NCBI RefSeq assembly: GCF_900128525.1
Contig: NZ_FQTQ01000061.1
Location: 1 to 64,000 of the forward strand
Source of the DNA: a methanotrophic endosymbiont of Bathymodiolus puteoserpentis (Logatchev)
GTDB lineage: Bacteria > Pseudomonadota > Gammaproteobacteria > Methylococcales > Methylomonadaceae
DNA length: 64,000 nt
Direction of reading: 5' to 3'
Position numbers and translations under genes: made by a program
The notes under the pieces: model-generated
What the model was told of the DNA's origin: nothing
Seen by the model: the letters and a program-made list of their open reading frames with translations, nothing else
Database searches by the model: none
In this document: positions 1 through 64,000 of the stretch, in pieces
Layout: the number at the start of each line of letters is the position of its first letter
How positions within the stretch are numbered: position 1 is the first letter of the stretch

Positions 1-289
1 TCGCTGAAAATCAGGGAAACGGAGCGATAGCGAAGTGATGATTTTTAGTCCGCAGTAGGCGACAGGGAAATTCGCCAATCCGAAGTGCACTGCGGTAGCA
101 GTGCGCGAGGGAGGCTAGAATTTAATCCCGACAGCCGTCAAGCCATTTGAGGTAGCTTTAACGTAGCGGCTTTTGTGCGAAGTTGAAGCGGACGCAGGGC
201 GTACTGGGGCTTATCCAATTCGCTCCGTATGTGAATGAATATTTGGCGACAGGAGTCCCAAGTGTTTCATGAGGTAGGATGGCGCGCCT
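1..289 (+). repeat. Dispersed repeat, copy A (about 287 bp)
   Basis: The first 289 bases match, nearly end to end, the reverse complement of 47523-47808, and in part 52188-52358 and 46893-46943. Copy A is visibly more GC-rich than the surrounding DNA and contains a small hairpin around the paired GCACTGC/GCAGTGC motif near 86-105. It may begin before the window. No open frame runs through it; its last 55 bases supply the start codon and first 18 codons of the following gene. No terminal inverted repeats or transposase are visible, so its mode of spread is unknown. Confidence 0.85.
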
Positions 290-3219
290 GTGTTGCTAAC
301 CAGCAATATCACTCTGCTTTATTATTGGGTTTTAATTTTCTTTCAGAAGTGCCAGTAGCTGAATTAATGCAGCTTGCCTACCAATTGCAGTGGTGGGAAA
401 CATTTGATTATTTTCTTGATCAATTAGCGCCTGAACAGCAAGCTTTTTGGCAAGGCTTGCGTTATCAATATCATAGGGATTTTCAGGGGGCTTTAAAGGC
501 ATGGAATACGGATAATAATAAGTTATGGCAAGACTATTTACAGCAAGGTTTAGCGTTAAGTGCATTATTATCCAGTGTGACTGAAAGTAATGAGTTGAAC
601 GATCTTTTACCGCGTTATCAAGCTTGGTCAAAGTGGCAACAGGAATACCCAGGTGAGAAAATTTGGCGTGATGTCGCATCCATTGTGCAGGAATATGCTG
701 GCAGTGATACGTATTACAGTATAGAACGCGACCTTTATGGTACGGCTTTTAGAGCAACGGCTGAGCAGCCTGTACGGTTAAGCATTGTTGGCCCTACCAA
801 ACTACAGTTACACTTTAGAGTCTTGCATCCTGCAAGTCATAATGATTTGGTACTAGATGGCTGGATTGAAATCAACGATGAACAACAATATCTGGTTACG
901 CCTTTTACAAATAATACGCCAGTGCAAGGGTTAAATTTAATTGGTGAATCGAGCTATCAATTAGGCCGCAAGTTAACGCTAGAGTATCAAGTTGGTGAAG
1001 GCGTACATAATATAGAATTATTTTCACGGCAAGCCCCTCTATCTATTCAAGTTAAACAGCAAAAACCAGCCTTTCCAATAATGGTATTACCTGAATTAAC
1101 GTTAGATATTTTTAATGCTTTACATGACCCGTTAAATTCAGCTCAGCGACCAGACGATACCATTTTGGTTAAATCTCAAACCATCGTGTCGACTGCGGTG
1201 AGTAGTAGTCCAAAGAAAATTATACAACCGGAGTCATTCTCGATTCTACAGCCAGAACAATTACCATTAACGTTATCCAGTGCACAAGCTGTCCCTTTTG
1301 ATTCGATTACTCTTAACTTAGTGCCTAACAGTTTGCAGCAGGCACAATTAGCAATGATAAGTTATGTATGGCAGATTGAATCATTGCCAGATTTACTTAC
1401 AAATAAAGAAATTCTTGTCGCGGCAGAACAGTTAACTTTGCAATATCCAAATGATCCCAAGATTGGTACGCTGTGGCAACGTCTGTCGCGCCATACGCAA
1501 TGGCAGAAATTAGGTAATATCATTAACCCTGCTGGTGTACAGTTTGTACCGATAAAAGGTTGGGCGCCTGAGAGTACGGCTTTAGAAGCGCGGAAAAATT
1601 TATTGGAGCCGGTGCAGCCTGATGAACATATATTATTCTCTGATAAAGTATTGGTGTTTTCTATGTACAACACTGCGCCAATTAGCTTGCATACCAGTGT
1701 ACGTTTATTAGACGTACCTTTTTTACCGGAGCAAGATGCCGACCTTATCTATCAAGTTGATGATGGAGAATTGCATAAGGTGCATTTATCTCGGAATAAT
1801 AATGGTAAACAGCTAACACTTAAAATTCCTGTGGGAGATCATCAGATTAGGCTCTATATTGCTGAATCTATAGGTAATCAATTTGTCGCCTTGCGCTTTA
1901 ATGATCATGCTCATGATTTGTCACTACAGCAAGAGCGCGCTTATTTTTTGAGTACGGTGCAACAACCATTGCAGGTTTATGTACGAAGTCCTACGATGTT
2001 ACGCATAGACGAATGGCGGCAAGGTGCAAGTTATAACTCTTATCAAGCGATCACTGAAGTTGGCTGGCAAACAGTAAGTTTTGCACCCACACAGGGCCAA
2101 CAAGAAAGTCTATTGCGAGTGAAGCAGCGCATACTGACGACAGGCAGCAAAAAAATAACTAACCGAATAGTCGAGCGTGACCTTGTTTCCGTGCCTGAAA
2201 GTAAGCTGAGTCCTGAATTGACTCGAGCATTGGCAAGCATTACCTTAGTTGATGAATATAAATTAGGTGCACAAGAAGATGGCACTTGGAGCACTGGGTT
2301 AGATTTTCAAAGGCGAAATAATGTTCAAGAGGACAGCAGGTTGATCGCGCCTGAACAGTTTGTTCAGTTTAGAGTGGAGCATCGTTATTTTGATAAATCC
2401 TTACAAGGTTATTGGTTTTCGCAAGGTCTTGCTCGATATAGAGAGCGAGGAGGCCCAACTTTTGGCCTGAAGGGAGCCTTTGATTGGCAACCCAAAGCAT
2501 GGCCAGTCAATACTAAATTTAAAGCGCATATATTTGTGCAAGCTTTAGAGGAGGGCACGGAGTGGCTAGGTCAGCTTAGTTTGGTGTTGGGTAAAAGTTT
2601 TCGCTTAATGCCCAAAACAACGATTAAACCTGAATTGTCTTTTTTTGCGCGTTATTTAAGTTTACAAAATGATAGTAGAGTTCAAAATATAAAGTTCCAG
2701 CAACAAATAGATCAAGATGTCTATACGCCCTATAAAGCAGACCATAGATATGGCATGAATGCTGCGTTAACTCTACGTCATAGACCATGGCTAGATACTT
2801 TATGGGAGGCAAAAGTAGCTACTGCATCTAACGAGGACTTTAATCTTTTTAGCCCAGATCATATTGCTTTGCAGGCTCAATGGAAACAGTATTTGGATGA
2901 TTTTCAAGTAGATGCTGGATATAGAGTCAGCTTTTATCAGCAAGATGATAATCGCATTTTTGCGAGTACTCGTAGCTTAGCGAAATTTAAAGTAAGTTGG
3001 AATCATTGGTTTGTGAACCAAAATCGAATAGAGCTTACGCTAAAATATCTCTATGATATTGAACGTAGCGAGCATTTGCCGGGGCTATCATTTATATTTC
3101 ATTTCGGTGAAGGACGCGGCTATCGTGACTTTAGTCCAAGTGAATTGGATTTTCTGCCTTTGATGCAACAACGTATACCGAATGAACAGAATAATCAAAT
3201 CGAAAAACATTACAATTAG
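235..3219 (+). CDS. Outer-membrane beta-barrel-type protein, 5'-truncated by a repeat
   Basis: This 994-residue frame has no signal peptide. Its first 18 residues (MNIWRQESQVFHEVGWRA) are encoded by the dispersed repeat, so the natural 5' end has probably been lost. Residues about 20-130 look alpha-helical and resemble TPR-type repeats. The middle is rich in beta strands. From about residue 690 to the end there are alternating aromatic strands and short turns typical of an outer-membrane barrel, with an aromatic strand (LSFIFHFG) near the C-terminus. The general plan recalls NfrA- or PgaA-like proteins (helical repeats plus barrel), but I cannot assign a family. The stop overlaps the start of the next gene by 38 bp, which implies a shared operon and a joint role, perhaps export of a polymer. 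No good ribosome-binding site is seen before 235, so translation from this ATG is doubtful. Confidence 0.55.
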   Translation: MNIWRQESQVFHEVGWRACVANQQYHSALLLGFNFLSEVPVAELMQLAYQLQWWETFDYFLDQLAPEQQAFWQGLRYQYHRDFQGALKAWNTDNNKLWQDYLQQGLALSALLSSVTESNELNDLLPRYQAWSKWQQEYPGEKIWRDVASIVQEYAGSDTYYSIERDLYGTAFRATAEQPVRLSIVGPTKLQLHFRVLHPASHNDLVLDGWIEINDEQQYLVTPFTNNTPVQGLNLIGESSYQLGRKLTLEYQVGEGVHNIELFSRQAPLSIQVKQQKPAFPIMVLPELTLDIFNALHDPLNSAQRPDDTILVKSQTIVSTAVSSSPKKIIQPESFSILQPEQLPLTLSSAQAVPFDSITLNLVPNSLQQAQLAMISYVWQIESLPDLLTNKEILVAAEQLTLQYPNDPKIGTLWQRLSRHTQWQKLGNIINPAGVQFVPIKGWAPESTALEARKNLLEPVQPDEHILFSDKVLVFSMYNTAPISLHTSVRLLDVPFLPEQDADLIYQVDDGELHKVHLSRNNNGKQLTLKIPVGDHQIRLYIAESIGNQFVALRFNDHAHDLSLQQERAYFLSTVQQPLQVYVRSPTMLRIDEWRQGASYNSYQAITEVGWQTVSFAPTQGQQESLLRVKQRILTTGSKKITNRIVERDLVSVPESKLSPELTRALASITLVDEYKLGAQEDGTWSTGLDFQRRNNVQEDSRLIAPEQFVQFRVEHRYFDKSLQGYWFSQGLARYRERGGPTFGLKGAFDWQPKAWPVNTKFKAHIFVQALEEGTEWLGQLSLVLGKSFRLMPKTTIKPELSFFARYLSLQNDSRVQNIKFQQQIDQDVYTPYKADHRYGMNAALTLRHRPWLDTLWEAKVATASNEDFNLFSPDHIALQAQWKQYLDDFQVDAGYRVSFYQQDDNRIFASTRSLAKFKVSWNHWFVNQNRIELTLKYLYDIERSEHLPGLSFIFHFGEGRGYRDFSPSELDFLPLMQQRIPNEQNNQIEKHYN

Positions 3220-6200
3220 TCTAGCTGAAGTTAGTCAACTGATTAGCCATAATCGTCCACCATTTTGGTTGCAACTCAATGCTTCATTACTTAAGCGTAT
3301 ATTAGCTGGTTTTAAGGACTGGCCTTTGCTTCCGACGCTTGAATCAGAGCAACGACAATTAGTCGATGGACAGAAAACGCAGCGTATTGTAGAGTTTTTA
3401 TTGCATGAAGCAACACAAACTCAAGCTCAATTAACTCGCTTAAGTGAGCGTTATAGCCTTTATAGTCAGCGCTATGTAAAGGCGGTCAATGAAGATGAAA
3501 AGCAAGCCTATATCTTAGAGTATGCACGCGAATTAGGCTCTACATCACGTGCTTTGCGCCAAGATAAAAGAGCCTTTAAGCGTTGGTTTGGACATGATGC
3601 TGTTAGCGATCGCTATAGACGGCAGCACTTAGAGAATGAACGCTATTTGAGCTTTATTTTGGACTGCCTAGGGAGGTTAGCAGCGCTCGTATTACATACT
3701 AATGGTGAGGCAGTGGGTTTTAATAAACTGTGGCAGCGCCTAGAGTTAGAGCGCGTATTGCAACCCTTGCTACAGTATCGTGGTGATGAGCGGGTTGTCA
3801 TTTCTGCCTTTAAGGCGTTATCGCTGGCTATACAGGCATTGCCTACTGAGCTAAAAAACAGTAGTTTAAAAGAAGGTAGTTTACGCTTTATCTATCAAGC
3901 AGCATTAAAAAATACGCAGTCAGTTTGGATTCAGTGTGAGGCTTTATTGTTAGTGTTGCATGCTAAGCCGGAACAATTGTTAACCATTCTTAATAAGCGT
4001 TTTACCCAAGCGAAGAGCAATGATGATTTATTTGTACGTCGTAAAGCAGTGGAAATTATTGGCAAACAAATTATTCATGATAATGCGTTCATTCCTTTAT
4101 TGGATTTAGCGAGCAAAGATATCAGTCCCGCTGTACGACAGAAGATCCCAGAAATCTTGCCTGAATTATCATTGGACTTAATTCAATTATATAGCCCAAT
4201 TTTGTTAGCAGATGAATCTGAACCTGTGCGCGCTTCTGCCTTATTAGGTTTATTACCTTTATTAGCGCGCGTAGACTGTTTTAGTGTAGGCCTGAGCCTC
4301 CTAGCTGATTTTTTGGCAAAAGAGCAACAAAAATTCCCTTTACGTACTGCATTGTTGCTTTGTAGGCAGGGCTTAGATCAACTACTGGAACATCAGCAGC
4401 AAGATAAAATTGATGTTTATTTACACACCTTGTTGCCAGCTATAGAGCGGCTACATCAGCAAGCCGATTCTTTATCAGTTAGGCGTTGGGCCGCACAAAC
4501 ACGCGAATATTTATTATGTATTAGTCAAACAAAAACGCATGCCAGTTTTATTGCTTTAAGTCAATTCGTTAAAACCATTACACCTGGCAAAAGTAAGCGT
4601 TTACCCAAGCATTTAATCATTAAAGATGAAACTGAGTTAGGGCGTGTTTTGGCCCTGATTGCACAGCAAGACTTTGGTTTTGATATTGAGAAAAATGCCT
4701 TTGGTTATTTTCTCAGTCGAGGCCATTCTTTTGGTTTTCGCTGTTGGCGTTTTTTATATGAGTTTCGCCACCCATCGCCTGATAAACGCCAAGGATTTTC
4801 ACATACTGTAGGTCGTTTGTTCTGGGGGCAGCTACATATTCCTTCTGCAATTTTATCCGAATTAGCTGAAACCAAAGTTCCGGGAGAGCCTTTATTTATC
4901 AGCACCGAGGATGGCTGGCGAGAATATTTACCGTTGCTAGATGAAGTGTTATCTGCGCTTAGCATTGGTGTTCAAGAAACCAGAATTTATCACAGCGAAG
5001 GGTTGACCCTTATTCAGCCGCCGAAACCTTGGTTTAAGCGCTGGCGTGCGCGCTGGCTGATTACCTTCCGTTTCTCTGAGTATGCGCATTTAAGAAATTG
5101 GCAGGAGCAGGACCAGCAAGCATCAACCAGTTATTTTCAAGCTTTGGCTAAACTAGGTATACAAGTGTCTTATCAGGGACATAACACAGAGCATTGGCAA
5201 GAAACCTCAGAAGACCCAGCTGTATTACGTTTTTTCCCAGCCTTTTTACCTTTAGAAGGCAGTCATTTATGGGATGAATTTAAAGATTATTTTATTTCTG
5301 TTTATGAAAACTCACTGTATGAATTAGCGGTTTATACAGGGCTCGCCTGTACTTATTTTGTGGGCCGACATCTTTATTTGTATCACAAGATAAAAGTTGC
5401 AAGAAATCGTCTACCTTTGGTGATTGGTGGCTGGGGAACACGGGGGAAATCGGGTACGGAACGTATTAAAGCAGCGGTGATTAATGCTTTAGGGCACAGT
5501 ATCATTTCCAAAACCACAGGTTGTGAAGCGATGTTTATACATTCGCACCCCTTTGGTGAATTGCGGGAAATGTTTTTATTTCGTCCTTATGATAAAGCAA
5601 CGATTTGGGAGCAACATAATCTAGTGTGTTTGGCAGATCAGTTTAAAACTGAAGTGTTTTTATGGGAATGCATGGGCTTAACACCATCTTATATTGAGAT
5701 ATTACAGCGGCAATGGATGCGTGATGATATTTCCACTATTACCAATACTTATCCAGATCATGAAGACCTACAAGGGCCTGCGGGAATTAATATTCCTCAG
5801 GTGATGGCTAAATTTATCCCTAAAAATTCAATTATATTAACCACTGAAGAGCAAATGCGGCCGATCTTAGAGCACGCTGCGCAAGAATGTGGCAGTAAGT
5901 TTCGTTCAGTGGATTGGTTGCAAGCCGGATTGTTGAGCGATGATGTTTTAGCGCGCTTTCCTTATGATGAGCATCCTTATAATATTGCTTTAGTGCTGGC
6001 CATGTCTGAAGAAATCGGTGTGGAGTATGATTTCGCTTTAAAGGAAATGGCGGATCGCGTGATCGCAGATATTGGCGTATTAAAAACTTACCCATGCGCG
6101 CTGTGGCGTAGTCGGCGTTTAGAATTTATTAATGGTATGTCAGCCAATGAGCGTTTTGGTTGTTTGGGTAACTGGCAGCGCATGGGCTTGGATAAATTAA

Positions 6201-7348
6201 GTATTGAAGAGCAGCCAGATACGTGGGTGGTTTCGGTAGTTAATAACCGTGCAGACCGCGTGGCGCGCTCTCGGGTATTTGCTAGTATTCTAGCGCAAGA
6301 TATTAGTTTTGATCGCTGTGTTCTGATTGGTAATAATCTAGCTGGTATGCAAAGCTATATTAAAGAGGCGTGGGCGGAATGGATTGCAGGCATTGATTTG
6401 TTTAACGATAAAGAAGCGCCAGATGCTATTTTATTAAGGGTGGCACGTTGGTTTCGTATTCCTTATAACGAAGATTTAGTAAAAATGCGTTTGCAATATA
6501 TGTTGGCTGGGCAAACGACAGACATTGATTTGCAAATGTTTCTTCAATTACTGAACCAACCGGAAGCATTGGCTTTGGAGTTAGCTAAACAAAAAATTTT
6601 AAATGATAAAGACATTGTTAGCTTTTTAGCTGCAGATTTACAATTGCTCGCTAGTTATCAAGTTTTTGCACAGTCTTTATCTAGTAAGACGCATAAAGAA
6701 TTGCAGTCTGATTTTAAGGTTTTGCTGTGGCAGTGGTTTAGCCAAAAAATAGTAGTGGTTGAAGATTACCATGCCACTGGAAATCAAGTGATTGAGACCA
6801 TTGGTACTGTAACGCCGCCAGGGTTTTATGCGCGTATTATCGGTATGCAAAATATTAAAGGGACGGGGTTGGATTTTGTATATCGCTGGCAGGCTTGGGA
6901 AATTTGCTATAAAGCTTGTCAGCAATTAGCGAGCCCCATTGTAGCCGAATCTAATAAGGGACTATCTACCTTAGCCGCTTTTCAGGAATACGGTATTGTT
7001 GCTGAGGAAACTGTACGCTCCACTGTTGCCACAGTTAAAGAGTCGATGATTGCGCAAAACGAACACTATCAAGCCGAATTAGCCTTGATTATAGCTAATT
7101 TAGACTATGCACTAGGTGCATTAAAAAAACAAAATATTGGGCAAGTCTCAGGTAATAGTTGGTTGAATTATATTATTAGCAGTTTAGAAGCGTTTCTTGA
7201 TGCTGGTGATGCAGTAAAGCGTAGGAAATTAGCGAATGTCATTTACCAAGATTTAATTGTCGAACGTGTCAGTCACGAGCGTGCTGCATTAGAGTTACAA
7301 AAAATTAATAAACGTCAAAAAGGTGGCTGGTTAAATTTGTCAAAATAA
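3182..7348 (+). CDS. HEAT-repeat protein with C-terminal CapB/PgsB-like Mur ligase domain
   Basis: This is a large 1,388-residue protein. Residues about 200-430 show repeated helical pairs of the HEAT type. Around residues 725-745 there is a hydrophobic stretch, and it is followed at once by a P-loop, GGWGTRGKSGT, at residues 749-759. This loop and the downstream TNTYPDHEDLQG motif resemble CapB/PgsB, the ATP-dependent ligase of poly-gamma-glutamate synthesis, a Mur-ligase relative of about 400 residues. The C-terminal 300 residues are helical and unassigned. The gene starts inside the end of the outer-membrane-protein gene. The usual partners CapC and CapA are not in the window, though they could lie upstream. 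The reaction (amide ligation of amino acids or a similar polymer) is inferred from the fold; the substrate is unknown. Confidence 0.6.
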   Translation: MNRIIKSKNITISLAEVSQLISHNRPPFWLQLNASLLKRILAGFKDWPLLPTLESEQRQLVDGQKTQRIVEFLLHEATQTQAQLTRLSERYSLYSQRYVKAVNEDEKQAYILEYARELGSTSRALRQDKRAFKRWFGHDAVSDRYRRQHLENERYLSFILDCLGRLAALVLHTNGEAVGFNKLWQRLELERVLQPLLQYRGDERVVISAFKALSLAIQALPTELKNSSLKEGSLRFIYQAALKNTQSVWIQCEALLLVLHAKPEQLLTILNKRFTQAKSNDDLFVRRKAVEIIGKQIIHDNAFIPLLDLASKDISPAVRQKIPEILPELSLDLIQLYSPILLADESEPVRASALLGLLPLLARVDCFSVGLSLLADFLAKEQQKFPLRTALLLCRQGLDQLLEHQQQDKIDVYLHTLLPAIERLHQQADSLSVRRWAAQTREYLLCISQTKTHASFIALSQFVKTITPGKSKRLPKHLIIKDETELGRVLALIAQQDFGFDIEKNAFGYFLSRGHSFGFRCWRFLYEFRHPSPDKRQGFSHTVGRLFWGQLHIPSAILSELAETKVPGEPLFISTEDGWREYLPLLDEVLSALSIGVQETRIYHSEGLTLIQPPKPWFKRWRARWLITFRFSEYAHLRNWQEQDQQASTSYFQALAKLGIQVSYQGHNTEHWQETSEDPAVLRFFPAFLPLEGSHLWDEFKDYFISVYENSLYELAVYTGLACTYFVGRHLYLYHKIKVARNRLPLVIGGWGTRGKSGTERIKAAVINALGHSIISKTTGCEAMFIHSHPFGELREMFLFRPYDKATIWEQHNLVCLADQFKTEVFLWECMGLTPSYIEILQRQWMRDDISTITNTYPDHEDLQGPAGINIPQVMAKFIPKNSIILTTEEQMRPILEHAAQECGSKFRSVDWLQAGLLSDDVLARFPYDEHPYNIALVLAMSEEIGVEYDFALKEMADRVIADIGVLKTYPCALWRSRRLEFINGMSANERFGCLGNWQRMGLDKLSIEEQPDTWVVSVVNNRADRVARSRVFASILAQDISFDRCVLIGNNLAGMQSYIKEAWAEWIAGIDLFNDKEAPDAILLRVARWFRIPYNEDLVKMRLQYMLAGQTTDIDLQMFLQLLNQPEALALELAKQKILNDKDIVSFLAADLQLLASYQVFAQSLSSKTHKELQSDFKVLLWQWFSQKIVVVEDYHATGNQVIETIGTVTPPGFYARIIGMQNIKGTGLDFVYRWQAWEICYKACQQLASPIVAESNKGLSTLAAFQEYGIVAEETVRSTVATVKESMIAQNEHYQAELALIIANLDYALGALKKQNIGQVSGNSWLNYIISSLEAFLDAGDAVKRRKLANVIYQDLIVERVSHERAALELQKINKRQKGGWLNLSK

Positions 7349-7553
7349 ACTCCTGCATATTTTGATTCATTTATCATTGTTCAGGCCAAGAGAGATGCGC
7401 TTAAAAGTGTGGAGATTTGCTAGAATAGTATTACTCCAGTTGGCATGCCCCACCTCCACTTCCCCTTGGGTTTCCCCACACTTTAGAGTGGCTATACAGG
7501 TTAGCCAATGCTACAATTTACCGCAACTTTAAATTAAAATATGGACTGAGTAA

Positions 7554-8099
7554 ATGACTCAAAATGCAGAAAATCTTATCTGGATTGACTTGGAAATGAC
7601 GGGCCTGGACCCCGATAATGATTTAATTATTGAAATAGCAACAGTAGTAACTGATAAATACTTGAATGTGTTAGCCACTGGTCCAGTACTGGCTGTGCAT
7701 CAAAGCGATACAGCGCTGGCAGCTATGGATGATTGGAATCAAGAGCATCATAGTAAATCTGGGCTAATTGAACGCGTTAAAGCTTCGCCGGTTAATGATG
7801 CGCAGGCTGAGCAACAAACTATTGAATTTTTAAAGCAATGGGTGCCTGCTGCTACGTCGCCTATGTGCGGGAATAGTATTGGTCAAGATCGCCGGTTTTT
7901 ATATCGCCGTATGCGTAAATTAGAAGAATTTTTTCATTATCGAAATTTAGATGTATCCACGCTTAAAGAGTTAGCGGCACGTTGGGCACCTGAAGTAAAA
8001 GAGTCATTCAAGAAAAAAGAGACGCATGAGGCATTACAGGATGTTATTGAGTCAATTGAAGAATTAAAGCACTACCGTGAGCATTTTATTAAAATTTAA
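7554..8099 (+). CDS. orn: Oligoribonuclease
   Basis: This 181-residue protein has the same length as Orn of E. coli. It is a 3'-5' exonuclease that degrades RNA fragments of two to five nucleotides, including pGpG from c-di-GMP breakdown. Residues about 10-18 carry the ExoI motif (WIDLEMTGL) and the C-terminal part holds the DEDDh-type HEAL histidine region ([11 protein letters not shown]). pGpG clearance makes it functionally relevant to the GGDEF-EAL protein at 35088. The next gene begins 11 bp downstream, so a short operon with the fluoride channel is possible. Confidence 0.95.
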
Positions 8100-8110
8100 T
8101 TGGGTTTAGT

Positions 8111-8818
8111 ATGAATTCATTAATTGCTGTTGCTTTTGGTGGTGCAGCGGGTGCAGTTCTACGTTTTCTTGTTTCAACGGGTGTTTATCAGTGGTTGGGC
8201 CGAGGGTTTCCTTACGGCACATTGGCAGTCAATATTATCGGTTCTTTTTTTATCGGTCTATTAACTGAAGCTTTGATTTTACAGCGTATTGCCATTAGCA
8301 TGGAATATCGAGCGGCTATTTTGATTGGTTTTCTAGGTGCATTCACGACGTTTTCTACTTTCTCATTAGAAACTATTTATTTGCTTGAACAAGGCAATAT
8401 ATCTAAGGCGTTGTTAAATATATTAATCAGTATTTGTGCATGTTTATTTGCTGTCTGGATTGGTTTGCTAGTGGCTAGAACCTTACTGATGTATTCCGGT
8501 GGCGTTGCGCATGGAGTTGGCTGGACATTGCCTTACGCTCTGATGGCAGTTAATGCGATAGGTATTTTTTTGATCGGTCTTGTTGCAACTATTCTTATGC
8601 AGAAAGTTGATATGATTGAAGAGTACAAAGTGGCTATTGCTGTCGTTTTAGTCGGTGTTTTTATTGCCTTATCGGGTTTGTATTTGATTTTGTATCTGAT
8701 TGAAGGAGGGTTTTCGATAAAAACACATTTAAATGTGATGCTAGGTGTTTTTTTAATCAATACCTTAGTCTGTATATTTTCTTTATGGGGTAGTTTATTA
8801 GTCGGGAGACAATTGTGA
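8111..8818 (+). CDS. crcB: Fused two-domain CrcB/Fluc-like fluoride channel
   Basis: CrcB proteins are normally about 125 residues, form antiparallel homodimers and export fluoride. This one has 235 residues and two related halves. The first half has the usual motifs: GGAAGAVLRF (10-19), GTLAVNIIGSF with Asn41, and GAFTTFSTFS (76-85). The second half repeats PYALMAVNAIGIF with Asn148 but replaces the TTFST stretch by IALSGL, losing several pore residues. Hydrophobicity suggests four membrane helices in the first half and three in the second, as if the first helix of the repeat is missing. An odd helix count would place the second half upside down, restoring the antiparallel arrangement within one chain. 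The DUF190 gene that often accompanies crcB follows with a 4-bp overlap. Confidence 0.85.
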   Translation: MNSLIAVAFGGAAGAVLRFLVSTGVYQWLGRGFPYGTLAVNIIGSFFIGLLTEALILQRIAISMEYRAAILIGFLGAFTTFSTFSLETIYLLEQGNISKALLNILISICACLFAVWIGLLVARTLLMYSGGVAHGVGWTLPYALMAVNAIGIFLIGLVATILMQKVDMIEEYKVAIAVVLVGVFIALSGLYLILYLIEGGFSIKTHLNVMLGVFLINTLVCIFSLWGSLLVGRQL

Positions 8819-9117
8819 GTCAAAGACAAATTATCATTGCACGCGTGTATACCCTAGAAGGGCATGAGCATTTGACACGAACGCTAGATATTCTACAGCA
8901 AGAAAAAGTGGCTGGAGTTACTGTGATTCGAGGTATTGAAGGGATTGGTGAGGCAGGGGAATTACATACCTCATCGCTATTGACCTTGTCATTGGAGCTG
9001 CCAGTCATTATTGAGTTTTATGATGAGTCAGTAAAGATAGATGAAATTATTACCCTATTGAAGAACAAGTTAGATCTAAAGCACATTGTCAGCTGGCCCG
9101 TTACAGCACATATTTAA
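8815..9117 (+). CDS. DUF190 (PII-like fold) family protein
   Basis: This 100-residue soluble protein begins with GTG overlapping the crcB stop codon (GTGA), which points to translational coupling. The sequence around VTVIRGIEGIGEAG and the closing SWPVTAHI fit the DUF190 family, whose members adopt a PII-like ferredoxin fold and are frequently encoded beside crcB. A regulatory or sensing role for the fluoride channel is inferred from this partnership; the ligand is not known. Confidence 0.88.
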   Translation: MSQRQIIIARVYTLEGHEHLTRTLDILQQEKVAGVTVIRGIEGIGEAGELHTSSLLTLSLELPVIIEFYDESVKIDEIITLLKNKLDLKHIVSWPVTAHI

Positions 9118-9163
9118 GATATTTTTTAATCCCAACTATTAAAACTAAAAGGTAACAATTAAC

Positions 9164-10447
9164 ATGTTAGACCCGCAACTATTTAGGTCAGAGCTTGAAT
9201 CTGTGCAAGTACAATTAAAAAGGCGTGCTGTTGATTTCAATGCTGATTTTTATACTGATTTGGAAAATAAACGTAAAGCGATACAAGTTAAAACACAAAA
9301 ATTACAAAATGAGCGTAATTCCCGCTCGAAAGCGATTGGTCAAGCGAAAGCTAAAGGTGAAGATGTGCAACCTTTACTTGATCAAGTACAGGGACTTGGT
9401 GAGCAATTAAAACAAGCTGAAATTGAATTGGCTGATGTACAATTACAAATACAGGGCATGATGGAGGGATTGCCTAATATTCTTGATGCATCTGTGCCGG
9501 CAGGTAAAAGTGAAGAGGATAATATTGAAATAAGCCGTTGGGGTGAGCCGCCTAAGTTTGATTTTGCCGTAAGGGATCATGTTGATTTGGGCGCATTACA
9601 TAAAGGTATGGACTTTGAAGTAGCAGCAAAAATTACTAGCGCTCGATTTGTGGCTTTAAAAGGTAATATTGCTCGTCTGCAAAGAGCATTGGTTCAGTTT
9701 ATGCTTGATACGCATTCGACTGAACATGGTTATGAAGAAACTTATGTGCCTTATATTGTTAATGCAGATAGTCTGTACGGAACAGGGCAACTACCTAAGT
9801 TCGCTGATGATTTATTTAAAGTAAGCTCTAATCCAGATTTATATTTAATCCCAACTGCTGAAGTGCCAGTGACTAATATCGTGCGCAATGAGATTGTTGA
9901 TAATGCGGATATGCCAATGAGAATGGTCGCGCATACGCCGTGTTTTCGTAGTGAAGCGGGAGCTTATGGTCGCGATGTGCGGGGCTTAATTCGTCAGCAT
10001 CAATTTGAAAAAGTTGAATTAGTGCAGGTGGTTAGAGCGAGTGAGTCTGAACAAGCACATGAAGATTTAACCGCGCATGCAGAGACTATTTTGCAAAAGT
10101 TAAATTTACCGTACCGTAAGGTTTTATTGTGCGCAGGTGATACAGGTTTTTCTTCGGCTAAAACGTACGACTTAGAAGTTTGGTTGCCAGGCCAAGATAC
10201 CTTTAGAGAAATTTCTTCCTGTAGTAACTTTAAAGACTTTCAAGCGCGCCGTTTAAAAGCACGTTGGCGTAATCCTGAGACGGGTAAGCCAGAGTTAGTT
10301 CATACTTTAAATGGTTCAGGTTTAGCAGCAGGGCGTACTTTAGTTGCTGTGATGGAAAATAATCAAACAGCGGAAGGAAATATAAATATTCCCGAGGTAT
10401 TGCAGTCTTATATGGGGGGGATAACGGTGATTAATATAGGTAAATAA
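9164..10447 (+). CDS. serS: Seryl-tRNA synthetase
   Basis: This 427-residue class II synthetase charges tRNA-Ser with serine. The N-terminal 110 residues form the long charged helical arm that contacts the variable arm of tRNA-Ser. Class II motif 2 is visible as [20 protein letters not shown] near residues 261-280, and motif 3 as [17 protein letters not shown] near 383-399. An AAGGTAAC stretch 10 bases before the ATG can serve as ribosome-binding site. The length matches the bacterial family. Confidence 0.97.
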
Positions 10448-10485
10448 ATGAGAGGGTATGTTTTAAGGGGGTATACAAGATAAAG

Positions 10486-10779
10486 ATGTCGGCTGTTTTA
10501 TTGGTTAGCCTTGCTTTGTTCGTGGTTGGCGTTAATGCAAAAGAGAGTAAAGAAGCTAAAGCCTTGGATTTTTCTTTGCATTGGACAGTGGAAAAGTATG
10601 CGCCTGTTATTATGAGGCATAGGAAGGATAATACATTAGATATTCAGGGGATTTTTGAGCCTAAAGAGGAAAGATTGAATCTGGAGCTAGATGCCCATTT
10701 TGAATCACCGCATAAGGAAAATAAAGAACGAGAACTTACGCCAGATGGCTTGGGTATTGGTATTAAGCTTGGAATTTAA
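10486..10779 (+). CDS. Small exported protein of unknown function
   Basis: This 97-residue frame begins with a short hydrophobic segment (VLLVSLALFVVGVNA) that can act as a signal peptide. The mature part is charged, rich in Lys and Glu, and ends in GLGIGIKLGI. It lies 38 bp after serS and is closed by a strong terminator, which supports its being expressed. I do not recognise the family. The exact start is uncertain: a G-rich stretch lies about 16 bases upstream. Confidence 0.55.
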   Translation: MSAVLLVSLALFVVGVNAKESKEAKALDFSLHWTVEKYAPVIMRHRKDNTLDIQGIFEPKEERLNLELDAHFESPHKENKERELTPDGLGIGIKLGI

Positions 10780-10790
10780 GGCATAAAAAA

Positions 10791-10827
10791 GCCCCCGTTA
10801 CTTTTTTAGTAGTAACGGGGGCTTTTT
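10791..10827. terminator. Strong bidirectional intrinsic terminator
   Basis: An 11-bp perfect stem (GCCCCCGTTAC paired with GTAACGGGGGC) at 10791-10821 is flanked by A6 on the left and T5 on the right, so it can end transcription of the serS side (+) and of the OmpA/VWA gene (-). Confidence 0.93.
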
Positions 10828-10844
10828 GTTGGAGCTATTGGTTT

Positions 10845-12029
10845 TTATCTACCAGTAATAGTAAAACCTACACGGCGGTTTTCTGCGCGTCCAGCAGCTG
10901 TATCATTGGTCGCAATAGGATTTGATTCACCAAAACCTTTGACAGTGATACGGTTCGCATCAATACCTTTGCTAACTAAAAGATCTTTAACGGCCTGTGC
11001 TCTGCGTACAGATAAAGCTTGGTTGTAGCTTGCAGGTCCTCGGCTATCGGTATGACCTTCAAGTTGCACAGTCATGCTTGGGTTTACTTTTAATATATGT
11101 ACTGCATTGTCAAATAAATTAGAGTATTGGGCGGGAATTTTAGTGCTATCAAAGCCAAACTCAAGCTCATTAAATGACCAGCAACCTTGTGAATTAACAC
11201 GTGCGCCTTTAGAGGTACCGGGGCATTTATCTCTGCTATTAATAACGCCATCACCATCAGTATCATTGTTAATAGTTGCAACGACAGGTGTCAGAACAGT
11301 TTTATTAAATAACATACCTTCAACAAATGAAGCGACTGCTGGGCTAGAGTTTAATTCCGTAGCTGTTATGCCAGTTCCGCAGCCAGAAATAGCCGATAAG
11401 CCTTGTAGTAGGGCTTTGCCATCTTGATCGCCTTGGTTGCCGACCCAAACAGAGTAGACACATAAACGATCGCCAAATTTATCTTCTAAAGCTTGTGTTG
11501 CAGTTAAGGCTCTTGAAGATATGTGATGGCCATCACTGATAACTAATAGGGCAATATTACCAGGCGCTTTGTCAAGGTCAGTTGCTGCTGCAGAGAGCGC
11601 ATTTTCCATTGGCGAGCCACCACTAGCACACTGTGCTTGGTCAAGGCTAGCTTGGAGTGCGTTGACTGAATAATTGCTAATATCTTGCACAAGGCCATTT
11701 GAACAAGCGCCAAAACCAAAAGTACGTAAACCTGAAGAAAGTTTAATATTTTTTGGAATGGTTTTATTAATATTATGTAAAATTTGTTTTTCTACGTCAA
11801 ATTTTGTATCACCAGAAGAATTGCCGTCATAAACTGCATTTGTAGAAGAAGATGCATCTAAGACAACAAATAAAGTATCGACTTTTTGTTTAAAGTCTGC
11901 CGTTGAGTTGTTTTGCCCGGCGGGAGTGGCAGTAAAGCTTGGGTATGAAGTTGCTTGTTGCGTCGCACAACCTGATAATAAAGCTAGACCTGTAATGGAT
12001 ACAGCAGGGATTATTATTTTCTTAAACAT
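10845..12029 (-). CDS. VWA-OmpA domain lipoprotein
   Basis: This 394-residue protein has a lipoprotein signal ending in the lipobox LLSGC (Cys21). Residues about 50-235 form a von Willebrand A-like domain with the start of a MIDAS-type metal motif (DASSS). A calcium-binding type-3 thrombospondin-like stretch (DTDGDGVINSRDKCPG) follows near 255-272. The C-terminal 115 residues form an OmpA peptidoglycan-binding domain (LEGHTDSRGPASYNQALS). It probably sits in the outer membrane and grips the cell wall while the VWA domain binds a partner. An AGGAAG motif precedes the ATG. Confidence 0.88.
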   Translation of the reverse strand: MFKKIIIPAVSITGLALLSGCATQQATSYPSFTATPAGQNNSTADFKQKVDTLFVVLDASSSTNAVYDGNSSGDTKFDVEKQILHNINKTIPKNIKLSSGLRTFGFGACSNGLVQDISNYSVNALQASLDQAQCASGGSPMENALSAAATDLDKAPGNIALLVISDGHHISSRALTATQALEDKFGDRLCVYSVWVGNQGDQDGKALLQGLSAISGCGTGITATELNSSPAVASFVEGMLFNKTVLTPVVATINNDTDGDGVINSRDKCPGTSKGARVNSQGCWSFNELEFGFDSTKIPAQYSNLFDNAVHILKVNPSMTVQLEGHTDSRGPASYNQALSVRRAQAVKDLLVSKGIDANRITVKGFGESNPIATNDTAAGRAENRRVGFTITGR

Positions 12030-12158
12030 ATATCTTCCTAGAAACGTTAGAATAAGTCTCGATTCTAACAGTTTTATTTTTTTTTGAAAGTAACATTAAT
12101 AAAAGTATGTTAAGCATGAAATAATGACTTATAGATTAATTAGGGTAGGAGAAGAGTA

Positions 12159-12617
12159 ATGAAGATTGTACAAATAATAATAGCTAGTAGTTTATTAGTT
12201 ATCAGTATGAATAATTTTGCAGGTGTTTTTTCTGATGTAAAACAGCAAGCAGAGAGCGGCGATGCGTTGGCGCAAGCTAAAATAGGTGCCATGTACCAAC
12301 TAGGTCGAAACGGTGTAGATAAAGACGCACAAGAGTCAGCGCGCTGGATGCGCAAAGCAGCTGACCAAAACATGGTGGAAGCTCAGGTGTTTATGGCAGC
12401 GCTCTATGATCGAGGTTTAGGTGTTAAACAAGATTATAATAAAGCAACCAAATGGTATGAAAAAGCAGCAAAACAAAAGCATGGGACGGCTTTGGCTATC
12501 TTAGGCAGGAATGAAGTGGCAAAGGGCAGTATAGCGTTTGATTATAAAAGTATGCGCCTAAGAGCTTCGAAACAAATTCCTGTAGAATATTCCAAACGAT
12601 TTTTAAGACAGAAATAA
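12159..12617 (+). CDS. Exported Sel1-like repeat protein
   Basis: This 152-residue protein has a short signal peptide ([17 protein letters not shown]). It then carries two Sel1-like repeats: [20 protein letters not shown] and [20 protein letters not shown], each followed by the expected A..W..KAA helix. Such repeats form TPR-like scaffolds for protein-protein contacts in the envelope. A GGAGAAG motif lies 7 bases before the ATG. gltX follows after 8 bp, but a functional link is unlikely. Confidence 0.8.
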
Positions 12618-12625
12618 ATAGAAAT

Positions 12626-14035
12626 ATGAGTGTAAAAACACGATTTGCCCCTAGCCCAACGGGCTATTTGCACGTAGGCGGTGCACGTACGGCTTTATTT
12701 TCTTGGTTATATGCCAAAAAAAATAACGGGAGCTTTGTTTTGCGTATCGAAGATACTGATTTAGAACGTTCAACACAAGAGTCAGTTGATGCGATTTTAG
12801 AGGGTATGGCGTGGCTAGATTTAGGCTATGACGAAGGGCCTTTTTATCAAACGCAGCGCTTCGATCGCTATAAAGAGATTATTCAGCAACTATTAGATCA
12901 AGGTGATGCTTATTATTGCTATTGTTCTAAAGAAGAGTTAGAAGCTTTACGTGAACAACAAATGGCAGATAAAGAAAAGCCACGTTATAACGGTAAATGT
13001 CGTGAAAACCCTGAAGATAAGGCTGAATTAAATCGCGTTATTCGTTTTCGCAATCCTGAAGAAGGTAAGGTGGTTATTGATGACCTTGTTAAAGGTAAAA
13101 TTATTGTTGCCAATAAAGAACTAGATGACTTAATTATTGCCCGTACGGATGGAACGCCAACTTATAACCTAACGGTAGTCGTTGATGATATGGATATGGG
13201 GATCACACATGTTGTGCGCGGCGATGATCATGTGAATAATACACCAAGACAAATAAATATTTTAAAAGCGCTAGGAGCCGAATTACCGCATTATGCACAT
13301 TTACCAATGATCTTAGGTGATGATGGCGCTAGATTATCCAAGCGGCATGGTGCAGTGAGTGTGATGCAATATCGTGATGATGGCTATTTACCTGAAGCTT
13401 TATTAAATTATTTAGTCCGATTAGGTTGGTCGCACGGCGATCAAGAAATATTTAGTCGAGAAGAAATGATTGAGCTATTTGATCTAAGTCAGGTGAATGT
13501 TGCAGCCTCGACATTTAATACTGAAAAATTATTATGGCTTAATCACCAGTATATTATGAATAGTGATCCAGAATTAGTCGCTAAACACCTTGAATGGCAT
13601 ATGCAGCAGCGCGGTATAGATGTGGCAACGCAAGGACCTGCACTAGTAGATTTAGTTAAAGCACAGCGCGAGCGCAGTAAAACATTAGTCGAGATGTCTG
13701 ATGCCAGCCTGTATTTTTATCAAGATTTTACTGAATATGATGAAAAAGCAGCTAAGAAAAACTTTAAGCTAGCTGCTATCGAGCCTTTGCAAGCCTTATT
13801 AGATGCATTTAATGGCGTTGACGAATGGCAAGGTGAAGCACTGCATGAAATAGTGTTACAAACAGCTGAAACTTTAGAGCTTAAACTAGGTAAAGTTGCT
13901 CAGCCTTTACGTGTTGCGGTATGTGGTACTGGAATGTCACCCTCTATTGATGTCACTTTATCTTTATTAGGCAGAGAAAAGACTTTAAAGCGTCTTGAGC
14001 GAGCAATAAATTATATAAAAGAAAAAAACAGCTAG
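12626..14035 (+). CDS. gltX: Glutamyl-tRNA synthetase
   Basis: This 469-residue class I synthetase charges tRNA-Glu. The HIGH-type motif [17 protein letters not shown] is at residues 8-24 and the KMSKS-type motif ARLSKRHG near 235-242. Cysteines in YYCYCSKEE and NGKC fit the zinc-binding site of the proteobacterial enzyme. The length is typical. The gene is followed by tRNA-Ala and two copies of tRNA-Glu, its own substrate. Confidence 0.97.
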
Positions 14036-14076
14036 ACACGATTAATTATTGGTATATAATAATCGGACTCAACTAA

Positions 14077-14152
14077 GGGGCCATAGCTCAATTGGGAGAG
14101 CGCAACACTGGCAGTGTTGAGGTCGGCGGTTCGATCCCGCCTGGCTCCACCA
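14077..14152 (+). tRNA. tRNA-Ala (GGC)
   Basis: The 76-nt cloverleaf has acceptor GGGGCCA paired with TGGCTCC, a normal D arm, anticodon loop CTGGCAG (anticodon GGC), T arm GCGGTTCGATCCCGC and an encoded CCA end. Confidence 0.95.
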
Positions 14153-14179
14153 AGTTTAATTAGTTTGAAAAAGTTCAAG

Positions 14180-14255
14180 GTCCCCATCGTCTAGAGGCCT
14201 AGGACACCGCCCTTTCACGGCGGTAACGGGGGTTCGAACCCCCCTGGGGACGCCA
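14180..14255 (+). tRNA. tRNA-Glu (TTC), copy 1
   Basis: The 76-nt cloverleaf has acceptor GTCCCCA paired with TGGGGAC, anticodon loop CTTTCAC (anticodon TTC), T arm GGGGGTTCGAACCCCC and an encoded CCA end. It is 27 bp after tRNA-Ala. Confidence 0.95.
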
Positions 14256-14356
14256 ATTTAAAACTCATAGGAATTGAGTTTTTCAGCTTGAAGTTAACAA
14301 GCTGTTTTATGTTACTTTGGAAAGTGATAGTAATATCATTTACATTAATAGTCTTA

Positions 14357-14432
14357 GTCCCCATCGTCTAGAGGCCTAGGACACCGCCCTTTCACGGCGG
14401 TAACGGGGGTTCGAACCCCCCTGGGGACGCCA
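14357..14432 (+). tRNA. tRNA-Glu (TTC), copy 2
   Basis: This copy is identical over all 76 nt to the tRNA-Glu at 14180-14255 and separated from it by 101 bp of unrelated sequence. The three tRNAs probably form one transcript ending at the terminator at 14443. Confidence 0.95.
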
Positions 14433-14442
14433 TACAAAAGAA

Positions 14443-14476
14443 AGGGTTATCTATTTATTTAGATAGCCCTTTTTTG
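14443..14476 (+). terminator. Intrinsic terminator of the tRNA cluster
   Basis: A 10-bp stem (GGGTTATCTA with TAGATAGCCC, one G-T pair) is followed by a T6 tract, directly after the second tRNA-Glu. Confidence 0.85.
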
Positions 14477-14519
14477 TTTCTGCTAAAAGTTAAAAACTTA
14501 AAGTGCCTAGATTAAAATT

Positions 14520-14604
14520 ATAAGTGCATAATCCAATAAATTTTTAATATCTATCCCGTTAGCTCTTCAAAAACTCCATAAGGTGTTTTGTAGCCTAAGT
14601 ATTT
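14520..14604 (-). pseudogene. 3' fragment of a transposase gene
   Basis: Read on the minus strand, the segment encodes KYLGYKTPYGVFEELTG and then a stop. This resembles the C-terminal end of IS-encoded DDE transposases (LGYKTPYEVF). The upstream part is not recognisable. The rest of 14605-14840 holds no gene that I can support. Confidence 0.5.
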
Positions 14605-14843
14605 ATAGTGACATCAATATAAGCTACATTACCTTTGGAAAATACTGTGGTAAGAGTCGTTTTTACCTCTTGCCTGCGAGCTTATGGCTTAGTAAAATAA
14701 GTGTCACAATCCAATGTTTCCGCGGACTATCAGCCCTGCTAGAGCTGACAGCGATAGAAAAATAAGAGAAAGGCAGTGCAAAAAAAGTTTTTAACATCAA
14801 TGTATGCTAATCTAGCTTATTTTTATCGATAAAGGGTGTTTTG

Positions 14844-15263
14844 ATGCAAGTGCGTGTTAAATGGGTTGATGGGATGATGTTTTTGGGTGAATCTGAAAGT
14901 GGTCATGCAGTAGTGATGGATGGTCCGCCTGAGTTAGGCGGTAATAATATGGGGGTACGACCTATGGAAATGTTGTTGCTGGGCATGGGGGGCTGCACTT
15001 CTATTGATGTGATGCAAATTTTGCAGAAAGGTCGCAATAATGTGACGGATTGTATTGCTGATATTACCGCTGAACGCGCGGATTCTATTCCAAAGGTATT
15101 TACTAAGATTCATGTGCATTTCATCGTGACAGGGAAAGGCTTAAAAGAGGCGACTGTAGAGCGTGCGATTAAGTTGTCAGCTGAGAAATATTGTTCTGCT
15201 TCTTTGATGCTGCAGAAAGCGGTAGAAATTACGCATGATTTTGAAATTTTAGCTGTTGATTAA
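14844..15263 (+). CDS. OsmC/YhfA family protein
   Basis: This 139-residue protein starts with MQVRVKWVDG; the ATG at 14844 is preferred over the TTG just before it. It resembles YhfA of the OsmC family. The two conserved cysteines lie in GMGGCTSID and SAEKYCSAS. OsmC relatives reduce organic hydroperoxides with such a cysteine pair, but YhfA itself has no firm function. The gene stands alone between insertion-sequence remnants. Confidence 0.88.
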   Translation: MQVRVKWVDGMMFLGESESGHAVVMDGPPELGGNNMGVRPMEMLLLGMGGCTSIDVMQILQKGRNNVTDCIADITAERADSIPKVFTKIHVHFIVTGKGLKEATVERAIKLSAEKYCSASLMLQKAVEITHDFEILAVD

Positions 15264-15439
15264 TGGCTTTCTAAATGGAATTTAGCAGTGCTTTAAGCTT
15301 ACCTTCTTCAAATTGGTGTAAAATAAACGGTGTTTTATTACGCAAAGAAATACAAGTGGTGCGATCATTTCGATTTGTGAGCGGTAGTGAATTAAGAACG
15401 GCCAATCCTTTGGATATCTAGGTCCTGCAACTTAACGTT

Positions 15440-15960
15440 TTTTACAAAACTAAAATGGTCAAGTAAAGCAGGACACTTTCTTTGATCTATTTCTTATGGA
15501 ACCTGCGCTCAAATTCTAGGGGTTATTTATAGCCCAATTTAGAGTGTGTCCGCTTACCATTATAAAAACTAGACATCAATAATGTCATTAATAGTCGCTT
15601 CTTTTGTGCTGACAGTTCGTAATTCAATTGCATGCTTTTGAGGCTACGAAAAATCGATCTGTCGGGTCTTGTTATCCCGGTTTGTACCTTTTCGGCTTAT
15701 ACTTTGCATAATATTTATAATACCTATGTGGTTACAATATTCTTTGCTTACATATTGTCTACCTCGAGCCGAATGATGCGCTGTATTCAGGTTTTGGCTT
15801 GTTGTACGAGAAAGCCAGTAACACAAAGTGAGGCACACTATGATTACTAATCACTTGCCGTGAAAACAAGTCAATTACAAGCACTAGAAGTGTTTTTCTT
15901 TATTAGGCCATTACAGCGAAACGACTATTCAGACATAAGGGGTTGTTATCCCCATGATCA
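15440..15960 (-). pseudogene. Decayed IS3-family orfB remnant
   Basis: Minus-strand pieces in different frames fit IS3 orfB in order. From high to low coordinate they are LVLVIDLFSRQVISNHS (near 15850-15905), GRQYVSKEYCNHIGIINIMQ with SISRKG (near 15680-15770), TKEATINDIIDV (near 15570-15610) and SFYNGKRTHSKLGYK (near 15530-15575). Several frameshifts and stops separate them. This remnant fills most of the intergenic gap 15264-15976; the part from 15264 to 15440 has no recognisable gene. Confidence 0.7.
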
Positions 15961-15976
15961 TTAAGTTATTTTATTC

Positions 15977-16672
15977 TTATTCTTTAAACCCTTTTAATAG
16001 ATCTATTGGAAAGACGATAGTAGAAGATTTATCACCCGCAATATCAGTTAAGGTTTGCATATATCTCAGTTGAATTGCCCCCGGCTGCTCCGCTAATACT
16101 TTTGCTGCTTGCATCAGCTTTTCGGCAGCCTGTAATTCACCTTCGGCGTGAATGACTTTAGCGCGTCGAGTTCTCTCTGCTTCGGCTTGTTTGGCAATGG
16201 CTTTGACCATACGCTCATCTAAATCCACGTGTTTGATTTCAACGTTTGCTACCTTAATTCCCCAAGCATCAGTCTGCTCATCCAGACTGGTCTGAATATC
16301 AATATTCAGGCGCTCACGTTCTGCCAGCATTTCATCTAATTCATGCTGGCCTAATACTGAGCGTAAGGTTGTCTGTGCCAATTGGCTGGTGGCATCATAA
16401 AAATTTTCTACTTGTATAATAGCCTTTTCTGGGTCTATCACTCGAAAATAGACAACGGCATTAACTTTAATTGAAACATTATCTCGAGAAATAACATCCT
16501 GTGTCGGCACATCCATCACAATGGTACGTAAATCAACCCGTACCATTTGCTGAATCAAGGGAATAACAAGAATGAACCCAGGCCCTTTTACTTTGTAAAA
16601 ACGTCCCAGCATAAAAATAACACCACGCTCATATTCTCGAAGAATTCTGAACGCACTAATCAGCAATAGCAC
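15977..16672 (-). CDS. Slipin (stomatin-like SPFH protein)
   Basis: This 231-residue protein has a short N-terminal hydrophobic segment and then the SPFH domain: [20 protein letters not shown] near residues 13-32, [15 protein letters not shown] near 54-68, then a charged helix ([17 protein letters not shown]) near 165-181. Slipins are membrane-bound scaffolds. The next gene upstream in the operon is an NfeD protease, the standard STOPP pairing, in which the protease may cleave the slipin C-terminus. The start used is a GTG; an alternative start slightly upstream is possible because the frame stays open. Confidence 0.88.
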
Positions 16673-16728
16673 TAAGTACTCATGAAAAATTAATTTAACT
16701 AAAAGTGTATAATAAGAATCCCATTATT

Positions 16729-18075
16729 TTAATGAGGTATAACTTGTAAAAGTAGACCTTCAATTGCGGTTACTATTACTTTTTCATTTTTATGCAAAGG
16801 TTGATCACATATGGCCTGCCAGTTTTCACCATGAATATGAATCATCCCTTTTCCGGTAAAATCATCCAGTACGACTCCGATGCTATCTAGCATTTGTTCT
16901 TTACCGCTAACAACTGGGTTATGCCTTGCTTTTAAAATTAAACCCAGTGCGATAATGAAAAAAACCGCACTGCTCAAAGCAAAACCGGCAATCAGCCCTA
17001 AATCTATACCAAACCCAGGCATATCTGTGTCCATTAAAATCACCGAGCCGATCACAAAGGCAATGACACCTCCAAGGCCAAGTATTCCGAAGGTCGGCAT
17101 AAAGGCTTCAACTATCATCAGGGTAACGCCAAACAGAATAAGACCCATACCTGCATAATTTACCGGCAATAGCTGCAAGGCATATAAAGCCAATAAAAAG
17201 CAAATTCCACCGACTGTGCCGGGAACAACGCTACCTGGATGGGAGAACTCTAATACCAAGCCATAAATCCCTATCATTAATAAAATATAAGCCATGCTTG
17301 GATTGGTAATGACCGCTAAAAATTGACTGCGCCAGTCTGGCTTGATGCGTTGTAATTCAATATTTTCGGTATTTAATATCAGTTCCTTGCCGGAAACATT
17401 AATTTTTCTACCCTGTAATTGTTGAAATAAATTGTTTACATCAGTTGCCACAAGATCAATGACATTGAGTTTTAAAGCCTCAGTTGCAGAAAGGCTGGAT
17501 GCATTGCGTACCGCCTGTTCAGCCCATTGTGCATTTCTGCCATGCATTTTTGCCAAGCCACGAATATAAGCAGAGGCATCATTAACCATTTTATGAGTCA
17601 TAGGGTCGGAGACTGGTTTATTTTGTTTATCCTTAGTTTTATCGTTACCGAGTTTTCCGAAACCTCCCATTTGCACAGGAGTCGCTGCACCTAGGTTAGT
17701 GGCTGGGGCCATTGCTGCAATATGGCTAGCATAGAGTATATAAGTTCCCGCGCTCGCGGCCCGTGCACCACTGGGTGATACATAACTGATGACTGGGATA
17801 GGGGCGGCAATGATTTGTTGAATAATCTGGCGCATGGAAATATCTAGTCCTCCAGGCGTGTCTATGAGAATCAGGACAGCCATAGCCTGTTGGTCAATGG
17901 CTTTTTTCAGGTTGCGGACTATATAGTCTGCTGTTGCAGGACTTATAATACCGTTAATTTCTAGTTGTATTACTAACGATGGGTTGGGGGGCTTAACTTT
18001 GTCCTCTGCATAAGCCGCGCTTATAACCGTTAACAAAACCAGAAAAATAAACCGCATACTCTGTACTATAAACAT
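16729..18075 (-). CDS. NfeD-family membrane serine protease (long form)
   Basis: This 448-residue protein has a signal peptide, then a ClpP-like protease domain at residues about 30-230 with the serine motif SPSGARAASAGTY. This is followed by five or so membrane helices near 245-385 and a C-terminal OB-fold NfeD domain (near 390-448). It is the first gene of a two-gene operon with the slipin 56 bp downstream. Relatives such as PH1510 use a Ser-Lys dyad; the Lys is likely in the MTHKMVNDASAYIRG region. Confidence 0.88.
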   Translation of the reverse strand: MFIVQSMRFIFLVLLTVISAAYAEDKVKPPNPSLVIQLEINGIISPATADYIVRNLKKAIDQQAMAVLILIDTPGGLDISMRQIIQQIIAAPIPVISYVSPSGARAASAGTYILYASHIAAMAPATNLGAATPVQMGGFGKLGNDKTKDKQNKPVSDPMTHKMVNDASAYIRGLAKMHGRNAQWAEQAVRNASSLSATEALKLNVIDLVATDVNNLFQQLQGRKINVSGKELILNTENIELQRIKPDWRSQFLAVITNPSMAYILLMIGIYGLVLEFSHPGSVVPGTVGGICFLLALYALQLLPVNYAGMGLILFGVTLMIVEAFMPTFGILGLGGVIAFVIGSVILMDTDMPGFGIDLGLIAGFALSSAVFFIIALGLILKARHNPVVSGKEQMLDSIGVVLDDFTGKGMIHIHGENWQAICDQPLHKNEKVIVTAIEGLLLQVIPH

Positions 18076-18224
18076 AACGCTTTACCTATTGTTTTGTAGG
18101 TTTTTTCAGTTTACTCCTGAAGAAAGTAAGTAGCAATCAATAAGTAGCGAGGCATAATTAATTTACTAATAAGTAAACCTCTATCTGTGAGCCGCCGAAA
18201 GTTCAAAAGATAAGGAGACAAACG

Positions 18225-18673
18225 ATGAATACAGAAAATAGCTTAAATTATACTGAATGGGAATGTACGTGTCATATAGTCTGGATACCCAAATATAGAA
18301 AGAAAAACCTGTATAAGGGTTCGGGGTAGTATCTGGGCGCTACTCTCAAGGGGCTAGCTTGTCAGAAAGAATATAAAATTGAAGAAGGGTATTTGATGTC
18401 GGATTATGTGCATATTCTAATCTCGCTCCCTCTAAAATACTCAGTAGCACAGGCTGTGGGGGTTTCTTAACGGAAAAAGCGCCATATCTATAGCTCGAAC
18501 TGACGTAGAGCGAAGAAAGAATTGTATGGGGCAGAATTTTGAGCCAGAGGATATTATGCTTCAATAGTGGGTAGAGATGAGGAGATCGTGAGTTGTATAT
18601 TAAGCGCTAAGAAGAGGAAGATAAGCGAAACTGGATGCTTATTTTAAAGCATCGCCATCTTTATAGGTGGTAA
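18225..18673 (+). pseudogene. IS200/IS605-type TnpA remnant
   Basis: Starting at an ATG with GGAGA upstream, the frame reads NYTEWECTCHIVWIPKYRKK, then a stop. It continues past further stops with EGYLMSDYVHILISLPLKYS and ARGYYASIVGRDEEIVS. These match the order of motifs in the single-domain Y1 HUH transposase TnpA, but the HUH motif is degraded to HILI and at least four in-frame stops are present. It is inactive. Confidence 0.75.
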
Positions 18674-18711
18674 ATAAATTAACCTGCTTCGAGTGGTTCA
18701 CGTTTTACAAG

Positions 18712-18730
18712 CCTCCGGCTCTGCCGGAGG
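18712..18730. repeat. Hairpin at the right end of the IS200 remnant
   Basis: A perfect 8-bp stem (CCTCCGGC with GCCGGAGG) with a short loop lies about 40 bp after the TnpA remnant, where IS200 elements carry the subterminal hairpin that TnpA recognises. Confidence 0.6.
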
Positions 18731-18748
18731 TAGTTGACTAACTTATGT

Positions 18749-18955
18749 TTATTTGCAATCAACATAATCAAATTTAATGCCCGCTTTTTTTAGGCGAGAA
18801 GCAGCTTTAGATTCAGCAACCGCCCCTTTACTGGCGTTAACTTTTTGTACTTCCCCTGTTGTTTTGCCATCAATATAAGCAGTACAGCTAAAAGCTTTAG
18901 CATATGAAACGGAAGTGATTAATGACAGTGCTAAACCCGCGATAATTTTCTTCAT
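18749..18955 (-). CDS. Small exported protein with two cysteines
   Basis: This 68-residue product has a clear signal peptide (MKKIIAGLALSLITSVSYA). The roughly 49-residue mature part has only two cysteines, one near its start (FSCTAY) and one in the last two residues (YVDCK), suggesting one disulfide. A GGAG motif lies just before the ATG. I do not recognise the family. It sits alone between the IS200 remnant and a MITE. Confidence 0.6.
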   Translation of the reverse strand: MKKIIAGLALSLITSVSYAKAFSCTAYIDGKTTGEVQKVNASKGAVAESKAASRLKKAGIKFDYVDCK

Positions 18956-19193
18956 TATATAATCTCCATGCTCTACAAAATAAAATCATCTGCCACTCAG
19001 AGTATTCAATGACAGAGTAATAAACTGTTTAATTATAGCTTAAATTATTAGGTCTCGTTAATGTTTTGGGTAAGATATTTATCAGTGATCCCATTGCAAG
19101 AATAAGGGTCTAAATAGGGAGACCAGGTTATATCTGTATAGGTATAGAATAGCTCTGGGCAGATAAGCTTGATAACTTTAATCAAGAACACCT

Positions 19194-19332
19194 AAAACCT
19201 TGTAAGTATTCAGGTACCCCACCAAAAAATTGAGATTTCAGACCAAAAACTATTCCAAGCTATTGATAGTTCGTTTCGGGGATGAAAAATTGGTGAAATT
19301 TTCAAGGGGTGTCTGAATACTTACAAAACCTT
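19194..19332. mobile_element. 123-bp MITE with 8-bp target duplication
   Basis: The element at 19202-19324 starts with GTAAGTATTCAGGTACCCC and ends with GGGGTGTCTGAATACTTAC, imperfect terminal inverted repeats of about 19 bp. It is flanked on both sides by the same 8 bases, AAAACCTT (19194-19201 and 19325-19332). GTAA termini with 8-bp duplications are typical of IS66-family elements, so this is probably a non-autonomous relative. The remainder of the gaps 18956-19193 and 19333-19709 shows no gene. A small inverted repeat (CCTTACCGGAGGTAAGG) lies near 19370-19388. Confidence 0.85.
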
Positions 19333-19709
19333 TGCTCAACTCTCACTATCCTTGTTATTTTCCAGTGACCCTTACCGGAGGTAAGGGAAAAGAAAGAAAA
19401 TAATATCACTATGATAAAATGATGACACTTTATGAAAAACTGAAATAATTGGATCGGAGTTAAGATTCGCTGAAAGGTATACTATAAAAGGTGATTATTT
19501 AAATAAATGAACAGAAAAATTCTGACTTTAGAGGTAGACTAAATGCTTTATTTAGACTTATTTATTTTTATTGACTGACTGGAAAATACTGCATGAGTGA
19601 CGTAGAGGGCGATAGTCACTTAATGCTAGATCTAAGCATTGAGTGTTATAAAATTTTTTTATAAAAAAATAATGCCTTGAATTTTAAACAAATAAAAAGG
19701 ACTCTATCT

Positions 19710-21599
19710 ATGAAAAAATCTAATTTTAATATAAAAAATGAAGATCCAAAAATAGAAATAAATAAACCTGAAGAACATAATTCATGGCGAAAACAAGAGC
19801 TTAGCTTTTGGTTTTACCTTGCTTTTATGATGCTGTCACTTTATTTATGGCAAGGGTTCAAGCAATATCAACAGAAGGAAATCCCATATAGTGAGTTTCT
19901 GCAAAAAATGCAGGCAGGAGATATTGAAGAAGCAGTAGTTACCGATAAAGTTATTTCAGGAAAGTTCAGATCAACTAATGCCACTTTTGACGAAAAAAAA
20001 ACGCAATACTTTATTACTGTTCCTTTATTCAATAACGAACTAGCGAACGAGCTAGCAAAAAATGGCGTGAAATATACAGTTCGTCATGGCGATAATTGGC
20101 TGAGTACATTTTTATTTAGCTGGGTACTGCCCTTTGGGCTGATATTTCTGTTGTGGAACTGGATGGCTCAACGTATGAGCGGAGGCGCACAAAGCTTTTT
20201 GAATATCGGAGGAAATCGAGCGCGTATCCATCCTGAAGGAAACAATAAAACCACCTTTAAAGATGTTGCAGGTGTTGAAGATGCTAAGCAGGAGTTAGGA
20301 GAATGTATTGACTTTCTTAAAGATCCTACATTGATTCAGCACCTCGGAGGTCATATGCCAAAAGGTATTTTATTAGTTGGTCCGCCAGGAACGGGTAAAA
20401 CCTTACTAGCGCGTGCTGTTGCAGGTGAAGCTAGCGTACCATTTTTTAATATTAGTGGCTCAGAATTTATTGAAATGTTTGTCGGCGTGGGTGCTTCACG
20501 TGTCCGTGATATGTTTGATCAGGCACGGCAAAAATCACCGTGCATTATTTTTATTGACGAATTGGATGCTATCGGTGGCGCGCGCGGTATTGGAACGGTT
20601 ATGGGCGGGCATGATGAACGAGAACAAACCTTAAATCAATTACTAACGGAAATGGATGGTTTTGACCCTTCGTCAGGGGTTATTGTTATGGCTGCCACTA
20701 ATCGACCTGAAGTACTAGACAAAGCCTTGCTGCGTGCCGGCCGTTTTGATCGACAAATAGTTGTTGATAAACCCGACCTTGAGGCGCGTATAGCCATACT
20801 TACTCTACATACTCAAAATATGGAGATAGCTAAAGATGTTGATCTCAAAGTGGTCGCTCAACGTACTCCAGGTTTTGTGGGCGCAGATTTAGCCAATATT
20901 GCTAATGAAGCCGCTATACTTGCGGTACGTAACCGTCATGAAGAAATTAATATGCTAGATTTTGAAGCGGCTATTGATCGTGTTATTGCAGGCCCCAAAA
21001 GAAAAAGCCGTTTATTAGGCTCGGTAGAAAAGAATCGTGTCGCCTTCCATGAAGCAGGGCATACTTTAGTTGCAGAAACGGTTCCGACGGGTGAACCTGT
21101 TCATAAAGTGTCTATCATTCCTCGTGGTGTTGCTGCTCTGGGTTATACCTTGCAATTACCAACTCAGGAGAGATTTTTGTCTACTGAGCAAGAGCTGAAA
21201 GACCAGATTGCCATTTTGATGGGAGGGCGCGTGTCTGAAGAACTTGTTTTTACAGACGTTTCAAGCGGTGCTTCTAATGATCTGGAGCGCGCATCAGAAA
21301 TTGCTCGCGGCATGGTGACACAATTGGGAATGAGTAAGAAGCTTGGAGCATTAACCTATGGTAAAAGGCAACAATTAACGTATTTGGGCACTCAGGGAAT
21401 AGAAGAGAAAAATTACAGTGAAGAAACTTCTCGCCTTATTGATAGTGAAGTCAAAATACTCATTGATGAAGGATACCAACGTGCCACTCAGATCCTAACC
21501 GAGAAACGTAAATTGCTTAATAAATTGGCAGCAGCACTGGAGCAGAAAGAGGTATTGAGTGGAGAAGAAGTCGCTGCCCTTATCAAAAAAGACACCTAA
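19710..21599 (+). CDS. ftsH: FtsH-type membrane AAA+ metalloprotease
   Basis: This is a 629-residue membrane protease. I chose the ATG at 19710, preceded by AAAAGGA, over an earlier TTG. Two membrane helices (near residues 31-49 and 131-149) bracket a periplasmic segment. The AAA+ domain has Walker A GPPGTGKT at 224-231, Walker [14 protein letters not shown] and the second region of homology ([20 protein letters not shown]). The zinc site HEAGH is at 447-451. It degrades unfolded or short-lived proteins with ATP. It stands alone rather than in the common rlmE-ftsH pair, so it may be an additional paralogue. Confidence 0.93.
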
Positions 21600-21651
21600 A
21601 AAGGTTGGCTGTACTTGAGAATATTATCGATTTTTGACTTCCTAAATCACT

Positions 21652-21680
21652 TTAATGTCATCAAAATTTGATGACATTAA
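21652..21680. terminator. Inverted repeat between convergent genes
   Basis: An 11-bp perfect stem (TTAATGTCATC with GATGACATTAA) lies between ftsH (+) and the coiled-coil gene (-). The stem is AT-rich and followed by a weak T tract, so its terminator function is plausible but not certain. Confidence 0.55.
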
Positions 21681-21704
21681 CTATTTTAAATAGACTGCTT
21701 ATTG

Positions 21705-22487
21705 CTATTTTTCATCATACAAATGCATTATTTTAGTATTAACGCCTTTTAATATTTTAATAAGCTTCTGGATTGTGGCTTGTTGTCTATCTTGAACTTC
21801 GGCTAAGGATTGTATTTTTTCTTCTGCTTCTGATAATTGTTGCGTAAGTGTCGTTATCTGCTGTTGTAATTGTTCGTTGTCTGCGCTAACTCGTTTGAGT
21901 TCGCTTTGAATATTGGCCTTTAAATGGTCAGATTTAATGACTAGCTTATCCATTTGCAGTTGAATTTCAGATTCAAGCTCAGAGACTTCACTTTCTAGTG
22001 CTTCAATAGACTCCAGTTGTGCTAACTCTTCAACTGGAGTATTTTGCTCTGTTGTTTCTGTTGAGGCACTGTTTAGATCAGTATCTTCTGGTTCTATGTT
22101 GTCACTTGGCTCTGAAAGTTGTGCTTCTTGAATATTAAGTTCTGCTTTTTCTAGTTCAGCGACATTAACTTGCTCTTCAGACTCTATCACGGTTTCAGTG
22201 CGTGGTTTAAGTGTTTCTTCTGTAGTAGTAATCGCTTCTACTAATATCTCTTTCTGTATATCAGGTTCGGCTTCTGGCTTTGGCTCAATATCTAGTATAT
22301 CTGAAGAAGGCTTCTCCAAAAGATGCTCATCAGCAAGTTCTGGTTCAGGTGTTTCTTTTGTTTTTTCTGGAGCTGCAGAAGATTCCATTAATACCTCTTC
22401 GGCTGCGATATCAAGGCTTGAATTAACTAAGTCTTCAATACTTGTTGTGTTAATATTTTTTGCGTCATTCGGCATTTGGCTCTCCAT
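21705..22487 (-). CDS. Acidic protein with C-terminal coiled coil
   Basis: This 260-residue protein is very rich in Glu for its first 160 residues (low complexity, probably disordered), then forms a coiled coil from about 165 to 245 (LESEVSELESEIQLQMDKL and onward). It has no signal peptide or membrane helix. I do not recognise a family. It is a single gene between two convergent or divergent neighbours. The upstream gap 22488-22844 shows no gene. Confidence 0.65.
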   Translation of the reverse strand: MESQMPNDAKNINTTSIEDLVNSSLDIAAEEVLMESSAAPEKTKETPEPELADEHLLEKPSSDILDIEPKPEAEPDIQKEILVEAITTTEETLKPRTETVIESEEQVNVAELEKAELNIQEAQLSEPSDNIEPEDTDLNSASTETTEQNTPVEELAQLESIEALESEVSELESEIQLQMDKLVIKSDHLKANIQSELKRVSADNEQLQQQITTLTQQLSEAEEKIQSLAEVQDRQQATIQKLIKILKGVNTKIMHLYDEK

Positions 22488-22844
22488 TTAACTAAATTTG
22501 TTTACTTAACTTAGTACATCGTCCAATTTAAGTAAAACTTTATTATCAAGAAAGAATGAGCGATGGTGAGTATAAAAAAGACATGATCATAAATGTTTTT
22601 TTAATTTTGACGATATTTTGGGAATTAAAATCATGAGAATAGCTGATATAATTTAATTTTGTTAGAAATGAAATGCATATTCTTATTTTTTCACCTAAGC
22701 CTCTGTATAGGTACTATCTATCTAAAGCAAACATAAGAAAGATGTGCTTTGTTCCGTAGCGCAACCTATTTATTTTCTTAGTTATTATTTTAAAATGACA
22801 TAATCAAAGAAATCTAACTGATAATTAATACTGATCACATAAAT

Positions 22845-24176
22845 ATGATTATTTTATGGACCGATGCACTGATATTTTTTTTAATTTTGGTGCTTATTCT
22901 CACCGTTTTTAGCTTGCGCAAAAAAGAACAATTTATTCGCCCGTGGAAAAAAGTGACTCATAGCCGTACGGCGATGGTTTCTTTGGTTATTCTACTGTGT
23001 TTTATGTTTATTGGCCTATTGGATTCCGTACATTTTAAACCGAGTGATAGCAAACAAAATGAAATTATTAGTATCTTAGATTATTGGGCGAACCCACTAC
23101 GTTTAACTCAAGAGAAAAGTTATTCTGCGCCATTTTCTGCCTATTTATATAGTAAAGAATTAATTATAACCGAGAACCAAATACGTTCTTGGGGCTATCC
23201 AAGGTTAGAGTATGGAGCGAGTCATTTAAGTGATATTGAAGCCGAAAAGATGAGTGATATTCTGAGTAAAGCAATACTAGGGCTTTGCAAAGGTGCGGGT
23301 ATTACACTACTTATTTTTTTCGCTTATCATTATTTAACAAAGCTAGTATTTTTTAGCAGTAAAGCCGTTAATACGGTTTTTGCGACGCTCTTTTTGATCA
23401 ATACAATCAGCTATATGCTAGTCGATTTATCTTCTTATTACCATGTGCTAGGTACTGATAAGGTCGGAGAAGATGTTTTGTATCAGGCGATTAAAAGTAT
23501 TCGTACAGGGCTGGTTATAGGCTCATTAACCACATTAATTATGTTGCCGATGGCGATTATCTTCGGTATTTTAGCGGGATTTTTTCGTGGCTGGGTAGAT
23601 GATGTTATTCAGTATATTTATACGACCTTAAACTCTATTCCAGGAGTGTTGTTAATTGCGGCCTCTATTTTAATGGTACAAGTCTATATGGCTAATCATC
23701 AGGAGGAATTTACTAGTTTAGTGGCGCGTGCAGATATGCGCTTATTATTTCTTTGTTTGATTTTAGGGGTTACCAGTTGGACGGGCTTATGCCGGTTATT
23801 ACGTGCGGAAACGTTGAAATTACGCGAAATGGAATATGTGCAAGCTGCTCAAGCTCTAGGTGTGCCCCGTTATCTTATTTTATATCGGCATATTTTGCCT
23901 AATGTCATGCATATTGTATTGATTTCTGTGGTGTTGGATTTTAGCTCCTTAGTATTGGCTGAAGCGGTACTTTCTTATGTGAATATTGGAGTAGATCCGA
24001 CCACTTATAGTTGGGGTAATATGATTAATGGCGCGCGCTTAGAAATGGCTAGAGAGCCTATTGTTTGGTGGTCATTAGCGGCTTCCTTTGTGTTTATGTT
24101 TAGTTTGGTATTAGCCGCTAATTTGTTTGCAGATACGGTACGCGATGCTTTTGACCCTAGACGAGCTGAATCATGA
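22845..24176 (+). CDS. Peptide/nickel-type ABC transporter permease (OppC/YejE-like)
   Basis: This 443-residue protein has an extra N-terminal helix and an OppC-type first helix (near 38-60). A roughly 150-residue insert with periplasmic and membrane portions follows. The binding-protein-dependent permease core spans residues about 215-435 with the coupling EAA-like motif EYVQAAQALGVPRYLILYRH. It overlaps the ATPase gene by 4 bp. In known Opp/Yej systems two permeases and a periplasmic binding protein are needed; neither the second permease nor the binding protein is nearby. Confidence 0.85.
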   Translation: MIILWTDALIFFLILVLILTVFSLRKKEQFIRPWKKVTHSRTAMVSLVILLCFMFIGLLDSVHFKPSDSKQNEIISILDYWANPLRLTQEKSYSAPFSAYLYSKELIITENQIRSWGYPRLEYGASHLSDIEAEKMSDILSKAILGLCKGAGITLLIFFAYHYLTKLVFFSSKAVNTVFATLFLINTISYMLVDLSSYYHVLGTDKVGEDVLYQAIKSIRTGLVIGSLTTLIMLPMAIIFGILAGFFRGWVDDVIQYIYTTLNSIPGVLLIAASILMVQVYMANHQEEFTSLVARADMRLLFLCLILGVTSWTGLCRLLRAETLKLREMEYVQAAQALGVPRYLILYRHILPNVMHIVLISVVLDFSSLVLAEAVLSYVNIGVDPTTYSWGNMINGARLEMAREPIVWWSLAASFVFMFSLVLAANLFADTVRDAFDPRRAES

Positions 24177-25771
24177 CTGAGACTTTATTAACGGTAGAAA
24201 ATTTACATCTGAGTTTTGCCGGTCAGCCGGTTATTAACGGCATCAGTTTTCAAATTAATAAAGGTGAAACCTTTGCTTTAGTTGGCGAGTCAGGCTCAGG
24301 GAAATCTTTAGCGGCTTTATCAGTTTTACGCTTACATCCAACACAGGCTTATTTACAGGCTGATACGATACAGTTGGCTGATATTGATATTTTACGCACG
24401 CCAGAATCTGAACTGTGTCAGGTGCGCGGACAACGTGTTGCTATGATTTTTCAAGACCCCATGAGTTCCTTGAATCCGGTTATGACGATTGGTCAGCAAG
24501 TTGCAGAAACCATACAATTGCATTTTTCAATGGCTAAAAAACAACGTATTGAAAAAGTTTTAGTTTTATTGCAACAAGTTGGGATTCCTGATGCGCTGCG
24601 CCGTATGAATGAATATCCGCATCAATTATCGGGGGGGCAACGCCAACGAGTAATGATTGCTATTGCCTTAGCCGGTGAGCCGGATTTATTAATTGCCGAT
24701 GAGCCAACTACAGCCTTAGATGTTACGATTCAAGCGCAAATACTAGACTTATTAAAAAACATACAACAACAAAATGGCATGGCTTTATGGCTTATTAGTC
24801 ATGATTTGGCCTTGGTTTCTAATATAGCTGACCGAGTGGCTGTTATGCAGTCGGGAAATATAGTCGAAACAGCGGATAATAAGGCAATTTTCAGTCACCC
24901 GCAGCATATATACACGCAAAAATTATTACAAGCGTTACCAAATATAAACTACCGAGAAAAACAACAAAAGTCTGATTCTGTCGCTCTTTTAAAGCTAACT
25001 GATTTTAAGGTACATTACCCGATTAGAAAAGGGCTGCTTAAGCGTGTAGTGGATTATGTAAAAGCCGTTGATGGCGTCAGCTTTACTTTAGATGCAGGTA
25101 AAACACTGGCATTAGTAGGTGAATCTGGTTGTGGCAAAACAACATTGGGAAAGGGCTTGTTAAGTTTAATTCCTAATACTTCAGGACGCGTAGATTTTCA
25201 CGGCGTTGACTTAGCTACATTATCACGAGAACAGTTACGAGTGCAGCGAGCTGCGATGCAGATTATCTTTCAAGACCCTTTTTCAGCAATGAATCCACGT
25301 ATGTTTATTTTAGATATTGTTGCTGAAGGTATACGGACTTTGCATCCAACGACAAATAAGGAAGAGATAGTTAGACAGGTGACAAAAATATTAAATCAAG
25401 TAGGGCTAGATGCAACAGCTTTGTACCGTTTTCCGCATGAATTTTCAGGAGGTCAAAGACAGAGAATATGCATTGCTCGGGCTTTAGCCGTTAAGCCTAA
25501 ATTAATTGTCTGTGATGAGCCAACTTCTGCGCTAGATGTCTCGGTACAAAAGCAAATTATTGAGTTATTAAAGTCTTTACAAAAAACACAAAATATCAGT
25601 TATTTGTTTATTACACATGATCTCGCGGTTGTCGCTGAAATAGCCGATGAGGTGGCTGTTATGTATCAGGGGAAAATTGTTGAGCAGGGCAGTGTAGAGC
25701 AAATATTAAGCCAGGCTCAACATCCGTATACACAAAAACTGTTAAGTGCTGTGCCCATTTTGGTGAAGTAG
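24173..25771 (+). CDS. Double ABC ATPase (YejF/OppDF-like)
   Basis: This 532-residue protein has two complete ATPase domains, as in YejF. First: Walker A GESGSGKS near residue 38, signature LSGGQRQRV, Walker B DEPTTALD. Second: Walker [10 protein letters not shown] near 319, signature [17 protein letters not shown]. Each domain is followed by the oligopeptide-type C-terminal region ([13 protein letters not shown] and [13 protein letters not shown]). It energises the permease encoded just upstream. The substrate is probably a peptide or nickel chelate, but nothing here fixes it. Confidence 0.92.
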
Positions 25772-25826
25772 GTTTAAGTGGAAGTGCTATTATTAGAACT
25801 ATACTTGACAATATGGCTAATTAATT

Positions 25827-26825
25827 ATGAACTTCCCCCGACTTATTCCAGAGCATATTTTTTTCGCACTGCGTTTTTTTCTTGCTCCATTTTTAACTTT
25901 TATTTTGGCAAAAACTCTATTTGAATTGTTGGCCTTCAACTTTCTTGATTTAAGCCAAGTTGTTAATCAGTACATTTCTCAAGCCCGTGATATATCTAGT
26001 GCCGTTAAGATAAATGAAATTAAAGCACGTTTATTATGGGCTACCAGTGTCATGGTATATTTTTTTATTACGATAGGGTTTGGTGCCTTTATATGGGATT
26101 TATTAAGGAGTTCAGAAACAAAATTAACATTATTGTTTTTTACCGTCATAGCAATCGTCATTTCTGTTGTGGAAACAAGTTATTTACTTAGTGTGGAATC
26201 TACAGTAAGCCCCATAGCCAGTATTTTTAATTTTACTTTCGACACTTTATCAGGTTCAGGGTACTTTACTTTAAATCAGTTATTTATTGTACATACCACT
26301 TTAGATATTATTAATCTGATAAGCTTTTTAGTTGTACCATTTGGCTTAGTGGCAGGCTGCTGCATTATGCATAAAATTCCGTTAACCTTACATAAAGACG
26401 CAGAGTTTTTTTTAGGCCGTTCAGAACAGTTAAAGAAATTAATTACCGCTGGCTCTGCAGTTATGGTGATTGGTGTTATTCATATGCAGTTATGGCTAAA
26501 TTGGCCACTCGCATTTCTTGATGGAACAGAAAAAATAACGCAGTTGAAATCTATCACAGTATTAATATGTCAATATTGGGGGGTAAGTTATTCCTTGATC
26601 ATTGCGGCCTTATACATTCCTGCTGCTAGTTATTTAAGTAATCAAGCAAAATTGGCTCTTCAGCAAGGGGGGGATAGAGAGCAAAGACAAGACCCTGCTA
26701 AATGGCTTATTGAGAATCATATGATGTTTTCACCTATTGCTTCACTGCCACAAATCCTGACTGTAATAGCACCAATGTTAGTTGGTACATTTAGTTCTGC
26801 GTTATCGGATCTTGTGTTTTATTAA
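25827..26825 (+). CDS. Polytopic membrane protein of unknown function
   Basis: This 332-residue protein has about seven predicted membrane helices (near residues 12-38, 68-92, 98-120, 150-185, 210-228, 245-270 and 300-325). No known motif is visible. It begins 55 bp after the ABC ATPase, so it may belong to the same transcript. A role in transport is possible but unsupported. Confidence 0.6.
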   Translation: MNFPRLIPEHIFFALRFFLAPFLTFILAKTLFELLAFNFLDLSQVVNQYISQARDISSAVKINEIKARLLWATSVMVYFFITIGFGAFIWDLLRSSETKLTLLFFTVIAIVISVVETSYLLSVESTVSPIASIFNFTFDTLSGSGYFTLNQLFIVHTTLDIINLISFLVVPFGLVAGCCIMHKIPLTLHKDAEFFLGRSEQLKKLITAGSAVMVIGVIHMQLWLNWPLAFLDGTEKITQLKSITVLICQYWGVSYSLIIAALYIPAASYLSNQAKLALQQGGDREQRQDPAKWLIENHMMFSPIASLPQILTVIAPMLVGTFSSALSDLVFY

Positions 26826-27033
26826 TAATTGATATTACTAATCACTTCACTTTTAAAAAGAGCTAGCTAAAACATCAAAGGTAAGAATTTATTCCCTTCA
26901 CGCAGGGAGAGGCCGTTAAAATAGATAGGGATCTGAACGCTTACCATACCAAAGATCATTTATCTAATTGCAAAATGGCTCACTATAAACGTAATATCTT
27001 ATTTCTTGTTACATTCATTATTATCAAATCTAA

Positions 27034-27726
27034 ATGGCAAAATTAATTATTCTTAATAAACCTTTTGATGTACTGACTCAGTTTACTGATGGCGCAGGAA
27101 GACAGACATTAAAAGACTATATCAATATAACAGGCATATATCCTGCTGGGCGTTTAGATCGTGATAGTGAAGGACTTGTTTTGCTGACTGATTCGGGGGC
27201 GTTGCAACATCAAATCAGTGACCCCAAATATAAACTTGAAAAGACTTATTGGGTTCAAGTTGAGAATATCCCCAGTGAAAAATCATTAAATTATTTGCGT
27301 AATGGCGTACAACTTAAAGACGGTCTTACGCGTCCTGCAAAAGCAAAGTTGATAGAAGCACCTAGCGTCTGGGAGCGTATTCCGCCCATACGTGAGCGTA
27401 AAACGATTCCAACTCAGTGGATTGAACTTAAAATAACAGAAGGTAAAAATAGGCAAGTTCGGCGCATGACTGCTGCCATTGGACACCCGACCTTACGTTT
27501 AATTCGTTATGCGATAGGTGCTTGGACACTAGATTCACTTGAATCTGGACAATGGCAAGAAGTGCTTGCACCGCCCGCAAAAGATCTGGTACATAAGCTA
27601 AGCCGTCCTAAGCATTGCAATAGAAAAATAGGGAAATATATGCCCGAGGGGAGAACAAAAAAGAAAAGACAGAGTGATGCTCAATCAACCAGTAGGACAG
27701 CTCGAGTTAGGCGAAAGTATGATTGA
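27034..27726 (+). CDS. rluE: 23S rRNA pseudouridine(2457) synthase
   Basis: This 230-residue enzyme belongs to the RsuA/RluE group and isomerises U2457 of 23S rRNA in E. coli. The start [19 protein letters not shown] and the catalytic-Asp motif [17 protein letters not shown] (residues about 35-51) match RluE, as does [20 protein letters not shown]. The C-terminal tail (after residue 190) is basic and specific to this protein. It has no N-terminal S4 domain, as expected for RluE. Confidence 0.93.
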
Positions 27727-27863
27727 AGCGGTAACTTGCTGTGTAATATACTTATTTATCAATTTTTAAATAATTGCCTGTGGATATGAATTCAGGAGAT
27801 ATTATTTGTAATGAATTAAAATATAAGGATTAAAAATTAAGTTTGTAGCCATACAATTCGCTA

Positions 27864-29162
27864 CTACATTTCATTAACAATCTTCACAACGGCTCTTATC
27901 AGCCGGTCAAGCTCTTGGTCGGTAATAATAAACGGTGGCATCAGGTAGATTAATTTGTTAAAGGGGCGTACCCAGACTCCTGCTGCCACAAATTTAGGCT
28001 GTAAACTTTTTAGGTTTATCACTTGATGTAATTCTATAACACCAATTGCACCCAACACTCTTACCTCTTTTACATGCTTATATTGCTGACAGGGGCTTAG
28101 GCCCTGTTGTAATAAGCTTGCTATGTTTTTTACTCGGCCTTGCCAAGGCGACTCTAGTAGTAGCTTGACACTGGCTAATGCTGTTGCACAAGCTAGTGGG
28201 TTAGCCATAAAGGTGGGTCCATGCATAAAAATCCCTGGCTCACCGTGGCGGATACTGTTGGCAATTTCATTGGTCGCTAAAGTTGCCGCTAAGGTCATAT
28301 AGCCACCCGTTAATGCTTTGCCTAGGCACAGTATATCGGGTGCAATATTGGCGTGCTCACAGGCGAATAATTTACCTGTACGGCCAAACCCTGTTGCTAT
28401 TTCATCTAAAATTAACAGAACATTGTATTTGTTGCATAATTCTCGTACTTGGTATAAATACATGGGTGAATAAAAGCGCATTCCTCCAGCGCCTTGGACA
28501 ATCGGCTCTAAAATAATAGCGGCAATTTCTTGGTGATGGGTTTTTAGTTGGCTGGCTAAAGGTGCAATATCTTCTGCTGTACAGACCTCATAAAATCCGC
28601 AATTTGGAGCCTCAGCAAAGAGCTGTTTAATCAGTGTGTTATTAAATAAACTATGCATACCATTATCAGGGTCACTGACAGACATTGCGCCAAAAGTATC
28701 GCCATGATAACCATGGCGTATGGTAAGCAAACGTTTTTTTTGTGTTTGATTTTTTGTATGCCAGTATTGAATAGCCATTTTCATAGCAACTTCAACGGCT
28801 ACTGAGCCTGAGTCGGAAAAGAATACGGTTTGCAAAGGCTCAGGGGTAATGTCGACTAGTTTTTGAGCTAATTCAATTGCAGGTTGATGGGTAAGGCCGC
28901 CAAACATAATATGCGCCATCTTATGTAATTGCTGTTCAATGGCTTGATTTAGTATTGGATGATTATAACCGTGTACTGCGCTCCACCACGAAGACATGCC
29001 ATCAATAAGCGTAGTGCCATCCATTAGGGTAATAGTGACACCTTGAGCGGACTTAACGGGGTAAATGGAGGTATCTGACTGGGTAATGCTATAAGGGTGC
29101 CAGACGTGTTGTTTATCTTGCTCTAAGAGGGTGTTGATAGTTTGCACAGATTTACAAGTCAC
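27864..29162 (-). CDS. bioA: Adenosylmethionine-8-amino-7-oxononanoate aminotransferase
   Basis: This 432-residue PLP enzyme transfers an amino group from S-adenosylmethionine to KAPA, forming DAPA in biotin synthesis. HVWHPYS at residues 19-25 and SSWWSAVHGYNHP near 58-70 are typical of BioA. The PLP lysine lies in CLGKALTGGYM near 280-290. It starts with GTG. No other bio gene is adjacent in the window. Confidence 0.95.
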   Translation of the reverse strand: MTCKSVQTINTLLEQDKQHVWHPYSITQSDTSIYPVKSAQGVTITLMDGTTLIDGMSSWWSAVHGYNHPILNQAIEQQLHKMAHIMFGGLTHQPAIELAQKLVDITPEPLQTVFFSDSGSVAVEVAMKMAIQYWHTKNQTQKKRLLTIRHGYHGDTFGAMSVSDPDNGMHSLFNNTLIKQLFAEAPNCGFYEVCTAEDIAPLASQLKTHHQEIAAIILEPIVQGAGGMRFYSPMYLYQVRELCNKYNVLLILDEIATGFGRTGKLFACEHANIAPDILCLGKALTGGYMTLAATLATNEIANSIRHGEPGIFMHGPTFMANPLACATALASVKLLLESPWQGRVKNIASLLQQGLSPCQQYKHVKEVRVLGAIGVIELHQVINLKSLQPKFVAAGVWVRPFNKLIYLMPPFIITDQELDRLIRAVVKIVNEM

Positions 29163-29201
29163 AGAGATAAAAGGTTAAATAATTCAACTGCGAAAATGAG
29201 T

Positions 29202-29262
29202 AGCCACAAAGGAGACAGTGAATTAACGAGTTTAATGTCGGTACTGTGCAGTCTTTGTGGCT
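29202..29262. terminator. Inverted repeat between dksA and bioA
   Basis: A 10-bp stem (AGCCACAAAG with CTTTGTGGCT) flanks a 41-nt loop just downstream of dksA. There is no T tract on the minus strand, so its role as terminator or RNA-processing site is unproven. Confidence 0.4.
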
Positions 29263-29280
29263 TAAGCGTAGAGTTAACAA

Positions 29281-29715
29281 TTAGCTCATTTGTTTTTCGC
29301 GAATTTCATCGAGTGTTTTACAATCGATACAAAGTTCTGCGGTAGGGCGTGCCTCTAAGCGACGAACACCAATCTCTATACCGCATGACTCACAGTAACC
29401 ATAGTCATCTGTGTCGATAAGTGCGAGTGATTCACCAATTTTTTTAAGTAGCTTTCTTTCTCGGTCACGTGTTCTTAGTTCGAGGTTGAATTCAGACTCC
29501 TGCGATGCGCGATCGTTAGGGTCTGGGTAGTTTGCAGCATCGTCGCGCATATGAACAACAGTGCGATCCACTTCGCGCATTAAGTCATTTTTCCAATTCG
29601 TTAAAATACCTCTAAAATGTTCTTTTTGCGCTGGGTTCATATATTCTTCGCCTTTCTTTTCTTGATATGGCGTAAAATTGAAAGGGGTACTTTCAGCTGA
29701 AGTGCTGCTAGTCAT
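29281..29715 (-). CDS. dksA: RNA polymerase-binding transcription factor DksA
   Basis: This 144-residue protein cooperates with ppGpp at RNA polymerase to reset transcription under starvation. The N-terminal coiled-coil includes the acidic tip [15 protein letters not shown]. The zinc finger has cysteines at 108, 111, 129 and 132. An AGGAG motif precedes the ATG. The length (151 in E. coli) and all key residues agree. Confidence 0.95.
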
Positions 29716-29763
29716 CCATTAACTCCTGATTATTTTAAAAAACTGCGCATTTTTATCAGGATA

Positions 29764-29794
29764 TTGACAATTAAGCAAGAGAAATTACTATTAT
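29764..29794 (+). promoter_or_regulatory. Possible sigma-70 promoter of the aminotransferase gene
   Basis: TTGACA (29764-29769) is followed after 19 bp by TATTAT (29789-29794), 35 bp before the start codon at 29829. The spacing is slightly long. Confidence 0.4.
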
Positions 29795-29828
29795 TTGCAA
29801 TTTTTTCTCACTTTATAAAGGGTAGTTT

Positions 29829-30989
29829 ATGCAAGTAGCAAAGCGAATGGAGGCAATTACTCCTTTCTATGTCATGGAGTTACTGCGCCGTGCAAAACAG
29901 TTAGAAGCGCAGGGGCGTGACATTATTCATATGGAAATTGGCGAGCCTAATTTTGCCACGCCTGAATTAATTACTCAGGCGGGAATCGATTATTTAAAGA
30001 AGGGCTATGTTAACTATACGCCTGCTGCTGGACTGCCAGAGCTAAGGCAGAAAATTAGTGATTTTTATAAACAAAAATACCAAGTAACCGTGCCGATAGA
30101 GCGTATTTTTATTACGCCAGGCGCTTCGGGGGCTTTTTTGCTTGCTATGGGCGTAAGCATTAATCAAGGTGATGAGATTATCTTATCTGACCCATGCTAT
30201 CCTTGTAATCAAAATTTTATTCGTTTATTTTCTGATCATGTAAAAAAAGTGCCCGTATATGCGGATACGGCTTATCAGTTATCAGTCGATTTGTTGCGGC
30301 AACATTGGCAAGCGCAAACGCGTGGTGTTTTAATTGCCTCGCCTTCAAATCCAACAGGTACTATTATTCAAGCGAATGAATTAGCTAAAGCCATTGAGTT
30401 TGTTAACGTTAAGCAAGGCTTGTTCTTTTCCGATGAAATTTACCATGGTCTAGTCTACGAGCAAGGTGTAGCGAGCGCCTTAAAATTTAGTGACCAAGTG
30501 TTTGTTATTAATAGTTTCTCTAAATACTTTGGCATGACTGGTTGGCGTATCGGTTGGCTTATTGTTCCTGAAAACTTTGTCCAAGCAACAGAAAAATTAG
30601 CGCAAAATATCTTTATTTCCACGTCAAGTCATGCGCAATATGCCGCTCTAGCGGCTTTTGAACCAGCCACTTTGCAAGAGCTAGAGTTAAGACGTGAGGG
30701 GTTTGCTAAAAAACGTGATTTTTTATATAAGCATTTACTTCGCTTAGGTTTTAAGATCCCTGTCAAACCGGCTGGCGCTTTTTATATTTATGCGGATGTT
30801 AGCCAGTTTACTGATAATAGTCAGGCATTTGCTGAGCAGTTACTTGAAGTTGCTGGCGTTGCCATTACGCCAGGTAAGGATTTTGGACAAAATGAAAGTC
30901 AGCATTATTTACGTTTTTCTTATACCGGTTCAATGGCTACAATAGCCGAAGGAATAGAGCGTTTAGAGCGTTTTATTAATCATTTATAG
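29829..30989 (+). CDS. Class I/II PLP-dependent aminotransferase
   Basis: This 386-residue fold-type I aminotransferase resembles the aspartate/aromatic group. MEIGEPNFATPELI is at residues 37-50, the substrate-contact ASPSNPTGT near 171-179, and the PLP lysine in NSFSKYFGMTGWRIGW is about residue 232. The conserved substrate-binding Arg lies in LRFSYTGS near 361. The specific substrate cannot be read from sequence. The rhodanese gene follows after 18 bp. Confidence 0.9.
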   Translation: MQVAKRMEAITPFYVMELLRRAKQLEAQGRDIIHMEIGEPNFATPELITQAGIDYLKKGYVNYTPAAGLPELRQKISDFYKQKYQVTVPIERIFITPGASGAFLLAMGVSINQGDEIILSDPCYPCNQNFIRLFSDHVKKVPVYADTAYQLSVDLLRQHWQAQTRGVLIASPSNPTGTIIQANELAKAIEFVNVKQGLFFSDEIYHGLVYEQGVASALKFSDQVFVINSFSKYFGMTGWRIGWLIVPENFVQATEKLAQNIFISTSSHAQYAALAAFEPATLQELELRREGFAKKRDFLYKHLLRLGFKIPVKPAGAFYIYADVSQFTDNSQAFAEQLLEVAGVAITPGKDFGQNESQHYLRFSYTGSMATIAEGIERLERFINHL

Positions 30990-31007
30990 CTGGAGAGTTC
31001 GATTAAC

Positions 31008-31334
31008 ATGGCAATACAACAAATAACCCCGATTTTTTTACAATATGAATTATTAGAAAATCCAGAGGCATATTTTTTATTAGATGTGCGCGAGCCTTTT
31101 GAATACCAAATAGCGAGTTTGCAAAACAGTGTATTAATACCTATGAATCAAATATCTGAGCGTTTACAGGAGTTAGATAAAAACCAGCCTATAGTTGTTA
31201 TCTGTCATCATGGGGTACGCAGTGAGCAAGTCGCTTATTATTTAGTACAGCAGGGGTTTGAAAGCATTTTTAATTTAAGCGGTGGTATTCATGCTTGGGC
31301 TAATGCTTGTGATAGAGAGATGGCATTATATTAA
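31008..31334 (+). CDS. Single-domain rhodanese
   Basis: This 108-residue protein has one rhodanese domain. The CH2A-like motif FLLDVREPFEYQ is at residues 23-34, the catalytic Cys66 lies in VVICHHGVRS, and SGGIHAW closes the domain. Such proteins move sulfane sulfur. It is cytoplasmic and probably co-transcribed with the aminotransferase. Confidence 0.9.
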   Translation: MAIQQITPIFLQYELLENPEAYFLLDVREPFEYQIASLQNSVLIPMNQISERLQELDKNQPIVVICHHGVRSEQVAYYLVQQGFESIFNLSGGIHAWANACDREMALY

Positions 31335-31604
31335 TGGCTTAGGGGTAGTTTTGCGTAATATTAGGCTTATTCAAGTGTTTCGATAGGAATTGATTCAAAG
31401 TAATGTTCATCTATTTTTGTGATAGAAGTCGCACAATATATCATTTAATTTACAGTAGTTTTTTTGTTCACAGAAATGTTTAAAAAATTAGCTATACTTA
31501 TTTGGAGTGTCGATGTGTTATTGAGTAGGCAGTAAGCCGGTAGTGTGCAATATATTTAGTCAAGAAAAAACGAGTACTAGAGTGGAGTTATATGAGTAGG
31601 AAAA

Positions 31605-32063
31605 ATGATAGTGCATTTTATTAATAAAAATACAGCTCAAAAGCAGCAGCGCAAAAGTATGATTTTGCTTTGTATTGTTTTGTTACTAAATGCGGGGGTT
31701 CTGAATGCTGCAGAAGTGATTGTTAGTGCTAATGTAGTGGGACAGTTAAAAGATACTCATAAATTGCAGGCAATCTTTAGTCTGCGTACTTTATATTGGC
31801 CTAATGGTGAGAAAATTAAGGTTTTTGTTTTGCCTGATAATAGTGCAGTGCATAAAGAATTTGTTAAGGAAAAACTAGGGATGTTTCCTCATCAACTACG
31901 TAGAACATGGAATCGAATGACTTATACAGGGACAGGCCAACCGCCTATTACGGTTGATTCAGTAGCGGAAATGCTAGATAAAATTCAACATACGGATAAT
32001 GCGATCGGTTATATAGACAGGAGGGTTGAGGATGAATCGATTCATTACTTTAATGCCCCGTAA
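31605..32063 (+). CDS. Small PstS-like periplasmic binding protein, copy 1
   Basis: This 152-residue protein has a signal peptide (hydrophobic MILLCIVLLLNAGVLNAA, residues 19-36). The mature part matches short phosphate-binding-protein-like domains: LQAIFSLRTLYWPNGEKIKV, FVKEKLGMFPHQLRRTWNR and TGTGQPP, closing with NAIGYIDRR. It is far shorter than a transport-competent PstS (about 300 residues). It overlaps the porin-like gene and is copied at 33387. No ABC permease or ATPase is adjacent, so a sensing role is more likely than transport. Confidence 0.8.
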   Translation: MIVHFINKNTAQKQQRKSMILLCIVLLLNAGVLNAAEVIVSANVVGQLKDTHKLQAIFSLRTLYWPNGEKIKVFVLPDNSAVHKEFVKEKLGMFPHQLRRTWNRMTYTGTGQPPITVDSVAEMLDKIQHTDNAIGYIDRRVEDESIHYFNAP

Positions 32064-33315
32064 TATCTTGTATTTTGTATGTCTGCTTTCTGGTTCTGTT
32101 TGTGCCCAAGAAATAAACGCTGAATCAGTTATAGGCGCGCCTACTCAAGAAGGTAATAAACTTTGGGAGGGTGTTAAAAAGACTTGGAGAGATGATATAC
32201 AGTTTCATGGCTTTTTAAGCCAAGGTTTATTTTCTTCGTCAGGTAATAATATCTATGGTCAAAGTAAAGACAGCGTGTCTGCTGACTCGACTGAAATAGG
32301 TTTAAATGTTTCTTATCAAGCGTTTAATAACTTAAGCTTTGCGGTACAAGGTTTGTATCGACGTGCAGGAGCTAATACTGGTGATGCTGGCGAGGTGACA
32401 TTAGACTTTGGTTTTGTGGACTTGAATCTTTTAAATTTATCAGACGGCCGCATAGGGGTGCGTGGTGGACGAATTAAAAACCCTTGGGGTTTGTATAATG
32501 AAACCCGAGATGTTGCTTTTACCCATCCGACTATTTTGTTGCCGTTGGCCTATTTTGAACGCTCTAGAACCTTGTTTTTAGCTTTAGATGGTGGGCAGTT
32601 GTATGCCGATTACAATACCTCAATGGGAGATTTCTCATTCAAATTTAATTATGGCTGGGCAAATGCTGATGATAAGGAGTTGTTAACCGCTATTATCAAT
32701 GATCCGACAGCATCGGGTTATTTAGAGTCTGACCCTAGCTTTGTCACGCAATTAAGTTATGAAATTTTGGGCGGAGAATATGTTTTCGCTTTGAGTTATG
32801 CTGAATTGAATATGAGGTACCAAGCTAAGAATATAGGGGATCCCTATGCGCAACTAGACGCAGATATTAAAAGTTTTATTATTTCAGCTCAGTATAATGG
32901 TGAAAAAATTAGTTTTACAGGCGAATATAGTTTGCAATGGAATGAATTTACAGATATTAGATTTGGAGTGCCTGATAACTCGCCTGTCAGTGAGCATTGG
33001 TATGTACAAGCAGGTTACCGGCTTTTAGATAATTTACAGGCTACGCTTCGTTATGATTCTACGGTGCAAGATAAAAATGATCGTTATGGAAAGGGCGTTG
33101 AAGCAGCCACAGGCGGAATGGTTCCTGGTCATTTGATGTATGCTCAGGATATTGTTTTTGGTTTACGTTGGGACATTACACCAGCTTGGATGATTCGAGC
33201 TGAATACCATCGTATGCATGGCGCGACTACTATTAGTTTATTGGAGAACCCTGACTTTTCAAAGATAGTAAAGAATTGGAATATCTATGCTTTACAGGTT
33301 GCCTTTAGGTTTTAA
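32032..33315 (+). CDS. Porin-like outer membrane protein, copy 1
   Basis: This 427-residue protein starts at the ATG at 32032, 7 bases after a perfect AGGAGG; an earlier in-frame TTG is rejected. A signal peptide ends at VCAQE. The mature protein shows repeated beta-hairpin strands with aromatic girdles and ends in ALQVAFRF, a C-terminal Phe typical of outer-membrane barrels. It overlaps the small binding-protein gene by 32 bp, so the two are probably translated together. The barrel may admit or hold the ligand of the binding protein. Confidence 0.8.
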   Translation: MNRFITLMPRNILYFVCLLSGSVCAQEINAESVIGAPTQEGNKLWEGVKKTWRDDIQFHGFLSQGLFSSSGNNIYGQSKDSVSADSTEIGLNVSYQAFNNLSFAVQGLYRRAGANTGDAGEVTLDFGFVDLNLLNLSDGRIGVRGGRIKNPWGLYNETRDVAFTHPTILLPLAYFERSRTLFLALDGGQLYADYNTSMGDFSFKFNYGWANADDKELLTAIINDPTASGYLESDPSFVTQLSYEILGGEYVFALSYAELNMRYQAKNIGDPYAQLDADIKSFIISAQYNGEKISFTGEYSLQWNEFTDIRFGVPDNSPVSEHWYVQAGYRLLDNLQATLRYDSTVQDKNDRYGKGVEAATGGMVPGHLMYAQDIVFGLRWDITPAWMIRAEYHRMHGATTISLLENPDFSKIVKNWNIYALQVAFRF

Positions 33316-33386
33316 TTATTTTTTACCTGTAAGTTTAAATGTGTTATCTATGTAGCCAAAAGAGTTAATCTATATAAATAGAATAA

Positions 33387-33839
33387 ATGAGATTATTTTT
33401 TATTAATAGGTATATAAAACAAAAGCGATTGAAGTCACTTTTGCTCTGTATTTCTCTATGCTTAAATGCACAGGCTGTTGATGCTACAGAAGTGATTGTT
33501 AGTGCTAATGCAGTGGGACAGTTAAAAAATTCTCATAAACTACAGGCGATCTTTAGTCTGCGTACTTTATATTGGCCTAATGGTGAGAAAATTAAGGTTT
33601 TTGTTTTGCCTGATAATAATGCAGTGCATAAAAAATTTGTTAAGGAAAAACTAGGGATGTTTCCCCATCAACTGCGTAGAACATGGAACCGAATGACTTA
33701 TACAGGGACAGGTCAACCGCCTATAACAGTGGATTCTATAGAGGAAATGCTAGACAAAATTCAACATACGAATAATGCCATTGGCTATATAGACAGGAGG
33801 GTTGAAGGTGAATCGATTCAATACTTTAATGCTCCGTAA
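33387..33839 (+). CDS. Small PstS-like periplasmic binding protein, copy 2
   Basis: This 150-residue protein is nearly identical to the product of 31605-32063 after the signal peptide; differences are mostly single substitutions (for example DNSAVHKEF against DNNAVHKKF). The signal peptide itself is diverged. The gene keeps the same overlap with its porin partner as copy 1. The divergence outside the domain suggests an old duplication kept by selection. Confidence 0.8.
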   Translation: MRLFFINRYIKQKRLKSLLLCISLCLNAQAVDATEVIVSANAVGQLKNSHKLQAIFSLRTLYWPNGEKIKVFVLPDNNAVHKKFVKEKLGMFPHQLRRTWNRMTYTGTGQPPITVDSIEEMLDKIQHTNNAIGYIDRRVEGESIQYFNAP

Positions 33840-35085
33840 TATCTTATATTTTGTGTGTTTGCTTTCTTGTTCTGTTTGTGCCCAAGAAATAGACACTGAA
33901 TCAGTTATAGGCGCGTCTACTCAAGAAGATAATAAACTTTGGGAAGGTGCTAAAAAAGCTTGGCGGGATGATATACAGTTTCATGGCTTTTTAAGCCAAG
34001 GTTTATTTTCTACTTCAGGTAATAATGTTTATGGTAAAAGTAAAAATAGCGTGTCAGCGGGTTTAACCGAAATAGGTCTTAATATTTCCTATCGAGCGCT
34101 TAAGAATTTAAGTTTTGCAGCGCAAGGTCTATATCGGCGAGCAGGGGCTACTACAGGTGATGCAGGCGAAGTGACATTAGACTTCGGTTTTGTGGATTTG
34201 AATCTTTTAAATTTACAAGAAGGTCGCATAGGGGTACGTGGGGGACGAATAAAAAATCCTTGGGGCTTATATAATGAAACTCGGGATGTTGCATTTACCC
34301 ACCCAACTATTATTTTACCTCTGACTTATTTTGAACGCTCTAGAACATTAATGTTAGCTACCAATGGAGGGCAGTTGTATGCGGATTACAATACGTCATT
34401 GGGGAATTTATCCTTTAAATTTAATTATGGTTGGGTAAATGCAGATGATAAGAATATATTAACTGCTATTACTTATGACCCGACAGCATCGGGTCATTTA
34501 AAGTCGAAACCGAGTTTTGCTACACAATTAAATTATGAAATGATGGGGGGCACATATATTTTTGCATTGAGTTATGCCGACTTAAGTATGAGTTACCAAG
34601 CTAAGAATTCTGGTGACCCTTACGCGCAGATGAAAGCAAATATTGAAGCTTTTATGGTTTCGGGACAGTATAATGGTGAAACGTTTAGTTTTGTGGGTGA
34701 GTATAGTCTTAGGTGGAGTGAATTTACAGATATTAGACTAGGTGTGGCGGATACCTCTCCTGTCAGTGAGTATTGGTATGTACAAGCAGGTTATCGGTTT
34801 GTAGATGATTTTCAAGCGACACTTCGCTATGACTCTGCAGTACAAAATATTAATGATAAATCAGGTCAAGTATTTCATGAAAAAACGGGGTTACCGGCTC
34901 AATTGACGTTTACTCATGATATTACTTTTGGTTTACGCTGGGATATTACACCAGTTTGGATGATTCGAGCTGAATATCATCGTGTTCATGGTGCGACTAC
35001 TATTAATTTATTGGATAATCCTGACTTTTCAAAGATAGTAAAAAATTGGAATATTTATGCCTTACAAGTTGCCTTTAGATTTTAA
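33808..35085 (+). CDS. Porin-like outer membrane protein, copy 2
   Basis: This 425-residue protein starts at the GTG at 33808, 7 bases after AGGAGG, in the position matching the ATG of copy 1. It has a signal peptide and the same barrel-type pattern and C-terminal ALQVAFRF. The central loops differ most between the copies, which would be expected if ligand or surface specificity diverged. The GGDEF-EAL gene begins 3 bp after its stop codon. Confidence 0.8.
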   Translation: MNRFNTLMLRNILYFVCLLSCSVCAQEIDTESVIGASTQEDNKLWEGAKKAWRDDIQFHGFLSQGLFSTSGNNVYGKSKNSVSAGLTEIGLNISYRALKNLSFAAQGLYRRAGATTGDAGEVTLDFGFVDLNLLNLQEGRIGVRGGRIKNPWGLYNETRDVAFTHPTIILPLTYFERSRTLMLATNGGQLYADYNTSLGNLSFKFNYGWVNADDKNILTAITYDPTASGHLKSKPSFATQLNYEMMGGTYIFALSYADLSMSYQAKNSGDPYAQMKANIEAFMVSGQYNGETFSFVGEYSLRWSEFTDIRLGVADTSPVSEYWYVQAGYRFVDDFQATLRYDSAVQNINDKSGQVFHEKTGLPAQLTFTHDITFGLRWDITPVWMIRAEYHRVHGATTINLLDNPDFSKIVKNWNIYALQVAFRF

Positions 35086-35087
35086 TT

Positions 35088-37877
35088 ATGCAGAAAAATA
35101 AGCACTTTTTAAGCTTAAAGTGGAAGTTTGCTTTTGGCTTAGGTGGCCTATTAATTACTCTTTATAGTGCATACGCTTACTATATTTATTATCAGGCAGT
35201 CGATAATTTTTCTAACAGTCGTGTTACAGCCCAAACTAACCAGATAAATATTGCCCAAGCTTTAACAGAAGAGTCTTTTTTTGTTTTAGATCGCTTTGTC
35301 GAGTCTATCCTATTGATACAGAGTGATGAGACAAAAACGGGGGCGCAATTGCAGCAGCTATTTGATGAGCATTGGCAGCATTGGCAAGTTATTTGGGGTT
35401 TAGAAAATGCAGCTTTTTATAACCGGCAGAGTATAGAGGTTAAACGCTGGGGGAAAGATATTCCGTCTGATTCCGAAATTATTTTACGTGCTTTTACGCA
35501 AGAAGTACCGCAACACCAACTTATTTGTGCTAAAGGGTGTTTTCAGCAAATATTGACTCCAGTTTTATTCAATTCAGAAGTGCTTGGCGTTTTAAGTGTA
35601 TCGGTAGCACTTTCAGATACTTTGTTACAGTATCAGCAAACCATGCGAAATGATTTAGGTGTGCTTATCAGTGACAATAGTCAGGCGCTATCCGCTATTA
35701 CTCATGCGAAGAAGAATATTCCCTTATGGCAGAAAGCAAGAGAAAATTATGTTTTAGAGGATTTTCTAGGGAAGGGGGTTGTTTTTATAAAAGATAGGCG
35801 GCGTTATGAATTGCGTGTTTTTCCGATTAGTAAAAATTCAAGCAGCGCCCCGTATTTCGTTATTATTAACGATATAACAGAAGATTATAAAAATCTACAA
35901 AATAAATTACTGCAATTAGGTATTATTGGTTTAGTTGGGCTTTTTCTGGTTATTTTTATCCTACTGATTAATATCCATTTTATTTTAGCAAGGGTGGCGC
36001 AATTGTCACAAGCCTTGCCTTTATTGGTACAGCATCAATATCAAAGCTTTAGGAAGAAATTAAAAAGTCAAAGCAGTACCATTTTTAATGATGAAGTGAG
36101 TCAATTAGCAGAAACTGCTGCTTATGTGGCTAAAGACTTGGAAATCTTAAGTGATGATATTGAAAAAAATACTGAGTTATTAGTCAAAAAAAGTCAGGAA
36201 TTAGAAGAAGAACGGGATTTTGTTGCCCAATTAATTGATACAGCGCCTATTTTTATTATTACGCAAAATATGCAAGGTGACATACTTACGGTTAATAAAG
36301 AGGGCTTAATGGATATGAAACTGAAGGCTGCTGAAATCATCGGTATGCCTTTTGCCAAGCTTATTTCTGATAAAGATCATTTACAAAAACTTGAACACTT
36401 AAGGCTAAATAAAGAGTCTAAAGAAATAACTTTTGATGATCGGTTGGCATTGCTAACAGAAGAGCCTATGTATCTTTCATGGATACATACTATCTTGCGC
36501 GCTAAGAATAATAGTCAAGAACCTGTGGTTTTAAGCTTAGGTGTTGATGTTTCTGAGCGCCATGTCGCAGATGAGCAATTGATTTGGCTAGCGAGTCATG
36601 ACCAATTGACTGGCTTAGGTAATCGACGCAATTTTCAGCATGAACTAGAGGCTAGGCTTGCTCTCGCGAAGCGATATAAAGAGCAACTCGCTCTGTTTTA
36701 TTTAGATTTAGATCAGTTTAAAGTTATCAATGATACCCATGGGCATCAGGCTGGTGATGAATTATTGCAAGTTATTGCCAGTGTTCTTAAAAAAGAAATA
36801 AGAGACACTGATTTACTGTGCCGTATAGGTGGGGATGAGTTTACGCTAGTTATTTCTGCTACAACGCTGGAGGGTGTGGAAATATTAGCAAATAAGTTGT
36901 TATATGCATTAACGCAAATTAAATATATTATTAATGAGCAGATTCACCCTATTAGCTTTAGTATTGGTGTTGCTATTTATCCACAGCATGGGGAAACTCA
37001 ACAAGAATTGTTGACAAACGCTGATTTGGCCATGTATCACGCTAAAAAATCAGGTCGCGCTCGCTATCATATTTTCTCTCCTGAGTTTGAATATCAAGCC
37101 GTATTAACTGAACAGTTGCGCTGGAAACATATTATTGAACATGCAATAAAACAGGATGAGTTTGTTTTGTATTACCAGCCTATACTAGATATTAAGCACA
37201 AGAAAATTAGTCACTATGAGTGTTTACTAAGAATTGTGCAGCAAGATGGCACCTTATTAATGCCTGGAGATTTTATCATTCAAGCTGAGCAAATTGGCAT
37301 TATTGACCAAATTGATCATTTGGTTTTAAGAAAGGCAATAGAGCAGCATTTAGCTTTTCAAGCAATAGGTAATAATTCGCGTTTAGCAATTAATTTATCA
37401 GGGCGCTCAATGAATGATATGGATATTCTGCCTTATATTGAAAACTTATTAAGCCAATCCGGCGTTAAACCTGAACTCATTATTTTTGAAATTACCGAAA
37501 CCTCAGCCGTTTCTAATTTTATGTCTGCTAAGTCAATGATTAAGCGTTTAAAAGCACTGGGTTGCCGATTTGCATTGGATGATTTTGGCGTGGGTTTTTC
37601 TTCTTTCTACTATTTGAAATCCTTACCGGTTGATTATGTAAAAATTGATGGTTCTTTTGTGAAGCAAATGGATGTCAGCGAAGAAGATAGAATTTTTGTT
37701 AAAGTACTAACGGAAGTTTCACAGGCTTTTGGTAAGCAAATTATTGCTGAATTTGTAGAGAATAAGGAAATTTTATCATTACTAGAGCAGCAAGGCGTTG
37801 ATTATGCACAGGGCTATTATATTAGCAAACCCATTTCTGACCCTTTGGATTTAAGTCATGTTAAAGGCCTAGAATAG
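35088..37877 (+). CDS. Membrane sensor with PAS, GGDEF and EAL domains
   Basis: This 929-residue protein has a membrane helix at about 13-33, a periplasmic domain of about 240 residues with a cysteine pair (CAKGC), and a second helix near 275-300. A linker, a PAS-like domain (near 380-490), GGDEF (near 497-655) and EAL (near 670-920) follow. The active-site GGDEF is intact and preceded by an RxxD inhibitory site (RDTD). The EAL domain has ECL in place of EAL but keeps NLSGRS, EITET, DDFG, KIDG and AEFVE. It may both make and break c-di-GMP. It follows the duplicated binding-protein/porin pairs by 3 bp and is the likely output of that locus. Confidence 0.92.
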   Translation: MQKNKHFLSLKWKFAFGLGGLLITLYSAYAYYIYYQAVDNFSNSRVTAQTNQINIAQALTEESFFVLDRFVESILLIQSDETKTGAQLQQLFDEHWQHWQVIWGLENAAFYNRQSIEVKRWGKDIPSDSEIILRAFTQEVPQHQLICAKGCFQQILTPVLFNSEVLGVLSVSVALSDTLLQYQQTMRNDLGVLISDNSQALSAITHAKKNIPLWQKARENYVLEDFLGKGVVFIKDRRRYELRVFPISKNSSSAPYFVIINDITEDYKNLQNKLLQLGIIGLVGLFLVIFILLINIHFILARVAQLSQALPLLVQHQYQSFRKKLKSQSSTIFNDEVSQLAETAAYVAKDLEILSDDIEKNTELLVKKSQELEEERDFVAQLIDTAPIFIITQNMQGDILTVNKEGLMDMKLKAAEIIGMPFAKLISDKDHLQKLEHLRLNKESKEITFDDRLALLTEEPMYLSWIHTILRAKNNSQEPVVLSLGVDVSERHVADEQLIWLASHDQLTGLGNRRNFQHELEARLALAKRYKEQLALFYLDLDQFKVINDTHGHQAGDELLQVIASVLKKEIRDTDLLCRIGGDEFTLVISATTLEGVEILANKLLYALTQIKYIINEQIHPISFSIGVAIYPQHGETQQELLTNADLAMYHAKKSGRARYHIFSPEFEYQAVLTEQLRWKHIIEHAIKQDEFVLYYQPILDIKHKKISHYECLLRIVQQDGTLLMPGDFIIQAEQIGIIDQIDHLVLRKAIEQHLAFQAIGNNSRLAINLSGRSMNDMDILPYIENLLSQSGVKPELIIFEITETSAVSNFMSAKSMIKRLKALGCRFALDDFGVGFSSFYYLKSLPVDYVKIDGSFVKQMDVSEEDRIFVKVLTEVSQAFGKQIIAEFVENKEILSLLEQQGVDYAQGYYISKPISDPLDLSHVKGLE

Positions 37878-38003
37878 AAGGGCTTAATAACGCGTGATAG
37901 GTAAGATTGATACAGGCTGTTCTATGTAAATCCTATAATACAGCTGCTTTACTTAGTTGTCTGGGGAAGCCTCTCTACAACTTAATAATTAAAAAATTAA
38001 ATT

Positions 38004-38771
38004 ATGTTAATGCTTATTTCACCTGCTAAATCACTCGATATGCAGGCTTCAGTTCCTAAAATTACCCCTACAAAGCCAAGATTTTTAGACGATAGTCAGC
38101 AGTTGATTAATCAATTACAAGAGCTGAACCCAAAACAAATACAGCAACTAATGGGTATTAGTGAAAAGTTATCCGAATTAAATTACCAGCGTTTTCAAGC
38201 TTGGGTACAATCTGATGCAACTGCTCAATGTCCTGCTTTGTTTGCATTTCAGGGGGATGTTTATCAAGGCTTAGAGGCTAATTTATTAACTATGGATGAG
38301 CTTGAATTCGCACAGCGGCATTTACGAATTTTATCAGGTCTTTATGGTTTATTGCGTCCTTTGGATTTAATGCAAGCCTATCGCTTAGAAATGGGAACGA
38401 AATTTGTTAATAAGCGTGGCGCGAACTTATATACTTTCTGGGGTGATAAGATTTCAGCTTTAATTAAAGCGGATATGCCTCCTGATGAAGCACCAGAATT
38501 AGTCAATTTAGCCTCAAATGAGTACTTTAAAGCAGTAAAGCCTAAATTGATTGAGAATAAAGTGATTACTCCCGTTTTTAAAGATTTTAAAAATGGCCAA
38601 TACAAAATTATTAGTTTTTATGCGAAAAAAGCACGCGGATTGATGGTTGCTTATGCATTAAGAAATAAAATTACCCAAGCAGAGCAATTAAAGGAATTTG
38701 ATAGTGCAGGCTATCATTTTGCAGAAGAGTTATCTGATGATAAGCAGTGGCTTTTTATTCGAGATAATTAA
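38004..38771 (+). CDS. yaaA: Peroxide stress protein YaaA (DUF328)
   Basis: This 255-residue protein begins MLMLISPAKSLDMQ, as in YaaA, and contains GLYGLLRPLDLMQAYRLEMG and the C-terminal SFYAKKARGLM. YaaA of E. coli limits damage from hydrogen peroxide by lowering free iron and can bind DNA. The length matches (258 in E. coli). It stands alone and ends in a terminator. Confidence 0.95.
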   Translation: MLMLISPAKSLDMQASVPKITPTKPRFLDDSQQLINQLQELNPKQIQQLMGISEKLSELNYQRFQAWVQSDATAQCPALFAFQGDVYQGLEANLLTMDELEFAQRHLRILSGLYGLLRPLDLMQAYRLEMGTKFVNKRGANLYTFWGDKISALIKADMPPDEAPELVNLASNEYFKAVKPKLIENKVITPVFKDFKNGQYKIISFYAKKARGLMVAYALRNKITQAEQLKEFDSAGYHFAEELSDDKQWLFIRDN

Positions 38772-38775
38772 CGCT

Positions 38776-38803
38776 AGGGCGGATTGAAGTCCGCCCTATT
38801 TTT
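38776..38803. terminator. Intrinsic terminator after yaaA
   Basis: An 8-bp perfect stem (AGGGCGGA with TCCGCCCT) with a 6-nt loop is followed by ATTTTTT. It can also serve the convergent gene on the minus strand less well. Confidence 0.85.
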
Positions 38804-38806
38804 TAC

Positions 38807-39424
38807 CTATAAATGAAAATGGAAATTTCCTAGTCCACAAGACCTCTCTAAAGTGGCAATAATCTTATTTGCATCGGCTGTAGATTCATTCGGCCCCCGA
38901 ATATAAGAAGGCATTTTATCTTTACCATAACGGTAGCGAGACCAACAAAAACCAAGTTTTTCTTCACCAAAGATGTTTTTTAGAGCGTGATAACTTGAGG
39001 GGCTATGAAAACCTAAATCTTTGGCATACTGTGCCGCGCCATCAAGTAGTTTTTTCGCACAGGCGGGCTTGATTTTTGTAAAGGCATAGCCACCATGTGA
39101 TTCGACAATACCTGGCTTAAAAACCTTTTCATATTCTGGAATCGGCATTGTTTTTAACCGGGCCTGCTTTACCCCTAGACAGTAAACATCAATAATAAAC
39201 GAGCATACAGCCACTTCACCTTGAGGTGAAACTCTGCTTACGAGCATATTACCGATACCGGCTGCAAATAAATTATGGGGTATTAGGCATTCGTAAAAAG
39301 GATACTCAATATAGGGAGCTAGTTTTTCTTGTAATCGCTGTGATGAGTTTTCTGATGTAGCCGATTTTCGTTTCTGTTTTTTTTGTTGTGCTTTTTTTTG
39401 TTTTTGTTGTTCTGTTAAAGCCAT
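38807..39424 (-). CDS. Hypothetical protein with lysine-rich N-terminus
   Basis: This 205-residue cytoplasmic protein begins with a strongly basic, glutamine-rich stretch (EQQKQKKAQQKKQKRK). The rest is a compact domain with several cysteines and a closing GLGNFHFHL. I do not recognise the family. The upstream AGGATG favours the ATG at 39424. It lies between a terminator and the divergent gene gdhB-type at 39575. Confidence 0.65.
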   Translation of the reverse strand: MALTEQQKQKKAQQKKQKRKSATSENSSQRLQEKLAPYIEYPFYECLIPHNLFAAGIGNMLVSRVSPQGEVAVCSFIIDVYCLGVKQARLKTMPIPEYEKVFKPGIVESHGGYAFTKIKPACAKKLLDGAAQYAKDLGFHSPSSYHALKNIFGEEKLGFCWSRYRYGKDKMPSYIRGPNESTADANKIIATLERSCGLGNFHFHL

Positions 39425-39574
39425 TAGACATCCTTTAAATGCGAGTAGTCAGGGTAGGTGTCTATAATATGACGTATTATTTTATGAAGCGAGCAGAAAA
39501 TAGTTATATTATGATCTAATCTGCTGCATCGCCTATCTATATAAAGCGATTGCATAAATTTTGGGAGTAAGAAT

Positions 39575-42500
39575 ATGGAATATAAAAATAATAAAGTTTT
39601 GTTGGATGCATTAGTACAATTGATTCGAGACAAAATGCCGGGTCAGTCAGTTGAACCTTTAATTTTGTTTGCTCGGCATTATTTTAGTGAGAATGCCTTT
39701 GATGATATTGCTGATAGAACTTTAGATGATTTATATGGTGCAGTTTTATCTCATTGGAACTTATTTTTAGTTGCGCCGACGCAAAAAGAACAAATTAATA
39801 TTTATAACCCCACTGTTGAAGAGTTTGGTTGGCAAAGTACGCATACGGTCATTGAAATTGTATTGCCTGATAGACCTTTTATCTTAGAATCAGTCACGAT
39901 GGAAATTAATCGTTATGGATTAGTTAACCAGCTGGTATTGCATCCTTTATATTGGGTCACTAGAGATAAACAGGGAAAATTATTAAATGTATCTATCACT
40001 GAGCAAGAAGGTGCACAATTAGAAAGTGTTGTGCATATCGAAATTAACCGGCAAAGTAATATTGAATTTATTACTCAACTAAAAAATAGCTTATTAGGTG
40101 TTTTACAGGATGTGCGTGTAGTCACTGAAGATTGGCATCCCTGTCTGGCTAAAGTGCAAGCTGAAATTAAGGTACTAAAAGAACAGAATAACCCTCAATT
40201 ACAAGAGTCCATTGATTTTTTACAGTGGTTACAAAATAATCATTTTGTTTTCTTGGCCTATAGGGAGTATCGGCTTATTAAGCAAGATGAGAAAATAGGT
40301 TTTAGTGTAGTCGCTAACAGTGGACTGGGTGTTTTGCGTGATTCTATTGCTAAGATTCCTAAGCAGAATTTTATGCCCATTAGTAAAGATGCTTATCAGC
40401 TGTTAAATACCCCCGAACCTTTACTGATTACTAAGGCAACGAGCAAGGCAAGCGTGCACCGTCCTGTTTTTATGGATTATATAGGTATCAAACAGTATAA
40501 CGAGACAGGGCAGGTAGTCGGTGAAAAAAGATTTTTAGGTTTATATGCTTCTTCTGCTTATACTTGCGAGCTTAAAAATATTCCTATTGTACGTAGTAAA
40601 GTCAGTGCTTTAGCCGAGCGCTTTAAAAAAGGTAATAGTACTCATAATACTCGGTCTTTACTCTATGTTATCAATTCATTACCAAGAGATGAGTTATTTC
40701 AGGCCGATGAAAATACACTTTATCATTGTGCTATTGGCGTATTACAAGTACAAGAACAGCAGCGTGTGCGTGTTTTTGTGCGTCATGAAGTTTACGGGCA
40801 TTTTATTTCCTTATTAGTTTTTGTTCCTAGAGAGCGTTATAACACTCAGTCACGGAAAAAAATTGAAGCAATTTTAGTCGATGTGTTCAAAGGGAGTGAT
40901 ACAGACTTTGGGGTCAAATTAACAGAATCCATATTAGCTAGAGTACATTTTATTATTCATAGTAAGGCTGATTGTTGCATTCAGTATGATGTCAAAGACA
41001 TTGAACAGCGAATTGTTGCAGCTTTATCGAATTGGCATGATGAGTTAGCAGAAGAACTCCATTTTTCTTACGGTGAAGCGGAAGCAAATGATTATTTACA
41101 AGCTTATCGTCATGGCTTTTCAGAGGCTTATAAAGAGTCTGTTTCAGCACGTAATGCTTTATTAGATTTAAAGCGTTTTGAGAAAATGATACAAGCTAAA
41201 TTAGCTGTATTAGGTGTTGTGTATAGTCCGTTGACTGCTACTGAGCAAAAGCAATTATATTTTAAATTGTATTGTTGGGGGGAGCAGGCCTCATTATCAC
41301 GTAGTTTGCCTATGTTAGAGAATATGGGGGTTAAAGTACTCAGTGAACATCCTTATGAAATCATCAAAAAAGGTCAAGATAAACATTTTTGGATTCACGA
41401 TTTTGGCCTAGGTTATGAGAATGTTGCAGGTTTAGATTTAGAATCATTAAAGCCTCGTTTTCAAGAGGCTTTTGAAAAATGTTGGGCTGGACATGTGGAG
41501 AATGATGGTTTTAATGCCCTTGTGATTAATGCTGCTTTAAATTGGCGAGAAGTGAATATTTTAAGAGCCTTATATTTTTATTTAAGACAAATTGGCATTA
41601 CCTTTAGCCAAAGCTATGTTGAAAAAACTTTGAGTCATAATGCCAATGTTGTGCAATTATTGGTGCAACTCTTTACTGTGCGCTTTAATTTTTCTGAAAA
41701 TAAAACGGATACAGCCCCACTTTTAGCGGATATTTCGAGTTTGATTGAGCAAGTTCAGTCTTTAGATGAGGATCGTATACTCAGACGTTATTTGAATTTA
41801 ATTTTAGCTGCTGAACGAACTAATTTTTTCAATCAAACGGTTGATGAGAAAGGGGCTCCTTATTTTTCTATTAAGTTTAACTCAGCAAAAATTGACGAAA
41901 TTCCATCGCCCATTCCTTATTTTGAGATATTTGTTTATTCACCGCGAATGGAAGGGGTGCATTTGCGAGGTGGTGCTGTGGCGCGCGGAGGCTTGCGCTG
42001 GTCTGATCGGCGTGAAGATTTTAGGACCGAAGTACTGGGCTTAATGAAAGCACAGATGACTAAAAATGCAGTAATTGTACCGACGGGAGCTAAAGGCGGG
42101 TTTGTCGTTAAAACAGTTTGTGCTAAATCAGATTTTTTTGCCGAAGGTGTTGCTTGTTATCGTATTCTTATTCGAGGGCTATTAGATATAACGGATAATT
42201 ATCTAGACAATCAAGTCATAAAGCCTAAACATGTGACTTGTTATGATGGCGATGATCCTTATTTAGTGGTTGCAGCGGATAAAGGGACGGCGAGCTTTTC
42301 GGACTATGCGAATGAATTATCTAAAAGCTATCGTTTTTGGTTAGATGATGCTTTTGCATCGGGGGGGTCTGCTGGTTATGACCATAAACAAATGGGGATT
42401 ACTGCACGTGGAGCTTGGGTTTCTGTACAGCATCATTTTGATGGTTTAGGTATTGATATACAGAAAACCCCTTTTACTGTCGTTGGTATAGGCGACATGG

Positions 42501-44362
42501 CCGGGGATGTTTTTGGGAATGGTATGCTGTTATCTAATAAAATTAAATTACTGGCTGCTTTTAATCATGAATCTATTTTTATTGACCCAAACCCAAATAC
42601 TGAGATTAGCTTTCAAGAGAGACAGCGCCTGTTTAACTTAGAAAAGTCAGGCTGGGGTGATTATGATACGAGTCTCATTTCTGAGGGGGGAGGCGTTTAC
42701 TCGCGTCAAGATAAAGTCATCGCATTAAGTGATGGTGCAAGAAAGGTATTGGCCATCGAAGCATCCAAGCTATCACCAAATGAATTGATTAGAGCGATAT
42801 TGATGGCTAAGGTAGATTTACTTTGGAATGGTGGTATAGGTACTTATGTTAAAGCCAGTTCTGAGGTTAATAGTAATGTTGGTGATAGAGCTAATGATGC
42901 TTTACGTATTAATGGTGAGCAATTGCGTTGCAAAGTTGTAGGTGAGGGAGGGAATTTAGGATTTACTCAGCTGGGGCGCATTGAATACGCATTAAATAAA
43001 GGGTGTATTAATACTGATTCAATAGACAATTCTGCAGGTGTAGATTGCTCAGACCATGAGGTAAATATAAAGATTTTGTTGAATGGCTTGTTACTGCAAG
43101 GTGATATGACCCATAAGCAACGGGATATATTGTTAGAAAGTATGACTGACCAAGTTGCTGAATTGGTATTACTCAATAATTATCAGCAAAATCATGCAAT
43201 TACTATGATTCAGGATGAGTCAGTACAGCAGCTAGCAGGGGTAAAGCGTTTAATTAGGTGTTTAGAAACAAAAGCACACTTAAATTGTGAGCTGGAAAAA
43301 ATACCTGATGATAAGGAAATGCAAACGCGTAAGATTTCTGGGAAAGGCTTGACACGTCCAGAAATTTCAGTGTTATTTTCTTATACGAAACTGCTTTTTA
43401 AAACAAAATTATTATCAGAGTCAGAGAATATCAATTTGGCATTGTACCAACATGAACTGCTCACTTATTTTCCAGAACCTTTACAGTCTACTTATGCTAA
43501 TGAAATTCAAGAGCACCGATTGGGCAAAGAAATCGTTGTTAATCATTTAATTAATTATTTAATTAACCGCTTAGGAATCGTCTTTCCGCATCAATTTATG
43601 GAGGAATTAAGTTGCTCAGCTTCGGGGTTGGTTAATACTTATAGTTGGGTATGTCGTATTTTTGAAATCGATTTAATCTGGAAAATGCAAAGTGAACTAG
43701 ATGGTTCAGTGAATAAATCAGTACTGGATAATATTAAGTTTCGGCTTAGAAAGTTAGTTGAAAGAGCTATGTATTGGTGTGTGCGTAATGAACCTCAAGG
43801 AGATATGGATGAGCATTATATACAGTGCATCGCAGAGTTAGCTGATAACTTACAAAGTCTGGTAACGGAGAAAGAGCAACATCATATTGATGAAACAGTA
43901 GATAACTTTATTAAAGAAGGTGTCAATGCGGAACTTGCCTTAAAAATTGCGCAACTAGATATTTTATTTTCTTGCTTAAATGCCGTAAAAGTACAAAAGA
44001 AAAGTCATTGCACTTTACAAGAAGTCACTAAAGGCTTGTTTTATTTGGATGAGGTTTTGAATCTTGCTTGGTTACGTAATCAAATTATCTTGCTGCCTCA
44101 AGAATCCAGCTGGGAGGCCCAATCAAGGCGAGCCATGATTGATGAATACCATCAAGTTTGCTGTGTATTGCTACAGAGTATATTAGCAGAGGAAGGTAAG
44201 GGGATTACACATAAATTAGAAACTTGGCGTGAGAAAAATACGATTGCATTTGAGCGCTATATTGCCATGATTAATTCGGCTGAAGCGGATGAAAATGTGC
44301 AATTAGAAAAAATTGTGGTGATTTTAGGGACTAGTTGGAATTTAACGGTTTATGGAAATTAA
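39575..44362 (+). CDS. NAD-specific glutamate dehydrogenase, large (about 180 kDa) type
   Basis: This 1,595-residue protein belongs to the large GDH class, which converts glutamate to 2-oxoglutarate and ammonia with NAD. The N-terminal 700 residues are the regulatory ACT-containing region (for example GHFISLLVFVPRERYNTQSR). The catalytic domain follows, with ARGGLRWSDRREDFRTEV near 800-817, PTGAKGGFV near 836 and KVDLLWNGGIGTYVKAS near 1078-1094. GGAG precedes the ATG. The radical SAM gene starts 16 bp downstream. Confidence 0.95.
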   Translation: MEYKNNKVLLDALVQLIRDKMPGQSVEPLILFARHYFSENAFDDIADRTLDDLYGAVLSHWNLFLVAPTQKEQINIYNPTVEEFGWQSTHTVIEIVLPDRPFILESVTMEINRYGLVNQLVLHPLYWVTRDKQGKLLNVSITEQEGAQLESVVHIEINRQSNIEFITQLKNSLLGVLQDVRVVTEDWHPCLAKVQAEIKVLKEQNNPQLQESIDFLQWLQNNHFVFLAYREYRLIKQDEKIGFSVVANSGLGVLRDSIAKIPKQNFMPISKDAYQLLNTPEPLLITKATSKASVHRPVFMDYIGIKQYNETGQVVGEKRFLGLYASSAYTCELKNIPIVRSKVSALAERFKKGNSTHNTRSLLYVINSLPRDELFQADENTLYHCAIGVLQVQEQQRVRVFVRHEVYGHFISLLVFVPRERYNTQSRKKIEAILVDVFKGSDTDFGVKLTESILARVHFIIHSKADCCIQYDVKDIEQRIVAALSNWHDELAEELHFSYGEAEANDYLQAYRHGFSEAYKESVSARNALLDLKRFEKMIQAKLAVLGVVYSPLTATEQKQLYFKLYCWGEQASLSRSLPMLENMGVKVLSEHPYEIIKKGQDKHFWIHDFGLGYENVAGLDLESLKPRFQEAFEKCWAGHVENDGFNALVINAALNWREVNILRALYFYLRQIGITFSQSYVEKTLSHNANVVQLLVQLFTVRFNFSENKTDTAPLLADISSLIEQVQSLDEDRILRRYLNLILAAERTNFFNQTVDEKGAPYFSIKFNSAKIDEIPSPIPYFEIFVYSPRMEGVHLRGGAVARGGLRWSDRREDFRTEVLGLMKAQMTKNAVIVPTGAKGGFVVKTVCAKSDFFAEGVACYRILIRGLLDITDNYLDNQVIKPKHVTCYDGDDPYLVVAADKGTASFSDYANELSKSYRFWLDDAFASGGSAGYDHKQMGITARGAWVSVQHHFDGLGIDIQKTPFTVVGIGDMAGDVFGNGMLLSNKIKLLAAFNHESIFIDPNPNTEISFQERQRLFNLEKSGWGDYDTSLISEGGGVYSRQDKVIALSDGARKVLAIEASKLSPNELIRAILMAKVDLLWNGGIGTYVKASSEVNSNVGDRANDALRINGEQLRCKVVGEGGNLGFTQLGRIEYALNKGCINTDSIDNSAGVDCSDHEVNIKILLNGLLLQGDMTHKQRDILLESMTDQVAELVLLNNYQQNHAITMIQDESVQQLAGVKRLIRCLETKAHLNCELEKIPDDKEMQTRKISGKGLTRPEISVLFSYTKLLFKTKLLSESENINLALYQHELLTYFPEPLQSTYANEIQEHRLGKEIVVNHLINYLINRLGIVFPHQFMEELSCSASGLVNTYSWVCRIFEIDLIWKMQSELDGSVNKSVLDNIKFRLRKLVERAMYWCVRNEPQGDMDEHYIQCIAELADNLQSLVTEKEQHHIDETVDNFIKEGVNAELALKIAQLDILFSCLNAVKVQKKSHCTLQEVTKGLFYLDEVLNLAWLRNQIILLPQESSWEAQSRRAMIDEYHQVCCVLLQSILAEEGKGITHKLETWREKNTIAFERYIAMINSAEADENVQLEKIVVILGTSWNLTVYGN

Positions 44363-44378
44363 TTTTTAGAGTCGCGCA

Positions 44379-46277
44379 ATGAAAGTTTTATTGATTACTC
44401 CGCCGATGACTCAGTTAAATACACCGTATCCAGCTACCGCATATTTAACAGGGTTTTTAAAGCAGCAAGGCTATACGGTGACACAGCGTGATTTGGCGAT
44501 TGACCTATTATTAGATATCTTCTCACGTCAAGGTTTAGAAAAATTATTGGATCAACTAGAAACTAATTTTGCAAGTATTGATGACGAAGATTTGCCAGAC
44601 AGCGTGTATAACTTTTTAGCTAATTATGCGCAATATTATCAATGTATTGATGGGGTTATCCACTTTCTACAAGGTAAAGATCCAAGCTTAGCTTTGCGCA
44701 TAGCGAAGCGCAGTTTTTTACCAGAAGGCCCGCAATTTGAATCTCTGGCGCAAATGGAAGAGATGAATATCGAAGTCTTGGAGCAAGCTTTTGGGCTGTT
44801 AGGTGTACAAGATAAAGCCAAATATTTAGCGACTTTATTTATTAATGATATTGCCACAGTCATCACTGAAGGCATAGATCCTAATTTTGAAGTGTCGCGT
44901 TATGCAGAGAGGCTTGCCGCCTCTAACCCTAGCTTTGATGATTTATATAATACATTACATGCGCCAGAACCTAGTTATACAGAACTCCTTATTGAACAAT
45001 TATTACAACAATATATAGATCAGGAAGCACCGACAGTATTAGGTATTAGCGTACCTTTTCCAGGTAATATGTTGGGTGCATTACAAGCGGCTAAGTATTG
45101 TAAGCAATATGCTCCGGACATAAAAGTCGTCTTAGGGGGTGGTTTTATCAATACCGAGTTACGTGCACTAAAAGAGCCACGTATTTTTGAGACTATTGAT
45201 TATATTTGCCTTGATGATGGTGAGCGGCCTTTATTAACCTTGTTAGAATATTTTAAAGGTGATCGGCAGCGTGAAGAGTTGCTTAGAACTTATTATTTAC
45301 AAGCAGGACAAGTTGTTTTTAATGCTCAGTCAACTTTGCATGATATTGCCCAAAAAGAAGTAGGTACACCTAATTATGAAGGCCTACCTATCGGTAAGTA
45401 CTTGTCTTTGTGCGAAGTGCTTAACCCTATGCATCGGATTTGGAGTGATGGGCGTTGGAATAAAATCACAATTGCCCATGGTTGTTATTGGGCGAAATGC
45501 AGCTTTTGTGATATTAGCTTAGACTATATTGGCAAATACGATGATGCAGGTGCGGATATTACCGTACAACGTATTCAAACTTTAATTGCCGAAACAGGGC
45601 AAACCGGTTTTCATTTTGTTGATGAAGCCGCACCGCCTAAAGCTTTATTTGCATTAGCGAAAAAACTAATCGAGCAAGATATAGTCATTACCTGGTGGGG
45701 CAATATTCGCTTTGAAAAAACCTTTACAGCAGAAAAATGTCAGTTACTAGCAGATTCAGGCTGTATTGCCGTGAGCGGCGGTTTAGAAGTTGCCTCAGAT
45801 AGACTGCTTACCTTAATGCAAAAAGGTGTCAGCGTTGCTCAAGTGGCTAAAATCACCAAAGCATTTACTGATGCAGGGGTGTTAGTTCATGCGTATCTGA
45901 TGTATGGTTTTCCCAGCCAAACTGAACAAGAAACGGTGGATGCTTTGGAGTATGTGCGCCAGCTAATGTTTAATGGCTGTATACATTCAGCTTATTGGCA
46001 CCGCTTTGCTGCAACTATACATAGTCCGGTGGGTTTAAACCCTGAACAGTATGGAATAGAGCTTATTGCGAATAAAAATGTTTTATTTGCAGAAAATGAT
46101 GTGGATTATATAGATTCTGTGCAAACGGATCATGATTTGCTTGGTATCGGATTAAAAAAAGCCTTATATAACTATATGCACAATATGGGCTTTGAATATC
46201 CCGTATCATTTTGGTTTGATGAGCAGGTAAGTGAAACCAGAATAGAGGAAGATTATATCGCTCGATGCTTGTATTGA
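44379..46277 (+). CDS. B12-binding-domain radical SAM protein
   Basis: This 632-residue protein begins with MKVLLITPPMTQLNTPYPA, typical of cobalamin-binding radical SAM enzymes. The B12-type Rossmann part spans about 185-320. The iron-sulfur cluster cysteines are C369, C374 and C377 (CYWAKCSFC), so the spacing is four and two residues rather than the more common three and two. The SAM-binding radical domain follows (NIRFEKTFT, GGLEVASDRLL, YGFPSQTE). It may methylate a peptide, lipid or cofactor; the substrate is unknown. It is 16 bp after the dehydrogenase gene, but the link may be only positional. Confidence 0.85.
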   Translation: MKVLLITPPMTQLNTPYPATAYLTGFLKQQGYTVTQRDLAIDLLLDIFSRQGLEKLLDQLETNFASIDDEDLPDSVYNFLANYAQYYQCIDGVIHFLQGKDPSLALRIAKRSFLPEGPQFESLAQMEEMNIEVLEQAFGLLGVQDKAKYLATLFINDIATVITEGIDPNFEVSRYAERLAASNPSFDDLYNTLHAPEPSYTELLIEQLLQQYIDQEAPTVLGISVPFPGNMLGALQAAKYCKQYAPDIKVVLGGGFINTELRALKEPRIFETIDYICLDDGERPLLTLLEYFKGDRQREELLRTYYLQAGQVVFNAQSTLHDIAQKEVGTPNYEGLPIGKYLSLCEVLNPMHRIWSDGRWNKITIAHGCYWAKCSFCDISLDYIGKYDDAGADITVQRIQTLIAETGQTGFHFVDEAAPPKALFALAKKLIEQDIVITWWGNIRFEKTFTAEKCQLLADSGCIAVSGGLEVASDRLLTLMQKGVSVAQVAKITKAFTDAGVLVHAYLMYGFPSQTEQETVDALEYVRQLMFNGCIHSAYWHRFAATIHSPVGLNPEQYGIELIANKNVLFAENDVDYIDSVQTDHDLLGIGLKKALYNYMHNMGFEYPVSFWFDEQVSETRIEEDYIARCLY

Positions 46278-46490
46278 AATTTCTAAATTAGATTTAATAT
46301 TAGAGCATCCAGCATAAGAAATGGATGCAGAAATGATACCTAGGCAATGAATGCGAAGAAATAGGGGGGAAATTGAAGGTAGCTGAAATAAAAGATACGA
46401 GTTAACGTGTGGTTGCCAAACCTTTTTTGCTTATCTTATCAATTCACAGGCGATTTCGGTTAATACTCAATAAAATCAACTACATTAAGA

Positions 46491-46566
46491 TGGCGTCCCC
46501 ACCCGGACTCGAACCAGGAGCTATCCCTTAGGAGGGGACTGCATTATCCAGTTATGCAATAGGGAC
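46491..46566 (-). tRNA. tRNA-Arg (CCT)
   Basis: On the minus strand the 76-nt cloverleaf has acceptor GTCCCTA with TGGGGAC (one T-G pair), anticodon stem GTCCC with GGGAT, loop CTCCTAA (anticodon CCT), T arm CCTGGTTCGAGTCCGGG and CCA encoded. Such tRNA genes are frequent integration sites and this one borders the accessory region. Confidence 0.9.
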
Positions 46567-46680
46567 GTTGTTTTGAGCTGCTTATTATAGCAAATAAATG
46601 TACAGTGGTTATTTGAATTTTACTGTTTTAGATAATATAGTGGCAAGGGCGTTAGTAAAACCTAATAACCAAGCAATTTA

Positions 46681-46803
46681 AGTGCGGAACAGGTTAGTTT
46701 TGATTTGTCGGTTGGTGATATCAACGAAGACGGACAACAAGACTTTAACGTTATTTATCCGAGTGGAGACCAACAATCATTGATTTTATTTATTGCACCG
46801 TAA
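46681..46803 (+). pseudogene. C-terminal fragment of an FG-GAP/VCBS-type repeat protein
   Basis: The open segment encodes FDLSVGDINEDGQQDFNVIY and ends in FIAP before a stop. DxNxDGxxD is the calcium-binding pattern of FG-GAP/VCBS repeats. No start or upstream part exists; the segment before it is disrupted. Confidence 0.5.
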
Positions 46804-46815
46804 GTGAGGGTTGTA

Positions 46816-46892
46816 TAAAGTGGACCCCATTGTCAAGACCATTTTCTCCCAACAATAAGGAGAAATATCTAACATTCTCATACAAAATGTAC
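46816..46892. mobile_element. Solo 3' end of an IS3-family element
   Basis: These 77 bases match 48531-48607 almost exactly. They include the TGGACCCCATTGTCAAGACC inverted-repeat-type end and the stop of orfB. The remainder of the element is gone; the copy D repeat piece is joined directly at 46893. Confidence 0.8.
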
Positions 46893-46943
46893 GGACTAAA
46901 AATCTTCACTTCGCTATCGCTCCGTTTCCCTGATTTTCAGCGA
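46893..46943 (-). repeat. Dispersed repeat, partial copy D
   Basis: 51 bases match the end of the long dispersed repeat (1-51 of copy A) in minus orientation. The junction with the solo IS3 end suggests rearrangement between repeated sequences. Confidence 0.75.
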
Positions 46944-47264
46944 TTGCTTCGGCTTCAACATTGATTCGCGGTTGAGTTCTATCATCAAGAGGTCTTTGTA
47001 AGCAACATGTGTCAAGATATATAAGCATGTAAACACTGTAAATTAATCATCCATTGAAAACTAGTATCAGTATACTCTCATTCTCCTCTAGCTGTATAAA
47101 TGATGAATAGGCTCGTTGTTTAATTTCTTTTTTTCAAATATTTTTTCATTATTTTGTTAGATACGTTATCATGAATTTCCTTAGTACAATTGAGTGAGCC
47201 ACTCGAAACGAAAAAAACAAATGTCGAATACATAATTATTTTTAATTTCAATGGGTTACAGCAC

Positions 47265-47301
47265 TGGCATAACGGGGGTTCAATTCCCCCCGTCTCCACC
47301 A
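47265..47301 (+). other. 3' end of a tmRNA or tRNA gene (possible attachment-site remnant)
   Basis: The bases ACGGGGGTTCAATTCCCC at 47272-47289 and the following CCGTCTCCACCA form a complete T arm and 3' acceptor strand with CCA, but no 5' half is present. The T-arm and acceptor sequence fits tmRNA best. Such 3'-end fragments mark where integrative elements recombine. A minus-strand frame here beginning MVETGGIEPPLCQC is the familiar artefact of translating this RNA end. Confidence 0.65.
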
Positions 47302-47343
47302 AATAACTTATTGATTTTAAAGGAATTTAAAATAATTTACTAT

Positions 47344-47394
47344 AAAAATGGCTGTTAATTGGATGTTAATAAATTCAACTACAGCCATTTTTTT
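47344..47394 (+). terminator. Intrinsic terminator after the RNA 3'-end fragment
   Basis: A 12-bp stem (AAAAATGGCTGT with ACAGCCATTTTT) is followed by further Ts, 43 bp past the CCA end at 47301. It probably belonged to the lost RNA gene. Confidence 0.75.
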
Positions 47395-47522
47395 TCAATT
47401 TATGAACATAAATAATTGAACATAAACTCTATAGATCACCAATAAACTAGGCACGGCAACAATTTTCAGCTGCAAACCATCTAGTTTCAATTATTTTTTT
47501 ATGCAAAAATACCGCAGGAGTT

Positions 47523-47808
47523 AGGCGCGCCATCCTATCTCATGAAATACTTAGGACTCCTGTCGCCAAATATTCATTCACATACGGAGCGAATTAGATA
47601 AGCCCCAGTACGCCCTGCGTCCGCTTCACAACGCGCAAAAGCCGCTACGTTAAAGCTACCTCAAATGGCTTGACGGCTGTCGGGATAACTACTAGCCTCC
47701 CTCGCGCACTGCTATCGCAGTGCACTTCGGATTGGCGACAACCCTGTCGCCTACTGTGGACTAAAAATCATCACTTCGCTATCGCTCCGTTTCCCTGATT
47801 TTTAGCGA
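47523..47808 (-). repeat. Dispersed repeat, copy B (286 bp)
   Basis: Full-length copy in minus orientation, ending in AGGCGCGCC at 47523 as copy A ends in GGCGCGCCT at 289. It differs from copy A by scattered substitutions and small indels. It lies immediately upstream of the broken potassium channel gene. Confidence 0.9.
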
Positions 47809-47826
47809 GAGGAGAGTGCTTTTTGT

Positions 47827-48530
47827 GTGGGGTGGTTGGTTTTGTGCTGTCGCTTTAAACTTGTCATAGATTATGAAAGTTTTTTTAAATCAATGCTTGA
47901 AGATATTCATACCAGTTATGGTAGATTATTTGCTTTCTTTATACAGTCTCTTATTTTAGTTTTATTGATAACATTTTCTATTGAGACATTACCTGATAAC
48001 AGTCATGACTACGAAGTCATTATTAAATATTTCTGAAGCAGTGTTGATTGGTATCTTTAGTGTTGAATACTTATTGAGACTTTACGTTGCTGATAAAAAA
48101 ATTGGATTTGTTTTTAGTTTTTTCGGGTTGATTGATTTGTTGGCTATTCTGCCGTTTTATTTATCAGTTGGATTAGACTTACGTTCTATCAGAGTATTTA
48201 GGTTATTAAGATTATTTAGGTTGTTTAAATTGCTACGCTATAACCAAGCAATAAATAGATTTCATCAAGCACTGATGATTAATTGATTTTGTTTAGTTGT
48301 GTTGCCGCTACCATGCTTTACTTATCTGCTGTTGGGATTTATTATTTTGAGAGTGCGGCACAGCCTGATGCTTTTCAATTTATTTTTCATAGCCTGTGGT
48401 GGGCCATTGCTACTTTAACTACTGTTGGTTATGGTGAAGTGTATCCTATTACCATTGGTGGTAAGGTCTTTACATTTTTTGTATTAATGATTGGCCTTAA
48501 TATTGTTGCTGTACCGACTGGGTTGGTTTC
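47827..48530 (+). pseudogene. Voltage-gated potassium channel gene, frameshifted and truncated
   Basis: Three overlapping segments encode successive parts of a six-helix channel. The first has S1 (LFAFFIQSLILVLLITFSIE), the second S2-S4 with an arginine-rich S4 (LRSIRVFRLLRLFRLFKLLR), and the third S5, the pore with the selectivity filter TVGYG, and S6. Segments one and three share a frame; segment two is shifted, so two indels are needed (near 48010-48030 and 48280). The 3' end is cut at GLVS by the IS3 remnant. It is almost certainly non-functional. Confidence 0.85.
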
Positions 48531-49143
48531 TAAAGTGGACCCCATTGTCAAGACCATTTTCTCCCAATAATAAGGAGAAATATCTAACATTCTCATACAA
48601 AATGTACTTCACGTGGTGTTTTATAACCCAAACTTTGATGCAGCCGTTCTTGGTTATAAAACTCAAAATAACGCTTTAATCCAGATCGTAATTCAGGCAC
48701 TGTCTGATACTCATTCATATAAATATTCTCATATTTTACTGTTCGCCATAAGCGCTCTACAAAAATATTATCTAAAGCCCGGCCACGCCCATCCATACTG
48801 ATCTTAATTTCCTTATCCAGCAAGACTTTTGTGAATGAAAGGCTAGTAAATTGAGCACCTTGATCTGTATTGAAAATTTCTGGGGTGCTTATATCAAGCG
48901 CTTTCTCTAACGCATCAATACAGAACGCTGTATCCACCGTGTTAGACAATTCCCACGACAAGACATAGCGGCTATGCCAATCAATCACTGCAACCAAATA
49001 CATAAATCCCTTAGCCATTGGAATGTAAGTAATATCAGTGCTCCAGACCTGATTTACTTTATCAATTAACAGGCCACGCAACAAGTAGGGGTAAATCTTA
49101 TTCTCTGGGTGCGGCTTACTGGTATCCGGCCCAGGTGCAACCC
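48531..49143 (-). pseudogene. IS3-family orfB, 5'-truncated
   Basis: The minus-strand frame encodes about 180 residues of the IS3-type integrase. It has HPENKIYPYLLRG, the first Asp in QVWSTDITYIP, the second in FNTDQGAQFTS, and the Glu in NIFVERLWRTVKYENIY, so the DDE triad is present. It ends with QSLGYKTPREVHFV. The N-terminus and orfA were removed where the ISAs1 element abuts at 49144. The 3' end of the element is at 48531. Confidence 0.88.
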
Positions 49144-50400
49144 CACGGCTTTCTCATAAAAAAATATATTGACATATGCGATAAAATATCATTATTTTAA
49201 TCGACAAACAGATGCCAATTACACACTCAACGAATGATAACGACCTTGAAATAAATCTAGAGACAGAGGTGGTTAAGTTCATCAATGTACTTAAAACACT
49301 ACCTGATACACGTGACAACCGTGGCAAACGACATTCATTAGTGTTTTTAATTGTTACTGTTGTTTTTTCTATCTTGCTAGGTCGTTCAACAGTCTCCAGT
49401 ATTCATCGTTATATGACGAATAAAATTGATTGGTTACGTGAAGTCACAGGACTTGAGGATGCTCCCGTTATTTCTCGTTCTCATTTGCCAAGAATGCTGG
49501 CTAAATTAGATTGGCAGGATTTGAATGAGGTGATTAATCAGTGTTTTAGCGATAAAACCGCACAAATTATTGAAGGTGAATGGATTGCAATTGATGGTAA
49601 AGTAATGAGAGGAACGCTTAATCCTGGGGATAAACAAGCAATTATTCATGCTGTTTCACATGAAAGCCGTAGGGATGTAGCGCAAGCTCAACAAGTTGGC
49701 GACAAATCCAGTGAAATCCCAGTCGTGCGTGGTTTACTAAAAGATACGGGCTTGGACGCGAAAAAAGTCAGCTTAGATGCTCATCATTGTAATCCTGAAA
49801 CGATGACTCAAGTTGACCAAAAAGGCGGTTTTTATTTAATTCAGGTAAAAGAAAATCAACCTAAACTATTACAGAAATGCCGTGATTTAGTGAAATTAAA
49901 GCCACTTGCTGAAACCATAGGTACCGAGTTAGCTCACGGGCGAATCACTACGCGTCAAGCCGTATTATATGACTTCCCAGTATCGGAAATTGATAAACGA
50001 TGGAATGAAAGTGGTTTAAAAACATTGATCGTAATAAGACGTACATCTTTTGAAAAATCAACTAAAAAAAGTAGCGATGAATTTTCTTTTTATTTGAGTA
50101 ATTATCAAGAAAAGACTGAACAAAAGACTGTTGAGATCTTGGTTAATACCATTCGTAACCACTGGAGTGTAGAGTCTAATAACTGGCAGTTAGATGTTAC
50201 GTTTAACGAAGATCGTGTTCGAGTTAAGCAGGGGAATCAGGCTCAAATAATGGGTAAACTACGCTGTTTTGCTATGAATTTATTACGGGAGTCCACGCCT
50301 AAAATACAAAACTTTCAATCCTGTATTGAAAGATTTATAGACTCTCCAGAGACCTTAATTTCTACACTTAGGCAAGTTAATTTTTTATGAGAAAGCCGTG
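49144..50400 (+). mobile_element. ISAs1-family insertion sequence, complete (1,257 bp)
   Basis: The 20-bp terminal inverted repeats are perfect (CACGGCTTTCTCATAAAAAA at 49144-49163 and its complement at 50381-50400). They enclose one transposase gene. No direct repeat flanks the element: TGCAACCC lies left and CTATGCTG right. The left neighbour is an IS3 remnant and the right an IS4 remnant. Confidence 0.92.
49212..50390 (+). CDS. ISAs1-family transposase
   Basis: This 392-residue protein has the DDE_Tnp_ISAs1 signature. WIAIDGKVMRGT has the first Asp, KKVSLDAHHCN the second, and HWSVESNNWQLDV with TFNEDRVR the glutamate region. It is uninterrupted and ends just before the right inverted repeat, so it may be active. 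The N-terminal ETEVVKFINVLKTLPDTRDN and KRHSLVFLIV also fit the family. Confidence 0.93.
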   Translation: MPITHSTNDNDLEINLETEVVKFINVLKTLPDTRDNRGKRHSLVFLIVTVVFSILLGRSTVSSIHRYMTNKIDWLREVTGLEDAPVISRSHLPRMLAKLDWQDLNEVINQCFSDKTAQIIEGEWIAIDGKVMRGTLNPGDKQAIIHAVSHESRRDVAQAQQVGDKSSEIPVVRGLLKDTGLDAKKVSLDAHHCNPETMTQVDQKGGFYLIQVKENQPKLLQKCRDLVKLKPLAETIGTELAHGRITTRQAVLYDFPVSEIDKRWNESGLKTLIVIRRTSFEKSTKKSSDEFSFYLSNYQEKTEQKTVEILVNTIRNHWSVESNNWQLDVTFNEDRVRVKQGNQAQIMGKLRCFAMNLLRESTPKIQNFQSCIERFIDSPETLISTLRQVNFL

Positions 50401-51149
50401 CTATGCTGCGTAGATGGTTCATTATTTCCAGTGATACACTCAATGCTCTGGGCTGAGTATACGAAAGACCATCAAGCACTGAAGCTTCATTTGTGCTTCG
50501 AACTTAATCGCATGATTCCAGTGGATTTTCAGCTAGGTAATGGGAATTCCAGTGAGCGAGAGGCCTTATTAAAAATGGCTGCTGCCGGGGTGACCTATAT
50601 TGCAGATCGAGGGTACATGTCCTTTCAGTTGTGCAGGGACTTAGTTGAGAAACACGCTTTTTTTGTTTTTCGTGTCAAAGAAAACCTGCTTTTTACAGTC
50701 ACTGAAACGCTAGCGCTTTCAATGCCAGAATCAACAAATCGTTTCTTTGATAGTGTGAGTGATGAATTGATTCGCTATACCAATGATAAATCAAAGGCTA
50801 TTTATCGTTTGGTGCGTTTTACTGTCAACCAGGAAAGTTTTTTTATTCTGACCAATCGACAAGACCTGACGGCATTTCAAGTTATCATGCTCTATGCCTA
50901 CAGATGGCAAATTGAACTTTTTTTCGCTTCTTAAAGCGCACTATGGGCGGGATTCATTTAGTGCGTCATGACAGGGCAGGCACGACCATTCAGTTTTATG
51001 TCATGATGACATTAGCATTACTACAACTTCATTTAAAACAGAGTATTATGGAGAAAACTGAGGTAAATGAAAATGAAACATATCATGTTAAACCTGCTGA
51101 GAGCGGGAGCTGTCGCGACAAAAAGAATACGGTTCTGTCGCAAGCATAG
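50401..51149 (+). pseudogene. IS4-family transposase, 5'-truncated and frameshifted
   Basis: The first segment encodes CCVDGSLFPVI, HQALKLHLCFELNRMIPVDF, IADRGYMSFQLC and RWQIELFF, which include the first two Asp residues of the IS4 type. Translation then stops because a run of seven Ts shifts the frame; the next frame continues RFLKRTMGGIHLVRHD, completing the RWQIELFF..FLK glutamate region. The 5' end was lost at the ISAs1 right end. Confidence 0.82.
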
Positions 51150-51284
51150 ATTAATTGTGGGGCTCCTGTCGCATTTATGCGTCAATTCTGAGATAATTAA
51201 CCCTAAAGATTTTTCCGCGAACTTGGGCAATGAATGCCCAAAATGATATTTCGCAAAAGTGGGACTCCCCGCAACAATCTTTAA

Positions 51285-52019
51285 TTATTGTGAGGGGGGT
51301 GTGTTATCTTTTGATTTCCACGTATCCCCGTTGCGTTCGTAACGAGTGAACTCGCCCGTATCACGATCCACGTAAATAATCCCTGCGATAGTCTCTATTT
51401 CCCCGGTCTTGCCCAGTTGTTGAACCACCTTTACAGAAAGTTCTCCCAGATCATTACCAATAACCAAATAAGTCGGTTTTTTAAGGGAACTTTTAGCCAT
51501 CTTTAAAATCTTTATAGTCTGCTGTATTTCTTCTTTCTCATTCCTCACAGGGATCAAATTTCCATCTTCAACGCCCTCGGTCATCCACCACGTCCGCCAT
51601 TTCTGAACCCCGTCGTGTTCTGTTGTAGACAAACCGCTTTTGGGTATGCCAATCGCAATACAAAATTCCTCCATACGATCAATGGCAATGCTTGCATCGC
51701 GACTATAAACGAGATTTCCGTCATCATCCTCTTCCAGCAAATCCATACGATTCGCCCCATGGGCAAAAATAGCGGAGTAAGGAGTATCTTTAGCCTTACA
51801 AGGCATCCTATAATTGACCGATTTCTGAGTAGTTACCCATCCATATGTGGATAGATCTTCTTCTTTGGGAATTGCGGCCAAAATTTTACGGGTATATTCT
51901 TTAGCTGATTTTATGGCTTCCTCCCTCATTTTTTTTCTGAGGTCATCTGAGAAATCTGCGTAGACGACAGAAGTCGAACACAGTGCTAATAATATTAATG
52001 CCCCTAATAATTTTTTCAT
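51285..52019 (-). CDS. Exported hypothetical protein in the accessory region
   Basis: This 244-residue protein starts at the ATG at 52019 (AGGTG lies just upstream); an earlier GTG would add three residues. The signal peptide MKKLLGALILLALCSTSVVYA is clear. The mature part has charged helices near residues 22-45 and a mixed domain with two cysteines (MPCKAK and EFCIAI). The C-terminal segment TIAGIIYVDRDTGEFTRYER looks like a beta hairpin. I do not recognise the family. It is the only intact non-transposase gene in the region, suggesting cargo. Confidence 0.65.
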   Translation of the reverse strand: MKKLLGALILLALCSTSVVYADFSDDLRKKMREEAIKSAKEYTRKILAAIPKEEDLSTYGWVTTQKSVNYRMPCKAKDTPYSAIFAHGANRMDLLEEDDDGNLVYSRDASIAIDRMEEFCIAIGIPKSGLSTTEHDGVQKWRTWWMTEGVEDGNLIPVRNEKEEIQQTIKILKMAKSSLKKPTYLVIGNDLGELSVKVVQQLGKTGEIETIAGIIYVDRDTGEFTRYERNGDTWKSKDNTPPSQ

Positions 52020-52187
52020 TTCATTCACCTATTTATTATTGAAAACGAAGAACGTCTTGTCTCCAAGAATAACTTTTCTGCTAAAGCCATAAACGGCTTA
52101 TAGGAAGAAATGTTTTTCTCGGACAACTGCCCCTTTTTAATTATATGTGCTGCTTAAATTCCCGCAATCGTTGCTTGATTGGAGCTC

Positions 52188-52358
52188 CATCCTACCTCAT
52201 GAAACACTTGGGACTCCTGTCGCCAAATATTCATTCACATACGGAGCGAATTGGATAAGTCCCAGTACGCCCTGCGTCGGGATAAAATTCTAGCCTCCCT
52301 CGCGCACTGCACTTCGGATTGGCGAATTTCCCTGTCGCTCAGTTTCCCTGATTTTCAG
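52188..52358 (-). repeat. Dispersed repeat, copy C (internally deleted)
   Basis: The ends match copies A and B, but the middle and a segment near the outer end are missing. A perfect 18-bp inverted repeat at 52340-52380 (CAGTTTCCCTGATTTTCA facing its complement across a 5-nt loop) overlaps this end, so the last 18 bases are repeated in inverse orientation. Confidence 0.85.
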
Positions 52359-52368
52359 TGTATGAAAA

Positions 52369-52662
52369 TCAGGGAAACTGAATATCAAATAAGCGTGTAG
52401 CGGCTGTCGTGCCATCTTTTCGTTTGATGCAATAATTATAGCTCACCGTTATGCCTTTAATCGTTTTTCGCTTATAAACCACGGCTATTATGATACATCT
52501 TCGATAAACAGCCGTTACGACCTTCGACCCGCTACGGTGAAACTGTCTCTCCATATTTTCTGCCCATGTAAGCCAACGTTCCATATCGATGACTGATAAT
52601 TGACTGCTAAAAGGGTGAGATTCAATCTCTATATGATCCTGCTCGATAATGTTATTTAACAT
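52369..52662 (-). pseudogene. Probable chimeric transposase remnant
   Basis: The 97-residue frame begins MLNNIIEQDH, which resembles the IS6-type LNNxIEQDH motif. The later RKDGTTAATRLFDIQFP resembles the TTAAERFF segment of other transposase-like (DUF6399) proteins. The two would not normally be adjacent, so it may be a fusion of remnants. Its end lies in the inverted repeat that borders repeat copy C. Confidence 0.4.
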
Positions 52663-52805
52663 ATTATAAATTATAATATCATATGTTGATTATAGTAGCA
52701 AATCCAAGCTTTCTCCAATACGGAATTAGTCTGAAAAGGGCCTCGCATTCTAATATAGAATGAGTCTAAACTGACAAAACCAGATAATCTGTTCATGATG
52801 AGGGA

Positions 52806-52988
52806 ATGAAAGCCATCATGAATCTTAACGCACTAAAAAATACGGAAGAATTACAGTCGTTTTTGAATGGATCACAAGCGGTTGCCTTTAGCCTGCTAGG
52901 TAAAAAGGAGGAGCGCTATGCCTTTATTCAATTTAGCCTTTGTCAAATGCAATTAACCGCCCACTCTATAGGTGGTACTTGCTTGTAG
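52806..52988 (+). pseudogene. N-terminal fragment of an integrase-type transposase
   Basis: The 60 residues LNALKNTEELQSFLNGSQAV and AFSLLGKKEERYAFIQ resemble the N-terminus of a family of IS integrases that start with MNLxxLKTxEQLxxFLxGxQAVAF. After AFIQ the similarity stops and the frame ends. Confidence 0.45.
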
Positions 52989-53010
52989 TGAGTAAGTTTT
53001 TGTTTATACG

Positions 53011-54321
53011 TTACTTAACAACAGGCTGTTGCAAATCACTCTGCCATTGTGCTACTTTTATTTTTAAATCTTCTATATTAAGTGTCGTGAGTTGTTTATT
53101 TTTTAAACAATGTTTACCAGCCACCCAAACATCGCTGACTTGGTGACGTGATGCGGAATAAACTAGATGTGTAATGGCATTATAAATGGGTTGGGTTTCT
53201 ATGTCGGATAAATCGATAGCGCAGATATCGGCAGCTTTGCCGATGGTCAGTGATCCTGTTATATGATCTATGCCTAGAGCTTTGGCGCCATTTAAAGTCG
53301 CCATGCGTAATGCCGTGGCCGCAGAAACGGCACTGGCATCTTTTGCTACGCCTTTGGCTAAGAGGGCGGCGGTACGCATTTCACCGAACATATCCAAATC
53401 ATTATTACTCGCAGCACCATCTGTGCCTAATGCAACATTAATGCCTGCATCTAAACATTTTTGTACTGGACAAAAACCACTGGCGAGTTTTAAATTAGAT
53501 TCAGGGCAATGCACAATATGTGCGCCTGCTTGCGCGAATTTTTTAATTTCTGCATCGGTTAATTGCGTCATATGCACGGCAATAAACGAGGGTGTGATTA
53601 AACCTAATTTATGTAAGCGCTGCAAGGGACGTTGGCCGTCTTGGGTTACTTCATGTTGAGTTTCATGCACGTGCATATGAATAGGTAGATTAAGCTCTTC
53701 TGCCAAAGCACTGATTTTTTTTAAAGGCTCATCTGAAACCGTATAAGGTGCATGCGGTGCAAAAGGGGTACGTACTAAAGGCTCATGGCGTAACTCTTCG
53801 TGTAGAGCGAGTCCTTTTTCTATATAGTGCTCTGGACCATCTGCCCAAGCAGTCGGGAAATCAATTAGAATTAATCCGACATTTGCGCGTATGCCATGGT
53901 GTATGGCTTGGTGTGCGGTAATTTCCGGAAAGAAATACATATCATTAAAGCAGGTTGTGCCGCCGCGTAACATTTCTGCTATCGCTAAATCTGTGCCATC
54001 GCGTACGAATGCTTCGTTAACCCATTTTTTTTCTAGCGGCCAGATATGATTTTCTAACCAATCCATTAAATGCAAATCTGCAGAAATGCCGCGAAATAAA
54101 GTCATGGCTAAATGCGTATGCGTATTAATTAAACCGGGGATCAAAGCATGGTCGGCTAAAATTTCCAATTGCTTAGCTTGGTATTTCTCATGGGCTTGTT
54201 GTACAGGTAAAATATCCAGAATACGGCCTTCATGTGTGATTAAGGCATGATCTTCAAGAATTACATTATGAGGTTCTACAGGTATAATCCAGCGTGCTTG
54301 AATAAGCGTATCAACTTGCAT
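53011..54321 (-). CDS. mtaD: 5-methylthioadenosine/S-adenosylhomocysteine deaminase
   Basis: This 436-residue amidohydrolase has the metal motif NTHTHLAM with His68 and His70. A third histidine lies in HMHVHETQHEV near 215-225, and VALGTDGAASNNDLDM has the metal-binding Asp. This is the TrzA/MtaD subgroup that deaminates methylthioadenosine or S-adenosylhomocysteine. It is divergent from mtnA, 42-48 bp apart, which supports a role in methylthioadenosine recycling. Confidence 0.9.
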   Translation of the reverse strand: MQVDTLIQARWIIPVEPHNVILEDHALITHEGRILDILPVQQAHEKYQAKQLEILADHALIPGLINTHTHLAMTLFRGISADLHLMDWLENHIWPLEKKWVNEAFVRDGTDLAIAEMLRGGTTCFNDMYFFPEITAHQAIHHGIRANVGLILIDFPTAWADGPEHYIEKGLALHEELRHEPLVRTPFAPHAPYTVSDEPLKKISALAEELNLPIHMHVHETQHEVTQDGQRPLQRLHKLGLITPSFIAVHMTQLTDAEIKKFAQAGAHIVHCPESNLKLASGFCPVQKCLDAGINVALGTDGAASNNDLDMFGEMRTAALLAKGVAKDASAVSAATALRMATLNGAKALGIDHITGSLTIGKAADICAIDLSDIETQPIYNAITHLVYSASRHQVSDVWVAGKHCLKNKQLTTLNIEDLKIKVAQWQSDLQQPVVK

Positions 54322-54369
54322 AATTAAAAGGTTTATTAAAATGAAACAGATTAGAGAGTATAGGTGTTA

Positions 54370-55404
54370 ATGGAACAAAAATTCAATGTCCATGCGTTAG
54401 TATGGCAAGGTCAACAGTTAGCAGTGTTAGATCAAAGGCAACTTCCTGAGATTGTACACTATGAGCTGTATGTTACTGCGCCTGATGTTGCGCAAGCAAT
54501 AAAAACTATGCAAGTGCGTGGTGCGCCTGCTATTGGTATTGCAGCAGCTTATGCAGTGGCGTTGTCTGTACAGCAACATTATCAGCCGGATAATAGTGTA
54601 TGGCGACAACAAGTTGCAGCAGAAATCAAGTTATTAGCCGCTTCTCGACCTACGGCAGTGAATTTGTTTTGGGCTTTAGAGCTTATGCAAAAAAAATTGA
54701 CACAAGTAGAAGGCTCGCCAGTTGAGGCGGTCATTCAATTAGCGCAAGACATTCATCAGCAAGATATAGCGGCCAACCTGAAAATGGGTGCATTGGGTGC
54801 GGATATTTTACGCGATGCACAAGGCTTGTTAACCCATTGTAATGCAGGGGCATTAGCGACGGGTGGTTATGGTACAGCATTGGGTGTGATTCGTAGTGCT
54901 TATCAACGCCAAGCGCGACATATTTATGCGGGTGAAACGCGGCCTTGGTTGCAAGGCGCGCGGTTAACGGTGTGGGAATTGGCAGAAGATGATATTCCAT
55001 CAACTTTAATTGCGGATTCAGCGGCAGCTATGTTAATGAAAAGCGGGCAGGTGGATTGGATTATTGTCGGTGCGGATCGCATTGCTGCGAATGGCGATGT
55101 GGCTAATAAAATTGGCACATATTCTTTGGCGGTTTTGGCTAAATACCATGGTGTTAAATTGATGGTTGTCGCGCCGACCTCAACGATAGATTTTGCCATG
55201 CAATCAGGTGATGATATTGAAATAGAGCAACGTGCTGCTAATGAATTTTTGCCACAATGTTATGCCCAAGCTGATAGCTTAATTGATGCTTGGAACCCCG
55301 TATTTGATGTAACACCTGCGGAATTAGTTAGTGTTATTGTGACTGAGCGTGGTGCAGTATTTAATCCTATTGATAAGGGTGTTGGAGAACTAAATAATGA
55401 ATAG
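54370..55404 (+). CDS. mtnA: Methylthioribose-1-phosphate isomerase
   Basis: This 344-residue enzyme converts methylthioribose-1-phosphate to methylthioribulose-1-phosphate in methionine salvage. [18 protein letters not shown] near residues 49-66, the catalytic Cys in [13 protein letters not shown] near 157, and the Asp in [18 protein letters not shown] near 237 all fit. The ATG at 54370 is preferred; a GTG 6 bases earlier is an alternative. It overlaps the cysZ-like gene by 8 bp. Confidence 0.93.
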
Positions 55405-56125
55405 TGAATTTGATAAAAAAGCAGGTTTAAATCCTTTATTAGCCGTACAAAGCTTATTACAAGGTATGTCTATGGTGATGCGTAAGGAATTAAGAAAATT
55501 TGTCTTAATTCCTATGCTGATTAATTTTCTGTTGTATTCGGCTATGCTGTATTTAGGCTATGTTTATATTGGTGCATTAATGTTGCAATTTATACCGGAT
55601 TGGTTGCAGTGGTTAAGTTGGCTTATTTATCCGGTATTTTTTATCAGTTTTTTTGTTGCAGGTTTTTTTACTTTTACTTTATTGGCGAATTTAATTGCCT
55701 CGCCTTTTTATGGTGGGTTATCAGCGAAAACACAGCAAATTATACGTGGTGATACGGTGCCAATTCAGGAGCAAGCATTATCCAAGGTGTTATTTTCTGA
55801 GTTAAAACGCATCGTTTATTTATTAAGTCGTGCTATTCCTATTGCTATTATTTCGGTTATTCCCGGTTTGAACTTGATTGCGCCGATATTGTGGGGTTTG
55901 TTTGGCGCATGGGGTATGAGTATGGAGTATTTTGCTTATCCACTAGAAAATCAGGGTTTATTATTTAAAGAACAGCGCGAAGCATTAAAGACAGTACGTA
56001 TTGGTGCGCTGAGTTTTGGTGGCATTGTTTTATTGGTTTTAACAATTCCTGTATTAAATATAGTGATGCCACCGATTGCAGTAATTAGTGCCACAATTTA
56101 TAGAGATAAGTTAGCGGTGAAATAA
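55397..56125 (+). CDS. cysZ: CysZ-type sulfate transport protein (EI24 domain)
   Basis: This 242-residue protein has about four membrane helices with the EI24-domain pattern: [20 protein letters not shown], then [17 protein letters not shown] and [19 protein letters not shown]. CysZ of E. coli imports sulfate for cysteine synthesis. The gene overlaps mtnA by 8 bp, joining sulfur salvage and uptake in one transcript. Confidence 0.85.
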
Positions 56126-56298
56126 GTGTGAGTACGTAAATATGTAAAGTTTCAAGAGAAAATAGAACTGGGCTTAGCGCTCTAAATTAAGGCTAGGTGG
56201 CAATGGACTAGCCGTCTAAAGGGGTTAGTTATTACACACTTTTAGGAGGCAATCAAAACCACTTTCTTAATGATAGGAGTAACACGTTTTAGGGCTAG

Positions 56299-56421
56299 CA
56301 CTTTAAGATGGGATGTATTAAAAACTGTAGGGCATGGCTTTAGCCCGCTAATGCCATGCCCTACTCTAAAGGCGGGCTGAAGCCACGCCCTACAAGTATA
56401 ACTAATATCCCGTCTTAAACT
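56299..56421. repeat. Nested palindromic element
   Basis: A 23-bp near-perfect inverted repeat (TGTAGGGCATGGCTTTAGCC and its complement) flanks a short centre at 56326-56394. A second, outer inverted repeat near 56300-56320 and 56400-56421 (TTTAAGA.GGGATxTA) encloses it. This may be a REP/MITE-type element or an RNA structure. The rest of the gap 56126-56433 shows no gene. Confidence 0.7.
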
Positions 56422-56433
56422 GGTAGCCGATTT

Positions 56434-57177
56434 TTACTTAACCATACCATTAACGGACCAATCATAATCAATATCCGCATTAATTTCATACTCTATTGGT
56501 AAATCAGTACGGTAAGATCGAATAAACAGGTCTACCCCGCCGGCTTTGTCAAAATCTTTCTTAAACCATTTAAATATTTTAGACACGGTAATTTCATTTT
56601 CAGTCATATATAAGCCTTTTTTATCATTACCTAAAAAAGCATTTGCCTGTTCATCTAACTGTTTATTCAATATTGCCGCTGTATAAGGCTCGCTTCTCAA
56701 ATCAGGGCAACTGACAGAGGCGCAAACAATTGCGAGGTGTATGCGCGGCTCGCCCATTGGACGAATGATATGATTCTCAATATCATCCAAAGAAACCCTA
56801 TTTCCGCCTATCGTTCCTGCCTCTTTACCCCAAACGGGCTTAAAGAAGCTCCCAACATCTTTAATACTTTCTAAAGGCCAATGATCTACCACTGTTTTTA
56901 AAGCCAAAATGTTATAGGTATTAATATAGAACGCTAAGGTTTCATTCTTACCTTTTAGTGATGCAATAGGGTAAGCTGAAATCTGCTGGTAGACCTTTTC
57001 TACTAGGCCATTGTGCTTTAAAGCCGCATAATCTACTAACGCAAGCGGCGTACCATTTTTTATACCGTATTTTACTGACTTCAATACTTCAGCATAATCT
57101 TTCCAATCGGGCTCTTGCGCTGCAACATTATTCGCTAACAATAATCCGGTAAGCACTTTTAATACTATCTGTTTCAT
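56434..57177 (-). CDS. Exported DUF547 protein
   Basis: This 247-residue protein has a signal peptide ending at NNVAAQ. NETLAFYINTYNILALKTVVDH near residues 78-100, SLDDIENHIIRP and HLAIVCASVSCPDL near 150-164 match DUF547. The function of this family is unknown. It is on the same strand as the lipid transport operon downstream of it, but 77 bp separate them. Confidence 0.85.
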   Translation of the reverse strand: MKQIVLKVLTGLLLANNVAAQEPDWKDYAEVLKSVKYGIKNGTPLALVDYAALKHNGLVEKVYQQISAYPIASLKGKNETLAFYINTYNILALKTVVDHWPLESIKDVGSFFKPVWGKEAGTIGGNRVSLDDIENHIIRPMGEPRIHLAIVCASVSCPDLRSEPYTAAILNKQLDEQANAFLGNDKKGLYMTENEITVSKIFKWFKKDFDKAGGVDLFIRSYRTDLPIEYEINADIDYDWSVNGMVK

Positions 57178-57254
57178 ACAACACCTATTTCGCTAAATTA
57201 AAAAATAATACTAACGATGAGTCGAAGGGGGTGCAGAAACCTTACAATGCAGCG

Positions 57255-57815
57255 CTAATGATTAGTTTCCAGCAAGCTTGCTACCCAGCTAGAAAGCTCT
57301 TTACTTGCCAAGTCAGTTAAATCAACAAAGCTCTCTATTGCTCCTATGGCATCAGGTGATTTTGTACTTTTTGAAAAGTTGAATACACGCTTGCTCAGCA
57401 AACTAGAACCGTCACCAGAAAAAACACTGACTTTAAATACCATAATAACCCGAGCATCATTTGTAGATTCGAATTGCTGTTCAAATTGCATCAGCTGTAT
57501 CTTTATATTTACCGGTTGGCCTTGTGCAGGAATATTTAATCGGTGTTCTAACAGTGCTGGTACGGGTGCTTCCCAGCGATCCAAGTTATAATAAGCAATA
57601 GCTGTAGGGTTACTGTATAGCAAGCGATAGCGGATACGCTCGTCCCATAACCAACTCGGTGCATTCACATTTATTGTCGCATTATTTATGTTTGCCCCCG
57701 TCGCTACTCCTAAGTCGTGACGCACAGGAACCGATAGAGTAGGCTGCACAGTACATGCTGAAGCCATCATAAAAAAGGCGATAGCCAATAATTTCTTTGT
57801 TGTTGCTTGTTTCAT
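57255..57815 (-). CDS. ABC-type transport auxiliary lipoprotein (PqiC/YbaY-like class)
   Basis: This 186-residue protein has a lipobox (MMASAC, Cys21) and the domain order of the auxiliary lipoproteins of MCE transporters: APSWLWDERIRYRLLYSNPT, AYYNLDRWEAPVPALLEHRL and the C-terminal FVDLTDLASKELSSWV. It is probably anchored in the outer membrane and receives lipid from the MCE protein. It overlaps the MCE gene by 4 bp. Confidence 0.8.
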   Translation of the reverse strand: MKQATTKKLLAIAFFMMASACTVQPTLSVPVRHDLGVATGANINNATINVNAPSWLWDERIRYRLLYSNPTAIAYYNLDRWEAPVPALLEHRLNIPAQGQPVNIKIQLMQFEQQFESTNDARVIMVFKVSVFSGDGSSLLSKRVFNFSKSTKSPDAIGAIESFVDLTDLASKELSSWVASLLETNH

Positions 57816-58738
57816 TGCGCCTCCTTAAAACCTGGTTCGCCTGGAGCAGGTTTTAATAACTCAGTACCAAACAAAAACATTTGTGGGTCTGTTTCTAACA
57901 TCGAGCCAACTCGATCAAATTTACGTGTCATTGCTTGTAGCTGCATAATAAGGGTCTCTGCTCTAGGTAAGGTGTTGTTGAGTAGTTGTTGACCCATTAT
58001 ATTTCCTGTTTGCATCAGTTTAGTTGACTGGTTGGATAATACTGTCATATCTTGACGTAATTGTTGACTTAATAACGTAAATTCATCCGCTAAATGATTC
58101 ATTTTAACGAGTGATTGATGAACATCTGCAGTTAATATAGGTACTTGATCTAGTATTTTCTCCGCACTGCTTTCTAATTGGTTTAATTTATACGTTGCTG
58201 TATCTACATTGACTAAAATCTGTTCTATGTGTTGTCTATTATTATCATTTAATAAATCATTCAATCGACCCATCAGTTCACGTGCTTGTTTAACCGTTTC
58301 TTCTCCTGAATCTGATAGTCGCTCAATTAGAGAAGGTTTAAGGGGAATACGGTTTTCAGCGTTATGGCCCGGAATTAAGTGCGCAGGATTTGAACCATTA
58401 TCCTGTAATGCTATCTGCGTTAACCCCGTTACACCCTTCATTTGTAATGTCGCAAAAACGCCTCGGGTAAAAACTATATCTTCATCAATTTCCATAACCA
58501 CAAGGATCACATCACTATTATCAGGATCAAAACCAATAGAGATAACTTTTCCTGCTTCAATCCCTCGGTAATAAACCGTAGATCCTGATTTTAACCCAGT
58601 CACTGATTGGTGCGTCTGAGCGACATAAGTTTTTGTTTGATGTTGCACATCGCTGAGCCAATAAATTAGCATGACAGTACTCGCAATCAATACTGTCATA
58701 AATAATCCGGTTACTAAGGCAAAACTATCCTTCCCCAT
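57812..58738 (-). CDS. MlaD-family MCE protein
   Basis: This 308-residue protein has an N-terminal membrane helix (LFMTVLIASTVMLIYWLSDV) and one MCE domain (GLKSGSTVYYRGIEAGKV, MKGVTGLTQIALQ) near residues 47-118, followed by a long helical tail. MlaD of E. coli is 183 residues and hexameric; this is longer. It carries lipid between the membranes with the ATPase and permease. The 14-bp overlap with the ATPase gene indicates co-expression. Confidence 0.9.
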   Translation of the reverse strand: MGKDSFALVTGLFMTVLIASTVMLIYWLSDVQHQTKTYVAQTHQSVTGLKSGSTVYYRGIEAGKVISIGFDPDNSDVILVVMEIDEDIVFTRGVFATLQMKGVTGLTQIALQDNGSNPAHLIPGHNAENRIPLKPSLIERLSDSGEETVKQARELMGRLNDLLNDNNRQHIEQILVNVDTATYKLNQLESSAEKILDQVPILTADVHQSLVKMNHLADEFTLLSQQLRQDMTVLSNQSTKLMQTGNIMGQQLLNNTLPRAETLIMQLQAMTRKFDRVGSMLETDPQMFLFGTELLKPAPGEPGFKEAQ

Positions 58739-59513
58739 GCGCCGTCTCCTGTAAATTAAAAATCCGCTGAGCGCGGTGATTGTGAAAAAATTGTTCTATA
58801 AAAGGATGTTTATTATTCAGCACCTTATCCAAGGTATCAAAAGCAACCAACTGGTGTTCTGCAAGTACTCCCACTTTGCTACAAAGGTCTTTTAAAATAT
58901 GTAGGTCATGGGTCACCATAAACACGGTAAAATTCAACTCTTGGTGTAGTTTCTGTAATAAAACCACAAAATCATCACTTGCAATAGGGTCTAGCCCAGA
59001 AGTCGGTTCATCGAGTAATAATAACTCAGGCTCTAAAATCAATGCTCTAGCCAGAGCAACTCGTTTGACCATGCCGCCTGATAATTCCGAAGGTTTACGC
59101 ATAGCGTCATAAGAATTTAAGCCAACCATGCCCAACTTCATGCAGACCAGTTGTTTAACCAAAGGTTCATTATTGATACCTAATTCCCGTAATGGAAACG
59201 CAATATTTTCAAATACATTTAAAGCGCTAAACAGAGCACCATTTTGAAACAGTACTCCAGTATGGTTGCGCCGTTTCCGACACTCCATTGTACAAGCTTT
59301 CTGTACTTGTTCACTCAACACCTTTAAACTTCCTTGGCTCGGTGTTTCCAGACCAATTATTTCGCGTAATAATGTGGTTTTTCCACTTCCTGAGGCTCCC
59401 ACTAAACCTAATATCTCGCCTTTTTCAAGGCACAAACTAATATCTTGGTGCACTAATTGTTCGCCAAAATAGGTCCAGATATGTTTTAGCTCTATTGCGT
59501 GTTGCTGACTCAT
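58725..59513 (-). CDS. MlaF-like ABC ATPase
   Basis: This 262-residue ATPase has Walker A GASGSGKT at residues 39-46, signature LSGGMVKRVALARA, Walker B LLLLDEPTSGLDP and a switch His in VTHDLH. LSGGM rather than LSGGQ is typical of the Mkl/MlaF branch. It drives the permease of the next gene, which it overlaps by 4 bp. Confidence 0.93.
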   Translation of the reverse strand: MSQQHAIELKHIWTYFGEQLVHQDISLCLEKGEILGLVGASGSGKTTLLREIIGLETPSQGSLKVLSEQVQKACTMECRKRRNHTGVLFQNGALFSALNVFENIAFPLRELGINNEPLVKQLVCMKLGMVGLNSYDAMRKPSELSGGMVKRVALARALILEPELLLLDEPTSGLDPIASDDFVVLLQKLHQELNFTVFMVTHDLHILKDLCSKVGVLAEHQLVAFDTLDKVLNNKHPFIEQFFHNHRAQRIFNLQETAHGEG

Positions 59514-60643
59514 GGAAACCCCACATTTTTAAATAAAATGGAAAAAATGGTATCCACCATGATGACGGCTGTAATACTAGCTACAACAGCATTGGTTGTT
59601 TCAGCACCTAAACTTTCTGTATTTGGCTTTATTAAAAAACCGAAATGACAAGCAATAAGCGCGATCATTACACCAAATACAGCGCCCTTAGCCAAACCAA
59701 TGTAAATATTCACTACTGGTACAGATTTAGGTAACTGTTCAAGAAATTGCTGATAGTTAATGTCTAAAGTAAGATCGGCAGAGACCATTCCACCTATCAT
59801 AGCAATAACATCAGTCCAAATAATCAGTAAAGGCATAATTAAAAATAATGCGACAACTTTAGGCAAAACCAGCCTCAGAGAGTGAGAGACACCTAAAGCA
59901 GATAAGGCATCTAGCTCTTGAGTCACACGCATAATACCAATTTCAGCGGTCATTGCAGACCCTGAACGTCCTGCAATAATAATTGCGGTCAGCATAGGGC
60001 CTAATTCGCGAATAATACTAAGACCAAGTAAGTCGATAATATAAATTTCTGCACCAAAGCGTTGTAGCTGCAATGAAGAGAGGTAGCTCATTGATACACC
60101 AACCAACAAACCCACCAAGGCTGTAATTCCCAAAGCACTTACCCCAGCCTTGTAAATAGTCAGTGAAATTTCCTTAAAAGGGATTGCTCGTGGATGGCCT
60201 AGTAAAAAGATCAGATCAAGTATTAATCGGCCAAATAGGGTCAACCAAGTACATATATGACGACCAATCCCTTGTAGCTGTAACAAGATATGTACAAATA
60301 TTGCAGAAAAATTTATCTGTATAGGCTCTGCTATGGGAATGTTACGCCCTTGCCAGTGCTCAAATAAACGCATGTGCTCTGGGCGAATTATTAAGTCGGT
60401 AGGTAGCTTATTATGCCAAGCCTGCCACAGTAAGAAAGCAGCTGCGCTATCTAAGCGATCAATTTGGCTAATATCCCATTGCTTCCGTTTATCTCGACCC
60501 AGTTTTTTAATGGCCTTAAGCTCTGAAGACTCAGCGAGTGAACGTAAAGTCCACTGCCCCTTCAGAATAATTAAAGTATGACCATCATCTTCTTTAGAAA
60601 AGGTAATTTGAGGTTTACCTATACTCGATAGATTATCGTCCAT
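59510..60643 (-). CDS. MlaE-like permease with N-terminal STAS domain
   Basis: This 377-residue protein has a STAS-like region at residues about 12-110, followed by the MlaE permease core with about five helices. The MlaE motif is visible as IIREL..MLTAIIIAGRSGSA, AEIGIMRVTQELDALSALG and PLLIIWTDVIAMIGG. In E. coli the STAS partner is a separate gene, mlaB; here it is fused. It is first in a four-gene operon and no mlaC gene is present. Confidence 0.92.
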   Translation of the reverse strand: MDDNLSSIGKPQITFSKEDDGHTLIILKGQWTLRSLAESSELKAIKKLGRDKRKQWDISQIDRLDSAAAFLLWQAWHNKLPTDLIIRPEHMRLFEHWQGRNIPIAEPIQINFSAIFVHILLQLQGIGRHICTWLTLFGRLILDLIFLLGHPRAIPFKEISLTIYKAGVSALGITALVGLLVGVSMSYLSSLQLQRFGAEIYIIDLLGLSIIRELGPMLTAIIIAGRSGSAMTAEIGIMRVTQELDALSALGVSHSLRLVLPKVVALFLIMPLLIIWTDVIAMIGGMVSADLTLDINYQQFLEQLPKSVPVVNIYIGLAKGAVFGVMIALIACHFGFLIKPNTESLGAETTNAVVASITAVIMVDTIFSILFKNVGFP

Positions 60644-61332
60644 AAAATACTCACTTAAATGTAATGCGCTAAATTGTCTACTATTAATACGATAACCTTA
60701 CACTTAATTAAGACGAAGGTTAAGGCTATAAATTTATTTTCATTACATCTAATTTTTTTTGTAAGGAATGCTCCATTAAGCTGACTAATGGATAGATGAA
60801 CAGTCACCTTAATAAATCAATAACGTATAATCTAATGATGAAATTCGCGACATCGATGTTAGCAGAGCAAACTATGGATATAGCAGCGATGTTAGGCAGT
60901 ATGATGGATGGGGTTAAAGCGGTTATAGCTGTATTAATGGGGTCTTTAGTTTACGGCGGATTACTAGAGGTTATTACAGAGAAATCTGCTTGTTATTGTA
61001 ATGCTAGCAAAAGCTTGGCTTAAAAACTCATTTAGGAGCAGAAAATGCCTAATTAGACTTTACCATTACAAATGGTAGTGACCTAGCCCAGTCTTTTAAG
61101 ATAATGATCAAATCAGATATTATTTGTAATATATTGAAAGTTAAGGGTTAAAAATCATGCCAAAATAGGCCGTGTAGTTCCATAATATCCGTTTATACAT
61201 ACACTTCAATTGCTTACAAAGTTAAACTCGAAACCTAAGCTAGGGAGATGGAGTGTAAATTAAGCCTTAATTTAATATAGGCGAAACCAAAGAAAATAAA
61301 ACAATCAACAAAGTAATGGAATCTCAAAACTA
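60644..61332. other. Intergenic region before pstS
   Basis: This 690-bp gap has one doubtful 75-residue frame (60796-61023, plus) with a hydrophobic middle (MDIAAMLGSMMDGVKAVIAV) and no ribosome-binding site. At 61115-61155 there is a stretch that resembles 27797-27838 (AGATATTATTTGTAAT followed by AAAT-rich sequence). No clear Pho box was found by eye. Confidence 0.4.
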
Positions 61333-62175
61333 ATGAAAAAACTAGGCATAATAACAGCATTACTCATCATCATAGTCTTCGCATGGTTTTTCTTACCCAT
61401 GTCAGCGAACAATGCTAGCCCTAAAGGAAGCCTAGAAAAGCTTGTACTAACAGGCTCTAGCACCGTTGCACCTTTAGCGTCTGAAATTGGCAAACGTTTT
61501 GAGGCTTTACATCCTAATGTACGTGTTGATGTACAAACAGGAGGCTCTTCTCGTGGCGTTAACGATGCGCGCACTGGCTTGGCGAATATTGGTATGGCCT
61601 CGCGCGCACTAAAAGTAAAAGAAAGCGATCTACTCAGTTTCACTATCGCTTTAGATGGTATTAGCATTATTACTCATCAAGCAAATCCAGTCACCGCTTT
61701 AGACAGGCAACAAATCATTGCTATTTACACGGGTAAAATCCTTAATTGGAAAGACGTTGGCGGTAATGATGCACCGATTACTGTGGTTAATAAATCAGAG
61801 GGGCATTCGACACTGGAATTATTTTTACATCATTTCGGCTTAAAAAATACGGATGTTAAAGCGCACGTTGTTATCGGTGATAATCAGCAAGGCATTAAAA
61901 CAGTAGCAGGCAATCCAAATGCTATTGGTTATGTCTCAATTGGTGCAGCAGAATATGCAGCTAGCCATGATATTGCGATTAAACTACTGCCACTTGGAGG
62001 CATCACAGCCTCGGTGGCTAATGTACTGAACCATAGCTTTCCTTTATCCAGGCCCTTAAATTTAGTCACGCGTGAAGCACCAACGGGTACAGCAAAAGCC
62101 TTTATTGACTTTGCCCGTTCAGTACAGGTTAATGATCTTATCGAGGCACAATATTTTGTCCCTGTCGCACACTGA
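61333..62175 (+). CDS. pstS: Phosphate-binding protein PstS
   Basis: This 280-residue protein has an N-terminal hydrophobic segment (LGIITALLIIIVFAWFFLP) that may be an uncleaved membrane anchor. The mature part has LVLTGSSTVAPLASEIGKRF and DVQTGGSSRGVNDARTG, where TGSST and SSRG form the phosphate site, then SRALKVKE, AIYTGKILNWKDVGG and APTGTAKAFIDF. It captures phosphate for the permease PstCA. It is first in pstSCAB and overlaps the start of pstC. Confidence 0.9.
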   Translation: MKKLGIITALLIIIVFAWFFLPMSANNASPKGSLEKLVLTGSSTVAPLASEIGKRFEALHPNVRVDVQTGGSSRGVNDARTGLANIGMASRALKVKESDLLSFTIALDGISIITHQANPVTALDRQQIIAIYTGKILNWKDVGGNDAPITVVNKSEGHSTLELFLHHFGLKNTDVKAHVVIGDNQQGIKTVAGNPNAIGYVSIGAAEYAASHDIAIKLLPLGGITASVANVLNHSFPLSRPLNLVTREAPTGTAKAFIDFARSVQVNDLIEAQYFVPVAH

Positions 62176-63019
62176 TCAAAATCTTAGCTTAATACTACAG
62201 CTCTGTGCGCTGATTGCAGCCGCTGTGGTATTGTTGATTTTAGTGTTTTTGCTGAGTGAATCTTGGCCTGTTTTACAGCATGTATCGGTATGGCGTTTTT
62301 TCAGTGATGATGCTTGGCATCCAGCACAAGATTTATATAACATCACGCCGATGCTTTCCGCCACCTTACTGTCTACGCTGGGTGCATTATTACTGTCTAC
62401 GCCACTGGGTATTGCTTCTGCTTTGTTCACTCGCTATTATGCGCCGCCCGCGTTGGCGGCATGGTATCGGCGTTTAATTGAATTATTAGCTGGTATTCCT
62501 TCGGTGGTTTATGGGCTTTGGGGATTGACCACCTTAGCGCCGTTAGTCGGGCAATTACACCCACCTGGCGTAAGTTTATTAACGGCTATATTGGTTTTAG
62601 CGCTGATGATTTTACCAACAATTGCTTTAACCGTTGACTCTGCGCTACGCGCTGTCCCTGTTGCTTATCATCATAGTGCCGCTGCGCTGGGTCTATCACG
62701 TTGGGCAATCATTAAAAATATTATTTTACCAGCGGCACATTCAGGTATTACCTCTAGCGTTATGCTAGCCGCTGGTCGCGCGATAGGCGAAACCATGGCA
62801 GTATTGATGGTTGCAGGTAATGTGGTACAACACCCTCATAGCTTATTTGCTTCCGTGCGTACACTCACTGCCAATATTGCCTTGGAAATGTCCTATGCTA
62901 TGGGCGATCATCGAGCCGCTTTATTTGTGGCTGGCTTAGCGTTAATGCTAATGGTATTGCTGCTAGTCAGTAGTGCTGAACTCTTTAAAAGACGCTCATT
63001 ATGTCTACAAATACACTAG
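62132..63019 (+). CDS. pstC: Phosphate ABC transporter permease PstC
   Basis: This is a roughly 295-residue permease with six helices. I favour the ATG at 62132; a TTG at 62156 is an alternative and an earlier ATG (62072) lies too deep inside pstS. LAGIPSVVYGLWGLTTLAP and the coupling loop YHHSAAALGLSRWAIIKNI are typical of PstC. It forms the membrane channel with PstA. It overlaps pstS by 44 bp with this start and pstA by 19 bp. Confidence 0.88.
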   Translation: MILSRHNILSLSHTDQNLSLILQLCALIAAAVVLLILVFLLSESWPVLQHVSVWRFFSDDAWHPAQDLYNITPMLSATLLSTLGALLLSTPLGIASALFTRYYAPPALAAWYRRLIELLAGIPSVVYGLWGLTTLAPLVGQLHPPGVSLLTAILVLALMILPTIALTVDSALRAVPVAYHHSAAALGLSRWAIIKNIILPAAHSGITSSVMLAAGRAIGETMAVLMVAGNVVQHPHSLFASVRTLTANIALEMSYAMGDHRAALFVAGLALMLMVLLLVSSAELFKRRSLCLQIH

Positions 63020-63837
63020 CGACTTGCTTAATTTGGTTAGCTGCTTTATTTGTAACAGCTGTCTTTGTCTGTTTATTAGCTGATATTATTAGCCAAGGTT
63101 TAACAGGGCTTTCATGGTCATATCTTATTGAACCACCACAAGATGCAGGACGTGCTGGTGGTATTGGCTCTATCATTGTTTCAACGGGGCTTATTTTATT
63201 GGTGGCTATTGCCACCTCTGCACCCTTAGGTTTAGCAACTGCGATATTACTGACTGAATTTAGCACACAAAAAAGCACCTTTGCACAATTTGTTGAACGC
63301 AGCTTAGATGTACTCTCAGGTATTCCATCTATTATATTTGGCTTATTTGGCAATGCGTTCTTTTGTATTTATTTAGGATTGGGATTTTCTATTTTATCGG
63401 GCGGACTTACCTTAGCTTGTATGGCTCTACCTATTTTAATTCGTACTGCGACCGAAGGTTTACGCGCTGTACCCAATGATTACCGACTTTCCGCTGCCGC
63501 TTTAAGCATGACTCGAACATCAGCCTTAATCCATTTGCTTGTACCTGCCGCTACCCCCGCACTTGTAGCAGGTTTAATGTTAGGTATTGGTCGTGCAGGT
63601 GCTGAAACTGCCGCACTTATTTTTACCAGTGGCTATGTTGACCGTATGCCTGATTCGGTCATGGATTCGGGACGGGCATTATCGGTGCATATTTACGATC
63701 TTTCTATGAATGTTGCGGGTGGGGATGCTAAGGCTAATTCAGCGGCTTTAGTGTTAATCATACTTTTATTTGTTATCAACAGTGTTTCCAGTTTTTTAGC
63801 TAATCACTGGATGCATAAGAGAATTATTCACTTATGA
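63001..63837 (+). CDS. pstA: Phosphate ABC transporter permease PstA
   Basis: This 278-residue permease has LSGIPSIIFGLFGNAFFCIY near 112-131 and the coupling loop DYRLSAAALSMTRTSALIHL. The pattern matches PstA. It overlaps pstC by 19 bp and the start of pstB by 4 bp (ATGA). Confidence 0.93.
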   Translation: MSTNTLATCLIWLAALFVTAVFVCLLADIISQGLTGLSWSYLIEPPQDAGRAGGIGSIIVSTGLILLVAIATSAPLGLATAILLTEFSTQKSTFAQFVERSLDVLSGIPSIIFGLFGNAFFCIYLGLGFSILSGGLTLACMALPILIRTATEGLRAVPNDYRLSAAALSMTRTSALIHLLVPAATPALVAGLMLGIGRAGAETAALIFTSGYVDRMPDSVMDSGRALSVHIYDLSMNVAGGDAKANSAALVLIILLFVINSVSSFLANHWMHKRIIHL

Positions 63838-64000
63838 AGCCCTTATTTATAGACTCTAAAATGCGACTAGATCCAGCTGAACATAAAGTACCTAATGACA
63901 GCTATACTTTAGGGCCAATACAAGCAGGCGAGCCATGCTGCATTCCTAAAACTTTATTTAGCATCAAAAATTTATCATTACATTACGGCACTAAACCTGC
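63834..64000 (+). CDS. pstB: Phosphate ABC transporter ATPase PstB, cut by the window end
   Basis: The frame begins MKPLFIDSKMRLDPAEHK and, after a 40-residue leader, reads LFSIKNLSLHYGTKPA, which is the start of the PstB ATPase (F.I.NLSLYYG). Only 55 residues lie in the window; Walker motifs would follow. The ATGA overlap with pstA supports the start. Confidence 0.85.
   Translation, partial: MKPLFIDSKMRLDPAEHKVPNDSYTLGPIQAGEPCCIPKTLFSIKNLSLHYGTKP

Follow-up and report, generated by a model that had tools for sequence, protein, structure and literature searches.

What brings a small PstS-like protein, a porin-like barrel and a membrane-bound c-di-GMP enzyme together at one locus, when no transporter permease accompanies them? 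The question is raised by the window analysed here, a 64-kb stretch of Methyloprofundus-like DNA in which five genes on the plus strand (31605-37877) follow one another in the order small protein, porin, small protein, porin, receptor (Table 1). The original prediction explained this locus as ligand sensing through c-di-GMP. Its account of the layout was borne out by the coordinates: there are two tandem modules of about 1.78 kb (1782 bp between the two small-protein starts, with repeat families offset by 1776 or 1770 bp at 88-89% nucleotide identity), the small-protein and porin genes overlap by exactly 32 bp in both modules (32032-32063 and 33808-33839), and the same AGGAGG stands ahead of both porin starts, which are ATG in copy 1 and GTG in copy 2. 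The spacing between the second porin and the enzyme, given as 3 bp, is in fact 2 bp. As had been stated, a permease is missing: neither an ABC permease nor an ATPase was present among the genes read beside this small protein/porin/receptor trio, and no PstCAB lay nearby. The proposal that Orn has a special role in removing the resulting pGpG was not supported, as orn is a normal oligoribonuclease gene (7554-8099), 23.5 kb distant and with no link to the trio. Promoter and terminator predictions at the locus were no better than those for shuffled sequence.

Table 1. Features of the window locus, and of the related loci in which the small protein is joined to, or split from, a membrane anchor
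Feature	Position	Strand	Basis
Small secreted protein, copy 1, 152 aa, single PstS/PBP_like_2-type lobe	31605..32063	+	Signal-peptide-like N-terminus; PBP_like_2 matched over positions 100-189 of 267
AGGAGG ribosome-binding site of porin copy 1, within the small-protein gene	32019..32024	+	Sequence
Porin-like outer-membrane barrel, copy 1, 427 aa	32032..33315	+	Subthreshold Porin_4/OMP_b-brl/Porin_O_P; C-terminal ...AFRF
Small secreted protein, copy 2, 150 aa	33387..33839	+	80% identical to copy 1 in protein
AGGAGG ribosome-binding site of porin copy 2	33795..33800	+	Sequence
Porin-like barrel, copy 2, 425 aa, GTG start	33808..35085	+	Porin_4 E=0.0075; 77.5% identical to copy 1 in protein
Inner-membrane receptor dCache_3-PAS-GGDEF-EAL, 929 aa	35088..37877	+	Pfam domains, motifs
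dCache_3 periplasmic sensor domain of receptor, aa 81-267	35328..35888	+	E=5.1e-17
Periplasmic CxxxC of receptor (C147, C151)	35526..35540	+	Conserved in receptor family, stand-alone receptors included
GGDEF domain, aa 502-658	36591..37061	+	Pfam; GGDEF and RxxD motifs
EAL domain, aa 683-915	37134..37832	+	Pfam; motifs ECL, NLS, DDFG, KID, QG
Fused loci (two families)	L173:6240-8264; L174:4231-5937		
Split version of the fused locus	L193:2377-5712		

We searched 151 genomes of the family Methylomonadaceae separately with a profile of the small protein and a profile of the sensor part of the receptor. Fifty-seven of the 65 main-clade small proteins lay less than 8 kb from a dCache_3-type receptor, nearly all of them less than 4 kb, and the remaining eight include contig ends; counted from the receptor side, 57 of 83 matches were linked. 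Small protein and receptor share a strand in 42 of the 57 linked pairs, separated in most cases by the porin, a distance of about 1.2 kb, while in the other 15 the receptor lies on the opposite strand, beyond the porin, so the association holds across differing gene orientations. The nearest named relatives with the locus include a Methyloprofundus MAG and a Methylomonas MAG, and another MAG carries it too. Beyond the family, the trio is found in the same order in Halomonas sp. PA16-9 and in at least ten other gammaproteobacterial families, where the other neighbouring genes differ. Betaproteobacteria have a porin-like gene, a 145-aa "phosphate ABC transporter substrate-binding protein" and a dCache_1-GGDEF-EAL protein; in Caballeronia the order is a hypothetical protein, a 145-aa protein of the same name and a dCache_1-PAS-GAF-GGDEF-EAL protein. 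Across the phylum, the small-protein family was present in 43 of 299 sampled genomes. Throughout these searches, many of the genomes are fragmented MAGs, and the gene calls are mechanical ORFs. The trio, proposed for a search in other genomes, is therefore not unlinked in all relatives: the arrangement recurs in dozens of genomes and is not due to chance, and the linkage is strong and of long standing. The porin is missing from a few trios and the small protein from a few others, and some receptors stand alone, so that no part is indispensable everywhere, which counts against the input module proposed below. The window's own genome holds two further, distant small-protein genes on contigs C177 (L037:5387-8684) and C172 (L038:6642-7112), the former placed between a porin-like gene and a gene for a 538-aa GGDEF protein.

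The small protein had been proposed to capture a ligand as PstS does. Its mature form is about 115 aa long. The two window copies scored 18.1 and 13.5 bits against the Pfam profile PBP_like_2, below the gathering score of 27, and their matches were confined to approximately positions 100-189 of the 267 in the profile; 21 of 43 relatives matched the same profile at E<=0.01. When the PDB was searched with a profile of the 43 small proteins, meaningful scores were obtained only for phosphate-binding-type proteins, and the longer alignments covered the middle lobe of PstS (1twy 103-217, 7xg7 108-211). The small protein is thus like PstS/PBP_like_2 proteins in having a homologous fold segment and unlike them in consisting of the middle lobe alone; the second lobe, which in PstS completes the pocket, is absent, leaving a protein that does not have two lobes and a hinge. 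Phosphate is bound in PstS by Arg and by Ser-Gly-Thr. The R-E-D-G-S-G-T-R segment of PstS (4q8r, 4gd5) aligns to L-P-D-N-x-x-x-H in the small protein, where these ligating residues are replaced by L/P and N-x-P-x and the conserved positions are instead D78, H83 and F86. With neither the second lobe nor the phosphate-ligating residues present, this protein is unlikely to have a classical ligand pocket or to sense phosphate, and with no PstCAB nearby the name given to it by NCBI, "phosphate ABC transporter substrate-binding protein", is misleading. Residues D78, H83, F86, Q97, W102, G109, P114, G135 and Y136 are conserved in the small-protein family, as is an SGTG-x2-P segment, and we interpret the protein from these alignments as a derived single lobe with a conserved residue set of its own. 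Its predicted structure, made from an alignment of 9 sequences, was poor (pLDDT 47); lack of a ligand pocket had been named as a refutation of the original prediction, and it is the sequence that points in this direction.

Solute-binding proteins (SBPs) of known type are built of two lobes that close on the ligand between them (PMC9602780; PMC8846402), and docking of such proteins onto receptors is a known mechanism (PMC9602780; PMC8967002). In Vibrio cholerae, the periplasmic polyamine-binding protein NspS drives the GGDEF-EAL receptor MbaA (PMC8967002). A similar scheme could apply here, in which the small protein would bind phosphate, or a different anion, that enters through the porin, dock on the receptor and switch GGDEF or EAL. 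The window locus resembles NspS-MbaA in combining a secreted PBP-type partner with a GGDEF-EAL receptor in the membrane, in having no dedicated transporter and in its conserved gene adjacency, and the small protein is homologous to PstS and encoded beside the receptor with no permease. It differs in having one PstS-type lobe, in its dedicated porin gene and in a partner exchangeable for methyl-accepting chemotaxis proteins (MCPs) or kinases, and NspS binds polyamines. Residues D78, H83, Q97, W102 and SGTG-x2-P might provide a different binding site, or dimerisation might restore the cleft, but a lone lobe that has not kept the Arg and Ser-Gly-Thr of PstS makes ligand binding of the NspS type unlikely in our view. 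Because the layout is NspS-MbaA-like but the defining features of an SBP are missing, we do not class the module among SBP systems in the strict sense. SBP-activated chemoreceptors and sensor kinases likewise have a secreted PBP-type protein encoded beside a transmembrane receptor (PMC9602780); the present protein is half a PBP and is nearly always found beside a porin gene.

The barrel assignment of the porins is based on weak profile scores and on their C-termini. The best Porin_4 score of the window copies was 16.5 bits against a cut-off of 27, and LbtU gave 20.6 against 90; among 30 porin relatives, six matched Porin_4 and six matched OMP_b-brl at E<=0.01. The weak profile similarity, a signal peptide and an aromatic C-terminus (Phe, in ...AFRF) are shared with LbtU-family and Gram-negative porins (NF033652, PF13609), from which these proteins differ in that all window scores fall under the curated cut-offs and few set members match. 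A structural model from 7 sequences had repeated strands in its C-terminal half, at a mean pLDDT of 35.

Differences between the porin loops of the two copies had been taken to mean that their ligands diverged. However, dN/dS between the window copies was 0.27 for the small protein and 0.20 for the porin, values that place both copies under purifying selection, with the differences scattered; divergence of ligands finds no support here. Duplicated pairs are present also in three other genomes (G139, G068 and CSMAG_207), and in G139 and G068 copies 1 and 2 are orthologous between the two genomes, which points to long-term retention there. A single ancient duplication shared by all species was considered and is unsupported, as the window pair branches apart from the G139 and G068 copies, with no clear branching order. 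Duplication in tandem probably serves to raise dosage, or to maintain two pairs that differ slightly and feed one receptor.

Beyond close relatives, the small protein and porin are kept together while their partner varies between GGDEF, GGDEF-EAL, chemoreceptor and histidine kinase proteins. A profile-recognised porin adjoins the small protein in 33 of 41 class-level loci, and a signalling gene lies no more than two genes from the block in 26 of 41; for about a third of the class-level pairs no signalling neighbour was detected, a point against a signalling module. Signalling genes made up 25 of 80 immediate neighbours against 5 of 162 genes at least three places distant (Fisher p=2e-9, a test that kinship makes optimistic). 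An independent Pfam tally agrees with this count: the 66 immediate neighbours included GGDEF (16), EAL (14), dCache_3 (14), MCP (5) and HATPase (4), none of which reaches two members among 53 distant genes. The partners comprise dCache_3-GGDEF-EAL or GGDEF proteins, proteins that join GGDEF-EAL to other sensors, MCPs that have HAMP and an unassigned periplasmic domain, and hybrid kinases, one of which carries two SBP_bac_3 domains. In Vibrio sp. Of7-15 (L083:2964-11722), an MCP, a porin-like gene, the small protein, a hybrid kinase that carries two SBP_bac_3 domains and a protein with an EAL domain stand in a row, placing two or three outputs around a single small-protein/porin pair.

These neighbours bear on a reading in which the pair serves uptake, with the porin and small protein passing a solute to a transporter encoded elsewhere, and with a c-di-GMP enzyme that is merely co-transcribed or reports uptake. 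Porins and SBP-type proteins are common in uptake, and the two proteins here are both secreted and translationally coupled. However, the genes that recur beside the pair encode signalling proteins, none of the permease families occurs twice among the 66 immediate neighbours, and the lobe is without the classical substrate site, so that we regard an uptake function as quite improbable. The occurrence of the same pair beside chemoreceptors and histidine kinases supports a role in signalling. Of the predicted ligand sensing through c-di-GMP, a functional link between small protein, porin and receptor and a signalling role are thus upheld by linkage and partner exchange, and capture of a ligand in the manner of PstS is not.

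A tie between the small protein and the inner membrane is also suggested by two genomes (G329 and G362), where the small protein makes up the C-terminal part of a larger protein of 568-674 residues that also has a J-like domain, a single TM helix and a low-complexity linker of approximately 230-330 residues. We did not see an HPD motif in the J-like domain of these fusions. The gene that follows encodes a barrel-like protein of about 370 residues with an aromatic C-terminal residue. In a third genome (G353), the J-like TM protein, the barrel-like protein and a free small protein are encoded by three neighbouring genes. Fusion and fission of this kind would indicate that the small protein is functionally tied to a partner in the inner membrane, and with so long a linker the tethered lobe could reach towards the outer membrane. 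Other long open frames were considered as fusions; most were spurious in GC-rich genomes, and those of G329 and G362 alone hold up.

The window receptor scored above the Pfam cut-offs for dCache_3 (62.7 bits, cut-off 25.7; E=5e-17), GGDEF (158 bits; 2e-46) and EAL (237 bits; 3e-70), with a weak PAS match. Its motifs are intact (RIGGDEF, I-site RDTD, YECLLR, NLS, LDDFG, KID and QG), and with the GGDEF, RxxD and EAL motifs in place the protein could both synthesise and degrade c-di-GMP. Outputs differ among its relatives, which have GGDEF only, a degenerate GGDEF or degeneration of both domains, with the sensor kept. This decay of the output while the input stays is counted here in favour of the small protein and porin being an input module. 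Two intact trios (L052 and L053, in G027 and G052) have degenerate GGDEF and EAL domains, as in LapD-like c-di-GMP receptors, which are not enzymes. A mirror-tree comparison tied the small protein more closely to the sensor than to the enzymatic domains, a difference that was gone when degenerate enzymes were left out, and the comparison is therefore given no weight here.

A CxxxC motif is nearly invariant in the periplasmic part of the receptor family, stand-alone members included. This is compatible with a receptor that itself senses envelope or redox state via dCache and CxxxC, the porin and small protein being co-regulated envelope-maintenance genes. Such a role for the receptor leaves unexplained why the same pair occurs beside MCPs, kinases and J-like anchors whose sensor domains differ, and we judge it very improbable. 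Eight receptors of the dCache_3/CxxxC family (L155, L157, L158 and L161-L165) stand alone, without small protein or porin; in two loci (L156 and L159) a receptor accompanied by a porin without the small protein has lost CxxxC. The motif was also considered as a docking mark for the small protein, an idea rejected because the motif is present in stand-alone receptors too.

The reading that we favour, with somewhat better than even confidence, is that the small protein and porin are the input, and the inner-membrane receptor the output, of an envelope-signalling module in which the half-protein acts as a periplasmic adaptor. The porin would be located in the outer membrane, and the small protein, as a lone PstS-type lobe, would touch the porin or its cargo and also contact the periplasmic domain of the inner-membrane receptor. 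With the dCache_3-PAS-GGDEF-EAL output of the window, the signal would alter how c-di-GMP is made or broken down; in other bacteria this pair is attached instead to chemoreceptors, histidine kinases or GGDEF-only proteins. It is from sequence and gene order that we infer these physical contacts, the direction of the signal and the effect on c-di-GMP. A broader version, which we offer tentatively as a possibility, is a general porin-coupled cassette in which the half binding protein would read the state or cargo of its dedicated porin and pass this to interchangeable outputs, the J-like anchor included.

A description of the small-protein/porin/receptor cassette was not found in the open-access literature, and a review of c-di-GMP inputs reports that SBP_bac_3 alone has been studied within the PBP clan and does not mention a porin (PMC8846402). 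The recurring pair with its exchangeable switches suggests an undescribed route by which signals pass inwards from the outer membrane. In known binding-protein signalling the ligand carriers are full two-lobed proteins, and a single conserved lobe working with a porin and exchangeable receptors would differ in logic, in that an outer-membrane pore would be part of the sensor. In Beta- and Gammaproteobacteria this would explain many orphan genes named "phosphate ABC transporter substrate-binding protein", and it would supply a testable input for the c-di-GMP receptors of methanotrophs.
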